Assembly: GCA_016288315.1 (NCBI GenBank)
Contig: JAEEYU010000046.1
Location: 1-49,758, forward strand
Reading direction: 5' to 3'
Length of the DNA: 49,758 bases
From: Clostridiaceae bacterium
GTDB taxonomy: Bacteria > Bacillota > Clostridia > Oscillospirales > Acutalibacteraceae
Numbering within the stretch: the stretch's first letter is position 1; each line of letters begins with the position of its first letter. A model generated the notes under the pieces. It searched no databases. It was not told where the DNA came from and saw nothing but the letters and a program-made list of their open reading frames with translations. A program made the position numbers and the translations under genes. Shown piece after piece: positions 1 to 49,758 of this stretch.

Positions 1-69
<69 letters not shown>

Positions 70-100
70 GTGAAAGTTAAAGCATTTCGAATGCTTGACT

Positions 101-129
101 ATATTATCACAGTTTTTTAAAAAAATCAA
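101..129 (-). promoter_or_regulatory. promoter for tRNA-Ala
   Basis: On the minus strand a -35 TTGATT (124-129) and a -10 TAATAT (101-106) are separated by 17 bases, about 30 bases upstream of the tRNA-Ala 5' end. The tRNA-Lys terminator lies just upstream, so tRNA-Ala probably needs its own promoter. A short palindrome (80-96) sits in the leader between promoter and tRNA. Confidence 0.6.
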
Positions 130-183
130 TAGCGAATTTTGATATTTTAAAATGCCAGCGGAACAACAGTCCAAAACAGCTGG

Positions 184-218
184 AAAAAACAAAAAGCACC
201 GCTTTTGCAGTGCTTTTT
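184..218 (-). terminator. rho-independent terminator after tRNA-Lys
   Basis: A 9-bp stem (191-199 with 210-218, AAAAAGCAC/GTGCTTTTT) with a 10-base loop is followed on the minus strand by a T-rich run (184-190). It begins 2 bases beyond the encoded CCA of tRNA-Lys, so it should end that transcript. Confidence 0.75.
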
Positions 219-220
219 CC

Positions 221-296
221 TGGTGATCCACCGGGGACTCGAACCCCGGACACCTTGATTAAAAGTCAAGTGCTCTACCGCCTGAGCTAGTGGATC
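221..296 (-). tRNA. tRNA-Lys (anticodon TTT), with encoded CCA
   Basis: On the minus strand the acceptor GATCCAC (from 296) pairs with GTGGATC, followed by discriminator A and a genomically encoded CCA (221-223). The anticodon stem is CTTGA/TCAAG with loop CTTTTAA, giving anticodon TTT (lysine). D-arm and T-arm (GGTTCGAGTCC core) are complete. It has a near-consensus promoter upstream and a terminator directly downstream, so it is a single-tRNA transcription unit. Confidence 0.96.
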
Positions 297-316
297 GTTT
301 TGCTGAGTGCCTTGAT

Positions 317-345
317 ATCATACAACATTGAATAGTCAATGTCAA
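317..345 (-). promoter_or_regulatory. strong promoter for tRNA-Lys
   Basis: On the minus strand, TTGACA (340-345) and TATGAT (317-322) are separated by exactly 17 bases, a near-consensus housekeeping sigma promoter. The predicted start is about 12 bases before the tRNA 5' end at 296. Confidence 0.8.
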
Positions 346-447
346 GAATTTTTTTGATTTTTTCAAAAATAAATATTATTCTCTTTTTCATAATAGTTCC
401 GGCTGCGAAATAATTTTTATATTTTGTGGTTTTTGCCTTTGTAAGTC

Positions 448-476
448 TTGAAATATGACAATATAAAGTATATAAT
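448..476 (+). promoter_or_regulatory. promoter for iolD
   Basis: TTGAAA (448-453) and TATAAT (471-476) are separated by 17 bases. Transcription should start near 483, followed by a short leader and the GGAGG site at 500-504. Because the -35 box lies at 448, upstream in-frame start codons for iolD can be ruled out. Confidence 0.75.
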
Positions 477-510
477 CAAAAAGATAAGATTATTCAACCG
501 GAGGTTAATT

Positions 511-2364
511 ATGAAGCTTACAATGTCACAGGCTCTCGTTAAATTCCTTGACAACCAGTATGTCAGCTTTGACGGAGTTGAAACAAAATTCGTTGACGGC
601 ATTTTCGGCATTTTCGGCCACGGCTGCGTTGTCGGTCTCGGTCAGGCGCTCGAGCAGGGCGGCCACAACCTTAAATTCTATCAGGGCCACAATGAGCAGG
701 GCATGGCTCACGCGGCAATCGGCTTTGCAAAGCAGAACTGCCGCCGCAAAATAATCGCCTGCACGTCGTCAATAGGTCCCGGCGCCCTCAATATGGTTAC
801 CGCCGCAGGCACCGCAACAGCCAACAGAATACCTCTTCTTCTCCTCCCCGGCGACACATTCGCCTGCCGCCAGCCCGACCCGGTGCTTCAGCAGATTGAA
901 CAGCCCACCGGCTACTCAACAACCGCAAACGACGCCTTCAAAGCCGTCTGCAAATACTGGGACAGAGTCGTGCGCCCCGAGCAGCTTATGACCGCCTGCC
1001 TCAATGCGTTCAGAGTGCTTACCGATCCCGCTGAAACAGGCGCCGTCTGCCTTGCAATGCCTCAGGATGTTGAAGGTGAAGCGTTCGATTACCCCGATTA
1101 TTTCCTCCAGAAAAGAGTCTGGTATATTGACAGAAGAAGCGCTTCAACCCGCGAAATCAACAGAGCTGTCAAGCTCATCGCTTCAAGCGAAAAGCCCCTG
1201 CTTATCGTAGGCGGCGGCGTCACCTATTCCGAGGCGTGGGATACCGCAAAAATATTTGCCGAAAAGTTCAATATTCCCATCGGCGAAACCCAGGCGGGCA
1301 AAGGCAATATCCGCTGGGATCATCCGCTTAACCTCGGCGGCATAGGCGTAACAGGCGGTCCCGCCGCAAACGCCCTCGCAAAGCAGGCGGATCTCATAAT
1401 CGCCGTCGGCACAAGACTCACCGACTTCACCACCTCATCAAAATGGCTTTTCCAGAATCCCGATGTTAAAATTCTTACAATAAACGTCTCGTCATTCGAC
1501 GCTTTCAAAATGGATGCAGTCTCCGTTATTTCTGATGCCAAAGGCGCTCTGCTTGATATTATGGGCGGCCTTATGGATGAAGAATATTACTCCGACTGGG
1601 GCGAAGAAATAGCAGATGCGAAGAGCGCATACAACGCCGAGGTTGACCGCAATTACAGCGTCTATCTTCAGGATGCTCTCTCGCAGACCCGCGCCCTCGG
1701 TGAGATAAACAAACTCATCGCTCCCGACTCAATAGTTGTCGGCTCGTCGGGCAGTCTTCCCGGATGCCTCCAGCGTCTTTGGCGTTCGTCAAGACCCAAA
1801 TCATACCACGTTGAATACGGCTTCTCCTGCATGGGCTATGAAGTCTGCGCCGCCCTCGGCGTAAAGCTTGCCGAGCCCGACAGAGAGGTTTACACAATGG
1901 TAGGCGACGGCTCCTTCCTTATGCTTCACAGCGAGCTTTACACAGCTGTTATGGAGCACGCCAAAATCAATGTTATGCTCTTTGACAATTCCGGCTGGGG
2001 CTGCATCGAGAACCTCCAGAACAACCAGGGCACCGACACCTTCGGCACAAGGTTCCAGGAGCGCAACCCCGTTACGGGTATGCTTGACGGTCCCATCGTT
2101 CCCGTCGATTACGCAAAAATCGCCGAGGGCTACGGCTGCAAGGCATACAGAGTCAACAATATCAAAGATTTACGCGAAGCTCTTGCGGATTCCAAAAAGC
2201 AGGAGGGTCCCGTTCTCTTCGACATCAAAGTCGCCCACGGCAGCATGAGCGACGGTTATGACGCCTGGTGGCGTGTCGGCGTTGCCGAGGTTTCCGAGAG
2301 CGAAAGAGTCCGCCTCGCATACGAAGAGATGCAGGAGAATATCGAAAAAGCAAGACTTTATTAA
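511..2364 (+). CDS. iolD: 3D-(3,5/4)-trihydroxycyclohexane-1,2-dione hydrolase IolD (ThDP enzyme)
   Basis: 617 residues, close to the usual IolD length. IolD hydrolyses the ring of trihydroxycyclohexane-dione, the ring-opening step of myo-inositol catabolism in the cytoplasm. The layout is that of thiamine-diphosphate enzymes: N-terminal pyrimidine-binding domain with the activating Glu in GHNEQGMAHAA (E62), a middle domain, and a C-terminal ThDP-binding motif GDGS (465-468) running to N493. The ATG at 511 is chosen because GGAGG lies 7 bases upstream and the promoter lies at 448-476. iolE follows 27 bases downstream, the next enzyme in the pathway. No iolG, iolB, iolC or iolJ is in view. Identity rests on remembered family sequence. 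Confidence 0.92.
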   Translation: MKLTMSQALVKFLDNQYVSFDGVETKFVDGIFGIFGHGCVVGLGQALEQGGHNLKFYQGHNEQGMAHAAIGFAKQNCRRKIIACTSSIGPGALNMVTAAGTATANRIPLLLLPGDTFACRQPDPVLQQIEQPTGYSTTANDAFKAVCKYWDRVVRPEQLMTACLNAFRVLTDPAETGAVCLAMPQDVEGEAFDYPDYFLQKRVWYIDRRSASTREINRAVKLIASSEKPLLIVGGGVTYSEAWDTAKIFAEKFNIPIGETQAGKGNIRWDHPLNLGGIGVTGGPAANALAKQADLIIAVGTRLTDFTTSSKWLFQNPDVKILTINVSSFDAFKMDAVSVISDAKGALLDIMGGLMDEEYYSDWGEEIADAKSAYNAEVDRNYSVYLQDALSQTRALGEINKLIAPDSIVVGSSGSLPGCLQRLWRSSRPKSYHVEYGFSCMGYEVCAALGVKLAEPDREVYTMVGDGSFLMLHSELYTAVMEHAKINVMLFDNSGWGCIENLQNNQGTDTFGTRFQERNPVTGMLDGPIVPVDYAKIAEGYGCKAYRVNNIKDLREALADSKKQEGPVLFDIKVAHGSMSDGYDAWWRVGVAEVSESERVRLAYEEMQENIEKARLY

Positions 2365-2391
2365 TTCATTTGTAAACAAGGAGAAACAACA

Positions 2392-3285
2392 ATGCTCAAT
2401 AAAGAAAAAGTCAGTCTCGCAATAGCCCCCATCGCCTGGACAAACGACGACCTTCCCGACCTGGGAGCGGAAAATACATTTGAACAGTGCGTCAGCGAAA
2501 TGGCGCTCAGCGGCTTTACAGGCAGCGAAATCGGCAACAAATACCCCAAGGATGTCGAAACACTCAAGCACAAGCTCGATGTCAGAGGTATGAGAATCTG
2601 CAACGCCTGGTTCTCCTCCCTTCTTCTCTCTGAGGGCTATGACGCCACAATCGAAGCGTTCATCAAACACAGAGATTTCCTTTATGCTCTCGGCGCAAGG
2701 GTAATCGGCGCATCCGAGCAGGGCAACTCAATTCAGGGCAAGCCCGTCAGCATCTTCGGCGAAAAGCCCGTCTATACAGACGAGCAGTGGGCTCTTATAG
2801 CAAAGGGCTTCAACGAGATGGGCAGACTCGCAAAAGAAAAGGGTATGTATTTCACAATCCACCACCATATGGGCACGGGCGTGCAGACCTCCGAAGAAAT
2901 TGACAAGCTTATGCAAATCACCGACCCCGACCTCGTTTACCTTCTTTTCGACACCGGTCATCTCGCATTCTCCGGCGAGGATGCCGTTGCAGTGCTTGAA
3001 AAATATGTCAACAGAGTTAAACACGTTCACCTCAAGAGCATCCGTCAGAACGTCATTGACGAGGGCAAAGCAAAGGGCTGGAGCTTCCTTGACTGCGTCC
3101 GCGCAGGCGCCTTCACGGTGCCCGGAGACGGCGATTTCGATTTCACCCCCGTTTTCGATATTCTCGCAAAAGCGGATTACGAGGGCTGGGTAGTTGTTGA
3201 AGCGGAGCAGGATCCCGCCAAGGCAAATCCCTATGAATACGCCTGCCTCGCAAGAGCTTATATCAGAGAAAAAACAGGTTTATAA
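2392..3285 (+). CDS. iolE: inosose (2-keto-myo-inositol) dehydratase IolE
   Basis: 297 residues, normal IolE length. The enzyme dehydrates 2-keto-myo-inositol (scyllo-inosose) to trihydroxycyclohexane-dione, the substrate of IolD just upstream. The N-terminal [12 protein letters not shown] and SEIGNKYP segments are typical of IolE, a xylose-isomerase-like TIM barrel. The acidic/His ligands expected of the fold are visible in [21 protein letters not shown] and VVVEAEQDP. An AAGGAG site precedes the ATG. It is co-transcribed with iolD. A hairpin at 3297-3324 may end or thin out the transcript. Confidence 0.92.
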
Positions 3286-3296
3286 TCAACAATACG

Positions 3297-3324
3297 GCAA
3301 GGTGCGTTTTCCGGCGCGCCTTGC
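3297..3324 (+). terminator. GC-rich hairpin after iolDE, possible weak terminator
   Basis: A 10-bp stem GCAAGGTGCG/CGCGCCTTGC (one G-T pair) with an 8-base loop lies between iolE and the phosphoesterase gene. The following T run is broken (TTAATCTTTTC), so it may be an imperfect terminator or attenuator allowing some read-through to 3351. Confidence 0.5.
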
Positions 3325-3350
3325 TTAATCTTTTCAATCGGGAGTAGTTT

Positions 3351-4700
3351 ATGCTTAAATTCTATCTTGTTACCGACACACACCTCTGGAGCGTGCGCAG
3401 AATGGGTCCCAGCGGTCATATCGACCAGACCTGCACCGATGAATCCGAGGCGATAATAGATTCGGCGTTTGATATCCTTGCCGCAAAAGAGGATTCCGAC
3501 ATCATCCTGATTGCCGGCGACCTTACCAAAAGCGGCGAGCGCCCCAACCACGAAGAGATGGTCAAAAAGCTTTACGCCCTCAAAGAAAAGGGCAAAAAAG
3601 TCTATGTCATAACCGCAACCCACGACTACGGCCTTCGCGGCGTTGACGATGACGGCAACACCATCGGCGACGACGACGGCAGCGTCGTGCGCAGAGAAGA
3701 ACTGCGTGAAATGTATAAGGATTTCGGCTTCAGCGAGGCAATAGCGGAAGATAAACGCTCAATGAGCTATGTCGTTCAGCTCGCTGACGGCTACCGCCTT
3801 CTCTGCCTCAATGATGACGGCAACGGCAGAAGCTTCTGCGGCTATTATGCCGAAACAATGAAGTGGATAAAAGAGCAGCTTGCAAAGGCAAAGCAGGACG
3901 GTCAGTTCATTTTCGCAATGACTCATCATCCCGTTCTGCCTCCGTTCCCCGCCTATCCTCTCGTCAGTCAGAGAGATATGCTCGGCGAGTATGAAAAAAC
4001 ATCCGCAGAGCTTGCGGATGCAGGTCTCAGATATATTTTCACGGGTCACACCCACTGCCAGAATATTGACAGCATAGTCACACCCAGGGGCAACCGCCTC
4101 TATGATATAAATACGGGTGCGCTGTGCGGCTATCCCGCTCCCATACGCAGCGTTGTCATTGATGACAAAGCCGTGAATATCACCACCGAGCACGTCGAAG
4201 ATTTCGACTGGGATAAAGGCGGGCTTGATGCGGCGACATTTATGAAAAACCGCTTCAATCAGCTTCTCGTCGGCATTTTTGACTCTATGGAAAAAGATTT
4301 TGATGACTTCTGCGGCTATGCAGGCGGCTTCAGCGTTGAGCGCAGCTCCATCGAAAAATTCAAAATGCCGATTATGAAAATCGGCAAATTCATAAACCAT
4401 CTTACATTTAAAAAGCTCGGCAGAATGTTCTTTATAAGCAGCAGCATAGATTTCAGCATTGAGAACGTGCTTGTCAAGGATTTCCTCATTGAGGCAATCA
4501 ACAACATCTGGGCGGGCAACGAGATTTACGGCAGAACAACTCCCTACGGCAAAGCGATGTATGCCTTCGGTAAAAGACTCAATCCCGTGGCAAAGCCCTT
4601 CCTCAAAAAAATCGGAGTCAACGACCTTGCCGATTTCATTATGAGTCTTCTTTATGATGAAACTCCCGACACCGATGCCGTGCTCCCGTTCGAGGGCTGA
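3351..4700 (+). CDS. calcineurin-like metallophosphoesterase
   Basis: 449 residues with the order of motifs of the PF00149 fold: TDTHLW (D9, H11), AGDLTKSGERPNHEE (D57), a THHP segment near the middle and GHTH later on. The third motif reads ATHD (residues 89-92) instead of the usual GNHD, so a metal-ligand Asn is replaced by Thr. No signal peptide is visible, suggesting a cytoplasmic protein. About 150 extra C-terminal residues follow the catalytic fold. GGGAG precedes the ATG. It follows iolDE after a hairpin, but the substrate is unknown. Its end overlaps the convergent lipoprotein gene by 49 bases. Confidence 0.82.
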   Translation: MLKFYLVTDTHLWSVRRMGPSGHIDQTCTDESEAIIDSAFDILAAKEDSDIILIAGDLTKSGERPNHEEMVKKLYALKEKGKKVYVITATHDYGLRGVDDDGNTIGDDDGSVVRREELREMYKDFGFSEAIAEDKRSMSYVVQLADGYRLLCLNDDGNGRSFCGYYAETMKWIKEQLAKAKQDGQFIFAMTHHPVLPPFPAYPLVSQRDMLGEYEKTSAELADAGLRYIFTGHTHCQNIDSIVTPRGNRLYDINTGALCGYPAPIRSVVIDDKAVNITTEHVEDFDWDKGGLDAATFMKNRFNQLLVGIFDSMEKDFDDFCGYAGGFSVERSSIEKFKMPIMKIGKFINHLTFKKLGRMFFISSSIDFSIENVLVKDFLIEAINNIWAGNEIYGRTTPYGKAMYAFGKRLNPVAKPFLKKIGVNDLADFIMSLLYDETPDTDAVLPFEG

Positions 4701-5425
4701 TTAAAAACCTCTTCAACCGGAATTTCAACTTTAAGCGTGCCGAGCATTATCGGAGCGGCGTCGCCCGGGGCAAAAAGAATACAAAGCGCCTCGTCCGTTA
4801 CATACCACTCAAAGGCGTTACTGTCAATCAGTGCGAACGCATCCTCAAGCGAGATGTCTCCGGTTCCTTTTTCTTTTCCGAGTGCTGAAAGTTGTTTTTC
4901 CGTCTGCTCAGATAATTTCTCTCGGAATCTGTCACCGTCGGCGGCTATGTCGTAAACGCTGACGGTGTTTCCCGTTTTAAGCGAAAACGTCATTCCCTTT
5001 GTCTCCTCCGTGTCACGCACGGCGCACGCCTCGTGGCGGTAGAGAGATATTTCAAAACTTATTATTTCATCGTCGCAGCGGGTCTTTTCAAAAGATTCCG
5101 AATATGACGCTCCGCTCACATACTGCGCCCCGCGCGCAATGTATTCTTCATACTCAGCGGCATAGTCAAACTCCGGTTCGGCAATTTTCCGCACCTCGTC
5201 ATAAACAGCTGCGTTGATTTTTTTCGCAGCGTCTTTATTTCCCGGTATTTTTATTTCCGGGTAGTAAACCTCATAAGTGTAAACCGCCGTCGAACCGCCC
5301 GCTCTGATTGCGCCCGAAACGCTTTTGTCCTTTATTTCCACACCCTGCGCCGCGCGTGAGCAGGATGATAAAACAAGGGCGGCGGAAAATACGGCTGCAA
5401 ATATTTTTATTACAGATTGTTTCAT
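4652..5425 (-). CDS. lipoprotein with DUF4163/DUF3298-like (RsiV/PdaC-type) domain
   Basis: 257 residues. A signal peptide with lipobox LVLSSC puts the lipidated Cys at residue 22, so the mature protein is membrane-anchored outside. The rest resembles the DUF4163-DUF3298 pair found in RsiV anti-sigma factors and the PdaC deacetylase: a YEVYYPEIKIPGN strand region, then FSLKTGNTVSVYDIAADGDRF and a terminal beta region. No enzyme domain is attached. The start at 5425 follows GGAGG, and an in-frame upstream ATG at 5536 has no support. It has a good promoter (5450-5478). Domain naming is from memory of the family. Confidence 0.75.
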   Translation of the reverse strand: MKQSVIKIFAAVFSAALVLSSCSRAAQGVEIKDKSVSGAIRAGGSTAVYTYEVYYPEIKIPGNKDAAKKINAAVYDEVRKIAEPEFDYAAEYEEYIARGAQYVSGASYSESFEKTRCDDEIISFEISLYRHEACAVRDTEETKGMTFSLKTGNTVSVYDIAADGDRFREKLSEQTEKQLSALGKEKGTGDISLEDAFALIDSNAFEWYVTDEALCILFAPGDAAPIMLGTLKVEIPVEEVFNQPSNGSTASVSGVSS

Positions 5426-5449
5426 TTCAATTCCTCCGAACGCAACTTT

Positions 5450-5478
5450 ATAATAGCAGAAAAATATAATTAAAGCAA
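5450..5478 (-). promoter_or_regulatory. promoter for the DUF3298-like lipoprotein gene
   Basis: On the minus strand TTGCTT (5473-5478) and TATTAT (5450-5455) are separated by 17 bases, about 25 bases upstream of the GGAGG and ATG of the lipoprotein gene. The 70-base divergent gap must also hold the plus-strand promoter; a TATAAT is seen at 5465-5470 with no clear -35 box. Confidence 0.55.
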
Positions 5479-5495
5479 TAAAGAAAGGCAGAACA

Positions 5496-6638
5496 GTGAA
5501 ATCTTCAAATACAATCAGATTCAACGAAAACGGCAAACTTGTGATTATGCAGGTGTCCGACCCGCAGGATATGGTCCATGTGCGCCCCGCAATGGTTAAA
5601 ATGCTTGACGCCGCCTACGACAGCGTAAAGCCCGATTTAGTCCTCTTCACGGGCGACAATATTCTCGGCAACCACCTCCTTGATGCCCGCATCGGCAACC
5701 GCAAGGTGGCGGAGGGCTGGCAGGCGGAATATGAAAGAATGGAGCTGTCCCTTGCCCACATCCTCGCTCCGCTCGAAAACAGAGGCATTCCGTTTGCCAT
5801 GATTTACGGCAACCACGACGATATGAACGGCATAACAAAACAGGAGCAGATTGAAATCTACAGGCAATACAGAATGTGCCTGCCCATGAATACCGACAAT
5901 GTCAGCGTTGACTGCGACACCTATAACATCCCCGTTCTCTCTCACGACGGCGAAGAAGCCCTTTTCAATATCTGGATGCTCGACAGTGCGTGGACAGATA
6001 AGGTCCAGGGCAGGGGCTTCGCCGAAATAAAAGAGGAAACAGTTGACTGGTATAACAAAACGCAGAAGGAGCTCGAAACACAATACGGCAAAAAACTCCC
6101 GTCGCTTATGTTCCTTCATATTCCTCTGCCCGTCCAAAGTGAGCTCGTTGAAACCTGCAAAAAAACAGATGCGGGCGCAGTCCGCTTCAAAGACGGAACT
6201 TATATGCGTTTAATACCCGGCAGGGCGCAGGGGGCTCTCGGCGAGCCGCTCAGTCTCTGCACAACCGACAACGGTCTTTTTGAGTGCGTAAAGGCAAACG
6301 GCGACGTTATGGCAATAGTCAGCGGTCACGACCATTCCAACTGCTTTGAAGGCGAGGTTGACGGCGTTAAAATCATCCAGACGTCAGCCGCCTCCTTCCG
6401 CTGCTACGGCAGCAATCAGAGGGGAGTGCGCGTCTTCATCCTTGATGAGAACAAGCCCGGCGAGTTTGAAACATATATGCTTCACTACGAAGACCTCTGC
6501 GGCACGTCCCCGAAGGCAAAGCTCAGATATGTCTGGGATGCTGATGACAGAATCCCGCAAAAATGCGCCCTGATTGCAGGCACCGCCGCTGTCGCTTTCT
6601 CCGCTGCCGGACTTATCGCAAAGGCGCTTAAAAAATAA
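5496..6638 (+). CDS. calcineurin-like metallophosphoesterase with C-terminal hydrophobic segment
   Basis: 380 residues, starting with GTG after AAAGAAAGG. PF00149 motifs are seen in order: VSDPQDM (D22), FTGDN (D54), YGNHDD (N107-H108-D109), a LHIPLP segment and VSGHDHSN. The first motif has Gln (Q24) where the D-x-H ligand His is expected. The last 25 residues (ALIAGTAAVAFSAAGLIAKALKK region) form one hydrophobic stretch ending in lysines, so the protein may be held at the membrane by its tail. A clear terminator follows. It differs clearly in sequence from the phosphoesterase at 3351. Substrate unknown. Confidence 0.8.
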   Translation: MKSSNTIRFNENGKLVIMQVSDPQDMVHVRPAMVKMLDAAYDSVKPDLVLFTGDNILGNHLLDARIGNRKVAEGWQAEYERMELSLAHILAPLENRGIPFAMIYGNHDDMNGITKQEQIEIYRQYRMCLPMNTDNVSVDCDTYNIPVLSHDGEEALFNIWMLDSAWTDKVQGRGFAEIKEETVDWYNKTQKELETQYGKKLPSLMFLHIPLPVQSELVETCKKTDAGAVRFKDGTYMRLIPGRAQGALGEPLSLCTTDNGLFECVKANGDVMAIVSGHDHSNCFEGEVDGVKIIQTSAASFRCYGSNQRGVRVFILDENKPGEFETYMLHYEDLCGTSPKAKLRYVWDADDRIPQKCALIAGTAAVAFSAAGLIAKALKK

Positions 6639-6650
6639 AAATACAATAAC

Positions 6651-6679
6651 AAACGGCTCACGTCTGGTGAGCCGTTTTT
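6651..6679 (+). terminator. rho-independent terminator between convergent genes
   Basis: An 11-bp stem (6651-6661 with 6667-6677, core ACGGCTCAC/GTGAGCCGT), a 5-base loop and a TTTTT run. It ends the phosphoesterase transcript and, since the other flank is A-rich, may also act on the convergent PHP gene ending at 6691. Confidence 0.85.
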
Positions 6680-6690
6680 GTCTGTCGCTA

Positions 6691-7359
6691 TTATTCCGTT
6701 TTAAGTCTGTAACCGCCTTTTTCAAGCTCTTCTTTAAGCATCTTCGCGTCGGTTATCCGTCTGCCGAAATATATTCCGCCGGGCGCCATATTTCCCTTGT
6801 CTCCGTGAAAATCGGAGCCCGAGCTCTTCCTCAGGTTATATTTCTCCGCCCAGAGCATTGCAATGTCGTTGTTTGAATTGTGCCCGGGGTGGCCGTTGTA
6901 AACCTCCATGCCGTCAAGCAGCTCCGGGTTCTGAACCGTCATATTGAATCTGAACGGGTGCGCCTGAAAAACAAAAAGATTGTTCTCATCTGCAATTTCT
7001 CTGAAATCCTCCAGTGAGTTGAATTGGTCAAAGTGATATTTCAGCATAAAATCCTCGTCAAATCCGTAAACGAGAAAATCGCCGTTGTAGTCAAGAAAGC
7101 TCAGCTCCATACCGAGAATGACATTGAAATTCTCATCCTCATATTTTTTTGCTTCCCTGTATCCCCTGAGGAAGTATTCCGCCTTCTCTTCAATGGTTTC
7201 GCATTTTGCCCGCTTCATTTTGTATTCCGACATGTGGTCGGTTATAACAATCCCCGCATAGCCGAGACTTTTATATCTTTTGACAACGTCCTTTGCCGGC
7301 ACGTGGGCGCACGAGCTCGACTCCTCCGTGTGAACGTGCATATCATAAAGGAATTCCAT
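6691..7359 (-). CDS. PHP-domain metal-dependent phosphoesterase
   Basis: 222 residues, a stand-alone PHP domain. The metal-site motifs are all present: DMHVHTE (H8, H10), ITDHMSEY, GMELSFLD, QAHPFRFN, NGHPGHN and GSDFHGD. Family members hydrolyse phosphoesters such as histidinol phosphate or nucleotide 3',5'-bisphosphates, but the substrate cannot be told from sequence. The ATG at 7359 is preferred because AGAGGTG lies 7 bases upstream. A TTG two codons earlier is too close to that site. It is a single-gene unit with its own promoter at 7385-7414. Confidence 0.85.
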   Translation of the reverse strand: MEFLYDMHVHTEESSSCAHVPAKDVVKRYKSLGYAGIVITDHMSEYKMKRAKCETIEEKAEYFLRGYREAKKYEDENFNVILGMELSFLDYNGDFLVYGFDEDFMLKYHFDQFNSLEDFREIADENNLFVFQAHPFRFNMTVQNPELLDGMEVYNGHPGHNSNNDIAMLWAEKYNLRKSSGSDFHGDKGNMAPGGIYFGRRITDAKMLKEELEKGGYRLKTE

Positions 7360-7384
7360 TTTCAAACACCTCTTTTGTAAAAAA

Positions 7385-7414
7385 ATAATACCACAATACG
7401 CCGCTTCAAATCAA
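7385..7414 (-). promoter_or_regulatory. promoter for the PHP-domain gene
   Basis: On the minus strand TTGATT (7409-7414) and TATTAT (7385-7390) are separated by 18 bases, with TGG directly before the -10 box (extended -10). It is part of a 210-base divergent control region shared with the sigma-like gene at 7572. The -35 lies within a small hairpin CCGCTT/AAGCGG (7401-7418). Confidence 0.5.
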
Positions 7415-7439
7415 GCGGTAGTTGTCAATTTGTCAAAAA

Positions 7440-7454
7440 ACAACAAAATGTTGT
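7440..7454. promoter_or_regulatory. palindrome, possible operator
   Basis: ACAACA-AAA-TGTTGT is a perfect 6+6 inverted repeat with a 3-base centre. It lies 21 bases upstream of the -35 box of the sigma-like gene and about 50 bases upstream of the promoter of the divergent PHP gene, a fitting place for a dimeric regulator. No hairpin-plus-T-run context, so it is not a terminator. The regulator is unknown. Confidence 0.4.
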
Positions 7455-7474
7455 GGTAAGGTTTTTGCCTTTAC

Positions 7475-7503
7475 TTGACATTTTTCTATATATATAGTAA
7501 TAT
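7475..7503 (+). promoter_or_regulatory. promoter for the sigma-like/WG-repeat gene
   Basis: TTGACA (7475-7480) and TAATAT (7498-7503) with a 17-base AT-rich spacer. This is a near-consensus housekeeping promoter, leaving a leader of roughly 60 bases before the ATG at 7572. A palindrome lies upstream at 7440-7454. Confidence 0.75.
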
Positions 7504-7571
7504 AGCAATAATAATTTTTAAAATGGATAATTGTAACAGGAATAAAATCAAAAGACAGGAAGTGGAACACA

Positions 7572-9716
7572 ATGTTAAATGAAAACCTTGTTTCGTATGT
7601 GTTGGACGCTCAGCAGGGCAACGAAGACGCGTTTGCGAAGCTGTATTCCCGCACTCTTAAAAATTCCTATTACCTCTGCCTCAAGCTCACAGCAGACAAT
7701 GAGCGTGCGGAAGAAGTCCTCAAAAAAGGCTACGCCGCCGCATTCTGCAGTATAGGCAAACTCAAAAGGCCGGAGGCGTTTGAATCCTGGCTCAAACAGA
7801 AGATGGCGGCCGTTTACAAATCAACAATGAATTTCTCTTTCGGCGATGTTGACGGAGATGCGGAGTCAACCGCTTCGGAGTTTCTTCCTGCGTCGGTGCT
7901 TGATGACGATTCACTCTGCCGCAGGGTTGAAGATTATGTCGCATATCTTCCCGCAGAGCAGCGCACCGTGGCAGTCCTTTACTACTGCGTTGGCATGCCG
8001 GTTGACTTTATTGCAAAATTCTTAAATGTTTCCCCCAGCACCGTCGATTACCTTCTTTCGAAGGCAAAAGAAGGTATTGCAGAGCCCCTCAATCTCGGTG
8101 ATGTCACCCTCTCCGAAGACACTCTCCCCGTTCTCACCAAGATTTTTATGCGCTCCTGCGCAGATGTCAAAATCGACAACGACCTTGTCAGACAGGCGTT
8201 CATTTTCGCCATAGACCGCTTCCACTCAAACGAGAATCCGCTTGATGAAGTTACGGTTTACCCCGACTCACAGCCCGCCGAAAAGACGGCACCCGAGGCG
8301 CAGGCAGATGAAGAACCGTCAGAAGAGCCAGAAGCAGAGTCGGAGCAGGTTGAAGAGTCGTCAGAGCCCGTAACACAGATTATCGAAGACGGCGTAAAGC
8401 CCTCCGCGGCAATCACGGGCGCAGACCTTCTTAAAGAAATCAATCAGTCAATAAGCGAAATCACCGGCGACGGCGTTGCAAAAACAGAAGAGAACGACGA
8501 CCCCATCGGTGAAGGCATATACATTTCAAACCCCATCGACCTTGACGAAGCCGATGAACCCGCACAGCAGGAAATCCCTGTTGCGGAGAAAAAGCAGAGC
8601 AGTCAGGAGAAGAACAAAACAAAACTCTTCATCGTAATAGCTGCCATTCTTCTCATCCTCGTCATAGCCGCGGTAATCGGTATTGCAAGGCGTGGCAAAT
8701 CAGGAGGCGGCGAGCAGACAACGGCACCCGCCGAAACCGTTGCGGCGGCTGACACCGTCAAACAGGAGTGGCGCGAGGTTCAGGAATTCACAAAGTATTC
8801 CGCCATTGAATATTTCAATGAGACCTGCTGCAAAATCCAGGATGCCGAAACAGGCAAATGGGGTCTTATGAATTACAAGGGCGAGGTTGTAATAGCACCC
8901 CAGTATTACGCCTTTGAGCGCTGCTCATACGGCAGAGATTACAAAGAGCGCAACAGCTATCACTATGTTGTCCAGATAGAAGCGGGCGGCGACCAGTATG
9001 AGGTCAATATGTCCACGTTTGAGATAAGCTCCGTTCCGCACACAAGCCACCAGATTGAAGGCGACGAGCTCGACTCCAAAAAATACAGCGAACAGGACCG
9101 TTTCCACAACGGCTACGCGGCTGTCAGAGATGCCGAGTCCGGCAAATGGGGCTACATTTCGCAGGAGAGCGGCAAGCTCGTCATCGAATGCCTCTATGAA
9201 ACCGTCAACGACGGTCTCGAAAACAGCGAATACCAGAAGGTTGACTACTGCCTCGCAGTTGAAAACGGTATGGTAGCCGTCAAAAAGGGCGGCAAAATGG
9301 GTGTCATCGACCTCAACGGCACAACAGTCGTCGGCTTCGATTACGCAAAAATCCTTCAGGGTGACAACGGCGTTTACATCGCCCAGAAGAACAATAAATG
9401 GGGCGTCATCCTCGTAGGCAATGCGGTTGACACTTACGACGCCAACACGGCTGCTGTCAAACCCGTTTCCACAGACCTCGACGTCATCCTTCGCGACTAT
9501 GATGCAATCGACACCGAGTATGAGGCACTGCGCGACATCAACGTCAGAACCGAAATCGCCGCAACAGGTGATGAAACCCTTATGGGAACAATCACCGCGG
9601 GCGAAACCGTCAAGGCGGTTGCCACCGGCACGGCCGACAACGGCAGAACCTGGGTCTGCATCGAATATAACGGCGGCTACGGCTGGCTGAGCGCAGCATA
9701 CCTCGACGAGGTTTAA
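7572..9716 (+). CDS. membrane-anchored ECF-sigma-like protein with WG repeats and SH3-like domain
   Basis: 714 residues with an unusual order of parts. Residues 1-85 match ECF sigma region 2 (QQGNEDAFAKLYSR, then an AEEVL segment and FESWLKQKMAAVYKS). Residues 117-170 match region 4 (LPAEQRTVAVLYYCVG, IAKFLNVSPSTVDYLLSKA helix-turn-helix). Residues 235-345 are acidic, Pro/Glu-rich and probably disordered. One membrane segment lies at 352-372. Beyond it are WG repeats (GKWGLMNYKGEVVIAPQY at 428, GKWGYI at 524, GKMGVI at 574, NKWGVI at 608) and a bacterial SH3-like domain at 650-714 (INVRTE to YGWLSAAYL). It may read an outside signal and act on transcription, but whether the sigma part is active is unknown. 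AGGAAGTGG precedes the ATG. No terminator is seen before the T-box leader. Confidence 0.82.
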   Translation: MLNENLVSYVLDAQQGNEDAFAKLYSRTLKNSYYLCLKLTADNERAEEVLKKGYAAAFCSIGKLKRPEAFESWLKQKMAAVYKSTMNFSFGDVDGDAESTASEFLPASVLDDDSLCRRVEDYVAYLPAEQRTVAVLYYCVGMPVDFIAKFLNVSPSTVDYLLSKAKEGIAEPLNLGDVTLSEDTLPVLTKIFMRSCADVKIDNDLVRQAFIFAIDRFHSNENPLDEVTVYPDSQPAEKTAPEAQADEEPSEEPEAESEQVEESSEPVTQIIEDGVKPSAAITGADLLKEINQSISEITGDGVAKTEENDDPIGEGIYISNPIDLDEADEPAQQEIPVAEKKQSSQEKNKTKLFIVIAAILLILVIAAVIGIARRGKSGGGEQTTAPAETVAAADTVKQEWREVQEFTKYSAIEYFNETCCKIQDAETGKWGLMNYKGEVVIAPQYYAFERCSYGRDYKERNSYHYVVQIEAGGDQYEVNMSTFEISSVPHTSHQIEGDELDSKKYSEQDRFHNGYAAVRDAESGKWGYISQESGKLVIECLYETVNDGLENSEYQKVDYCLAVENGMVAVKKGGKMGVIDLNGTTVVGFDYAKILQGDNGVYIAQKNNKWGVILVGNAVDTYDANTAAVKPVSTDLDVILRDYDAIDTEYEALRDINVRTEIAATGDETLMGTITAGETVKAVATGTADNGRTWVCIEYNGGYGWLSAAYLDEV

Positions 9717-9766
9717 TTCAACAAGCAACAATTTCATACAGCATAAACTGTGAAGAGAAGATTTAT

Positions 9767-9955
9767 TGCCGTGTTTTACAGAGAGCGGGCGGCAGCTGAA
9801 AAGTCCGCAGACCTCCGGTAATATCAGCCGTCTCCGAGTTTCCGTGTGATGAATACGGCGTATCAGGCGTTAACGAATAAGAGTGGTGCATTTGCGCAAT
9901 TTGGGTGGTACCGCGGAGCAATCCGTCCCATACTGTTGTGCAGGTGCACCTTTTG
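9767..9955 (+). promoter_or_regulatory. T-box riboswitch leader of alaS
   Basis: T-box leaders sense uncharged tRNA. The conserved T-box TGGTACCGCG is at 9906-9915. The antiterminator is textbook: GGG (9903-9905) pairs with CCC (9927-9929), then a 7-base TGGTACC bulge, then GCGGA/TCCGT closed by GCAA. Stem I has a 9-bp base, GCCGTGTTT (9768-9776) with GAATACGGC (9851-9859), and the AGAGAG motif at 9780-9785. An outer 15-bp helix (9885-9899 with 9936-9950, some G-T pairs) ends in TTTTG. I could not assign the alanine specifier codon with confidence. alaS starts 60 bases downstream. No clear promoter is seen before it. Confidence 0.9.
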
Positions 9956-10014
9956 TTAAATACAGGCACAAAAATAATCATCAAATAACAGCAATTTCAA
10001 AGGAGCTGATTAAA

Positions 10015-12651
10015 ATGCAATGGACAGGACTTAATGAATTAAGAGAAAAATACCTCGAATTTTTCGAGTCAAAAGGGCATCTCAGACTGCCCAGTTTCTC
10101 ACTTATTCCCCAGGGTGACAAAAGTCTCCTGCTTATAAACGCAGGCATGGCGCCCCTCAAAAAGTATTTCACGGGCGAACTCACCCCTCCGAGAAAAAGG
10201 GTTACCACCTGCCAGAAATGTATAAGAACACCCGACATCGAAAGGGTAGGCATCACCGCCCGCCACGGCACATATTTTGAGATGCTCGGCAACTTCTCGT
10301 TCGGCGATTACTTCAAACGCGAGGCAATTCCGTGGGCTTGGGAGTTCTTTACAAAGGTTCTCGAAATGCCCCCCGAAAAGCTTTATATCAGCGTCTATCT
10401 CGATGACGACGAGGCGTATGACATCTGGACAAAAGAAATCGGCGTATCACCCGACCACATGGTCCGCTTCGGCAAGGAAGACAATTTCTGGGAGCACGGA
10501 GCAGGTCCCTGCGGTCCCTGTTCCGAAATCTATTTCGACCGCGGCGAAAAATTCGGCTGCGGCAAACCCGACTGCAAGGTCGGCTGCGAATGCGACCGCT
10601 ATGTAGAGGTCTGGAACCTCGTTTTCACACAGTTCGAAAACGACGGCAACGGCAACTACACAAAGCTCAAAAACTGCAACATTGACACGGGTATGGGTCT
10701 TGAAAGACTTGCCTGCGTCATGCAGGGCGTTGACAACCTTTTCGAGGTTGACACCGTTGCGAATATTATGAAGCACATAATCGACATAGCAGGCGTCGAA
10801 TACCATAAAGACCCCAAAAGCGACATTTCCCTGCGCGTAATAACCGACCATATCAGAAGCACAACCTTTATGATAGGCGACGGCGTTATGCCTTCAAATG
10901 AGGGCAGGGGCTATGTTCTGCGCCGCCTTCTCAGAAGAGCGGCAAGGCACGGCAGACTTCTCGGCATCGACGGCACCTTCCTTTATAAAGTCTGCGAAAC
11001 GGTAATCAGAGAGAATGCAAACGCCTATCCCAACCTTGTCGAAAAGCACGACCTCATCGTCAAGGTTATAAAATCAGAGGAAGAAAGCTTCAACAAAACA
11101 ATAGATACCGGTCTTATTCAGCTCGAAAACGTTATTGCAAACAACACAAGCGGCGTCCTCAGCGGAGCGGATGCCTTCCGCCTGCAGGACACCTTCGGTT
11201 TCCCGATTGACCTCACAAAAGAGATTCTCGCAGAACGCTCAATGACCGTTGATGAAGAGGAATTCAACCGCATTTCCGCCGAGAGCAGAGCGGCGGCGCG
11301 CGCGGCAAGAAAAGATGCCGGCGCAGAGGCGTGGAAAGGCAAATCAGCACCCGTCTCCGACATAGCCGCCACCGACTTCAGAGGTTATGAATCCTTCGAA
11401 TGCGATTCCGAAATCAAAGCGGTTCTCGTTGACGGCGAAAGGGCGGATTTCGCATCCGCAGACAGCGACGCCGTCATTGTTCTCTCTTCAACTCCCTTCT
11501 ACGGTGAGAGCGGCGGTCAGGTCGGCGACACCGGTGTTATCAGAACAGCAAATGCCGTCTTTGAGGTCAGCGAAACGCTCAAAACTCCCGGCGGAGTTAT
11601 CCTCCACGCCGGAAGAATCAAAGAGGGCGAGAGTGTCAACATAGGCGAAAAAGCAACCGCTTCAATTGATGCGGACAGGCGCAGGGCAATAGCCCGCAAC
11701 CACACTGCGGCACACCTTCTCCAGGCGGCTCTTCGCGAAATTCTCGGCACACACGTCGAGCAGGCGGGTCAGCTCGTAAACGAGGACGAAGTCCGTTTCG
11801 ACTTTACCCACTTTTCTGCGCTTACAAGCGAAGAAATCAAAAAGGTAGAAAACCGCGTCAATGAGATAATTCTTTCCTCCCTCGATGTAACCGTCAGAGA
11901 AATGCCCATTGAAGAAGCCAAAAAAGCAGGCGCAATGGCGCTCTTCGGCGAAAAATACGGCGATGTCGTCAGAGTCGTCAAGGCAGGGGAGTTCTCAACC
12001 GAGCTCTGCGGCGGCACTCACGTTTCCTCAACAGGTAACCTCGGTTTGTTCAAGATTATTTCCGAAACCTCCGTCGCGGCAGGCGTCCGCCGTATTCAGG
12101 GCGTAACCGGCTTCGGAGTCCTCGGCTTCATCGAAGATAACCTCTCAACAATCAGGAACGTAGCCGCTTCGCTCAAAACGGCAAACCTTTCCGATATAGA
12201 AAACAGAGCCCAGGCGGTTATGGCGGAATCAAAGGCAAAAGATAAAGAGATAGCCGACCTGCGCGCCGAGCTTTCATCGCTCAAAACAGGAGATCTGGGC
12301 AGCAACGCCGTTGATGTCAACGGAGTCCGCCTTATCAGCGCCTGTGTTGACGGTGTTCGTCCCGACGAGCTTCGCTCAATGTGCGACAAATTCAAAGAAG
12401 AGCCCCTTTGCGTTGCCGTCATCTCCTGCATAAACGCAGAAAAAACGGGTGCAAACTTCGCCTGCGCCTGCGGAGCACAGGCAGTCGCAAAAGGCGCCCA
12501 CGCCGGCAATATCGTGCGCGAGGTCGCAAAACTTGCAGGCGGTTCCGGCGGCGGAAAGCCCGACAGCGCAATGGCGGGCACAAAGAACGTTGACGGTGTT
12601 TCTTCCGCAATGCAGGCGGTCAAGGGCATCGTTGAAGGCATGATTAAATAA
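10015..12651 (+). CDS. alaS: alanyl-tRNA synthetase
   Basis: 878 residues, normal bacterial AlaRS length. It charges tRNA-Ala in the cytoplasm. Seen in order: class II aminoacylation core (FFESKGHLRLPS, TCQKCIRTPDIERVG, GNFSFGDYFKREA), a Cys-rich insert (CGKPDCKVGCECDRY) common in Firmicute AlaRS, tRNA-binding helices, the editing domain (NHTAAHLLQAAL, then CGGTHVSSTG) that clears Ser and Gly mischarging, a coiled-coil linker, and the C-Ala domain ending in a GGSGGGKPDSAMAG segment. The start at 10015 follows AAAGGAGCTG. An open frame runs upstream into the T-box leader and is not coding. It heads a seven-gene run to ispF. Confidence 0.97.
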   Translation: MQWTGLNELREKYLEFFESKGHLRLPSFSLIPQGDKSLLLINAGMAPLKKYFTGELTPPRKRVTTCQKCIRTPDIERVGITARHGTYFEMLGNFSFGDYFKREAIPWAWEFFTKVLEMPPEKLYISVYLDDDEAYDIWTKEIGVSPDHMVRFGKEDNFWEHGAGPCGPCSEIYFDRGEKFGCGKPDCKVGCECDRYVEVWNLVFTQFENDGNGNYTKLKNCNIDTGMGLERLACVMQGVDNLFEVDTVANIMKHIIDIAGVEYHKDPKSDISLRVITDHIRSTTFMIGDGVMPSNEGRGYVLRRLLRRAARHGRLLGIDGTFLYKVCETVIRENANAYPNLVEKHDLIVKVIKSEEESFNKTIDTGLIQLENVIANNTSGVLSGADAFRLQDTFGFPIDLTKEILAERSMTVDEEEFNRISAESRAAARAARKDAGAEAWKGKSAPVSDIAATDFRGYESFECDSEIKAVLVDGERADFASADSDAVIVLSSTPFYGESGGQVGDTGVIRTANAVFEVSETLKTPGGVILHAGRIKEGESVNIGEKATASIDADRRRAIARNHTAAHLLQAALREILGTHVEQAGQLVNEDEVRFDFTHFSALTSEEIKKVENRVNEIILSSLDVTVREMPIEEAKKAGAMALFGEKYGDVVRVVKAGEFSTELCGGTHVSSTGNLGLFKIISETSVAAGVRRIQGVTGFGVLGFIEDNLSTIRNVAASLKTANLSDIENRAQAVMAESKAKDKEIADLRAELSSLKTGDLGSNAVDVNGVRLISACVDGVRPDELRSMCDKFKEEPLCVAVISCINAEKTGANFACACGAQAVAKGAHAGNIVREVAKLAGGSGGGKPDSAMAGTKNVDGVSSAMQAVKGIVEGMIK

Positions 12652-12663
12652 AGGAGAATTAAT

Positions 12664-12999
12664 ATGGATTGTGTATTCTGTAAAATCATTTCCGGCGAAA
12701 TCCCCTCAAAAAAGGTCTATGAAGATGAAAAGGTAGTGGCGTTTTACGATCTCGAGCCCCAGGCGCCCGTTCACGTTCTCATAGTTCCCAAAATTCATAT
12801 CGAGTCTGTTCTCGGCGTTGATGAAACAAACAGCGCCTATATAGCCCACGTCTTTGAAGTTGCGGCAAAGCTCGCCGTCGAACTTGGCCTGACCGACGGC
12901 TTCCGTGTCGTTGCCAACACAGGCGACAATGCGGGTCAGACGGTCAAACATATCCATTTCCACCTTATCGGCGGCAGAAAACTCGGCAGAGAAGCTTAA
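12664..12999 (+). CDS. HIT-family nucleotide hydrolase (HinT-like)
   Basis: 111 residues, one HIT domain of usual size. It starts with CVFCKIISGEIPS and carries the catalytic His triad in KHIHFHLIGG near the C-terminus, preceded by NTGDNAGQTV. HinT-type enzymes cleave adenosine phosphoramidates and may act on aminoacyl-adenylates released by synthetases, which would suit its place 12 bases after alaS, although this link is inference. AAAGGAG precedes the ATG. The next gene follows after 19 bases. Confidence 0.93.
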   Translation: MDCVFCKIISGEIPSKKVYEDEKVVAFYDLEPQAPVHVLIVPKIHIESVLGVDETNSAYIAHVFEVAAKLAVELGLTDGFRVVANTGDNAGQTVKHIHFHLIGGRKLGREA

Positions 13000-13018
13000 A
13001 AGCAAAGGAGATACAGTT

Positions 13019-13558
13019 ATGGCTGAATATTACAAAACCACGGTAGCGGGGCTTGAGAGAGAACTTATCCGCTGCCCCCTCAACGATAAAATCGATATCG
13101 CCGGCTTTATCATTTTCGGCGATGTTGAACTGACAATCCGCGCGGCTGAAGAGCTTCTCAAAAAATGCCCCGATTTCGATTACATCGTAACTCCCGAGGC
13201 AAAGAGCATCCCTCTCGCCTATGAGATGTCAAGGCAGTCGGGCAAAAAGTATTTCGTAGCCCGCAAAAGAGCAAAGCTCTATATGAGAGATCCGGTCTCC
13301 GTCGAGGTGCGTTCAATCACCACCGATGCCGTCCAGACGCTCATTATGGACAGTGTCGAGGGCGAGCAGCTCAGAAACAAAAAGATAGTCATTGTCGATG
13401 ACGTCATCAGCACGGGCGAATCACTAAGAGCGGTTGAAGCGCTCGTCGCAAGATTTGATGCCGATGTTGTCGCAAAATGCGCCGTCTTCGCCGAAGGCGC
13501 CGCAGCAGACAGAACAGACATCACCTTTCTCGAAAAACTCCCCCTTATTTATAAATAA
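13019..13558 (+). CDS. type I phosphoribosyltransferase, adenine-PRTase-like
   Basis: 179 residues. The PRPP-binding motif IVIVDDVISTGES (about residues 121-133) is intact. The PEAKSIPLAYEMSRQSGKKYFVARK segment resembles the phosphate/base hood region of adenine and xanthine phosphoribosyltransferases. It probably makes a nucleotide from PRPP and a purine base in salvage. The base cannot be told from sequence, so no symbol is given. The ATG at 13019 follows AAAGGAG. It is in the alaS-ispF run. Confidence 0.85.
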   Translation: MAEYYKTTVAGLERELIRCPLNDKIDIAGFIIFGDVELTIRAAEELLKKCPDFDYIVTPEAKSIPLAYEMSRQSGKKYFVARKRAKLYMRDPVSVEVRSITTDAVQTLIMDSVEGEQLRNKKIVIVDDVISTGESLRAVEALVARFDADVVAKCAVFAEGAAADRTDITFLEKLPLIYK

Positions 13559-13581
13559 AACATTATTAAAAGGGTAGCGTT

Positions 13582-15792
13582 ATGCCAAGACCGTTTGCCG
13601 TTACGGGCTTCACCATGTTTACAGTTCTGCTGGTGCTGTGCTGCACCGGCATCCGGTTGTGCATGCTTTTTACGCTCCTTTTCGCAGTCATTTTATTAAT
13701 AACTTTAATCATTAAGCAAACCCGTTCTCAGCGTGTTTTTCCCGCGGCGGCAGCGGCAGGGCTTGTCGCCTGCCTTCTCTTTGCGTTCACCTACGGCACG
13801 CAGTATCTGCCCTGCGTTTCGCTCGACGGCAGAACAGCCGACATAACCGCCGCCCTTAAAGATTCGGGAACAAACCGCTATGAGAAATGGTATTATGAAG
13901 CCGAAATCGAAACGCTCGACGGCGAAAACTGCAGCTACGGCGTCACCCTCGTTTTAAACGAAAAAATTGACGCCGTTCCCGCCGACAGAATTTCGGGAAC
14001 ATTTCATATTTACGCAAAAAACCGCACCTCGCGGCTTATTAAAATCAACACTTCAAAAACCCTTATAGGAGCATATCCCGAAGAAAACAGCGGCGTTTTA
14101 ACCGTAATAAAACCCGTCTCTCAAAAACTTCCTCTCTCCTACAGAATCTGTCTGCTTCGCGAAAAGCTTAAAACCAATCTTAAACAGGTGGTTCCGGGCG
14201 AAAACGCAACAGTCGCATGCGCTCTTCTTTTCGGAAGAACAGATGAATTTTCAGACTCTCTTTATTCCTCTTTCAGGTCGGCGGGAGTTGCTCATATTAT
14301 ATGCGTTTCGGGTCTGCACCTTTCAATCTGGGCACTTTTTATAATGAAGCTGCTCTCTGCCGCAAGAATAAAAAGACGTCTGCGCGGAATAATCGCATCC
14401 GCCTTCGTGCTCGTCTATGTCGCCTTCACCGGCTTTACCTTTTCGGTTGTGCGTGCGGGCATAATGCTCCTTTGCGTTCTGCTCGGCTCAACCTTTTACC
14501 GGCGTGGCGACAGCATAAATTCGCTCGGCATAGCGGCTGTAATCATCCTGTGCCGCAACCCCTTTGCCGCCGCAGATGCCGGCTTTCAGCTCTCATTTCT
14601 CGCAACTCTCGGCATACTCCTTTTTATGCCCGGATTCAGCGAAAAAATAAAAGAAAAACTGAAAAACATCCCCGCATTCCCTTCGCGAATAATCAGGTAT
14701 TTCCTGATGATTATTGCAACCTGCCTGTGCGCATCGGTCATGACTCTGCCGGTAATGATTGTCACCTTCGGCGAGATTAATCTTATGTCGTTTGCCGGCA
14801 ATCTGATAATTATTCCCGTCGTTTCTGTTTGTATGATTTCCGCAGGCGTAACGGCTGTTCTGCCGTTTCTCGGTCCTCTTTCGGTTCTTAAATATCCGGC
14901 GGGGCTTCTGTGCTCGGTGTGCGCGAAATATATAAATTCGGCAGTCGGATTTTTGTCGCAGTTCCGTTTTCTTGACTTTTATCCGCGACAGAATCTTGCA
15001 TATATCTGGCTCGGCGGAGCAATGCTTATCGCCGCCACAGCTCTCTTCTTTGCTTCAAAAGGCAAAAAAACAGCCGTCATAACAACCCTTGTTATTACGG
15101 CAACGTTTGTTTCAATGCTTGTTGTTTCGGATGTCTTTTATTCCGACATCACCGAAATAACCGTCATTGACAATAAAAACGCACTGTGCGTCCTTGTTTC
15201 AAAGGGCGATACTTCCGCATTGATAGGCGCGGGAGCGGACTATTATTCAACCTCAAAAAACACCTGCAGCGAGCTTGAAAAAAGGCATATAAGCAAACTG
15301 AATCTTCTTGTCGTTCCCCGCAATAATTACCGTGAAGCGGGTGCGGTTCACGAGGTGCTCTCCTGCGTTCGGGCAGATGTCTTTGCCTGCAGCTCGCTTC
15401 CCGATTATTCCGAACCTCTTGCGTTGTCTTCACAGATAGCGGAGTTCGGCGACAGCTTCACAATGCGTCCCTGCGACGACTGCCGCATAACCTGTGTCAA
15501 TAACGAAAACGCCTGCTACGCTCTTATAGAATCGGGCGGCAGAAAGGCTGTTGTCGTCTATGATTCAAACGGTGAAATCCCGCAGGGCGATTTCCTCATC
15601 TGCAAAAAAGAAACGGCTGAAAAGGCAGATATATCAGCATATAAAGGCATAATCATTTCCGGCTTTAATGACACAATCGATATTCAGAACAGCATAAATT
15701 ACGGCGGCACTCTCTGCGCCGCAACCGCAGGTCAGGGGAGCGTTACCGTGTCCGTCTCTCCCGACTCACAATTCAAATTCAGCAGACAGTAA
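13582..15792 (+). CDS. ComEC/Rec2-family DNA-uptake channel protein with degenerate C-terminal domain
   Basis: 736 residues, normal for ComEC. N-terminal membrane segments are followed by an OB-like DUF4131 region (about 60-160), the competence domain with the signature ICVSGLHLSIW (near 240-250) and many membrane helices up to about 510. ComEC carries single-stranded DNA across the membrane during transformation. The last 210 residues line up with the usual beta-lactamase-like nuclease domain (VIDNKNALCVLVSKGDTSALIGAG), but the expected THPHADH metal motif reads VPRNNYREAG near 577, so this part is very likely inactive. It lies between the phosphoribosyltransferase gene and holA; comEC next to holA is a common Firmicute order. 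Confidence 0.87.
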   Translation: MPRPFAVTGFTMFTVLLVLCCTGIRLCMLFTLLFAVILLITLIIKQTRSQRVFPAAAAAGLVACLLFAFTYGTQYLPCVSLDGRTADITAALKDSGTNRYEKWYYEAEIETLDGENCSYGVTLVLNEKIDAVPADRISGTFHIYAKNRTSRLIKINTSKTLIGAYPEENSGVLTVIKPVSQKLPLSYRICLLREKLKTNLKQVVPGENATVACALLFGRTDEFSDSLYSSFRSAGVAHIICVSGLHLSIWALFIMKLLSAARIKRRLRGIIASAFVLVYVAFTGFTFSVVRAGIMLLCVLLGSTFYRRGDSINSLGIAAVIILCRNPFAAADAGFQLSFLATLGILLFMPGFSEKIKEKLKNIPAFPSRIIRYFLMIIATCLCASVMTLPVMIVTFGEINLMSFAGNLIIIPVVSVCMISAGVTAVLPFLGPLSVLKYPAGLLCSVCAKYINSAVGFLSQFRFLDFYPRQNLAYIWLGGAMLIAATALFFASKGKKTAVITTLVITATFVSMLVVSDVFYSDITEITVIDNKNALCVLVSKGDTSALIGAGADYYSTSKNTCSELEKRHISKLNLLVVPRNNYREAGAVHEVLSCVRADVFACSSLPDYSEPLALSSQIAEFGDSFTMRPCDDCRITCVNNENACYALIESGGRKAVVVYDSNGEIPQGDFLICKKETAEKADISAYKGIIISGFNDTIDIQNSINYGGTLCAATAGQGSVTVSVSPDSQFKFSRQ

Positions 15793-15807
15793 TCAAAAGG
15801 TGGTTTT

Positions 15808-16845
15808 ATGGCAGCAATCGGCGAGCAGAAGCTCAAAGAAAAAATCAGAACCTCACCGCTGGGCGCATATTTCATATACGGCGATGAAGATTATCTCAAA
15901 AAAATATATGTCGGCAAAATCGTCTCGGCTGTCGTTGACGATGATTTCGCCGAGTTCAATTTTCATAAATTCGACGGCAAAGAGGCAACACTGGGCGATG
16001 TCTATGACAGCGTCGAGGCAATGCCGATGATGAGCGACAATACCTGCGTGCTTGTTGAAGATATGCCTCTCGACACTCTCGATGAGAGCGGAATGTCAAT
16101 GCTCAACGAAATGGTTGTCAATATTCCCGACACCTGCGCGCTCATATTTTATATGCGTTCAATAAACCCTTCGTCCAAAATATGGGACAGTATCAAAAAT
16201 CTGTTTGACGAATACGGAACGCTCGCAAAGCTTGAAAAAAAGAAAAATGAAGACATAGTCAGAACCATTGAGAACGCCGCAAAAAAGAGGGGAGTTCCCT
16301 TTGAATACGGCGTTGCAAAATACCTCATCGAATGTGTCGGCAGCGACCTCAACACAATTCAGAACGAGATGGAGAAGCTCTGCGCCTACGCTCTCGGGCG
16401 GACGGTCACAAGGGCGGATGTCGATACCGTCTGTTCAAAATCGCTTGAAGCAAAGGTGTTCGAGGTTATGCGCCTGCTCCACTCCGGCAGGTTTGAAAAC
16501 GCCATGGCAAAGCTCGAAACCCTCATCCGTCAGAAAGAGGAGCCCACAATGCTCCTCGGAGCGTTCATAGCTTCATATCTCGACATTTACCGCGCAAGGG
16601 CGGCTGTCGTCTCGGGTTTAAACGCAGGCGAACCCGCAAAATACTATGATTACAAGCGAAAAGAATTCCGCCTCGACAACGCCTCGCGCGACGGCAGAGG
16701 TCTTTCCCTGCCCGCAATTTACGAGTGCATAGAGATTCTCGCAAAGGCCGATGACCTGCTTAAAAGCTATGAAACAGACAAAAATCTTGTTCTCGAACAG
16801 ACTCTTACAAAACTTGCCGCAACCGAAAGTGACGCACGCAGATGA
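15808..16845 (+). CDS. holA: DNA polymerase III delta subunit
   Basis: 345 residues. HolA is the wrench subunit of the clamp loader that opens the sliding clamp. The N-terminal AAA-like part has YFIYGDEDYLKK in place of a working P-loop, and SVEAMPMMSDNTCVLVEDM follows, as in other delta subunits. The middle shows YLIECVGSDLNTIQNEMEKL, and a C-terminal all-helical collar domain follows. AAAGGTGG precedes the ATG. Its stop overlaps the next start by 4 bases (ATGA), indicating translational coupling with the RNase M5 gene. Confidence 0.93.
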   Translation: MAAIGEQKLKEKIRTSPLGAYFIYGDEDYLKKIYVGKIVSAVVDDDFAEFNFHKFDGKEATLGDVYDSVEAMPMMSDNTCVLVEDMPLDTLDESGMSMLNEMVVNIPDTCALIFYMRSINPSSKIWDSIKNLFDEYGTLAKLEKKKNEDIVRTIENAAKKRGVPFEYGVAKYLIECVGSDLNTIQNEMEKLCAYALGRTVTRADVDTVCSKSLEAKVFEVMRLLHSGRFENAMAKLETLIRQKEEPTMLLGAFIASYLDIYRARAAVVSGLNAGEPAKYYDYKRKEFRLDNASRDGRGLSLPAIYECIEILAKADDLLKSYETDKNLVLEQTLTKLAATESDARR

Positions 16846-17447
16846 TTAAGATTGACAGAGTGATTATCGTAGAAGGCAAATACGATAAAATAAAGCTTTC
16901 GCGCTTTATCGACGCGCCGATTATAACCACCGACGGCTTCGGTATTTTCAAAGATAAAGAGCGCCAGAAAATGCTTCGCAAACTTGCCGAAAAAAAAGGT
17001 CTTGTAGTGCTTACCGACAGCGATTCGGCGGGCTTTCTCATCCGTTCCTTTATCGGCGGAGCGGTTGATAAAAAATATATCATCAACGCCTATATTCCCG
17101 ACATCATCGGCAAAGAAAAACGCAAAATCCAACCCTCAAAAGAGGGCACACTCGGCGTCGAGGGTATGAGCGAAGAAGTGATTGTCTCCGCTCTCCAGAA
17201 GGCGGGTGTTCTCTGCGAAAAATCCGACGGCGCCCGCGAAGAAATAACAAAAACAGATTTATACGAGCTCGGGCTCTCCGGCAAAAAAGACAGCGCCCTG
17301 AAAAGAGCGCAACTGCTTGAATATTACGGCCTTCCGTCAAGGATGCCCTCAAATCAGCTCGTTAAAATTCTCAACTGCATCACAACTCCTCAGGGGCTGC
17401 GTGAAGCGGTTCAATCAATGAAAAAAGGTGAGAATCAATGCGAATAG
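16842..17447 (+). CDS. rnmV: ribonuclease M5-like TOPRIM protein
   Basis: 201 residues. A TOPRIM fold is seen with the catalytic Glu in [10 protein letters not shown] (E11) and the acidic LTDSDSAG pair. The C-terminal half ([31 protein letters not shown]) matches the DUF4093 tail of RNase M5. The enzyme finishes 5S rRNA maturation in Firmicutes. It is usually next to ksgA; here it sits between holA and ispF, overlapping both neighbours by 4 and 10 bases. Some Clostridia carry paralogues with this architecture, so the exact role is a little less sure than the family. Confidence 0.85.
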
Positions 17448-17905
17448 GTCACGGCTATGATGTTCACCGCCTTGTCGAAGGGCGCGAGCTCATTCTCGGC
17501 GGTGTCAGAATAGAATATCAGAAAGGTCTCCTCGGGCATTCCGATGCGGATGTTCTTCTTCACGCCGTCTGCGATTCCCTGCTCGGGGCAGCCGCCTTGG
17601 GCGACATCGGCGTTCTCTTTCCCGACACATCGCCAGAATTTGAAGGCGCAGACAGTCTTGTTCTTCTGAAAAAAACCGTTGATTATCTTGAAAAGAACGG
17701 TTTCCGCCTCGTAAATATAGACTCAACCGTCATCGCCCAGGCGCCGAAGCTCAGACCTTTTATCGAGCAGATGCGCCGTAATATCGCAGACGCCTGCAAA
17801 ATCGATCTGTCCCTTGTCAGCGTCAAGGCAACAACAGAGGAAGGGCTCGGTTTCACCGGCTCGGGCGAGGGCATAAGCGCACACGCAGTCTGCCTCATCG
17901 AATAA
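17438..17905 (+). CDS. ispF: 2-C-methyl-D-erythritol 2,4-cyclodiphosphate synthase
   Basis: 155 residues, typical IspF. It forms the cyclodiphosphate in the MEP route to isoprenoid precursors. The zinc ligands are seen in GYDVHRL (D8, H10) and in the [25 protein letters not shown] segment, and the substrate segment near the C-terminus is [16 protein letters not shown]. It starts inside the end of the RNase M5 gene and is the last gene of the alaS run. No strong terminator follows; the next promoter begins 36 bases downstream. Confidence 0.97.
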
Positions 17906-17940
17906 TCATTTGAATTTTTTGTTAATTATTGCATTATTGT

Positions 17941-17969
17941 TTGCACCACATACAAACCTGTGTTAAAAT
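17941..17969 (+). promoter_or_regulatory. promoter for cdaA-cdaR
   Basis: TTGCAC (17941-17946) and TAAAAT (17964-17969) are separated by 17 bases, ahead of the AAGGAAG site and the ATG at 18002. It is the only long gap (96 bases) between ispF and rsgA apart from 20155-20300. Confidence 0.65.
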
Positions 17970-18001
17970 AATCTTCAGTCTGAAAAAAGGAAGTCAGCTC
18001 T

Positions 18002-18880
18002 ATGAACTTCATTGAAAGCATCGTTACGGCGGCGCAGCAGACCCTGTCCGTTATTTCATCGTTCCACTGGTATGATGTTATCGACATTCTGTTCGTTGCG
18101 TTCATTCTTTATCAGGGCATAAAACTTATCCGCGAAACAAGGGCTTTTCAGCTTGCAAAAGGTCTTGTTGCCGTCGGCGTCGTCTATCTTGTTGCGAACA
18201 TAATCGGCATGAAGGCAACCTCCTTCATTTTCAGCCGTCTGTTTGCCGACGTCCTCATCCTTCTTATCGTCCTCTTCCAGCCGGAAATAAGGCACGCCAT
18301 TGAGCACATGGGCAGGGGATGGCGCTTTTTCGACCTGTTCTTTACTCAGGATGAAGAAAAAACCGGCGAAGCGAGAAAAGCGATTATCGAGATAGCCAAG
18401 GCGTGCCAGAGAATGAGCAACTCCAGAACCGGCTCAATTATAATAATGGAAGATAAAACAATGCTCGGCGACATTATCGAAACGGGCAAAATCACCGATG
18501 CCAGAATCACGCACGAGCTCCTCGGCAACATCTTCTTCCCCAACTCTCCTCTTCACGACGGTGCGGCAATAGTGCGCGACGCCAAACTTTACGCCGCCGG
18601 CTGTGTTCTTCCTCTTACCGATAACCCCGATATATCAAGCGAACTCGGTATGCGACACCGCGCCGCAATCGGCGTTACGGAGCAGAGCGATGCCGTCGCC
18701 ATCATTACCTCCGAAGAAACCGGAACAATTTCAATCTGCTACAAGGGCAACATCGAGCGCGGCTTTGATGAGGCCTCGCTTCGCACACGGCTTTTTGAGT
18801 TCTTTGAAGTTGATAAAACAGGCCAGGAAAACACCAAGGGTATTCATAAAATCAAAAAAATATTCAAGGGGAACAAATAA
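18002..18880 (+). CDS. cdaA: membrane diadenylate cyclase CdaA
   Basis: 292 residues. CdaA makes cyclic di-AMP from two ATP at the membrane; c-di-AMP controls potassium and osmolyte balance and is needed by most Firmicutes. Three N-terminal membrane helices lie within residues 20-95. The DisA_N catalytic domain follows with PLHDGAAIV (D186-G187-A188) and MRHRAAIG (R218-H219-R220). The C-terminal tail is Lys-rich. The stop codon overlaps the start of cdaR by one base, so translation is coupled. The frequent third gene of this unit, glmM, is absent here. Confidence 0.96.
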   Translation: MNFIESIVTAAQQTLSVISSFHWYDVIDILFVAFILYQGIKLIRETRAFQLAKGLVAVGVVYLVANIIGMKATSFIFSRLFADVLILLIVLFQPEIRHAIEHMGRGWRFFDLFFTQDEEKTGEARKAIIEIAKACQRMSNSRTGSIIIMEDKTMLGDIIETGKITDARITHELLGNIFFPNSPLHDGAAIVRDAKLYAAGCVLPLTDNPDISSELGMRHRAAIGVTEQSDAVAIITSEETGTISICYKGNIERGFDEASLRTRLFEFFEVDKTGQENTKGIHKIKKIFKGNK

Positions 18881-20154
18881 TGAAAAAGAGAAAATTTTCA
18901 ATATCAAAACTGTTCTTCAACAATAAATTCCTTGCCGTTTTCTCGCTTCTCACCGCCTTCGTCATCTGGCTGGGCGTCGCCATAGTCTTCGCCCCGGAAG
19001 ATGAGCGCGTCATTGATGATGTTCCCGTAAAAATCGAACTCTCACAGGCAATGAAATCTTACGGTCTCAAGGCATTCGGCGATTCCGACTACACAGTTGA
19101 CGTCACCGTCAGAGGCAAAAGATACAACGTCTCCAAAATGGCTCTGAGCGCACAGGATGTCGAGGTGCGCGCAAACACCGCCTTCGTCAATTCCGCAGGC
19201 AAATACACCCTTCAGCTTGTCGCTTCAAACGCCACCAACAGGGTGGATTTTGAAATCACCTCCCTCTCAATCGAGGTCATAGATGTCTATTTCGATGTCG
19301 AAAAAACAAAGGAGTTTGAAATCGACCGCAACGTCATTGCTCCCAGAGGCGTGGTTCCCGACGGCTACTATGCGGGCGAAATCTCCCTCTCCGAGTCAAC
19401 CGTAAAAATAACCGGTCCCGAAACCGAAATTGACAAAATTGTCGGCGTCAATGCAACCGTGAATATTGACGAGCCGCTCACCGCAACCGAAACAATCAGA
19501 TGCGCTCTCTCCGCTTATAACGCTTCGGATTCCGAGCTTCAGTATCTCACCTACCGCACCAATCAGACCGAGGTCACCGCAACCGTTCCCGTTTACAGAA
19601 GAGTCACACTCAACACGGGCGTTGAGTTTGTCAACTCGCCCGCAAGATATATTGCCGACCGCCTCAACTATTCCGTTTCTCCCTCAAGCGCCGTTTTCGG
19701 CGTTGCCGAGAGCAGAATAGAAGGTCTCAACGGCACAATTCCCGTCGGCACAATAGATTTCTCCGAAATCAATTCGCAGGAGACGGAGTTTAAATTCACC
19801 TTTGATTCCGAGTCCGCCGTGCTGATAGATGACAGTGTCAAGCAGTTCGTCGTCAGAGTAAACCCCGGAGCGGTTGAAAAGAAAGAGATTGAAATTCCTC
19901 TCTCGTCTGTTGTGTTTGAAGGGGCTCCCGACGGCTCCTCGCCGTTCCTCGGGCAGAATACCGTCACCGTTACGGTTATAGGCCCCGCCGCTTCGCTTGA
20001 TAAAATCGACACCTCCTCGTTCACCGTCAAAGCGGATCTTTCATCCGTCAGAAACGCAAACGAGGTCACCGACATCCCGCTCGCAATCACACTCAATGAC
20101 TCCGAGGACTGCTGGGTTTACGGCAGCTATTCAACCAAGGTCACGCTTCTTTAA
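18880..20154 (+). CDS. cdaR: YbbR-domain protein CdaR, regulator of CdaA
   Basis: 424 residues. An N-terminal membrane helix (about 15-38, FLAVFSLLTAFVIWLGVAIVF) is followed by a series of about four YbbR repeats outside the membrane, seen as recurring GPETEIDKI / GPAASLDKI motifs preceding a short VNIDEPL-like strand. CdaR binds the CdaA membrane part and tunes c-di-AMP synthesis. It is directly coupled to cdaA and ends at a strong terminator. Confidence 0.93.
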   Translation: MKKRKFSISKLFFNNKFLAVFSLLTAFVIWLGVAIVFAPEDERVIDDVPVKIELSQAMKSYGLKAFGDSDYTVDVTVRGKRYNVSKMALSAQDVEVRANTAFVNSAGKYTLQLVASNATNRVDFEITSLSIEVIDVYFDVEKTKEFEIDRNVIAPRGVVPDGYYAGEISLSESTVKITGPETEIDKIVGVNATVNIDEPLTATETIRCALSAYNASDSELQYLTYRTNQTEVTATVPVYRRVTLNTGVEFVNSPARYIADRLNYSVSPSSAVFGVAESRIEGLNGTIPVGTIDFSEINSQETEFKFTFDSESAVLIDDSVKQFVVRVNPGAVEKKEIEIPLSSVVFEGAPDGSSPFLGQNTVTVTVIGPAASLDKIDTSSFTVKADLSSVRNANEVTDIPLAITLNDSEDCWVYGSYSTKVTLL

Positions 20155-20171
20155 TTGTGAATAAGAATTAT

Positions 20172-20202
20172 GCGGCTGATTTTCAGCCGCTTTTCTTTTT
20201 TT
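20172..20202 (+). terminator. rho-independent terminator after cdaR
   Basis: An 8-bp stem GCGGCTGA/TCAGCCGC with a 3-base loop and a long T run (20191-20202, one C). It cleanly separates the c-di-AMP unit from the long gene run that starts at 20239. Confidence 0.9.
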
Positions 20203-20238
20203 GTCTTTTAATAATATATAAATTATTTATTAAAATTA

Positions 20239-20267
20239 TTGATAATAATAAAATCTTGTGCTATAAT
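20239..20267 (+). promoter_or_regulatory. promoter at the head of the 25-gene run
   Basis: TTGATA (20239-20244), a 17-base spacer and a perfect TATAAT (20262-20267). It is the only clear promoter in a non-coding gap before 42892, because all later gaps in the run are too short. Internal promoters inside genes cannot be excluded. Confidence 0.8.
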
Positions 20268-20300
20268 AAGCCGAATATTATGGGGAAGAAGGTGCATAAC

Positions 20301-21644
20301 TTGAAAAGATTTGTTTCATTAACGCTCGTCATTTCACTGGTCTGCGTTCTTTTCAGCGCCTGCAGCTTCTCACCTTTCAAGTCAACCGACTATCTTATGA
20401 AGCCGCCTGTCTTTTCAAACACCGATGAAGACCTTCTCACCGCATTCACCCTCGCCGCCGGTGAGAGCACGGTTTACTGCACGCCGCTCGGCGGCGATTA
20501 CAAATCGGCCGTCATAGTTGAAGATGTTGACGGCGACCGCATTGAAGAGGCACTCGTTTTTTACCGCCTAAAAAGCGGTCAGGGCACGGTCCGCCTGAAT
20601 CTGCTTGAAAGAATCGACGGCGAATGGAAAAGTGTCTCCGACTTCAGCGGCTCGGGCACTGCGGTTGACAGCGTCAGCTTCATCGACATTGAAGGCGACG
20701 GAGTCAAAGAGATATTCACCGGCTGGCGTGTCGGCTCCTCAACGGCAAAAGCCCTTTCGGTTTACCGCAGAAATTCCGACAGGCACAGCTATCAGGAGAT
20801 AATGAACGAAGCTTATTCGGCAATGAGCTGGGGCGATGCCGATTCCGACGGCGAGACGGAGATTTTGCTTGTCAACCAGACTTCAACTGTAACGGGCACG
20901 CAGAATTCAGCCAACCTCTTTAAATATTCGGGCGGCAAAATGAATCTCACCGGCAGCGCAAAGCTCGACGGCAATGTCAGCAGCTACGTCTCCGTCAAAA
21001 ATGAAAAAATTGACGAGCAGTCGCCTCTGCGTTTTTATATAGACGCCCTCAAAGGCGAAATGCTGATGATAACCGAGCTTGTTTACTGGAATGCGCAGAC
21101 CTCCGAGCTCGTCAACCCCTTCGTTGACGAGGTCACGCTTACAAATACGGCAACCCTGCGTTTTGAACCGATACCCAGTATGGATATCGACAATGACGGC
21201 GCAATAGACATCCCCGTCCAGACAGCTCTCAGCGAGCCGCCTCAGGGCAGCGACCTTCTTGTATCTTCAAGCTTTTACCAGACTGAATGGAAAAAGATCG
21301 CCTCAGACGGCGTAAATCTCATTACGGTAGAGAACTCGCTTATCAGCACAACAGGCGGATTCATCCTCAGACTCGACAAAGACTCTTTTGAGAGAATCAA
21401 CGTTGACGCTCAGAACGACAAGTGCTGGATTTTCAGGTCGATTGACGAGGGCGGGGGATTCACCGATTTGTTCTCGCTCCTCATAATCGATACCGAAAGC
21501 TGGAGCGATGAAATGGCAGAAAGCTACACCGTGCTTATGCAGACTGACGATTATTTCGTCTGCGCATACATTTCGGCAGCGGGTGTCAATTACGGAATGA
21601 CAGGTGAAAAAATAGCCGAAAGATTTTCACCGTTTAATTATTGA
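20301..21644 (+). CDS. lipoprotein with FG-GAP/VCBS-like calcium-binding loops
   Basis: 447 residues from a TTG start that has AAGAAGGTG 6 bases upstream. In-frame ATG 20280 and GTG 20292 are alternatives; the ATG lies only 12 bases past the -10 box. A signal peptide ends in lipobox FSAC (C21). The mature part has four Dx[DE]xD-type loops typical of VCBS/FG-GAP beta-propeller blades: DVDGDRIEE (near 75), DIEGDGVKE (128), DADSDGETE (179) and DIDNDGAID (294). No catalytic motif is seen. It lies 17 bases before a response regulator/sensor kinase pair and may serve as its outside partner, which is inference from position only. Confidence 0.8.
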   Translation: MKRFVSLTLVISLVCVLFSACSFSPFKSTDYLMKPPVFSNTDEDLLTAFTLAAGESTVYCTPLGGDYKSAVIVEDVDGDRIEEALVFYRLKSGQGTVRLNLLERIDGEWKSVSDFSGSGTAVDSVSFIDIEGDGVKEIFTGWRVGSSTAKALSVYRRNSDRHSYQEIMNEAYSAMSWGDADSDGETEILLVNQTSTVTGTQNSANLFKYSGGKMNLTGSAKLDGNVSSYVSVKNEKIDEQSPLRFYIDALKGEMLMITELVYWNAQTSELVNPFVDEVTLTNTATLRFEPIPSMDIDNDGAIDIPVQTALSEPPQGSDLLVSSSFYQTEWKKIASDGVNLITVENSLISTTGGFILRLDKDSFERINVDAQNDKCWIFRSIDEGGGFTDLFSLLIIDTESWSDEMAESYTVLMQTDDYFVCAYISAAGVNYGMTGEKIAERFSPFNY

Positions 21645-21661
21645 GAAAGAGTGGAACAGTT

Positions 21662-22366
21662 ATGAAAAAGGTTCTCGTCGCTGAAGACGAACAGGCAATA
21701 AGAGAATTTGTCGTTATCAACCTTCGCAGAAGCGGCTATGAAGTTACCGAAGCGTGCGACGGCGCTCAGGCACTTGAAGAGTATGAAGCCGAAAACGGCG
21801 ATTTCGACGTAGCCGTGCTCGATATTATGATGCCCAACGTCGACGGGCTCGAGGTCTGCAAACAGCTCCGTGCCAAAAACGGCAACATCGGCATAATCCT
21901 TCTCACCGCAAGAACGCAGGAGATGGATAAGGTCTCCGGCCTTATGATGGGCGCCGACGACTACATCACAAAGCCGTTCTCCCTGTCTGAGCTTGTCGCA
22001 AGGGTGGATGCCGTTTACCGCAGAGTCTCAATGCTCGCTCCTTCAAACGTTTCAAAAGAGCCCGTGAGCGTCATTGAACTCGGCGATTTCAAACTCAACC
22101 TGCGCAACAGAACCCTCTCAAAGCGCGGCGCATTCATAGAACTCACCCAGGTCGAATTCCAGATGATGGAATACTTCTTCACAAACCCCGGAGCGGCGCT
22201 TAGCAGAACGGATATTCTCAACTACGTCTGGGGCAGCGAATACTTCGGTGAAGAAAAAATAGTCGATGTCAACATCAGACGCCTTCGCATAAAGGTCGAG
22301 GACGAGCCGTCAAACCCCAAAAACCTCATCACAATCTGGGGCATCGGCTACAAGTGGGTAGTCTGA
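21662..22366 (+). CDS. OmpR/PhoB-family response regulator
   Basis: 234 residues. The receiver domain has the acidic pair ED (residues 8-9), the phosphoacceptor D54 in VAVLDIMMPN, the switch Thr in LLTAR and the Lys in DDYITKPF. The C-terminal winged-helix DNA-binding domain shows the family pattern LTQVEFQMMEYF, GAALSRTDILNYVWG and VDVNIRRLRIKVE. The ATG at 21662 gives the usual MKKVLVAEDE start. It is the partner of the kinase 25 bases downstream. Targets are unknown. Confidence 0.93.
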   Translation: MKKVLVAEDEQAIREFVVINLRRSGYEVTEACDGAQALEEYEAENGDFDVAVLDIMMPNVDGLEVCKQLRAKNGNIGIILLTARTQEMDKVSGLMMGADDYITKPFSLSELVARVDAVYRRVSMLAPSNVSKEPVSVIELGDFKLNLRNRTLSKRGAFIELTQVEFQMMEYFFTNPGAALSRTDILNYVWGSEYFGEEKIVDVNIRRLRIKVEDEPSNPKNLITIWGIGYKWVV

Positions 22367-22391
22367 TTATTTAATACACGGCGAAAGGGCG

Positions 22392-23843
22392 GTGAAAGCA
22401 GTGAAAGGAATATCAAAAAAATGGTTCTTCGAGGTTATTTCGATTATTTCCGTTCTTATGGTAGTCATCGGCACTGTTTTCATAGCAACAATCTACCGCT
22501 CATATTACCGCAGCGTTGAAACAACCCTTTCGTCATATTCCGGCAACCTCATCTCCTCCTATTTTTCACTTCGCGATATCGAAACGCCCGAAAACTTCAA
22601 TCAGAGCGCGCGCGAGTTCATTGAGAATTTCACCGGCGCCGACAAAATGGAGGCGTGGGTAATCGACAGGGCTGGCAAGGTCATCATTTCATCAAGCGGT
22701 TTTGAAATCGAGCAGACCGAAATGCCGGATTATAATATCGCCGCCAACTCCTCCGACGGTGAAGCGCTCTGGATAGGCAGAACCCCTCTGGGCGAAAAGA
22801 TGATGGCTCAGACCGCTATGATTTCCTCCTCGGGCGGCGAATATGCAGGTGCGGTCCGTCTTATGATTTCACTCAAAGACGTTGACCTTCAGTTAATCAA
22901 TATCTCCGTAATAGTCGTTTTATTCTGTATAGTTTTTCTCGGGCTCATCATTTTCGTCTCCACCCGCTTCTATTTCAAAACCGTCATCGGTCCCGTAAGG
23001 AACGTCTGCTCAATAGCCGAGAGAATAGCCGGCGGCGACCTCGACGCCAGAGTGGAGCAGTTCAATGACGATGACGAAATAGGAATGCTCTGCGAAAAGA
23101 TTAACGATATGGCAACCGAACTCGAATCGGCGGATAAAATGAAAAACGATTTCATCTCAACCGTCTCCCACGAGCTCCGCACCCCGCTTACCGCAATCAG
23201 AGGCTGGGGCGAAACCCTCCTTCAGATTGGAGCTACCGACCCCGTCACAAGCCGCCGCGGCATGGAGGTCATCCTCGATGAAACCGGCAGGTTAAACGGA
23301 ATGGTTGAGGAACTCCTCGACTTCTCCCGTATGAGCAACGGGCGGATGAGTCTGAATATCGAAAAAATAGACGTTCTCGCCGAGCTCGATGAAACGGTCT
23401 TCGCGTTCAGAGAGCGTGCGGTCAGAGAAGGAATTGAGCTTACTTACAACGTCCCCTCAATTCCCGTCCCCGCCAGTGCCGACGCATCAAGAATAAAACA
23501 GGTCTTTGTCAACATCCTCGACAACGCCATCAAATACAATCACCAGGGCGGCAGGGTTTCCGTTACGGCGGAAGTCAGAAAACCCAGAACACTCATTATC
23601 ACATTTACCGACAACGGCAGGGGAATTTCACCCGACGACCTCCCCAAGGTCAAAGAGAAATTTTACAAAGCCGACTCAACCGTGCGCGGTTCGGGCATAG
23701 GTCTTGCGGTTGTCGATGAAATAGTCCGGCTCCACAAGGGTGAGTTCAGTATTGACAGCATCCTCGGCGAGGGCACAACAGTAACAATAGAACTTCCGGT
23801 TGATGAAATACCGGATGACGAGGTTATAACAGATGAGCAATAA
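22392..23843 (+). CDS. sensor histidine kinase with HAMP domain
   Basis: 483 residues from a GTG start; a second GTG at 22401 is equally possible. Membrane helices lie at about 12-33 and 172-195, enclosing an outside sensor domain of about 140 residues. A HAMP linker follows, then HisKA with the phosphorylated His in STVSHELRTPL (H260) and the ATPase domain with N, G1 and G2 boxes (NILDNAIKYN, DNGRGIS, GSGIGLAVV). No PAS domain. It signals to the response regulator upstream. The lipoprotein at the head of the unit may feed its sensor domain. Overlaps the next gene by 11 bases. Confidence 0.93.
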   Translation: MKAVKGISKKWFFEVISIISVLMVVIGTVFIATIYRSYYRSVETTLSSYSGNLISSYFSLRDIETPENFNQSAREFIENFTGADKMEAWVIDRAGKVIISSSGFEIEQTEMPDYNIAANSSDGEALWIGRTPLGEKMMAQTAMISSSGGEYAGAVRLMISLKDVDLQLINISVIVVLFCIVFLGLIIFVSTRFYFKTVIGPVRNVCSIAERIAGGDLDARVEQFNDDDEIGMLCEKINDMATELESADKMKNDFISTVSHELRTPLTAIRGWGETLLQIGATDPVTSRRGMEVILDETGRLNGMVEELLDFSRMSNGRMSLNIEKIDVLAELDETVFAFRERAVREGIELTYNVPSIPVPASADASRIKQVFVNILDNAIKYNHQGGRVSVTAEVRKPRTLIITFTDNGRGISPDDLPKVKEKFYKADSTVRGSGIGLAVVDEIVRLHKGEFSIDSILGEGTTVTIELPVDEIPDDEVITDEQ

Positions 23844-24942
23844 ACAAAAAAACAAAAAAGAATATGTCGCCGTCGGCGGTCAGGCGCTTATGGAGGGCAT
23901 AATGATGCGCGGTCCTCAGGGCTCCGCAATGGCTCTGCGTCTTCCCGACGGTTCAATAGATGTTGAAATGAAGAAGTTCGTTTCAATCCGCAAAAAATAC
24001 AAGTTCTTCAATATCCCGCTTATCAGAGGCATCGTCTCTTTCATCGAATCTATGATTTTCGGCTACAACTGCCTTATGGAGTCCGCCGAAAAAACAAGTC
24101 TCGACGACCTCTCCGCAGATGAAAGCGACTCAAAAATCGACAAATGGCTAAGCGAGCACTTCGGTCCCAAAATGATGAACATAATCGGCATAGTGTCAAT
24201 GGTTCTCAGTCTCGGCATTTCCTTCCTGCTGTTTATGTATGCTCCCTCAAAGGCGTTCACCTTTGTCAATGAGAGATTGTTCGACGGCGGCATCCTCAAA
24301 TTCAGAACACTCTTCGAGGGCTTTATCCGCATAGTCATATTCGTCGTCTATATGGTTATAGTCTCAAAGATGAAAGAGATACACCGCGTCTATATGTATC
24401 ACGGAGCGGAGCACAAATCGATTTTCTGCTTTGAGGCAGGTCTCGACCTTACAGTTGAGAATGTCCGCAAACAGGGCAGGTTCCATCCCCGCTGCGGCAC
24501 AAGCTTCATCTTCCTTTCAATCATAATCAGCATCATCATTTCATCGGTGTTCGCACTTGTCTTGCCCGATTTCATTCTCAAAAGCACCTGGCGCTGGGTT
24601 GCCGTCAAGCTTCTCATACTTCCGCTTATTATGGGCGTCGGCTTCGAGTTCATACAGCTCGCCGGCAAATACCCCAACAAACTCACAAAAGCGCTCTCGG
24701 CACCCGGTCTGCTTATGCAGCGAATCACAACCGCCGAGCCGACGGATGACATAATCGAAGTCGGCATAGCGGCGCTCAAGGCGGCGCTCAACGGCGCACC
24801 CGAAAAAGAAGAAAAACCCGAAGAACCTGCCGAAGATAATACCACTCCCGAAGAACAATCCGCAGCAGGTGAAGAACAGCCCGCACAAGAAGCGGAACAA
24901 CCGGCGGCAGGCACAGAACAACCCGTTGATGATAAAGATTAA
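23833..24942 (+). CDS. DUF1385 (YqhQ-like) membrane protein
   Basis: 369 residues. The conserved start GGQALMEGIMMRGP is the hallmark of DUF1385. Several membrane helices lie between about 110 and 275 (MNIIGIVSMVLSLGISFLLF; FIRIVIFVVYMVIV; FIFLSIIISIIIS). A YMYHGAEHKSIFCFE and FHPRCGTSF pair suggests a metal or catalytic site. The function is not established. The last 50 residues are a Pro/Glu/Ala-rich acidic tail. DUF1385 next to prmC is a recurring arrangement in Firmicutes, as here. Confidence 0.88.
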   Translation: MSNKQKNKKEYVAVGGQALMEGIMMRGPQGSAMALRLPDGSIDVEMKKFVSIRKKYKFFNIPLIRGIVSFIESMIFGYNCLMESAEKTSLDDLSADESDSKIDKWLSEHFGPKMMNIIGIVSMVLSLGISFLLFMYAPSKAFTFVNERLFDGGILKFRTLFEGFIRIVIFVVYMVIVSKMKEIHRVYMYHGAEHKSIFCFEAGLDLTVENVRKQGRFHPRCGTSFIFLSIIISIIISSVFALVLPDFILKSTWRWVAVKLLILPLIMGVGFEFIQLAGKYPNKLTKALSAPGLLMQRITTAEPTDDIIEVGIAALKAALNGAPEKEEKPEEPAEDNTTPEEQSAAGEEQPAQEAEQPAAGTEQPVDDKD

Positions 24943-25786
24943 CTCCCTTCTCAGGTCCGCATCCCTGAAACTCTCACAAAGCGGAGTTGACAATCCGGAT
25001 GAAGAGACACGCATCCTCTTTGAATTTGCGGGCGGACCCTGCAAAAAAGAGCAAATCTTAAAAGGCATCGGCGAAACGGATGAAAACACAGCCGGTCGTT
25101 TCTCGGAACTTGTCAAAGAACGTCTGTCGGGCAGACCTCTTCAGTATATTCTCGGTCAATGGGATTTTTACGGCAATCCGTTTTATGTCGGCGAAGGCGT
25201 TCTTATCCCGAGAGCCGAAACGGAGATGCTCATTGACGAAGCGGATTCCTTCCTCAAAGGCACAGCGGGCGCAAAGGTTCTCGACCTGTGTTCGGGGACG
25301 GGCTGCATCGGAATAACCGCAGCCCTTCATAATCCTTCGGCTCAGGTCTTTGCCGTTGAAAAATCGGAAGATGCGTTTTTATGGCTTGAAAAAAATATTA
25401 ACAAATTCAATCTCAGCAATATCCGTCCCGTCAGGTCGGATATCTTCGACGGTGCGGGAGCAATCATAAAATCAGCCCCGTTCGACATCCTGCTTTCAAA
25501 TCCGCCTTACATAGCGTCGGATGAAATAGCAACCCTTCAGAAAGAAGTCGCAGCGGAGCCTCGCAAGGCGCTTGACGGCGGAAAAGACGGTCTTGACTTT
25601 TACCGGGCAATCCGCACGCTATGGCTGCCTCTTCTCAAAAAAGGCGCTCTCGTCTGTGTTGAGTGCGGCGAGGAGCAGACCGATGAGGTCGCCTCTCTGT
25701 TTTCGGATTGCTGTGATAATATCTCAATAAAAAAAGATTTCAACAATTTGCCCCGAACGGTTACGGCAAATTACCGAGGAGAATAA
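24929..25786 (+). CDS. prmC: release factor glutamine methyltransferase PrmC
   Basis: 285 residues. PrmC methylates the GGQ glutamine of peptide release factors. An N-terminal helical domain is followed by the SAM-binding fold (VLDLCSGTGCIGI) and the diagnostic NPPY motif (LLSNPPYIAS). The ATG at 24929, inside the end of the DUF1385 gene, gives the expected N-terminus MIKINSLLRSA. There is no obvious ribosome binding site, so translation is probably coupled to the gene upstream. prfA, its usual neighbour, is not in this window. Confidence 0.93.
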   Translation: MIKINSLLRSASLKLSQSGVDNPDEETRILFEFAGGPCKKEQILKGIGETDENTAGRFSELVKERLSGRPLQYILGQWDFYGNPFYVGEGVLIPRAETEMLIDEADSFLKGTAGAKVLDLCSGTGCIGITAALHNPSAQVFAVEKSEDAFLWLEKNINKFNLSNIRPVRSDIFDGAGAIIKSAPFDILLSNPPYIASDEIATLQKEVAAEPRKALDGGKDGLDFYRAIRTLWLPLLKKGALVCVECGEEQTDEVASLFSDCCDNISIKKDFNNLPRTVTANYRGE

Positions 25787-25789
25787 ACT

Positions 25790-26473
25790 ATGCTTTTGAA
25801 CTTACTGCGAAGCGGCGACAAACTCACTGCAATAATAGGTGTCTTTTCAAGCGTGTTTGTAGTGTTCTGCACACTGCCGATTCACGAATACGCCCATGCG
25901 CTTGTTGCCACAAAGCTCGGCGACAACACACCGCGTCTGCAGGGTCGCCTTACACTGAATCCGCTCGCACATATCGACTGGCTCGGCGCGCTTATGATTT
26001 TCTTTGTCGGCTTCGGCTACGCAAAGCCCGTCGGTGTCAATATGCGCAACTTCAAGCATCCCAAACGCGATATGATGCTTACCGCCATAGCCGGTCCTCT
26101 CTCCAATCTGATTATGGCAACAATCTTTATGCTCCTCAGATACGCTTTTATTGCGGCAACAATGAAGGGTGCCGCGGCTACGGTAATAACCGTTTGCATT
26201 TATTTCTTCTATTATGCCGCATACATAAACGTCGGTCTTGCGGTTTTCAACATCCTGCCCATACCTCCGCTTGACGGCTCAAGAGTTATCTCCTTCCTGC
26301 TCCCGAATAAGTATTATTTCAAATTCCAGCAGTATGAGCGCTACATAATAATAGCGATTTTCGCGCTCATCTTCTTCGGTATCCTCGACAAGCCCCTCGC
26401 CTTCCTTTCCGGGCTCATAATGCAGGGTATCTCGTTTATAACATCACTTCCGTTTTATCCGATTCTCTATTAA
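25790..26473 (+). CDS. site-2-protease-type (M50) membrane metallopeptidase
   Basis: 227 residues, mostly membrane helices. The zinc motif HEYAH lies in the first third (LPIHEYAHALVATKLGD), and the third ligand lies in FNILPIPPLDGSRV. Conserved GRLTLNPLAHID follows the first motif. This is the short M50B subclass without a PDZ domain, like YwhC/YdgF-type proteins. Such proteases cut membrane-bound substrates; the target is unknown. It is placed between prmC and scpA, as in several Clostridia. Confidence 0.9.
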   Translation: MLLNLLRSGDKLTAIIGVFSSVFVVFCTLPIHEYAHALVATKLGDNTPRLQGRLTLNPLAHIDWLGALMIFFVGFGYAKPVGVNMRNFKHPKRDMMLTAIAGPLSNLIMATIFMLLRYAFIAATMKGAAATVITVCIYFFYYAAYINVGLAVFNILPIPPLDGSRVISFLLPNKYYFKFQQYERYIIIAIFALIFFGILDKPLAFLSGLIMQGISFITSLPFYPILY

Positions 26474-26490
26474 TTCCCCGGAGGCACGTT

Positions 26491-27222
26491 TTGGAACAGT
26501 TATCTTATAAAATAGAGGTTTTCGAAGGTCCCATGGAGCTTCTGCTTGCCCTCATCAGCAAAAAGAAGGTCAGCATAAACGACGTTCCCATCCTCGAGCT
26601 CATTGAACAATATCTCGATTATGTCAGAATGATGCAGGAAGAGAATCTTGAAGTGGCAAGCGAGTTTCTTGAAATGGCAGCCCGCCTTGTATATATCAAA
26701 ACAGTCTCTCTTCTTCCCGTTCACGAGGAGGCGGAAAAGCTCGTTGAAGAGCTTCGCGGCGAGCTTACCGAATATCAGGATTGCAAGCTTGTCGCGGCAC
26801 AGCTCGCAAAGGGTGCAAACGGCTTCGATTATTACTGTCGTCCGCCCGAAGAAATTGAAGCGGATATGACCTACACAAGAATTCACGAGCCGGGCAAGAT
26901 CTACAAGGCGTATCTTGAAGCTGTCGGCAAGGGCAAACGCCGCCTGCCGCCGCCCATAGAGGCGTTCACGGGCATTGTCGCCCACAAGATTGTTTCAGTC
27001 GGCTCCCGCATAGAATGGATAATCGAAAGATTCAAAACCGGCACAAAACAGAAATTCTCGGCATTTTTCGAGAATTCCCAATCCCGCTCGGAAATGGTCG
27101 CAACCTTCCTCGCCCTGCTTTCAATGGCAAAGGCAAAAAGAGTCTTCATTGAGGGCGAAGGCGAAAACACAAAGATTGAGCTTCTTAAGGGCAGAGGGGA
27201 GAATATAGAAATTGACGAATAA
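26491..27222 (+). CDS. scpA: segregation and condensation protein A
   Basis: 243 residues, starting with TTG 6 bases after GGAGG. ScpA is the kleisin that bridges the SMC dimer and binds ScpB in chromosome condensation and segregation. The N-terminal KIEVFEGPMELLLALI motif is diagnostic, and a C-terminal winged helix (SRSEMVATFLALLSMAKAKRV) follows. It overlaps scpB by 11 bases. smc itself is not in view. Confidence 0.95.
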   Translation: MEQLSYKIEVFEGPMELLLALISKKKVSINDVPILELIEQYLDYVRMMQEENLEVASEFLEMAARLVYIKTVSLLPVHEEAEKLVEELRGELTEYQDCKLVAAQLAKGANGFDYYCRPPEEIEADMTYTRIHEPGKIYKAYLEAVGKGKRRLPPPIEAFTGIVAHKIVSVGSRIEWIIERFKTGTKQKFSAFFENSQSRSEMVATFLALLSMAKAKRVFIEGEGENTKIELLKGRGENIEIDE

Positions 27223-27835
27223 CGAAATGCGCGCCGCCTGCGAGGCAATCCTCTTCGCCTCGGGCGAGCCCGTTGAAACAGTCCGCATAGCCGAAGCGCT
27301 TGAAACCGAAACGGATGTCATAACAGCGCTTATGAACGAGCTTTCGGCGGAACTTGACAAACGCAAAAGCGGAATATGCCTATTAAAACTCGGCAACAAA
27401 TATCAGCTCTGTTCAAGAGTCGAATACGCGCCTCAGGTCCGCACCGTGCTTGAAAAGAAGAAAAACATCCCTCTCTCAAGCGCCGCCTTTGAAGTCCTCG
27501 CGGTAGTCGCCTACAACCAGCCCGTCACAAAGGCATACATCGAGCAGATAAGGGGCGTCGACTGCACAGGCGTTATCGCAACGCTCTGCCAACGCGGTCT
27601 GCTTGAAGAAAAGGGACGCCTCGAGCTTCCCGGCAAACCTCTGCTTTACGGCACAACACCCGACTTCCTGCGCTGCTTCTGTCTCGAATCGCTGTCGGAG
27701 CTTCCCGAGCTTCCCGAAAAAGACAATGAGGATGACGACGATGACGATGAAATCGACAGCTCGCGCGGCGAACAGATAAAAACATTTTTCCCCATAGACG
27801 ACGAAACAACCGGACAGCAGCAAACCGATGAATGA
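27212..27835 (+). CDS. scpB: segregation and condensation protein B
   Basis: 207 residues. ScpB dimers bind the ScpA kleisin. Two winged-helix domains are seen; the second has the signature EVLAVVAYNQPVTKAYIEQIRG and LLEEKGR. The C-terminal tail is very acidic (a run of seven Asp/Glu after EKDN). The TTG at 27212 has AGGGGAG 10 bases upstream; ATG 27227 is an alternative start and would begin right at the conserved region. Confidence 0.94.
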   Translation: MTNNEMRAACEAILFASGEPVETVRIAEALETETDVITALMNELSAELDKRKSGICLLKLGNKYQLCSRVEYAPQVRTVLEKKKNIPLSSAAFEVLAVVAYNQPVTKAYIEQIRGVDCTGVIATLCQRGLLEEKGRLELPGKPLLYGTTPDFLRCFCLESLSELPELPEKDNEDDDDDDEIDSSRGEQIKTFFPIDDETTGQQQTDE

Positions 27836-27853
27836 TTGAAAGGAGTGATGCAT

Positions 27854-28540
27854 TTGAAAGTGTTGATTATCATCGCGGCAGTGATTGCTTTTTTCATCCT
27901 GCTTCTTTCAATCAAAATTTCGGTTATCGTTCATTCGGAAGACGGCGTCACCCTTGACGCACAGTGGCTGTTTATAAAGCTCCATCTGGTTCCGAAGCAC
28001 GAAAAAAAGAAAAAGAAGAAGAAAAAGAAGAAAAAAGAAAAACCGCCGAAAGAAGAAGCTCCCGACGAAACCGTCCCCGAGCCCAAAAAGAAAAAGCCCA
28101 ACATCTTCGTCAAATTTTACCGTAACAACGGCGTCGGCGGCTTTATCGAACTGCTCGAAGACCTTGTTCACGCGCTCAAGGGTATGTTCAGACGCATTTT
28201 AAGGGCGTTCATAATTGACGAGCTGTTTATATCCCTTCTCGTCAGCGCGGGCGATGCGGCCGACACAGCCGTAAAATTCGGCAAAATCTCCTCCGCCGTT
28301 TACCCTGCTCTCGGCTTCATCACAAGCAATATGCGCGTGCGTAAACAGCATTGTGAAATTTTCCCCGACTACGTCAACGGTCAGAGCAGCACACGTCTGC
28401 ACGCAAAAATTTCGGTAGTTCCCCGCCGCCTCATCGGTGCGGTAATAATAGTAGCGTTCCAGTTACTCTTCACAGTTGTTATTAAACTGCTCAAAGGCAG
28501 CCGGACAAAAAAGAGTCCGCCCGAAAGAGCAGAAAAATAA
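27854..28540 (+). CDS. DUF2953 membrane protein, YtfI-like
   Basis: 228 residues from a TTG start with AAAGGAGTG at the right distance; longer in-frame starts at 27836 and 27848 overlap that site. An N-terminal membrane helix (VLIIIAAVIAFFILLLSIKI) is followed by a stretch of 11 lysines, then a DUF2953 region including FGKISSAVYPALGF, HCEIFPDYV and a C-terminal membrane helix. It directly precedes ytfJ, as in Bacillus ytfI-ytfJ, which links it to sporulation or germination. Function unproven. Confidence 0.8.
   Translation: MKVLIIIAAVIAFFILLLSIKISVIVHSEDGVTLDAQWLFIKLHLVPKHEKKKKKKKKKKKEKPPKEEAPDETVPEPKKKKPNIFVKFYRNNGVGGFIELLEDLVHALKGMFRRILRAFIIDELFISLLVSAGDAADTAVKFGKISSAVYPALGFITSNMRVRKQHCEIFPDYVNGQSSTRLHAKISVVPRRLIGAVIIVAFQLLFTVVIKLLKGSRTKKSPPERAEK
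28001..28042 (+). repeat. 42-base pure purine tract (poly-lysine coding)
   Basis: A run made only of A and G codes for the lysine block of the YtfI-like protein. It mixes AAA and AAG codons, with A runs of up to seven, and is a likely spot for replication or transcription slippage. Confidence 0.85.
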
Positions 28541-28567
28541 AATCAAATTACGAAAGGTGAAAACAAA

Positions 28568-28999
28568 ATGAAAGATTCAGCATCAGGCCTCCTCGGCACA
28601 TCAATTGAAAAAATCAAGGATTTAGTCGACGTCAGCACCATTATCGGAGAGCCCATCGTTATCAGCGACAAGCTCCAGGTTATCCCCGTTTCCAAAGTTT
28701 CCTACGGCTTTGCAACAGGCGGTTCCGACTTCCCCACCAGAAAGTCCGCAAGCGAGGTTTTCGGCGGCGGCGGCGGAGCAGGCATCACAATCACTCCCGT
28801 TGCTTTCCTTGTTGTCAATGACGGCAATGTATCCATCAGATACCTCAACGCCTCCGAGGGCTCGGTTGAAAGAGCAATCGGTATGATTCCCGACGTGGTT
28901 GACAAGGCATCCGAAGTTATCTCAAAGCTTACCCATAAGGGCGACGACACCGACACCGTCATAAACGATGCGGTTGACGATTTCATCGAAAACAACTGA
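28568..28999 (+). CDS. ytfJ: GerW/YtfJ-family sporulation protein
   Basis: 143 residues, usual size. The conserved features are IVISDKLQVIPVSKVSYGFATGG and the glycine-rich GGGGGAGITITPVAFLVV. In Bacillus YtfJ (GerW) is a spore protein needed for normal L-alanine germination. The C-terminal tail is acidic. Together with the YtfI-like gene it suggests the organism, or its ancestor, forms spores, although members also occur in non-spore-formers. The stop overlaps the next start (TGATG). Confidence 0.92.
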   Translation: MKDSASGLLGTSIEKIKDLVDVSTIIGEPIVISDKLQVIPVSKVSYGFATGGSDFPTRKSASEVFGGGGGAGITITPVAFLVVNDGNVSIRYLNASEGSVERAIGMIPDVVDKASEVISKLTHKGDDTDTVINDAVDDFIENN

Positions 29000-29751
29000 T
29001 GCCCGAAAAAATCAGACTGCAGAAGTTTCTGTCCGAGGCGGGCGTAGCTTCGCGCCGCAAGGCGGAAACAATGATTGAAAACGGCGAGGTTAAGGTAAAC
29101 GGCAGAAAAGCAAAAATAGGCGACTGCGTTGACCCTGTTCACGACACGGTAACCGTTGCCGGCAGAAAGGTCGTGCGTGAGTCAACCCTCCGCTATATTC
29201 TTCTGCATAAACCGAGGGGCTTCGTCACCACAATGGAAGACGAGCTCGGGCGCAGGTGCGTCACTCAGCTTGTTTCGGATATTCCCGAAAGGGTTTATCC
29301 CGTCGGCAGGCTTGACCGCAATTCAGAAGGCGCCCTGCTTATGACAAATGACGGCGAGTTCGCAAATGCAATGATGCATCCCTCCCGCCACGTTTCCAAA
29401 ACCTACCGCGTCACCGTCAGACCTCCCGTCACACAGGATGTCATTGACACCCTCGCGTCCGGCGTGGAGATTGACGGCCGTATGACAGCGCCTGCCGATG
29501 TCACCCTTCTCACAAAAGAAGAAAACCGCGTTGTGCTCGAGATAGTCCTATATGAGGGCAGAAACCGCGAAATCCGCAAAATGTGCGAAAAAACCGGTCT
29601 CGAGGTCGCACGGCTCAAAAGAACAGCCGTCGGAAGCGTCAAACTCGGTCTGCTCCCTCAGGGGCAGTGGAGAGACCTCACACCGCAGGAGGTTGACAAA
29701 CTCTTTTCACAGGCAGGCATAAACCGCAAAAAACAAGGTGGCAGAAAATGA
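28999..29751 (+). CDS. rluB: 23S rRNA pseudouridine synthase, RluB family
   Basis: 250 residues. An N-terminal S4 RNA-binding domain (IRLQKFLSEAGVASRRKAETMI) precedes the RsuA/RluB catalytic fold with the active Asp in VGRLDRNSEGALLMTNDG. It should convert a uridine to pseudouridine in 23S rRNA. The Bacillus orthologue (YpuL) also follows scpAB. It is coupled to both neighbours by 1- and 4-base overlaps. Confidence 0.92.
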   Translation: MPEKIRLQKFLSEAGVASRRKAETMIENGEVKVNGRKAKIGDCVDPVHDTVTVAGRKVVRESTLRYILLHKPRGFVTTMEDELGRRCVTQLVSDIPERVYPVGRLDRNSEGALLMTNDGEFANAMMHPSRHVSKTYRVTVRPPVTQDVIDTLASGVEIDGRMTAPADVTLLTKEENRVVLEIVLYEGRNREIRKMCEKTGLEVARLKRTAVGSVKLGLLPQGQWRDLTPQEVDKLFSQAGINRKKQGGRK

Positions 29752-30092
29752 TTAAATTCACTCCCGGAAAACTCAGCGAAAACGGAGTTTTCACATACAC
29801 CGCCTCCGGCGAAAACGCAAACGCCGTGTGCGAGGCAAAGCTTGAGGGCGCAAAGCTATTCATCCTGAGCGTCACAGGAGCCGGCAACGACGCCTACGTT
29901 ACCGAAGGGCTCGTCCGTTCAGCGCTCAATTTCGGCGCCAACAGGAACGCCTTTACCGCCTACGCCGACCCTCGTCAGACGGGTGCGCAGCTCACCGCCG
30001 TTTTGCGTATGCTCGGCTTTGACGATGAAAACGGAATGCTCGTGTGTGACATTCCCGACGCCCTTACAGGCAGCTGCTGCCACTGCAAATAA
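29748..30092 (+). CDS. small protein of unknown function with CCHC-type tail
   Basis: 114 residues, not recognised. It starts by ATGA overlap with rluB, so it is expressed with it. A beta-rich first half (NGVFTYTASGEN, KLFILSVTG) is followed by a helix-rich part (VTEGLVRSALNFGANRNAFTAYADPRQTGAQLTAVLRMLGFDDENG) that weakly recalls a cut-down GNAT acetyltransferase fold. The C-terminus ends in GSCCHCK, three Cys and one His within five residues, which could bind a metal. Codon use is like its neighbours and it ends 19 bases before yicC, so I take it as a real gene. Confidence 0.75.
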   Translation: MIKFTPGKLSENGVFTYTASGENANAVCEAKLEGAKLFILSVTGAGNDAYVTEGLVRSALNFGANRNAFTAYADPRQTGAQLTAVLRMLGFDDENGMLVCDIPDALTGSCCHCK

Positions 30093-30111
30093 ATAATTTG
30101 GAGTCTTTTCA

Positions 30112-30990
30112 ATGATAAGAAGTATGACCGGCTACGGCCGTTCACAGCAAACCATAGACGGTTTTAACATAACCCTCGAAATAAAAAGCGTAAACCACAG
30201 GTATTTTGAATTCAGCACCCGGCTTGCAAGGAATTACAATTTTCTAGAAGAAAAACTCAAATCCTTCTTTTCGGGCACCATCTCAAGAGGCAAGGTTGAA
30301 TGCTCCGTGATGATTGAATCCGTCGAAGAGGCGGATGCCGTAATCACCGTAAACCATCCTCTTGTCAAAAGCTATATGCAGGCGTATGAGGAACTCAGCA
30401 CCCAATACAACATCCCAAACGACATTACGGTTTCATCCCTTTCAAAGGTTCCCGATGTCTTTTCAATCCGCAAGCAGGAAGCCGACGAAGAAAGAATCTG
30501 GGCGGCGGTCAGCGCCGTTGCTCAAACAGCTCTTGAAAACTTCACCGCCATGCGCGAAAGAGAAGGCGCAAAGCTCAGAGAGGATGTTCTCTCACGCCTT
30601 GACACAATAATTGAGAGCGTAGAGTTTATCGAAAAACGCTCGCCCGAAACTGTCAGGGAATATAATGAGAAACTGCTCGCACGTCTCAAAGAACTTCTCG
30701 GCGACACAACCATCGACGAGCAGCGCATACTCACCGAAGCGGCAATATTTGCCGACAAGGTCGCCGTAGCGGAAGAAACAGTCCGTCTGAGAAGCCACGT
30801 CTCCCAGCTCAGGTCATTCCTGGAGAGTGACGGTCCCATCGGCAAAAAGATGGATTTTCTCGTCCAGGAGCTCAACCGCGAGGCAAACACAACCGGTTCA
30901 AAATGCCAGGATGTCGAACTTGCCCGCAAGGTTGTGGATATCAAGGCGGAAATCGAAAAAATCCGCGAGCAGATTCAGAATATCGAATAA
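30112..30990 (+). CDS. yicC: YicC/YloC-family endoribonuclease
   Basis: 292 residues, normal length. The N-terminus IRSMTGYGRSQ and the segment EIKSVNHRYFE are the hallmark of YicC_N, and the C-terminus has DUF1732 (DFLVQELNREANTTGSKCQD). Members cut structured RNA and affect small-RNA turnover. The Bacillus counterpart yloC starts the same cluster with remA and gmk. Start ATG after TTGGAG. Confidence 0.94.
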   Translation: MIRSMTGYGRSQQTIDGFNITLEIKSVNHRYFEFSTRLARNYNFLEEKLKSFFSGTISRGKVECSVMIESVEEADAVITVNHPLVKSYMQAYEELSTQYNIPNDITVSSLSKVPDVFSIRKQEADEERIWAAVSAVAQTALENFTAMREREGAKLREDVLSRLDTIIESVEFIEKRSPETVREYNEKLLARLKELLGDTTIDEQRILTEAAIFADKVAVAEETVRLRSHVSQLRSFLESDGPIGKKMDFLVQELNREANTTGSKCQDVELARKVVDIKAEIEKIREQIQNIE

Positions 30991-31005
30991 ACGGAGTCTT
31001 GAAAA

Positions 31006-31281
31006 ATGAAACTGATTAACATCGGCTTCGGCAACCTTATCAATTCAAGCCGCATAGTTGCCGTAGTCAGCCCCGATTCCGCTCCCATAAAACGTATGGT
31101 TCAGGATTGCAAGGAGAGGGGCACGCTCATTGATGCCACGCACGGCAGAAGAACAAGGGCTGTCATAATAACCGACAGCGAACACGTTGTGCTGACCTAT
31201 CTTCAGAGTGAAACCGTTGCCAACCGGCTCAACGAAATTGAAGATGATGATGAAATACAGGACGGTGAAGAAAATGCCTGA
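31006..31281 (+). CDS. remA: RemA-family DNA-binding regulator (DUF370)
   Basis: 91 residues. [29 protein letters not shown] is the conserved RemA core. In Bacillus RemA activates biofilm matrix and osmoprotection operons by binding repeated sites in promoters. Basic [10 protein letters not shown] lies in the DNA-contact region. It is between yicC and gmk as in most Firmicutes and overlaps gmk by 8 bases. The acidic C-terminal tail ([13 protein letters not shown]) is probably disordered. Confidence 0.94.
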
Positions 31282-31885
31282 CAGAGGTCTGCTCATAATA
31301 TTGTCCGGACCTTCCGGCGTCGGTAAAGACACAGTGCTTGACTATGTCAACAGCGAAAATGAAAATATCAACATTTCCATTTCGCTCACAACAAGAACTA
31401 TGCGCGACGATGAAGAGAACGGGCTCAACTATTATTTCGTAACCCGCGAATATTTTGAGAGAAAGCTTGATGAAGATGCCTTCCTCGAATTTGCCGAATA
31501 CGGCGGCAATCTATACGGAACACCCAAAGCTCCCGTTGATGATATGCTCAGCAAGGGCAGAAACGTAATTCTCAAAATAGAGGTTCAGGGTGCCGAAAAA
31601 ATAAGGAAGCTCTATCCCGACTGCGTCAGCATTTTCATCCTTCCTCCTTCGCTCTCCGTGCTTGAAAGCCGTCTTCGCGGCAGGTGCACCGATGATGAGG
31701 AGAGCATACAGCAGAGGATGCTTATCGCCAGGGAGGAGATAAAGCGTTCTCTCGAATACGATTACGTTGTAATCAATGACGATTTAAAAAAGGCGGTCGG
31801 CGATGTCATAAGCATTATCGCCGCCGAGGAATTCAAAACATCACGCAACAAAAATAAAATCAGAGAGGTAATGAATTATGATTAA
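31274..31885 (+). CDS. gmk: guanylate kinase
   Basis: 203 residues. It turns GMP into GDP with ATP. The P-loop is [12 protein letters not shown], with Asp where Gly or Ser is more usual (GKGT/GKST). The GMP-binding region shows [20 protein letters not shown]. The C-terminus has the usual [10 protein letters not shown]. The ATG at 31274, within the end of remA, gives the normal start; an upstream in-frame ATG at 31208 lies deep in remA and is rejected. GGTGAAGAA precedes it. Confidence 0.95.
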
Positions 31886-32087
31886 TCCCGATTTAAGAAA
31901 AGTCCTTAAAAACCATCTCAGCCGCTATTCTCTTGTTACGGCTACCGCAAAAAGAGCAAGAGCCATTTCCGAAGAAGCGGAGGAGAACAAAGAACTCCTT
32001 ACCGAAAAACCCGTAAGTCTCGCTATTGAAGAAATCATCAACGGCGACTATGTTATCGTAGAGCCGGAGGAAATCAGAAACATCTGA
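31878..32087 (+). CDS. rpoZ: RNA polymerase omega subunit
   Basis: 69 residues, the normal Firmicute omega length. Conserved features: RYSLVTATAKRARAISEEAE and KPVSLAIEEIINGDY. It helps assemble RNA polymerase around beta-prime. It overlaps gmk by 8 bases. In Bacillus coaBC comes next, but here priA follows directly. Confidence 0.92.
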   Translation: MINPDLRKVLKNHLSRYSLVTATAKRARAISEEAEENKELLTEKPVSLAIEEIINGDYVIVEPEEIRNI

Positions 32088-32110
32088 TTATTTATTGAAA
32101 GGAACAAACG

Positions 32111-34558
32111 GTGAACCCGATGAAGCTCGCAGGTGTCGCGGTTGAAAACGCCGCATTCAGCTTTGACAAAGCGTTTGATTACATAATCACCGATGAACTT
32201 GCGCAAAAAGCCGTCCCGGGTGTCCGTGTAACCGTTCCCTTCGGTATGGGCAGCAAAAAACGCCTCGGAGTCATCCTCACCGTTTTTGAGGGTGAAAACC
32301 GCAAAGGTCTCAAAAAAATCAGCTCCGTTCTCGATGAAGAGCCCCTTCTCAATGCGGAGATGATTGAAATGGTGTTCTGGCTTAAAGAACGCACCTTCTG
32401 CACTCTCTATGAAGCGGCAAAGGCAATTCTGCCCGCCGGCATAAACCACCGTATGGTGGTCTCCTACACCGCCTCAGGCAACAAAGAAGCGGCTCAGGGT
32501 CTCAATGCCGCCGAGTCGGAGGTTTACAACTACATAGCTTCAAAGTCCGGCTATGTCAAACGCGATGCTGTTTTAAAGGCGCTCGGTCTTTCATCCGATT
32601 GTAAAACACCCGACGACCTTGTCAAAAAAGGCGCTCTTTTCTGCAATATGGATGCCGTTCGCAATATCGGCGACGCCTCCGTGCGTATGCTTTCTCTCAA
32701 TGATGAAATGCCCGACGGCGTCAGAATAACCCCCAAGCAGAAAAGTGTTGTCGATTTCCTCACCGACGTCGGCTGCGCCACAGTCAAAGAGATCTGCTAT
32801 TTCACGGGCGTTACTCCCGCAGTGCCTTCGACTCTTGTCAAAAGCGGAGCGGCTCACTGGGTTGAGTTTGAGGTTTTGCGCACACCGAAGCCCGTTGACA
32901 TCGAGCGGGATGAAACGGTAATCGAACTTTCAGCTCCTCAGCAAAAAGCGTTTGACGGCATAAAACAGCTTATGGATGCGGGCAAGCCCGAGGTCTGCCT
33001 TCTCTACGGCGTTACCGGCAGCGGCAAAACCCTTGTCTATCTCAAAGCTATTGACAAAGCCGTCGCAGACGGCAGGTCCGCAATAGTAATGGTTCCCGAA
33101 ATCGCCCTGACTCCGCAGACGATGAAGCGCTTTCGCAACCGCTACGGCAAAAAGGTTGCCCTCTTTCACAGCGCTCTTTCGGCGGGTGAAAAACTCGACG
33201 AGTGGAAGCGTGCAAAAAGGGGAGAAGCAACAATTATCGTCGGCACCAGAAGCGCCGTGTTCGCCCCTGTTGAAAATATCGGTCTCATTATTATCGATGA
33301 AGAGCAGGAGCATACCTACAAGTCGGAACAGAGCCCCAGATATTCCGCAAAAGATGTCGCAAAATTCAGAGCGTCAAAAAACAGCTGCCTTCTCGTTCTC
33401 GCTTCAGCAACACCCAGCGTCGAGAGCTATGCAAACGCTCAAAGCGGCAGATATTCCCTGCAGACCATCAGCACCCGCTACGGCAGCGCCGAACTGCCGG
33501 AGGTAATCACCGTGGATATGCTTCACGAGGAGCGAGCGGAGGGCTCTGCATCAATCAGCCGCAAGCTTTTTGATGAGTTAAAACAGAACCTCGACAATTC
33601 AATGCAGTCCATTCTGCTTATAAACCGCAGGGGCTTCAATACATTTGTCGCCTGCAATTCCTGCGGTCACGTCATAACCTGCCCCTATTGTTCAATTTCA
33701 ATGACCTACCACCACGCAAACAACCGTCTTATGTGCCACTACTGCGGTTATTCCGAGGATTTCAGAACGGAATGCCCCGAATGCGGGCAAAAAAGCGTCC
33801 GCTATTCCGGTTTCGGCACGCAAAAGGTTGAAGACGAGCTTTCAAAGCTCCTGCCCGAAGCTAAAATTCTTCGAATGGATACCGACACCACAACGGGCAA
33901 GGATTCCCACGAGCGAATGCTTAAACAGTTCGGCGAAGGGGAATACGACATTATGGTCGGCACACAGATGGTCGCAAAGGGGCTGGATTTCAGCAACGTC
34001 ACCCTCGTCGGCGTAATATCCGTTGACCAGCAGCTTTACAACGACGATTTCCGCAGTCTTGAAAAAACCTTTTCCCTTCTCACCCAGGTTGTCGGCCGCT
34101 CCGGCAGGGGAGAAAACAAGGGCAGGGCTGTCATTCAGACCATCACTCCCGAAAACAGCATAATCCGTCTTGCGGCAAAGCAGGATTATGAGGAGTTTTT
34201 CAGAACAGAGATTAAAATCCGCAAAGCCCTTATCTATCCACCATACTGCGACATCTGCGTTCTCGCCTTTATCGGCGAAAACGAGATTAAAGTCAAAGCG
34301 GCGTCACAGCAGGCGCTCGGTATGGTTATGGATTACACGAAGGGCGAATATAAAAACGAAAAAATCATCTGTCTCGGACCGCGTCCCGCAAGGGTCTCAA
34401 AAATCAGCAACAAGTTCCGTTACAGGTTGATTATCAAATGCCGCAACAACCGCAATATACGTGAAATGATTTCGAAAATTCTTATCGATTTCGGAACAAA
34501 ATTCGAGTTTTCATCCGTTACCGTCACTGCGGATATGAATCCGGAATCGATAATCTGA
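32111..34558 (+). CDS. priA: primosomal protein N' (PriA helicase)
   Basis: 815 residues. PriA restarts stalled replication forks. An N-terminal 3'-DNA-binding domain (AFDYIITDELAQKAVPGVRVTVPFG) is followed by a winged helix, a superfamily 2 helicase core with GVTGSGKT and DEEQEHTYK, and the zinc-binding module with four pairs of Cys (CNSCGH, CPYC, CHYCGY, CPECGQ) between 33650 and 33790. GTG 32111 fits AAAGGA upstream; ATG 32120 is an alternative. It is followed by def-fmt as in Bacillus. Confidence 0.95.
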   Translation: MNPMKLAGVAVENAAFSFDKAFDYIITDELAQKAVPGVRVTVPFGMGSKKRLGVILTVFEGENRKGLKKISSVLDEEPLLNAEMIEMVFWLKERTFCTLYEAAKAILPAGINHRMVVSYTASGNKEAAQGLNAAESEVYNYIASKSGYVKRDAVLKALGLSSDCKTPDDLVKKGALFCNMDAVRNIGDASVRMLSLNDEMPDGVRITPKQKSVVDFLTDVGCATVKEICYFTGVTPAVPSTLVKSGAAHWVEFEVLRTPKPVDIERDETVIELSAPQQKAFDGIKQLMDAGKPEVCLLYGVTGSGKTLVYLKAIDKAVADGRSAIVMVPEIALTPQTMKRFRNRYGKKVALFHSALSAGEKLDEWKRAKRGEATIIVGTRSAVFAPVENIGLIIIDEEQEHTYKSEQSPRYSAKDVAKFRASKNSCLLVLASATPSVESYANAQSGRYSLQTISTRYGSAELPEVITVDMLHEERAEGSASISRKLFDELKQNLDNSMQSILLINRRGFNTFVACNSCGHVITCPYCSISMTYHHANNRLMCHYCGYSEDFRTECPECGQKSVRYSGFGTQKVEDELSKLLPEAKILRMDTDTTTGKDSHERMLKQFGEGEYDIMVGTQMVAKGLDFSNVTLVGVISVDQQLYNDDFRSLEKTFSLLTQVVGRSGRGENKGRAVIQTITPENSIIRLAAKQDYEEFFRTEIKIRKALIYPPYCDICVLAFIGENEIKVKAASQQALGMVMDYTKGEYKNEKIICLGPRPARVSKISNKFRYRLIIKCRNNRNIREMISKILIDFGTKFEFSSVTVTADMNPESII

Positions 34559-34572
34559 ATAAAGGTGAAACT

Positions 34573-35040
34573 ATGGCTTTAAGAAATATAGTAAAGGTCG
34601 GAGACCCGATATTAAGCAAAAAATCCCGCCCGGTTGAGAAATTTGACGACCGCCTCCATACCCTGCTTGACGATATGAAGCAGACTATGTATTCCGCAAA
34701 CGGCGTAGGTCTTGCCGCCGTTCAGGTAGGTGTGCTCAGAAGAATAGTCGTTCTCGACTGCGGCGACGGTTACACCGAACTTATCAACCCCGAAATAACC
34801 GAGCGCTCCGGTCAGCAGCTCGAAGAGGAGGGCTGTCTCTCACTGCCCGGCGAGAGCGGAGTAACCCTCCGTCCCGAAACAGTCAAACTCAAAGCTCAGG
34901 ACAGGAACGGCAAATGGCACGTCTATACCGCAGATGGTCTAAAAGCGCGCTGCTTCTGCCATGAAACAGATCACCTCGACGGCGTGCTGTTCACACAGCG
35001 TCTCGCCCCGAAAGAAATGCTCGAACAGGAACAAAAGTAA
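34573..35040 (+). CDS. def: peptide deformylase
   Basis: 155 residues. It removes the formyl group from new proteins. The three signature motifs are intact: GVGLAAVQVG, EEGCLSLPG (metal-binding Cys) and CHETDHLDGVLF (two metal-binding His and catalytic Glu). It pairs with fmt 9 bases downstream, which adds the formyl group. Confidence 0.96.
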   Translation: MALRNIVKVGDPILSKKSRPVEKFDDRLHTLLDDMKQTMYSANGVGLAAVQVGVLRRIVVLDCGDGYTELINPEITERSGQQLEEEGCLSLPGESGVTLRPETVKLKAQDRNGKWHVYTADGLKARCFCHETDHLDGVLFTQRLAPKEMLEQEQK

Positions 35041-35049
35041 GGAGCCGGT

Positions 35050-35970
35050 ATGAGAATTGTATTTATGGGCACTCCCGATTTCGCCGTGCCCTGCCTGCAG
35101 AGATTATATGACACGGGCAACGATGTCTGCGCTGTTTTCTGCCAGCCCGACAAACCCCAGGGCAGAAAAATGGTTCTCACACCGCCTCCCGTAAAAGTCA
35201 GAGCGCTCGAACTCGGCATTCCCGTTTTCCAGCCTGCAACCTTAAAAACGGATGAGAGCTATGAAGAGCTTAAAAACCTTCACCCCGAACTCACAGTAGT
35301 TGTCGCCTACGGCAAAATTCTGCCGCAGAGAGTCCTTGACATCCCCGAATACGGCTGCATCAATATTCACGCATCCCTCCTGCCGGAGCTCAGGGGAGCC
35401 GCCCCGATTCAGTGGGCTGTCATCAACGGCCTTGAAGAAACGGGAGTTACCTCAATGCAGATGAACGCAGGGCTCGACACGGGCGATATGCTCCTTTCCT
35501 CAAAGGTAAAAATCGGAGAAAACGAAACATCCGAAGAACTCTGGGACCGTCTCTCACTGCTCGCTCCCGACGTTCTCGAAAAAACTCTTGAAGATTTAAA
35601 AGCGGGCAGACTCAATCCCGTAAAGCAGGATGATTCTGAATCCACTTATGCGCCCCTTCTTTCAAAAGAAATCAGTCAGGTGGACTGGAACGCCGACTGC
35701 GGCACCGTCCACAATAAAATAAGAGGGCTTTATTCCTGGCCCTGCGCCGTTACCTTCATAAACGGCAAAAAGATTAAACTCATAAAAAGCATAAAGCATC
35801 CGCAGCTGAGCGGTCAGCCCGGTCAGGTCATTGAATCTGACGGCAGACTGATTATCGCCTGCAAAACCGGGGCGGTTGAGATTATCACCCTCCAGGCGGA
35901 AGGCAAAAAAGCAATGAGCGCCTCCGACTATCTCAGAGGCAACCCCATAGAAAACAACATAATTGTTTAA
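35050..35970 (+). CDS. fmt: methionyl-tRNA formyltransferase
   Basis: 306 residues. It formylates initiator Met-tRNA with 10-formyl-THF. RIVFMGTPDFAVP at the start, NIHASLLPELRGAAPIQWAVINGLEETGVTSM (catalytic Asn, His and later Asp in LDTGDML) and the C-terminal tRNA-binding domain (IRGLYSWPCAVT) are all present. AAGGAG precedes the ATG. Confidence 0.97.
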   Translation: MRIVFMGTPDFAVPCLQRLYDTGNDVCAVFCQPDKPQGRKMVLTPPPVKVRALELGIPVFQPATLKTDESYEELKNLHPELTVVVAYGKILPQRVLDIPEYGCINIHASLLPELRGAAPIQWAVINGLEETGVTSMQMNAGLDTGDMLLSSKVKIGENETSEELWDRLSLLAPDVLEKTLEDLKAGRLNPVKQDDSESTYAPLLSKEISQVDWNADCGTVHNKIRGLYSWPCAVTFINGKKIKLIKSIKHPQLSGQPGQVIESDGRLIIACKTGAVEIITLQAEGKKAMSASDYLRGNPIENNIIV

Positions 35971-35982
35971 GGAGGTTTTGTT

Positions 35983-36672
35983 ATGAGATTTATGTATATG
36001 GATATCTACTATCTGATTCTCGTCATCCCCGCAATGCTCCTCGCCCTTTTTGCGCAGATTAAAGTCAAATCCACTTACAGTAAATTCAGCCGTGTCCGCA
36101 ACGTCAGAGGGCTCACGGGCGCACAGGCGGCGCAGCAGGTGCTTTCATATTACGGCATAACCGATGTCACTATCCGCCCCATAGGCGGCAATCTTACAGA
36201 CAATTACAACCCCAAAACAAAGGTTCTCAGCCTGTCGCAGGCAAATTTCTCGGGCAGTTCAATCGCCGCAATCGGCGTTGCCTGCCATGAGGTCGGGCAC
36301 GCAATTCAGCACGCAACCGATTATTACCCCATAAAAGTCCGTTCCGCCCTCGTGCCCGTTGCCAACATCGGCTCGTGGGTCGGCATCCCTCTTGCGTTAG
36401 CCGGCTATGTGCTCGGCTTTCATCCCCTCGTTTCAATCGGTCTTATGCTCTATTCTCTCATAGCGATTTTCCAGTTCGTAACCCTTCCCGTCGAATTCAA
36501 CGCGAGCAGCAGGGCTATAAAAGCCATTGAAGAGCAGGGGCTCCTTTATGAAGATGAAACACAGGGCGCAAAAAAAGTGCTCTCGGCAGCGGCTCTCACC
36601 TATGTAGCTTCACTTGTTGTGTCGCTCGCAAACCTGTTAAGATTGTTTTTGCGTTTTAACAACAGAAAATAA
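35983..36672 (+). CDS. zinc metallopeptidase, YugP family (membrane)
   Basis: 229 residues. An N-terminal membrane helix is followed by a region with conserved LTGAQAAQQVL and NYNPKTKVLSLS, the zinc motif CHEVGHAIQHA, and three more helices (VANIGSWVGIPLALAGYVLG; LMLYSLIAIFQFVTLPVEF; C-terminal). This is PF04298 (neutral zinc metallopeptidase 2), whose biological substrates are unknown. It sits between fmt and rsmB, a frequent clostridial order that Bacillus lacks. GGAGG precedes the ATG. Confidence 0.9.
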   Translation: MRFMYMDIYYLILVIPAMLLALFAQIKVKSTYSKFSRVRNVRGLTGAQAAQQVLSYYGITDVTIRPIGGNLTDNYNPKTKVLSLSQANFSGSSIAAIGVACHEVGHAIQHATDYYPIKVRSALVPVANIGSWVGIPLALAGYVLGFHPLVSIGLMLYSLIAIFQFVTLPVEFNASSRAIKAIEEQGLLYEDETQGAKKVLSAAALTYVASLVVSLANLLRLFLRFNNRK

Positions 36673-36689
36673 ACCCGGCGGAGATAATT

Positions 36690-38027
36690 ATGAAATCGGC
36701 AAGACAGACTGCGTTTGAAATATTGCTTAAAATTCAAAAAGACGGCGCTTATTCCAACCTTGCTGTTGACAGTATGCTTACTGAAAACACACAGCTGGAC
36801 TCAAGAGACACCGCCTTTGTCAGCGCACTCGTTTACGGCACAACGGAGCGCCGCATCTCTGTCGATTACAACCTCTCCCTCTACCTCACACAGCCGTTAA
36901 AAAAACTAAAGCCCGAGCTCCTCGCCATTCTGCGTATGGGCGCTTATCAGATTCTTTTTATGGATAAAGTCCCCGAGAGCGCCGCAGTAAACGAGAGCGT
37001 AAAACTCGCAAAAGAGAATAAATCCGCCTTCGCCGCCGCGCTTGTAAACGCCGTGCTTCGCAAGGTGGCTCAAAACGGCTTCATCCTGCCCGACGGCGAT
37101 GAAACCTCACTCGAAAAACTCGAGGTTCTCTATTCCATTCCTCAATGGATTTTAAAACTCTGGATTGATTCCTACGGTTTTGAGAACGCCGTCGGCGTTG
37201 CGGCGAAATCGCTCGAACCCTCAAAAGTCGTTCTCAGGGCAAACACGCTTAATACAACCGTTGACGGTCTTGTCAGCGTTCTTGAAAGCGAAGGTGTCGG
37301 CGCGACCGTTTCCGGTATTGTCGAAAACTCCCTCGTGCTCGAAAAACAGGGCGCGGTCGAAAAGCTTGTCGCTTTCAGAGAGGGGCTTTTCCACGTTCAG
37401 GATTTTGCCTCTCAGCTCTGCGTAAAAGCCCTTGACCCTCAGCCGGGCGAAACCGTCTTTGACCTTTGTTCTGCGCCGGGCGGCAAGGCGTTCACTGCGG
37501 CTCAGCGGATGAACGGCGAAGGCAGCGTCAACGCATTTGACATCTACCAGTCAAGAGTTGAGCTTATAAGAAGCGGAGCAAAACGTCTCGGTCTTCCCAA
37601 TGTCAAGCCATTTTTGTCAGATGCCTCCGTTTTCAATGAGAATTACGGCACCGCAGACAGAGTCCTTTGCGATGTTCCCTGCTCGGGTCTCGGCATTATC
37701 GGCAGAAAGCCCGAAGTCCGCTTCAAAACGCAGGATGAAATATCCGTCCTGCCCGAATTGCAGTTCAGTATCTTATGCAACGCAAGGCGCTATCTTAAAG
37801 ACAGCGGCACCCTCATCTATTCCACCTGCACACTGAATCCCGCTGAAAATGAAGAGGTCTGCAACAGATTTTTAAACGAGTGCCGCGAATTTCAGCCGGT
37901 TCCCGTTCTGCCCGATGTCAGTGGCTTCAGGAGCGATGAATTCCTGACCCTTATGCCCCATCTCAGCGGCACCGACGGCTTCTTCATAGCCGCTTTTAAA
38001 AAACGGGGGTGCGGTAATGAATTATGA
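36690..38027 (+). CDS. rsmB: 16S rRNA (cytosine-967-C5)-methyltransferase
   Basis: 445 residues. An N-terminal NusB-like RNA-binding domain (ARQTAFEILLKIQ; VPESAAVNESVKLAK) precedes a SAM-dependent m5C methyltransferase fold with FDLCSAPGGKAF, DVPCSGLG and YSTCTLNPAENEEV, giving both catalytic cysteines. The product modifies C967 of 16S rRNA. It overlaps rlmN by 11 bases. Confidence 0.95.
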   Translation: MKSARQTAFEILLKIQKDGAYSNLAVDSMLTENTQLDSRDTAFVSALVYGTTERRISVDYNLSLYLTQPLKKLKPELLAILRMGAYQILFMDKVPESAAVNESVKLAKENKSAFAAALVNAVLRKVAQNGFILPDGDETSLEKLEVLYSIPQWILKLWIDSYGFENAVGVAAKSLEPSKVVLRANTLNTTVDGLVSVLESEGVGATVSGIVENSLVLEKQGAVEKLVAFREGLFHVQDFASQLCVKALDPQPGETVFDLCSAPGGKAFTAAQRMNGEGSVNAFDIYQSRVELIRSGAKRLGLPNVKPFLSDASVFNENYGTADRVLCDVPCSGLGIIGRKPEVRFKTQDEISVLPELQFSILCNARRYLKDSGTLIYSTCTLNPAENEEVCNRFLNECREFQPVPVLPDVSGFRSDEFLTLMPHLSGTDGFFIAAFKKRGCGNEL

Positions 38028-39054
38028 TATAAAATCAATGACGGCTTCCGAAATCGAAGCAGTTTTAAAGCAGCTCGGTCAGCCCTCATACCGCGCAAAA
38101 CAGATTTATTCCTGGCTTCACAAAAACAAAGCTTCGTCATATTCCGAAATGACAAATATCCCCAAAACCCTTATTGGTAAGCTTGAAGAAGAATATCCTT
38201 TAAATGGCTGTGAAATAAAACGCAGGCAGATATCCGAAAAGGATTCCACCGTAAAATATCTTTTTGAACTCTCCGACGGCGAGTTTGTCGAGAGTGTTGT
38301 TATGAAATACAAATACGGTTACACCGTCTGCGTTTCAACCCAGGCGGGCTGCAAAATGGGCTGCGCCTTCTGCGCCTCAACAGTCGGCGGCTTTCGCAGA
38401 AATCTTCTCCCCGGCGAAATAGTCAGTGAGATTTATACTGCGGAGAATGACCTCGGCATTACCGTTTCGCACATCGTTCTTATGGGTATGGGCGAGCCGC
38501 TTGACAATTACGAAAATGTTATGCGCTTTCTCGAAATCATCACAAGCGAAGAAGGGCACAATATCTCAATGCGAAACATCTCCCTTTCAACCTGCGGAAT
38601 TGTTCCCCGCATTTATGATCTTATGCAAAAACATCTCGGGCTTACTCTTTCAATTTCACTGCACGCGCCTTTTGATGAAATGCGCAGCAGAATAATGCCC
38701 GTCAACAATAAATACCACATTGACGAACTTCTCACCGCCTGCAGGCGCTACGCCGCCGAAACATCCAGGCGCATATCCTTTGAGTATGCAATGCTCTCGG
38801 GAATAAACGACACAGACGAGTGCGCTCTTGCCCTCGCCAAAGCGCTTAAGGGAATGCTCTGCCACGTCAACCTCATACCGGTCAACGAGGTCAGAGAGAG
38901 TCCCTATCACCCCAGCACGCCCGAGAGGGTTAAAAGATTTGTTGAACTGCTTGAAAAAAACGGAATTACCGTTACAGTCCGACGCAAGCTCGGTTCAGAT
39001 ATAGATGCTTCCTGCGGGCAGCTCCGATTAAGACATACGGAAGGTAAAGATTAA
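38017..39054 (+). CDS. rlmN: 23S rRNA/tRNA adenine-C2 methyltransferase RlmN (radical SAM)
   Basis: 345 residues. The radical-SAM cluster motif CKMGCAFC is intact. The second catalytic Cys is seen in DASCGQLR near the C-terminus, and GFRRNLLPGEIVSEI and LMGMGEPLDNYENV are conserved. It methylates A2503 of 23S rRNA and A37 of some tRNAs. The next gene starts immediately after its stop codon. Confidence 0.96.
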   Translation: MNYDIKSMTASEIEAVLKQLGQPSYRAKQIYSWLHKNKASSYSEMTNIPKTLIGKLEEEYPLNGCEIKRRQISEKDSTVKYLFELSDGEFVESVVMKYKYGYTVCVSTQAGCKMGCAFCASTVGGFRRNLLPGEIVSEIYTAENDLGITVSHIVLMGMGEPLDNYENVMRFLEIITSEEGHNISMRNISLSTCGIVPRIYDLMQKHLGLTLSISLHAPFDEMRSRIMPVNNKYHIDELLTACRRYAAETSRRISFEYAMLSGINDTDECALALAKALKGMLCHVNLIPVNEVRESPYHPSTPERVKRFVELLEKNGITVTVRRKLGSDIDASCGQLRLRHTEGKD

Positions 39055-39786
39055 ATGAAGATTACGGCAAAAACCGATGTTGGTTCAGTCAGAAAACAGA
39101 ATCAGGATTCCTACGCCGCAGGCGAAATTCCGGGCGGTATCTCCTGGGCTGTCGTCTGTGACGGAATGGGCGGCGCCGCCGGCGGTGCAGTTGCAAGCAC
39201 CATGGCGGTCAGAATGATTTCGGATAAAATCTCCGCAGTCCGCCGCGAGACGCTCACAGAGAGCTATATAAGGAGTCTTCTGATTTCAACAATAGAAAAT
39301 GCAAACACCTGCATATATGATGTTTCCTGCTCAAACCCCGAGCTTGCGGGTATGGGCACAACAGCCGTTGCGGTAATTACCGTTGATGAAAAAGCGTTTA
39401 TAGCGCACGTCGGCGACAGCAGAGCTTATAAACTGTTCCCTGACGGCGGAATAAAGCAGGTTACCACAGACCACTCAATGGTTCAGCAGCTTGTCGATAT
39501 GGGCGATATAACGCCCGCACAGGCAAGAATACACCCCGAGCGAAACATCATCACCCGCGCCGTCGGCGTCGATGAAAAGGTCAGGGTGGATTTCACCTGC
39601 GAAGAGCTGAATACCGGCGAAATACTTCTGATTTGCAGCGACGGTCTGTCCGGCTATGTTGAAGACGGCGAAATAGCAAAGGCGGTTGCGGCGGCAGATT
39701 ACCGCGAGTGCGCCGACAAGTTAGTAAACCTTGCCATTGAAAACGGCGGGGGAGACAACATAACCGTTGTTCTTATTTCAAGGTAA
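39055..39786 (+). CDS. prpC: PP2C-type Ser/Thr protein phosphatase PrpC
   Basis: 243 residues. Metal-binding aspartates lie in NQDSY (D18) and VVCDGMGGAAGG (D36), with AHVGDSRAY and a C-terminal GGGDNITVV. It removes phosphate from targets of the PASTA kinase encoded next, which it controls. Soluble, no membrane segment. The ATG follows directly on the rlmN stop, with GGAAGGT upstream inside rlmN. Confidence 0.96.
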   Translation: MKITAKTDVGSVRKQNQDSYAAGEIPGGISWAVVCDGMGGAAGGAVASTMAVRMISDKISAVRRETLTESYIRSLLISTIENANTCIYDVSCSNPELAGMGTTAVAVITVDEKAFIAHVGDSRAYKLFPDGGIKQVTTDHSMVQQLVDMGDITPAQARIHPERNIITRAVGVDEKVRVDFTCEELNTGEILLICSDGLSGYVEDGEIAKAVAAADYRECADKLVNLAIENGGGDNITVVLISR

Positions 39787-39798
39787 GGGGGCAGAGAT

Positions 39799-42006
39799 AT
39801 GGAGAATTACACAGGTAAAAGATTAGACGGCAGATATGAGATTCACGAGGTTCTGGGCGTCGGCGGAATGGCAGTCGTCTATAAGGCATACGACAATATT
39901 GATGACAGAACAGTTGCCGTCAAGATTCTGAAAGAGGAATATCTCGCAAGCGAGGAGTTCCGCCGCAGATTCAAAAACGAGTCGAAGGCAATCGCCGTGC
40001 TCTCACATCCCAACATAGTAAGGGTCTATGATGTCAGCTACGGCGAGACGCTCCAGTATATTGTAATGGAATACGTTGAGGGTATCACCCTCAAGGAATA
40101 TATCGAACAGCAGGGCAAGCTTGAAATCCGCGAGGCGGTGCATTTCACAATGCAGATTCTCCGCGCGCTTCAGCACGCCCACGACAAAGGCGTCGTTCAC
40201 AGAGATATCAAACCGCAAAACATCCTTCTTCTCTCAAACGGCAATATCAAAGTTACCGATTTCGGCATTGCCCGCTTCAGCAACGAGCAAAAAACAATGA
40301 CGGGCAGCGCCATCGGTTCCGTTCACTATATAAGCCCCGAACAGGCGAGGGGGGACATAATCGACGACAAAACCGACATTTACGCCGTCGGCGTCGTGCT
40401 TTACGAAATGCTGACGGGCAAGGTTCCCTTTGAGTCCGAAAGCTCCGTTTCGGTAGCCCTTATGCAGCTTTCCAAAGAGCCCACTCCGCCAAGGGAGCTC
40501 AATCCCAACATCCCCGTCGGCCTCGAACAGGTCGTTATGAGGGCTATGCAGAAGAACGTTCACGACCGCTACCAGTCCGCGGCGGAAATGCTCCTCGACA
40601 TTGAGGAGTTCAAACGCAACCCGGGCGTCAGATTCCGTGAAGATTACTTTGTGGATAAAGCGCCCACAAAGCCGATTTCCGCAGTTACTGCGCCCGTCGT
40701 CAATTCCGCTCCTCCCGAAAAAAGCATTGACGACACGGATTATGATTATCAGTCGGGCAGAAGTGCTCCCGTAATCAAGGGCATTATTATCGGCATTGTC
40801 GCCATGCTGCTGATTGTTCTTGCCGCATTCTATTTCGGCACAACAAAGCTCAACGGCTCAAAGCTTACCGTTCCCAACTTTATGGGCAAAAACTACGCCC
40901 TCGAAATAGCGGGCAACTCCGACTACTCGGCATTTGACATCTCCGTCGAATACGTGCAGAACAGCACCTACGAAGACGGCATAGTCATCAGCCAGGAGCC
41001 CAGACCCAACCAGAAAATCGACAAACGCAAAAACCAGATTCTCATCTCCGTTGCCAGCACGGTTGAAATGGTAACGGTTCCCGATGTTGTCGGCAACACC
41101 TATGTTGAAGCCAAAAAGATTCTCGAAAACAGGGGCTTCACCGTTACCGCAACTCCGCAGACGAGCGCCGAGGTCGAATTCGGCACCGTCATTTCCACCG
41201 ATCCCCAGGCGAATATCAGCGTGGAAGAGGGCTCAAACATCATCATTTTCTACGCCAGCGACTCCAAACTCAACGAGGTCCCCGAGCTCATCGGATGGGA
41301 TTACGAAACAGCAAAATCACTTCTTGAAAGCGTCGGTCTCGAAATTGACGAGAACGCCACAAGGTATGAAGACAGCACCGAAAAATACGGCACCGTCATT
41401 AATCAGAGCATTGATGCGGGCGAAAGGGTTGAGTCAGGCAAAAAGATTGCTCTCGTTCTCAGCAGCGGCAACGCTCCCACAACAGAGCCCGAAGAAACAT
41501 CCGTGCGCGTCTCAATCAGTCTTCCTTCAAGGGGCACAAGCAGCTCCGTTACCGCAACGCTCAACTCTTCGGTTGTCTATGATGACACGCTCCTGCTCGA
41601 CGGCTCCGTGTGCACCTTCACCGTCTCCGGCTCGGGCGAGTCAAATTACCTCAAGGTGATGGTTGACGGCTCGCTTTACTACACCTGCGTCATTGACTTC
41701 ACGAAGTCTCCTCCCGAAATGAAGGGCGGCGAATACCGCACGGGCGGCGGTATGTCAAGAGCGCTTATGCCATCGGTGCGTGGTATGAGCAAAGACACAG
41801 CCGTTGAAACACTCAAGGCAGCCGGCTTCTACAATATCGATTTCAACTACTCCGTAACCGATTCGTCAATAAATGAGGACAAGGTTTCCGCCCAGACTCC
41901 CGCCGCATCGTCCGACAGTCTCTTCCCCACAAGGTATGACACGGGCACAAAGGTTATCCTCACAATCTATCTCTATGAAGGAGAGTCAGATGAGCAGGCA
42001 GAATGA
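39799..42006 (+). CDS. prkC: PASTA-domain Ser/Thr protein kinase PrkC
   Basis: 735 residues. The kinase domain (13-270) has GVGGMAVVYKA, catalytic K42, HRDIKPQN (D136), DFG (D154) and an activation loop with TMTGSAIGSVHYISPEQ. One membrane helix lies at about 328-347. Outside are three PASTA domains (about 355-420, 425-490, 491-560) that bind cell-wall fragments. A beta-rich insert of about 85 residues and a fourth, more distant PASTA-like domain (about 650-730) follow. PrkC senses muropeptides and controls wall growth, and spore germination in Bacillus. It overlaps rsgA by 17 bases. Confidence 0.96.
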   Translation: MENYTGKRLDGRYEIHEVLGVGGMAVVYKAYDNIDDRTVAVKILKEEYLASEEFRRRFKNESKAIAVLSHPNIVRVYDVSYGETLQYIVMEYVEGITLKEYIEQQGKLEIREAVHFTMQILRALQHAHDKGVVHRDIKPQNILLLSNGNIKVTDFGIARFSNEQKTMTGSAIGSVHYISPEQARGDIIDDKTDIYAVGVVLYEMLTGKVPFESESSVSVALMQLSKEPTPPRELNPNIPVGLEQVVMRAMQKNVHDRYQSAAEMLLDIEEFKRNPGVRFREDYFVDKAPTKPISAVTAPVVNSAPPEKSIDDTDYDYQSGRSAPVIKGIIIGIVAMLLIVLAAFYFGTTKLNGSKLTVPNFMGKNYALEIAGNSDYSAFDISVEYVQNSTYEDGIVISQEPRPNQKIDKRKNQILISVASTVEMVTVPDVVGNTYVEAKKILENRGFTVTATPQTSAEVEFGTVISTDPQANISVEEGSNIIIFYASDSKLNEVPELIGWDYETAKSLLESVGLEIDENATRYEDSTEKYGTVINQSIDAGERVESGKKIALVLSSGNAPTTEPEETSVRVSISLPSRGTSSSVTATLNSSVVYDDTLLLDGSVCTFTVSGSGESNYLKVMVDGSLYYTCVIDFTKSPPEMKGGEYRTGGGMSRALMPSVRGMSKDTAVETLKAAGFYNIDFNYSVTDSSINEDKVSAQTPAASSDSLFPTRYDTGTKVILTIYLYEGESDEQAE

Positions 42007-42892
42007 GTCCGAGGGAATCCTGATTAAAAGCATAGACGGTTTTTTCTATGTGGAAACGCCGCAGGGAGTGTTTGAATGCCGCGCCAGGGGATTGTTCCGC
42101 AAAAAAGGAACAAAGCCCGTAGCGGGCGACAGAGTCAAAGTTCTGCTCGATGAAACAACCGGCAACGTCATTACCGAAGTCCTCGAGCGCAAAACCCTCC
42201 TTGCAAGGCCTCCCGTTGCAAACATCGACAAGCTCATCATCGTTTCTTCCGTCAAAGACCCCGCACCCAATTTTCTTGTCATTGACCGCCTGACCGCCGT
42301 TGCCTGCAACAGAGAAATAGAGCCCGTCGTCGTGTTCTCAAAAAGCGACCTCGACAGTGCGGATGAGTATATCGAAATCTATAAAAAAGCAGGCATAACC
42401 TCTTTCGCCGTTTCATGCAAAACGGGCGAGGGGGCAGACAGAATCAGAGAAGAATTAAAAGACCATATAAGCGCCTTCGCCGGCAATACGGGCGTCGGCA
42501 AGTCATCCATACTCAATATGATTATGCCCGAGCTGCAGCTCGCCACAGGCGAAATAAGCACAAAACTCGGCAGGGGGCGCCACACCACAAGAGAGAGCGG
42601 GCTTTATAAAGTTGACGGCGGCTATGTCGCCGACACACCCGGTTTCTCCGCCCTTGAATTTGAAGGCGATGACATTATGTTAAAAGAAAATGTCGCCTTC
42701 GGTTTCAAAGAGTTCCTTCCCTATCTCGGCACCTGCAGGTTTTCCACCTGCCGCCACATTAACGACAAGGGCTGTAAAATAGTCGAAGCCGTTGAGAAAG
42801 GCGAAATAGCCCGCTCAAGGCACAACAGCTATATCGCCATGCTCAGTCAGGCAATGGAAATAAAAGAGTGGGAGCTTAAAAAACAAAAATAA
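41990..42892 (+). CDS. rsgA: ribosome small-subunit-dependent GTPase RsgA
   Basis: 300 residues. RsgA helps mature the 30S subunit. An N-terminal OB domain, a circularly permuted GTPase (G4 first, then G1 GNTGVGKSSILN, G3 DTPGF) and the C-terminal zinc finger (CRFSTCRHINDKGC) are present. The G4 motif reads SKSD rather than NKxD. The ATG at 41990 has GAAGGAGAG just upstream; an earlier in-frame ATG lies inside prkC. It is the last gene of the long run. Confidence 0.95.
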   Translation: MSRQNESEGILIKSIDGFFYVETPQGVFECRARGLFRKKGTKPVAGDRVKVLLDETTGNVITEVLERKTLLARPPVANIDKLIIVSSVKDPAPNFLVIDRLTAVACNREIEPVVVFSKSDLDSADEYIEIYKKAGITSFAVSCKTGEGADRIREELKDHISAFAGNTGVGKSSILNMIMPELQLATGEISTKLGRGRHTTRESGLYKVDGGYVADTPGFSALEFEGDDIMLKENVAFGFKEFLPYLGTCRFSTCRHINDKGCKIVEAVEKGEIARSRHNSYIAMLSQAMEIKEWELKKQK

Positions 42893-42900
42893 ACAAACAA

Positions 42901-42930
42901 AAACCGCTGTGACTTCACAGCGGTTTTGCT
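42901..42930. terminator. bidirectional terminator after rsgA and the GtrA-like gene
   Basis: A 12-bp perfect stem AAACCGCTGTGA/TCACAGCGGTTT with a 2-base gap (likely a slightly larger real loop) flanked by A-rich and T-rich sides. It lies between the plus-strand rsgA (stop 42892) and the minus-strand GtrA-like gene (stop 42946) and probably serves both. Confidence 0.85.
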
Positions 42931-42945
42931 ATCTATACTATTGTA

Positions 42946-43506
42946 TTATTCAGCGGGAGTTTCGGGAGCTGCCTGCACTTTTTCTTCCTTCGGCTTGCGG
43001 AAAAGAATCTTGTCAACAGGGAAATACAGGAAGAACTGAACAGCAGAGCAGATCATAGTAGCCGCGTTTGCCGCCAGACTATCGCCCATCCATCCTTTTG
43101 AAACAAAAACATCTTTAAGAGTGGGGTTGAGCCATGCGGAAAAGCAGATAAGCGCTATTGTGAAAACAATGTAAATCGGAAGGGTAACAGCAACATTTGC
43201 GCTTGAATTGAAGGTCTTGTCTCTGTTTACAAAGAAAGCGACAATCTGCGCAATTATGTTAGCGGTGTTGTTAACAATAAAGTAACCCAGGCCGCCTGCC
43301 GCTACAGTTGAAACAAATACCCACCATTCAAAAGGTGTGTCATACTGTGCCTTGATAGCGGGAATCAGGGGCAGAAGGTTCAGCAGAACAAACTGAACAA
43401 TCATCGCAATAAGACTTACAAAAATGAATTTAACAAACTGCCAAACTGTCTTGACCGCCGAGCCCTTTTCAGCCGCGGCTTTATCGATGTCGTTTAATTT
43501 TGCCAT
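42946..43506 (-). CDS. GtrA-like membrane protein
   Basis: 186 residues with four predicted membrane helices. The signature FIFVSLIAMIVQF near the start and IIAQIVAFFVNRDKTF in the middle match the GtrA family (PF04138), small membrane proteins linked to transfer of lipid-linked sugars to the cell surface. The loop after helix 1 is longer than usual and the C-terminal tail is charged (RKPKEEKVQAAPETPAE). AAGGAG precedes the ATG. It lies 39 bases after the DivIVA-like gene on the same strand, so they probably form one transcript. Confidence 0.82.
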   Translation of the reverse strand: MAKLNDIDKAAAEKGSAVKTVWQFVKFIFVSLIAMIVQFVLLNLLPLIPAIKAQYDTPFEWWVFVSTVAAGGLGYFIVNNTANIIAQIVAFFVNRDKTFNSSANVAVTLPIYIVFTIALICFSAWLNPTLKDVFVSKGWMGDSLAANAATMICSAVQFFLYFPVDKILFRKPKEEKVQAAPETPAE

Positions 43507-43545
43507 ATTACGCTCCTTAATAGTTTATATTTAAAAGAATCCTGC

Positions 43546-44973
43546 TTAATCTTCGATGTCGCCGTCTGTTTCGTCTGCCGGTTCTTCGGTATCGGCTTCG
43601 TCACCGGCATCTTCCGCCTCAACCGGCTTTGCGACTGCGCTGTCTCTCTTGGCGTTGAGCTCGTTTATCTGTTCAACAAACATGTCAATGAGAGCATCAA
43701 TCTCGCTTATGCGTGAATCGCGCTGTCTGAGCTGTTCCTCAAGGTCGCTCCTCGTGACTTCAAAGTCTTTCTCCATCTGGCTGATTCTCTCTTTGTATTC
43801 CGCCTCAAGAGCATTCTTTGCTTCACGCAGTTCGTTTATAACAGCGCTCTTCTCGTCCATCTGTGCCTCAAGTGCGCTGAATTTTTCAAGGAACTCATCC
43901 GACTGAGCCGCGCCTGACGAAACGCCTTCGTTGACCATATCCTCAAGGGATTTTACTCTCTCTTCAAGCTCCGATGCATACTGCTTGTGGAACTCCGTCT
44001 CGTTTGCGAGGGTTGTTACCATATTGGTCTTTGTCTCAAGCTCGTTTGCAAGCTGGTCTCTTTCTTCCTGCAGCTTTGCGTATGATGACTCATACTCCTG
44101 AGCATCGGCACGAAGTTTATTTATTTCCTCATTGATTTCGGCATAGTGCTCGGCGTCTTTGCGGAGCTGTTCCGTCGCTTTCTGGAAATCGTTGTGCTCT
44201 TCGCAAAGGTCGTTGTATTTCTGTAATGTTTCTTTATAACTCTTGTCAAGCAGTGTGTTGTCTTTAAGTGCGCTTTCGTATTCGCCGCTCAGAAGGTTGT
44301 ATTTGTCAATGGCCTCCTGGTATTGCTTTTCCATTGCGCTTCTCTTGTCAAGCGTCAGCTGGTAGCTTGCGCTCAGCGAATTGAAGCGGTCAACAAGAGC
44401 TTCGTGCTCTCTTAGGAGGGCGGCGTTTCTCGCATAAAGATCATCATAAAGAGTGGTCTTTTCGGTGAGTTCTTCTATCTGCTTTTCAAGGTCCCTGATT
44501 CTTGCGTCCTTAAGGTCAACCGCCTTTGTGAGTTCCTCAAGCTTTTCCTCTTTTATCTGGAGGTCTGCAGAGAGCTGTGAAACAGTAGCGGTGAGCTCAT
44601 TGATTCTAGACTTGAACGTCGCGTCGTCGGTGGCGCTGAAGTTTGTGTAGGTTGCCGCACCCATAACACCGGGGGAGGACTGTGCCTTTTCAAGGGCAAG
44701 CTTTGTCTCGGCAAGCTCCGCCTTCGCCTCGTTGAGCTCCTGTCTTATCGGGTCAACCTCCGCCTTGGCAGATGCATACTTTTCCCTCAGGGCGTCGCGT
44801 TCGCGGTTGCTTAATACAAGCTTTTCCTTGAGTTCGTCAACCTTCTGCTCATACATCTTGAGACTGACGTTCTTGGAGTTATTTAGATCTTTTATATAGG
44901 TTTCGACTTCTTCTTTGTCGTAACCCCTCATAACCTGTCTGAAGTTGAAACTGGCCTGGCCTTCGTTAGCCAT
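43546..44973 (-). CDS. DivIVA-like long coiled-coil protein
   Basis: 475 residues. The first 35 residues carry the DivIVA/GpsB membrane-targeting pattern (FNFRQVMRGYDKEEVETYIKDL). The rest is almost all heptad-repeat coiled coil rich in Glu, Lys and Leu, ending in an acidic tail. DivIVA proteins gather at curved membrane (poles and septa) and recruit division or wall factors. This one is about three times longer than Bacillus DivIVA. The start at 44973 follows AAAGGA at a wide spacing (11 bases). The exact role is unknown. Confidence 0.82.
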   Translation of the reverse strand: MANEGQASFNFRQVMRGYDKEEVETYIKDLNNSKNVSLKMYEQKVDELKEKLVLSNRERDALREKYASAKAEVDPIRQELNEAKAELAETKLALEKAQSSPGVMGAATYTNFSATDDATFKSRINELTATVSQLSADLQIKEEKLEELTKAVDLKDARIRDLEKQIEELTEKTTLYDDLYARNAALLREHEALVDRFNSLSASYQLTLDKRSAMEKQYQEAIDKYNLLSGEYESALKDNTLLDKSYKETLQKYNDLCEEHNDFQKATEQLRKDAEHYAEINEEINKLRADAQEYESSYAKLQEERDQLANELETKTNMVTTLANETEFHKQYASELEERVKSLEDMVNEGVSSGAAQSDEFLEKFSALEAQMDEKSAVINELREAKNALEAEYKERISQMEKDFEVTRSDLEEQLRQRDSRISEIDALIDMFVEQINELNAKRDSAVAKPVEAEDAGDEADTEEPADETDGDIED

Positions 44974-45039
44974 CGATAATCATATCCTTTCTTTATGAAC
45001 TTTAACAGATCCGCAATATTAAAAAACGTAAAAGAAAGA

Positions 45040-45069
45040 AATATATAGAATGCGGACATAATTCGTCAA
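45040..45069 (-). promoter_or_regulatory. candidate promoter for the DivIVA-like/GtrA-like unit
   Basis: On the minus strand TTGACG (45064-45069) with TATATT (45040-45045) at 18 bases or TATATA (45042-45047) at 16 bases. A second TTGACA lies farther upstream (45106-45111) with TAATAA 16 bases on. The rest of the 285-base divergent gap is AT-rich without visible genes. Confidence 0.5.
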
Positions 45070-45190
45070 TATTATAAAATATATTATTACCTAAAATGTT
45101 ATTATTGTCAAGGATAAAATTATTTAATAACAAAGATGTAATTTTTATGTAACAATTTTCAGCGTTCAAACATTTTTTCACATAATATCA

Positions 45191-45219
45191 TTGAATAATA
45201 CAATATGTTGTGCTATATT
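45191..45219 (+). promoter_or_regulatory. promoter for the oxidoreductase-FkbM unit
   Basis: TTGAAT (45191-45196) and TATATT (45214-45219) are separated by 17 bases, leaving a leader of about 33 bases before the ATG at 45259. Confidence 0.65.
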
Positions 45220-45258
45220 ATCAACCGTAACAAAATATATGATTCCGGAGCGTAAATT

Positions 45259-46545
45259 ATGAATCAGAAACCGGTTAAAGCAGTAATAATCGGCGGAGGG
45301 CACAGAAGTCTTGTCTATGCCGAACTCGCCGTTCTTGAACCCGAAAACCTTGAAATAGTCGGCGTGGCGGATCCCGACGTCCGCCGCCGCAGCTTTATCT
45401 GCGAAAAATTCGGTATTCCCGCAGAACATTGTTTTGAAACGGCGCAGGAGCTCGCTAAAGCGGAGAAATTCGCCGACATCGCCATTAACGGCACAATGGA
45501 TGACATCCACGTTGCAACAACAATTCCTCTCCTCGAAGCGGGCTATGATGTTCTCCTCGAAAAGCCGTTTGCCGTCAATGAGAATGAGGCAAAACAGCTC
45601 GTGAAAGCGGCAAAAAAATACAACCGCAAGGTTATGGTCTGCTTTGTTCTTAGATACGCTCCTTTTTACAGCGGAATTAAAAATGAAATAGTCTCGGGCA
45701 GAATCGGCACCGTAATCAATATTCAGACAACCGAGTTCGTCAGCTACCACCACATGTCAACAAGCCACGTCAGGGGCAAATGGAACAATTCCGACCGCTG
45801 CCACAGCTCAATGCTCCTGGCAAAATGCTGTCACGATGTTGATATCATGATGTGGCTTATGGGCAAAGACAAGCCGTCTGCCGTCTCCTCGTTCGGCTGC
45901 AATCAGCAGTTTGTGCCGTCAAACGCGCCTGAAAACTCCGGCACAAAATGTCTCGTTGACTGCCCGCTTGTTGATGAATGTCTCTATTCCGCAAAAAGAA
46001 TCTATATCGACCATCCCGACAGATGGGCTTTTTATGTCTGGGATAAACTCGAGGGCATCGAAAACCCCACCATTGAAGATAAAATCAACCTCCTCAAAGG
46101 CGACAGTCCCTACGGCGTCTGCGCCTACAAAAGCGACAACAACGTGGTTGATCACCAGAGCATTGTTGTCAGTTTCAGAAGCGGAGCCACAGGCACCCAC
46201 AATATGGTCGGCGGCACCGCAACAGGCAGAAGAACTGTTCACATCGTCGGCACAAAGGGCGAGATTTTCGGCGAATTTGACAGCGGAAAATATACGGTCT
46301 CCCTCATCGACCCTTCGCCCGGTTGCGAGCACAGCGATTACACAGTTGACACAAACGTTTCGGGCGACAGCCACGGCGGCGGAGACCTCGGGCTTATGAG
46401 GGATTTCATCGCTTATGTAAGGGGCGAAAAGACATCCCTTTCCTGCACATCCATCGATGACACATTCTCCGGGCATCTTGTTGTTTTCCTCGCCGACAAA
46501 TCGCGTGAGAACAACGGCGCCGTGCAGGTGATTGACCTTGATTGA
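45259..46545 (+). CDS. Gfo/Idh/MocA-family NAD(P)-dependent oxidoreductase with Cys cluster
   Basis: 428 residues. The N-terminal Rossmann fold (AVIIGGGHRS, GVADPD) and the catalytic motif LLEKPFAV (E101-K102-P103) are typical, as is the downstream CCHDVDIMMWL. Family members oxidise or reduce sugars and inositols. A middle insert carries three cysteines (CLVDCPLVDEC) and a later partner in YGVCAYKSD, a possible metal site. Substrate unknown; the distance of 43 kb from iolDE does not support a direct link to inositol use. GGAG precedes the ATG. The next gene overlaps its end. Confidence 0.88.
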   Translation: MNQKPVKAVIIGGGHRSLVYAELAVLEPENLEIVGVADPDVRRRSFICEKFGIPAEHCFETAQELAKAEKFADIAINGTMDDIHVATTIPLLEAGYDVLLEKPFAVNENEAKQLVKAAKKYNRKVMVCFVLRYAPFYSGIKNEIVSGRIGTVINIQTTEFVSYHHMSTSHVRGKWNNSDRCHSSMLLAKCCHDVDIMMWLMGKDKPSAVSSFGCNQQFVPSNAPENSGTKCLVDCPLVDECLYSAKRIYIDHPDRWAFYVWDKLEGIENPTIEDKINLLKGDSPYGVCAYKSDNNVVDHQSIVVSFRSGATGTHNMVGGTATGRRTVHIVGTKGEIFGEFDSGKYTVSLIDPSPGCEHSDYTVDTNVSGDSHGGGDLGLMRDFIAYVRGEKTSLSCTSIDDTFSGHLVVFLADKSRENNGAVQVIDLD

Positions 46546-47596
46546 AAGAATACTCAGCGAAAACTCCGTGTGGGAGAAGCTTCTCTCCTCCGATACTCCG
46601 GTTGTCCTTTATGGTATGGGCAACGGAGCGGATATAATACTTGATGAATTTGCAGCTCTCGGCATAAAATGCTCGGGAGTTTTTGCAAGCGATCCCTTTG
46701 TCCGCGGCCAGACCTTCCGCGGATTCAAAGTCGAAAAACTCTCCGATATCGAAGCCCGCCTCGGCAGTTTTACCGTTGCCGTCGCTTTTGCAACACAGCT
46801 CGACAGCGTCATTGAAAATATAGTGAATATATCCGCCCGGCACCGCCTCCTTGTTCCCTGCGTTCCCGTTTACGGCGCGGACATTGTCAACAGAGATTTT
46901 GTCAACAGGTTTTCGCCTGAAATCGAAGAGGCATACTCCCTGCTTTACGACGAAGAGTCAAAAAGAGTTTATGAGAACGCGCTGCGTTTTATGTTCGGCG
47001 GAGAACTCGGCACTCTGCCCGGTATAACCTGCACAAAAGACGATGTTTTCAACAGTTTCTTCCACCTTGGCAGCAGTGAGGATTACCTCGACCTCGGCGC
47101 CTACAGAGGCGACACAATCGCCGAATTTCTGCGTTTTTCGGGCGGCGGTTATTCTTCAATCACCGCCCTCGAGCCGGACGCCAGAACATTCTTAAAGCTT
47201 GAGGAATTCTGCAAAAATCTTGACTCCTGCACCTGCATAAACGCCTGCGTTTCAGACATCGACGGCTCGGTTATTTTCAACAATTCCGCAGGCAGACAAT
47301 CGTCAATTTCAACAAACGGAAAAACGGTCAAATCCTTTACCGTTGACACCGTCTGCAAGGGCAGGGGCGTCACTTATCTGAAGGCGGATATCGAAGGCGC
47401 CGAAAAACAGATGCTCCTCGGTGCCGCAGGAACCTTAAAAAAATACAAACCCAAACTCAATATTGCCGCCTATCACAAAAGCAAAGATTTCTTTGAAATC
47501 CCTCTTCTGATTCACAGCTTAAACAGCGATTACAAGCTATTTTTCCGTAAACATAAATACATTCCCTGCTGGGATCTGAACTGCTACTGCGTTTGA
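46538..47596 (+). CDS. FkbM-family methyltransferase with N-terminal Rossmann-like domain
   Basis: 352 residues from the TTG at 46538, which has AGGTGA 6 bases upstream; a TTG two codons earlier is possible. Residues 20-110 form a nucleotide-binding-like fold (VVLYGMGNGADIILDEF, then SDPFVRGQTFRG) as in PglD-type sugar enzymes. The SAM-dependent FkbM domain follows (YLDLGAYRGDTI, ALEPDARTF, YLKADIEGAEKQML). FkbM proteins methylate hydroxyls on sugars and other small molecules. Overlap with the oxidoreductase gene by 8 bases suggests they act on the same, unknown compound. Confidence 0.85.
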   Translation: MIERILSENSVWEKLLSSDTPVVLYGMGNGADIILDEFAALGIKCSGVFASDPFVRGQTFRGFKVEKLSDIEARLGSFTVAVAFATQLDSVIENIVNISARHRLLVPCVPVYGADIVNRDFVNRFSPEIEEAYSLLYDEESKRVYENALRFMFGGELGTLPGITCTKDDVFNSFFHLGSSEDYLDLGAYRGDTIAEFLRFSGGGYSSITALEPDARTFLKLEEFCKNLDSCTCINACVSDIDGSVIFNNSAGRQSSISTNGKTVKSFTVDTVCKGRGVTYLKADIEGAEKQMLLGAAGTLKKYKPKLNIAAYHKSKDFFEIPLLIHSLNSDYKLFFRKHKYIPCWDLNCYCV

Positions 47597-47626
47597 TGTT
47601 TCTCACAAATCAAATGCAGTATTTTT
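47586..47626 (+). terminator. rho-independent terminator after the FkbM gene
   Basis: A 12-bp stem ACTGCGTTTGAT/ATCAAATGCAGT (one G-T pair) with an 11-base loop is followed by ATTTTTG. The stop codon lies inside the 5' arm. Confidence 0.75.
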
Positions 47627-47661
47627 GTTTATAATAACGAATCATAATTTATGAATAATTC

Positions 47662-47690
47662 TTGAATTTTTTATGATTTTATTATATTAT
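47662..47690 (+). promoter_or_regulatory. promoter for the secreted-protein gene
   Basis: TTGAAT (47662-47667) and TATTAT (47685-47690) with a 17-base AT-rich spacer, about 70 bases ahead of the ATG at 47763. No other promoter is nearer. Confidence 0.6.
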
Positions 47691-47762
47691 TATAGCGGAT
47701 ATATTTGATTCGTGAAGGCACGGGTTGATATTCCGGAATTTTTAAGAAAGAAGGTAATGCCA

Positions 47763-49454
47763 ATGGCTAAAAAACTCCTGGCACTGGCGCTTGCCCTGCT
47801 GATGCTCTGCTCGGTAGTTCCCTTCGCCGCTTTTGCGGATGATGAAGTTGTTGACGCCGAAACCAGAGTCAGCGCATGGGATGCCGATTGCGACCTTCTT
47901 CTCGCCAAACTTTTCGACAACGAAGAATCCGCTCACTGGAAATACGTTGCCGAAAATGATGAGACACTGTCAAAGACAATGCTCACTTACACTGTGTTTG
48001 CTCTTTATGACGACGCATGGAAGAACGGCTTTGACAAGAGCGTTTCGGTCGATAAAGCCGAAGAGATTCTCTGCTCACTCATCGAGAAGATTGACGCCAA
48101 CGTTGGCGAGTCGAAAATCGCTCCCATCATCAAGGTTCTCGAAACCGCAACAAGCTTAAATGACCTCCTTCAGAAGGTTAACGGCTTTGTTAAGATTTCA
48201 GACACCCTCACTTCAACAGAGTGGTCCACCGCGTTCCAGTATATCGAATGGGCAATCAAGGTCGGCAAACTCTATGAGAAGTCAAGAGACAGAGTCATCC
48301 TTGCTTACGCACAGATCCTCTCTGTTCAGGCTGCAAACGAATACTACAAAGAAATGCTTCAGTATATCGTTGACAACTGCCCCTACAATGTAGTTGTTAC
48401 AGCAGCTTCCAACCTTATCAACGACATCGAAGAGAGCGTTGAAAGCCTCATCAAGGGCGAAGTCCTCGACGCTGCCGGCTTTGCGGCATCAAATCTCTTC
48501 AACACCGCAGCTGAAATCGCTCTCAACACAAACGCTTACACTGCAGTTGCTCTCAAGGTTTACAAAACCGGCACAAGCGTAGCCGACAAACTTTGGAACA
48601 CCAGCAACCAGTTCGAGCTTATGGATGAGCTCTACACCACATTCTTTGCCGAGACAGCAGTTGTTGACTGGGCAAAAGAAGCAGTCGGCGCAGACAAAAC
48701 TCAGTTTGCAGTAAGTGCAGTCCTTACACTCAGACAGGTCGGCGCACAGTCGCTTTATGATCTCAAGGTTGCTCAGTCGGGCGGCATAATCGGCACTATC
48801 AAAGATCAGATTAACCGCAACGTCACTTCCGACAACATCGCCGAAATCCTCGTTCTCAATATGATGAAAGAAGTTCTCTTCGGCGCAGATCCCGCAACCT
48901 ACAGCGAGTTCAAAACAATCGCAATTGCATACACACCCGCAACAATGTCAATCGGCAGCATCGCCATCTATGACAACGAAGATCAGCAGTTCTATGCAGA
49001 AAACGGCTATATGGGCGTTGTTTACAACGGCTACAGCGGCGGATATGTCAAAGCTGCCTTCATCACATCCGATGAGCAGGTCGGCTTCATTTCCGACAAG
49101 CCCGTAACCGCATCCTGCATTATCGACAAACTTGTTGACGGCGCAGTTGTTGACTATTCCTTCTCAGACGTAGCTATAAATGAAGGCAAAGTTATTACCG
49201 TTGCTACAACAGAATTCGGCGAAACTCCCGTTTACACCGTAACCGAAAACGGCGAATCAACCGACATCGCTCTCAATGCTGATTTCGTATATCCCACAGC
49301 TAAAGAGATCAACGCAGCAACAGTTGCAACAGCAGTCAAAGATGTAGCTCAGAAGAAGACCAACGACTTTATCAGATCAATATTCGCATCAATCTTCAGT
49401 GCCTTCTCAGCAATATTCTCCAAACTTTCTTTCCTCAACATTTTCAAGAAATAA
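47763..49454 (+). CDS. secreted protein of unknown function
   Basis: 563 residues from the ATG at 47763, which has AGAAGG 8 bases upstream; in-frame starts at 47712 and 47757 would spoil the signal peptide or sit on that site. A clear signal peptide (KKLLALALALLMLCSVVPFAAFA) with an AFA-type cleavage site is followed by about 360 residues that look all-helical and about 130 residues rich in beta strands (YTPATMSIGSIAIYDNEDQ to ENGESTDIALNADFVYPTAKE). The end is a 28-residue hydrophobic, lysine-tipped amphipathic stretch. Only Cys-poor, no enzyme motif recognised. It has its own promoter and terminator and lies just before the rRNA operon. Confidence 0.82.
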   Translation: MAKKLLALALALLMLCSVVPFAAFADDEVVDAETRVSAWDADCDLLLAKLFDNEESAHWKYVAENDETLSKTMLTYTVFALYDDAWKNGFDKSVSVDKAEEILCSLIEKIDANVGESKIAPIIKVLETATSLNDLLQKVNGFVKISDTLTSTEWSTAFQYIEWAIKVGKLYEKSRDRVILAYAQILSVQAANEYYKEMLQYIVDNCPYNVVVTAASNLINDIEESVESLIKGEVLDAAGFAASNLFNTAAEIALNTNAYTAVALKVYKTGTSVADKLWNTSNQFELMDELYTTFFAETAVVDWAKEAVGADKTQFAVSAVLTLRQVGAQSLYDLKVAQSGGIIGTIKDQINRNVTSDNIAEILVLNMMKEVLFGADPATYSEFKTIAIAYTPATMSIGSIAIYDNEDQQFYAENGYMGVVYNGYSGGYVKAAFITSDEQVGFISDKPVTASCIIDKLVDGAVVDYSFSDVAINEGKVITVATTEFGETPVYTVTENGESTDIALNADFVYPTAKEINAATVATAVKDVAQKKTNDFIRSIFASIFSAFSAIFSKLSFLNIFKK

Positions 49455-49483
49455 GTTTGAAGAAATTCTGATTTGAATCAATT

Positions 49484-49519
49484 CCCCTGTGCAGAAATGT
49501 GCAGGGGTTTTTCCTTTTT
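49484..49519 (+). terminator. rho-independent terminator after the secreted-protein gene
   Basis: A 10-bp stem (49484-49493 with 49498-49507, CCCCTG/CAGGGG core, two G-T pairs), a GAAA tetraloop and a TTTTTCCTTTTT tract. Beyond it, 49520-49660 has no visible gene. Confidence 0.85.
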
Positions 49520-49667
49520 ATTATAGATTTATTACATTAAATAATATGCTTTTCAACGGCATTTCCGTATGCGGTATTAACCCCTGATTTTCCAATTCGG
49601 AAACATCACTCATTCGCGAAACACCCGGGAGCGTTGAGAGAAGGGTAAAAAAAGGAAAAAATAAATG

Positions 49668-49696
49668 TTGACAGAGGGGGAGGTATGTGATATATT
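49668..49696 (+). promoter_or_regulatory. strong promoter, probably of an rRNA operon
   Basis: Consensus TTGACA (49668-49673), 17 bases, TATATT (49691-49696). Immediately upstream an A-rich stretch (49648-49664, AAAAAAAGGAAAAAATAAA-type) resembles an UP element, as at rRNA promoters. Confidence 0.75.
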
Positions 49697-49702
49697 AATC
49701 GA

Positions 49703-49758
49703 GCGCCCGTGAAGAAGGGGAGCTTCTGAGCGGGTAAATAGCACCTTGAAAATTAAAC
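49703..49758 (+). other. rRNA operon leader (16S rRNA expected beyond window)
   Basis: A hairpin (CCCG 49706-49709 and GAAG 49711-49714 paired with CTTC 49723-49726 and CGGG 49731-49734) is followed by TAGCACCTTGAAAATTAAAC, a string commonly seen just ahead of 16S rRNA genes in Clostridia. No mature rRNA sequence is in the window, so the operon itself is inferred. Confidence 0.6.

Follow-up and report, generated by a model that had tools for sequence, protein, structure and literature searches.

Domain organization of the encoded protein

The window (the whole 49,758-nucleotide stretch of DNA that was analysed) contains, at positions 7572–9716 of the forward strand, a single ORF for a 714-aa protein that carries a pseudo-sigma part, an acidic linker, a membrane helix, WG repeats and an SH3b domain. 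The sigma2-like domain (residues 1–95, 7572–7856), in which the contacts to RNAP and the −10 element are largely replaced and four residues are deleted past region 2.4, is followed by a sigma2–sigma4 linker with a sigma4-like HTH (residues 96–175, 7857–8096), and by two extra helices C-terminal of sigma4 (residues 187–198 and 203–221, 8130–8234), which AF2 places in the same predicted globule. A linker recognized by its charge and poor conservation (residues 222–345, 8235–8606) leads to a single transmembrane helix (residues 353–371, 8628–8684, hydropathy 3.43), a WG-repeat domain that is presumably exported (residues 406–625, 8787–9446), and an SH3_3 (SH3b) domain (residues 657–712, 9540–9707), all on the forward strand. 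A first-pass annotation had proposed this order of domains, with an acidic linker and one membrane helix at residues 352–372. The ORF, Pfam and hydropathy analyses showed the order to be real, with one clear helix at about residues 353–371, and the aligned block of residues 223–345 had a mean net charge of −20.8 (range −68 to −1) over 28 orthologues. Rfam detected only two tRNAs across the window.

Pfam assigned the WG repeats (WG_beta_rep, E = 1.5e-16, 60.5 bits against a cut-off of 25.6), the SH3b domain (SH3_3, E = 8.5e-7, 29.5 bits against a cut-off of 27) and sigma region 4 (Sigma70_r4_2, E = 1e-7, over the cut-off). Sigma70_r2 was under its cut-off (E = 0.033), and the NCBIfam sigma70-ECF model scored 42.7 bits against a cut-off of 42.9. 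At E ≤ 0.1, both the WG and the Sigma70_r4_2 models matched 28/28 orthologues, SH3_3 matched 26/28 and Sigma70_r2 matched 4/28. ECF regions 2 and 4 had both been read from the sequence beforehand; region 4 is well founded, whereas region 2 is weaker than was implied. The 13 Pfam matches of the protein up to E = 1 included no zinc-finger anti-sigma domain, and Pfam gave no match to a response-regulator receiver domain.

Residues 1–225 were modelled by AF2 with a pLDDT of 92.3 and a pTM of 0.89, and the model matched SigW, in agreement with the sigma fold suggested earlier. The protein has sigma2 and sigma4 folds without sigma3, as ECF sigma factors do, and joins them to a membrane helix and an outside domain on one chain, as membrane-fused ECFs do. 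The compact arrangement of sigma2, sigma4 and the extra helices is a predicted one. Residues 400–714 gave a pLDDT of 85 and a pTM of 0.67; the WG part produced beta-propeller-like matches, weak throughout, and the SH3b part had a Foldseek match to 5leo, a lysostaphin SH3b-peptidoglycan complex (rank 48, E = 2.4e-3, rmsd 3.0, 70 columns).

Contact residues of the sigma-like domains

The sigma part was aligned for 42 distinct orthologues, 17 fused ECFs of the same genus (drawn from matches to the window protein), ECFs of the order (15 fused, 10 standalone), SigW and AlgU, and residues were numbered as in Mtb sigmaH. Before counting, rows without a start codon (L036, L087, L099, L116) and orthologues identical across residues 1–170 were dropped, and L051–L053, L095, L096, L122, L127 and, only after the alignment had been inspected, L050 were set apart.

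In region 2.2, we take the Gln, the Asp and the residue next to the Asp to be those facing the beta' coiled-coil of RNAP. The Gln is present in 1/42 pseudo-sigma orthologues and 17/17 genus fusions, and the Asp in 9/42 and 17/17; the order-level set, which was chosen by likeness to L095 and is therefore biased toward canonical residues, keeps each of them in 14/15 fused and 10/10 standalone ECFs. The residue next to the Asp is Lys in 32/42 orthologues.

A study of Mtb sigmaH places the −10 contacts at Trp81, Ile85 and Asn88, and the −35 contacts in region 4.2 (PMC6411747). Ile85 is kept in 5/42 orthologues (14/17 genus fused, 14/15 order fused and 8/10 order standalone ECFs), and Asn88 in 1/42 (15/17, 13/15 and 9/10, respectively). 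In region 4.2, a Lys or Arg at position 181 occurs in 0/42 (17/17, 14/15 and 9/10), an argument by comparison only, because sigmaH itself has Met181 and, in the same study, alanine there raised activity (PMC6411747). Arg183 is likewise found in 0/42 (17/17, 15/15 and 10/10). In the orthologue alignment of the sigma4-like HTH, the recognition-helix Lys has become Asn, Asp, Glu or Thr and Arg183 a hydrophobic residue; Ser182 occurs in 8/42. As a family, the pseudo-sigma proteins keep neither the ECF region 2.2 residues for the beta' coiled-coil, nor the full −10 contacts, nor the −35 contacts of region 4.2. A four-residue gap past region 2.4 is common to 42/42 orthologues and occurs in no other set of this large alignment; in a smaller alignment, the standalone L096 was also gapped there.

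Arg186, important in Mtb sigmaH according to that study (PMC6411747), is uninformative here because 0/17 intact genus fusions keep it. Trp81 is present in 37/42 orthologues, and Lys or Arg is found at position 186 in 32/42 and at position 188 in 37/42, so that the pseudo-sigma part may still bind DNA in an altered way. Three standalone ECFs of the same genus have Ser for the region 2.2 Gln (3/3) and Ala at 88 (3/3), but their positions 181 and 183 remain basic. Because these and L050 are also changed, single losses are not decisive and the combination counts: the Gln, the Lys and the Arg occur together in 17/18 membrane-fused sigma proteins of the genus besides this family, L050 being counted. 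L050 (G012 C5:300–3300) is sigma-like and membrane-fused too; the stretch read gives 891 aa, and its regions 2.2 and 4.2 are degenerate, apparently through a separate loss.

Distribution, membrane-fused relatives and promoters

The host genus is uncultured, belongs to the Oscillospiraceae (Clostridia) and, judging by related records, comes mostly from the guts of ruminants and other herbivores. The pseudo-sigma gene is spread across it, with matches at E ≤ 1e-43 in 42/45 genomes; those without a match (G010, G018 and G026) are 63–86% complete. In a family-wide draw of 200 genomes, with at most five candidates scored per genome, three matched at E ≤ 1e-20, all from the host genus. Among 391 genomes of the class, the outside domain was found (E ≤ 1e-12) in the host genome and five others; in those five (L132–L136), nothing resembled the sigma part at E ≤ 1e-3. 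The genus also contains a sigma-less TM-WG-SH3 paralogue (L145–L148, L150 and, presumably, L002 on C26 of the host genome); L002 is cut by the contig start before its N-terminus is reached, and is followed by an ORF that looks coaD-like by eye. Such a protein was described in no title or abstract opening among the literature matches listed, in a search that covered few subscription journals.

The first-pass annotation had stressed that sigma factor and membrane sensor, usually two proteins, are here one chain. They are, but this is not new in itself: the layout alone is of a known kind, because ECF48, ECF52, ECF53 and IutY are in print. PMC8999054 describes ECF52 (SCO4117), ECF48 and ECF53 of Actinobacteria as single chains that combine the sigma domains with a membrane helix and an outside part. 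According to the same review, these contain a zinc finger and are presumed to act as sigma factors once activated by proteolysis, whereas the pseudo-sigma protein has no zinc finger that we could find and has mostly lost the sigma contacts. IutY (ECF243) of Pseudomonas putida, an ECF joined to an anti-sigma part that is bound to the membrane, is described there with a layout like that of the pseudo-sigma protein (PMC8999054), but is an active sigma factor after proteolysis, whereas the pseudo-sigma family is without most of the residues for that role.

Intact fusions of an ECF, a membrane helix and an exported domain occur in the genus and the order, and the host genome encodes two further ECF fusions. 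The order-level set comprises 15 fused frames from 15 genomes, all with a hydrophobic helix within residues 241–340; as these frames were picked from the top matches in 295 genomes, they give no frequency. The intact fusions share the N-terminal layout of the pseudo-sigma protein, with the helix mostly near residues 240–340, and are its neighbors in the tree, but they keep the sigma contacts, and the outside domains found on them are CAP or LRR_5, the remainder being without an assignment. They are perhaps ECF262, a group exemplified by a Ruminococcus albus protein and named in table 2 of PMC8999054. CAP or BspA-type LRR domains were seen on L003/L034 and L035/L049. Since the outside domains vary among the intact fused ECFs, the outside module seems to have been exchanged.

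L095 (1143–3347), from the Clostridiaceae MAG AS10tlH2TH_150, encodes an ECF-TM-WG protein of 735 aa whose outside part is 43–44% identical to that of the window protein over some 230 residues. Unlike the window protein, it has canonical sigma residues and no SH3_3 match at E ≤ 0.01. Of eight genomes of its family, only its own matches. L095 is likely a picture of the ancestral form, or else a transferred copy. In a tree of 68 rows built without the contact columns by a quick method, with 16 of the 42 family rows as input, those 16 formed one clade (support 100, stem 0.85). L095 lies near the family with a branch length of 0.3; the fork from which it leaves (support 93) is open and shared with long-branched rows, and the point where the family joins is unsure because the long branches of L050, L096 and standalone rows meet nearby.

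Box scoring identified a sigmaA-like promoter upstream of the gene (7475–7503, +), with a −35 box TTGACA (7475–7480), a −10 box TAATAT (7498–7503) and a 17-bp spacer. In the upstream regions of the window gene and 36/41 orthologue loci (the short or partial L068, L087 and L090–L092 were left out), the boxes agreed with TTGACA/TATAAT at 10 or more of 12 positions in 37/37 and at 11 or more in 31/37, levels reached by 11% and 0.4% of single-base shuffles; the spacer was 17 bp in 36/37 and TTGACA was exact in 35/37. Of 17 intact fusions, four reached at least 10 and two at least 11, so that sigmaA-like boxes are not exclusive to the pseudo-sigma gene. ECF genes are usually under autoregulated promoters. 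No ECF-type signal was noticed upstream of the pseudo-sigma orthologues, and from these boxes their promoter looks like a sigmaA-type one rather than an autoregulated one of ECF type.

Several intact fused ECFs (on G018 C3, C5 and C12, G013 C51 and G012 C7), together with other genes, have the motif TAGACC-N16-CGTC some 40–430 bp upstream. Sites of the form TAGACC(AA)-N16-CGTC lie at G018 C3:16409, C5:81397 and C12:411187, at G013 C51:37794, at G012 C7:97055, and at nine positions in G009 (L171–L190); by eye, many of the other genes behind the motif have signal-peptide-like starts or a membrane-bound look. The motif occurred 38 times in eight genomes, compared with 19 times for a reversed control, and suggests a candidate promoter through which membrane-fused ECFs would control an envelope regulon as well as their own genes.

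The pseudo-sigma protein could itself be a true membrane-tethered ECF of unusual specificity, freed by intramembrane proteolysis like IutY or as proposed for ECF52, and such a released sigma factor was among the options of the first-pass annotation. Its layout is shared with the published fused ECFs, the ECF-TM-WG protein L095 has canonical sigma residues, the ECF-like motif precedes some of the genus's intact fusions, and Trp81 and some basic region 4.2 residues are kept; however, most residues for RNAP, −10 and −35 contact are replaced family-wide, and the promoter is sigmaA-like with no ECF-type signal noticed. RNAP is unlikely to have changed in step, because sigma factors with canonical residues persist in the genus. 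We regard a tethered and released ECF as unlikely, and the other option raised, a sigma-derived adapter, as the best fit.

Candidate partners, conservation and proposed role

The downstream neighbor of the gene, identified by Pfam and neighborhood comparison, is alaS (10015–12651, +). The alaS cluster was present in 35/43 neighborhoods, the other eight being seven cut by contig ends and that of L095. Only alaS and its followers adjoin the gene in a conserved way across the 43 neighborhoods, in which the upstream genes vary and no candidate partner gene was seen next door. The lipoprotein-like ORF at 4652–5536 (−), noted earlier as resembling RsiV, does match DUF3298 (E = 1.3e-7) and, under the cut-off, PdaC (E = 4.5e-5), which we take to be the outside domains of RsiV, but its gene cluster was found in just 4/43 neighborhoods, a good number of the 43 being truncated where a contig stops.

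Candidate partners were also sought elsewhere in the genomes. The zf-HC2 domain scored over its cut-off in 12/45 genus genomes, and at E ≤ 0.01 in 13/45 and in 3/15 good genomes, in a search that was positive in only 5/14 control genomes and so misses some; it was not found in the host genome, which is 78% complete. A zinc-finger anti-sigma factor as obligate partner is unsupported by these counts. Intact fused ECFs were present (E ≤ 1e-22 to a representative) in 29/45 genus genomes and 9/15 good ones, compared with 42/45 for the pseudo-sigma gene, and are likewise unsupported as an obligate partner.

In PhyR, a sigma fold binds a protein in a partner switch; PhyR is cytoplasmic and has a receiver domain. 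By sequence, model and fold match, the pseudo-sigma part similarly has a sigma-like fold without promoter contacts, but unlike PhyR it belongs to a membrane protein with WG repeats and SH3b and no receiver match. The PhyR partner switch is the closest analogy with a known mechanism, but as neither a receiver domain nor an anti-sigma partner was found, we do not claim membership of the PhyR type, whose sigma-like domain in Alphaproteobacteria is named in PMC8999054. A membrane-bound sigma mimic which titrates an anti-sigma factor, or binds the intact fused ECFs, in a PhyR-like switch appears improbable, given the few genomes with zf-HC2 and its absence from the matches of the host genome, the smaller number of genomes with intact fused ECFs, and the lack of an adjoining partner gene in the neighborhoods.

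Among 28 orthologues, sigma2 had the highest mean pairwise identity of the parts compared (59%), followed by WG (55%), sigma4 (48%), the extra helices and SH3 (both 40%), TM (34%) and the linker (residues 223–345, 22%). Omega in five close pairs from four sequences was 0.03–0.06 for sigma2, 0.10–0.26 for the linker and 0.01–0.03 for WG, values that are approximate at a dS of about 1 or above, and in a wider pair with L008 dN was 0.08 for sigma2 and 0.36 for WG. These computations show that the sigma part is under purifying selection. Decay or sequencing error was rejected as the source of the replaced contacts, the changes being common to 42 distinct sequences, selection strong and the frames open; in G023, one copy is broken into two frames (loci L026/L072). 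Among other positions, the family has fixed basic residues at 30, 51 and 149, aromatic ones at 82 and 88 and a hydrophobic one at 161, where L095 and most intact fusions differ; the family's basic residues at 23, 63, 65, 66 and 75 are already basic in L095. The mean charge of sigma2 is +2.7 in the family (range −1 to 5), compared with −0.6 in 32 intact fusions (range −4 to 3).

The conservation bears on whether this is mainly a structural envelope protein, in which WG-SH3b does the work and the sigma fold is an anchor or oligomerization domain. The sigma-less paralogue in the genus is consistent with such a role, as are the family-wide identity of the WG part and its omega, the lowest in the close pairs. 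An anchor would not need the conservation seen in sigma2, which exceeds WG in identity and changes less in the L008 pair; the sigma fold thus seems more than a mere anchor, and we consider a purely structural role very unlikely.

We interpret the pseudo-sigma part as, most plausibly, a binding module, because most of its known contacts are lost, it is held at the membrane, its gene has a housekeeping-type promoter and it is strongly conserved. This reading is slightly weakened because omega is lowest in WG, the Lys181 argument is comparative and sigmaA-like boxes occur upstream of some intact fusions as well. The sigma fold has probably been repurposed, with protein binding as its probable function. 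On balance we favor, with some reserve, a single-pass membrane protein under a housekeeping-type promoter which has a cytoplasmic pseudo-sigma part and, as a whole, acts as a transmembrane adapter or receptor.

The family most likely descends from an ECF-TM-WG protein whose sigma domain still worked, the form seen in L095. Before the genus radiated, this protein would have ceased to grip the beta' coiled-coil of RNAP, the −10 element and the −35 element, with the sigma2/sigma4 fold kept. We infer the orientation of the present protein, its ligand, its partner and the direction of the signal: the outside WG-SH3b part may sense or hold an envelope ligand, for which the SH3b domain suggests the cell wall; in the cytoplasm, the sigma fold may bind a protein partner (or the membrane face) rather than RNAP or promoter DNA.

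The broader proposition, on which we are evenly divided, is that these proteins form a genus-wide transmembrane pseudo-sigma class, in which a receptor or scaffold that faces the envelope uses the sigma fold, now separated from RNAP and promoters, as its binding module in the cytoplasm, and that sigma factors can be co-opted as signalling adapters at the membrane. To our knowledge, the known conversion of a sigma factor to a non-sigma role is PhyR, which is cytoplasmic; if the proposition is true, a conserved membrane version would be a second route from the job of a transcription factor to another. The family also calls for caution, as proteins that score as members of the sigma-70 family can lack most of the known sigma contacts. 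Many genomes of the genus hold intact and stripped membrane-fused sigma proteins together, which makes them a natural comparison.
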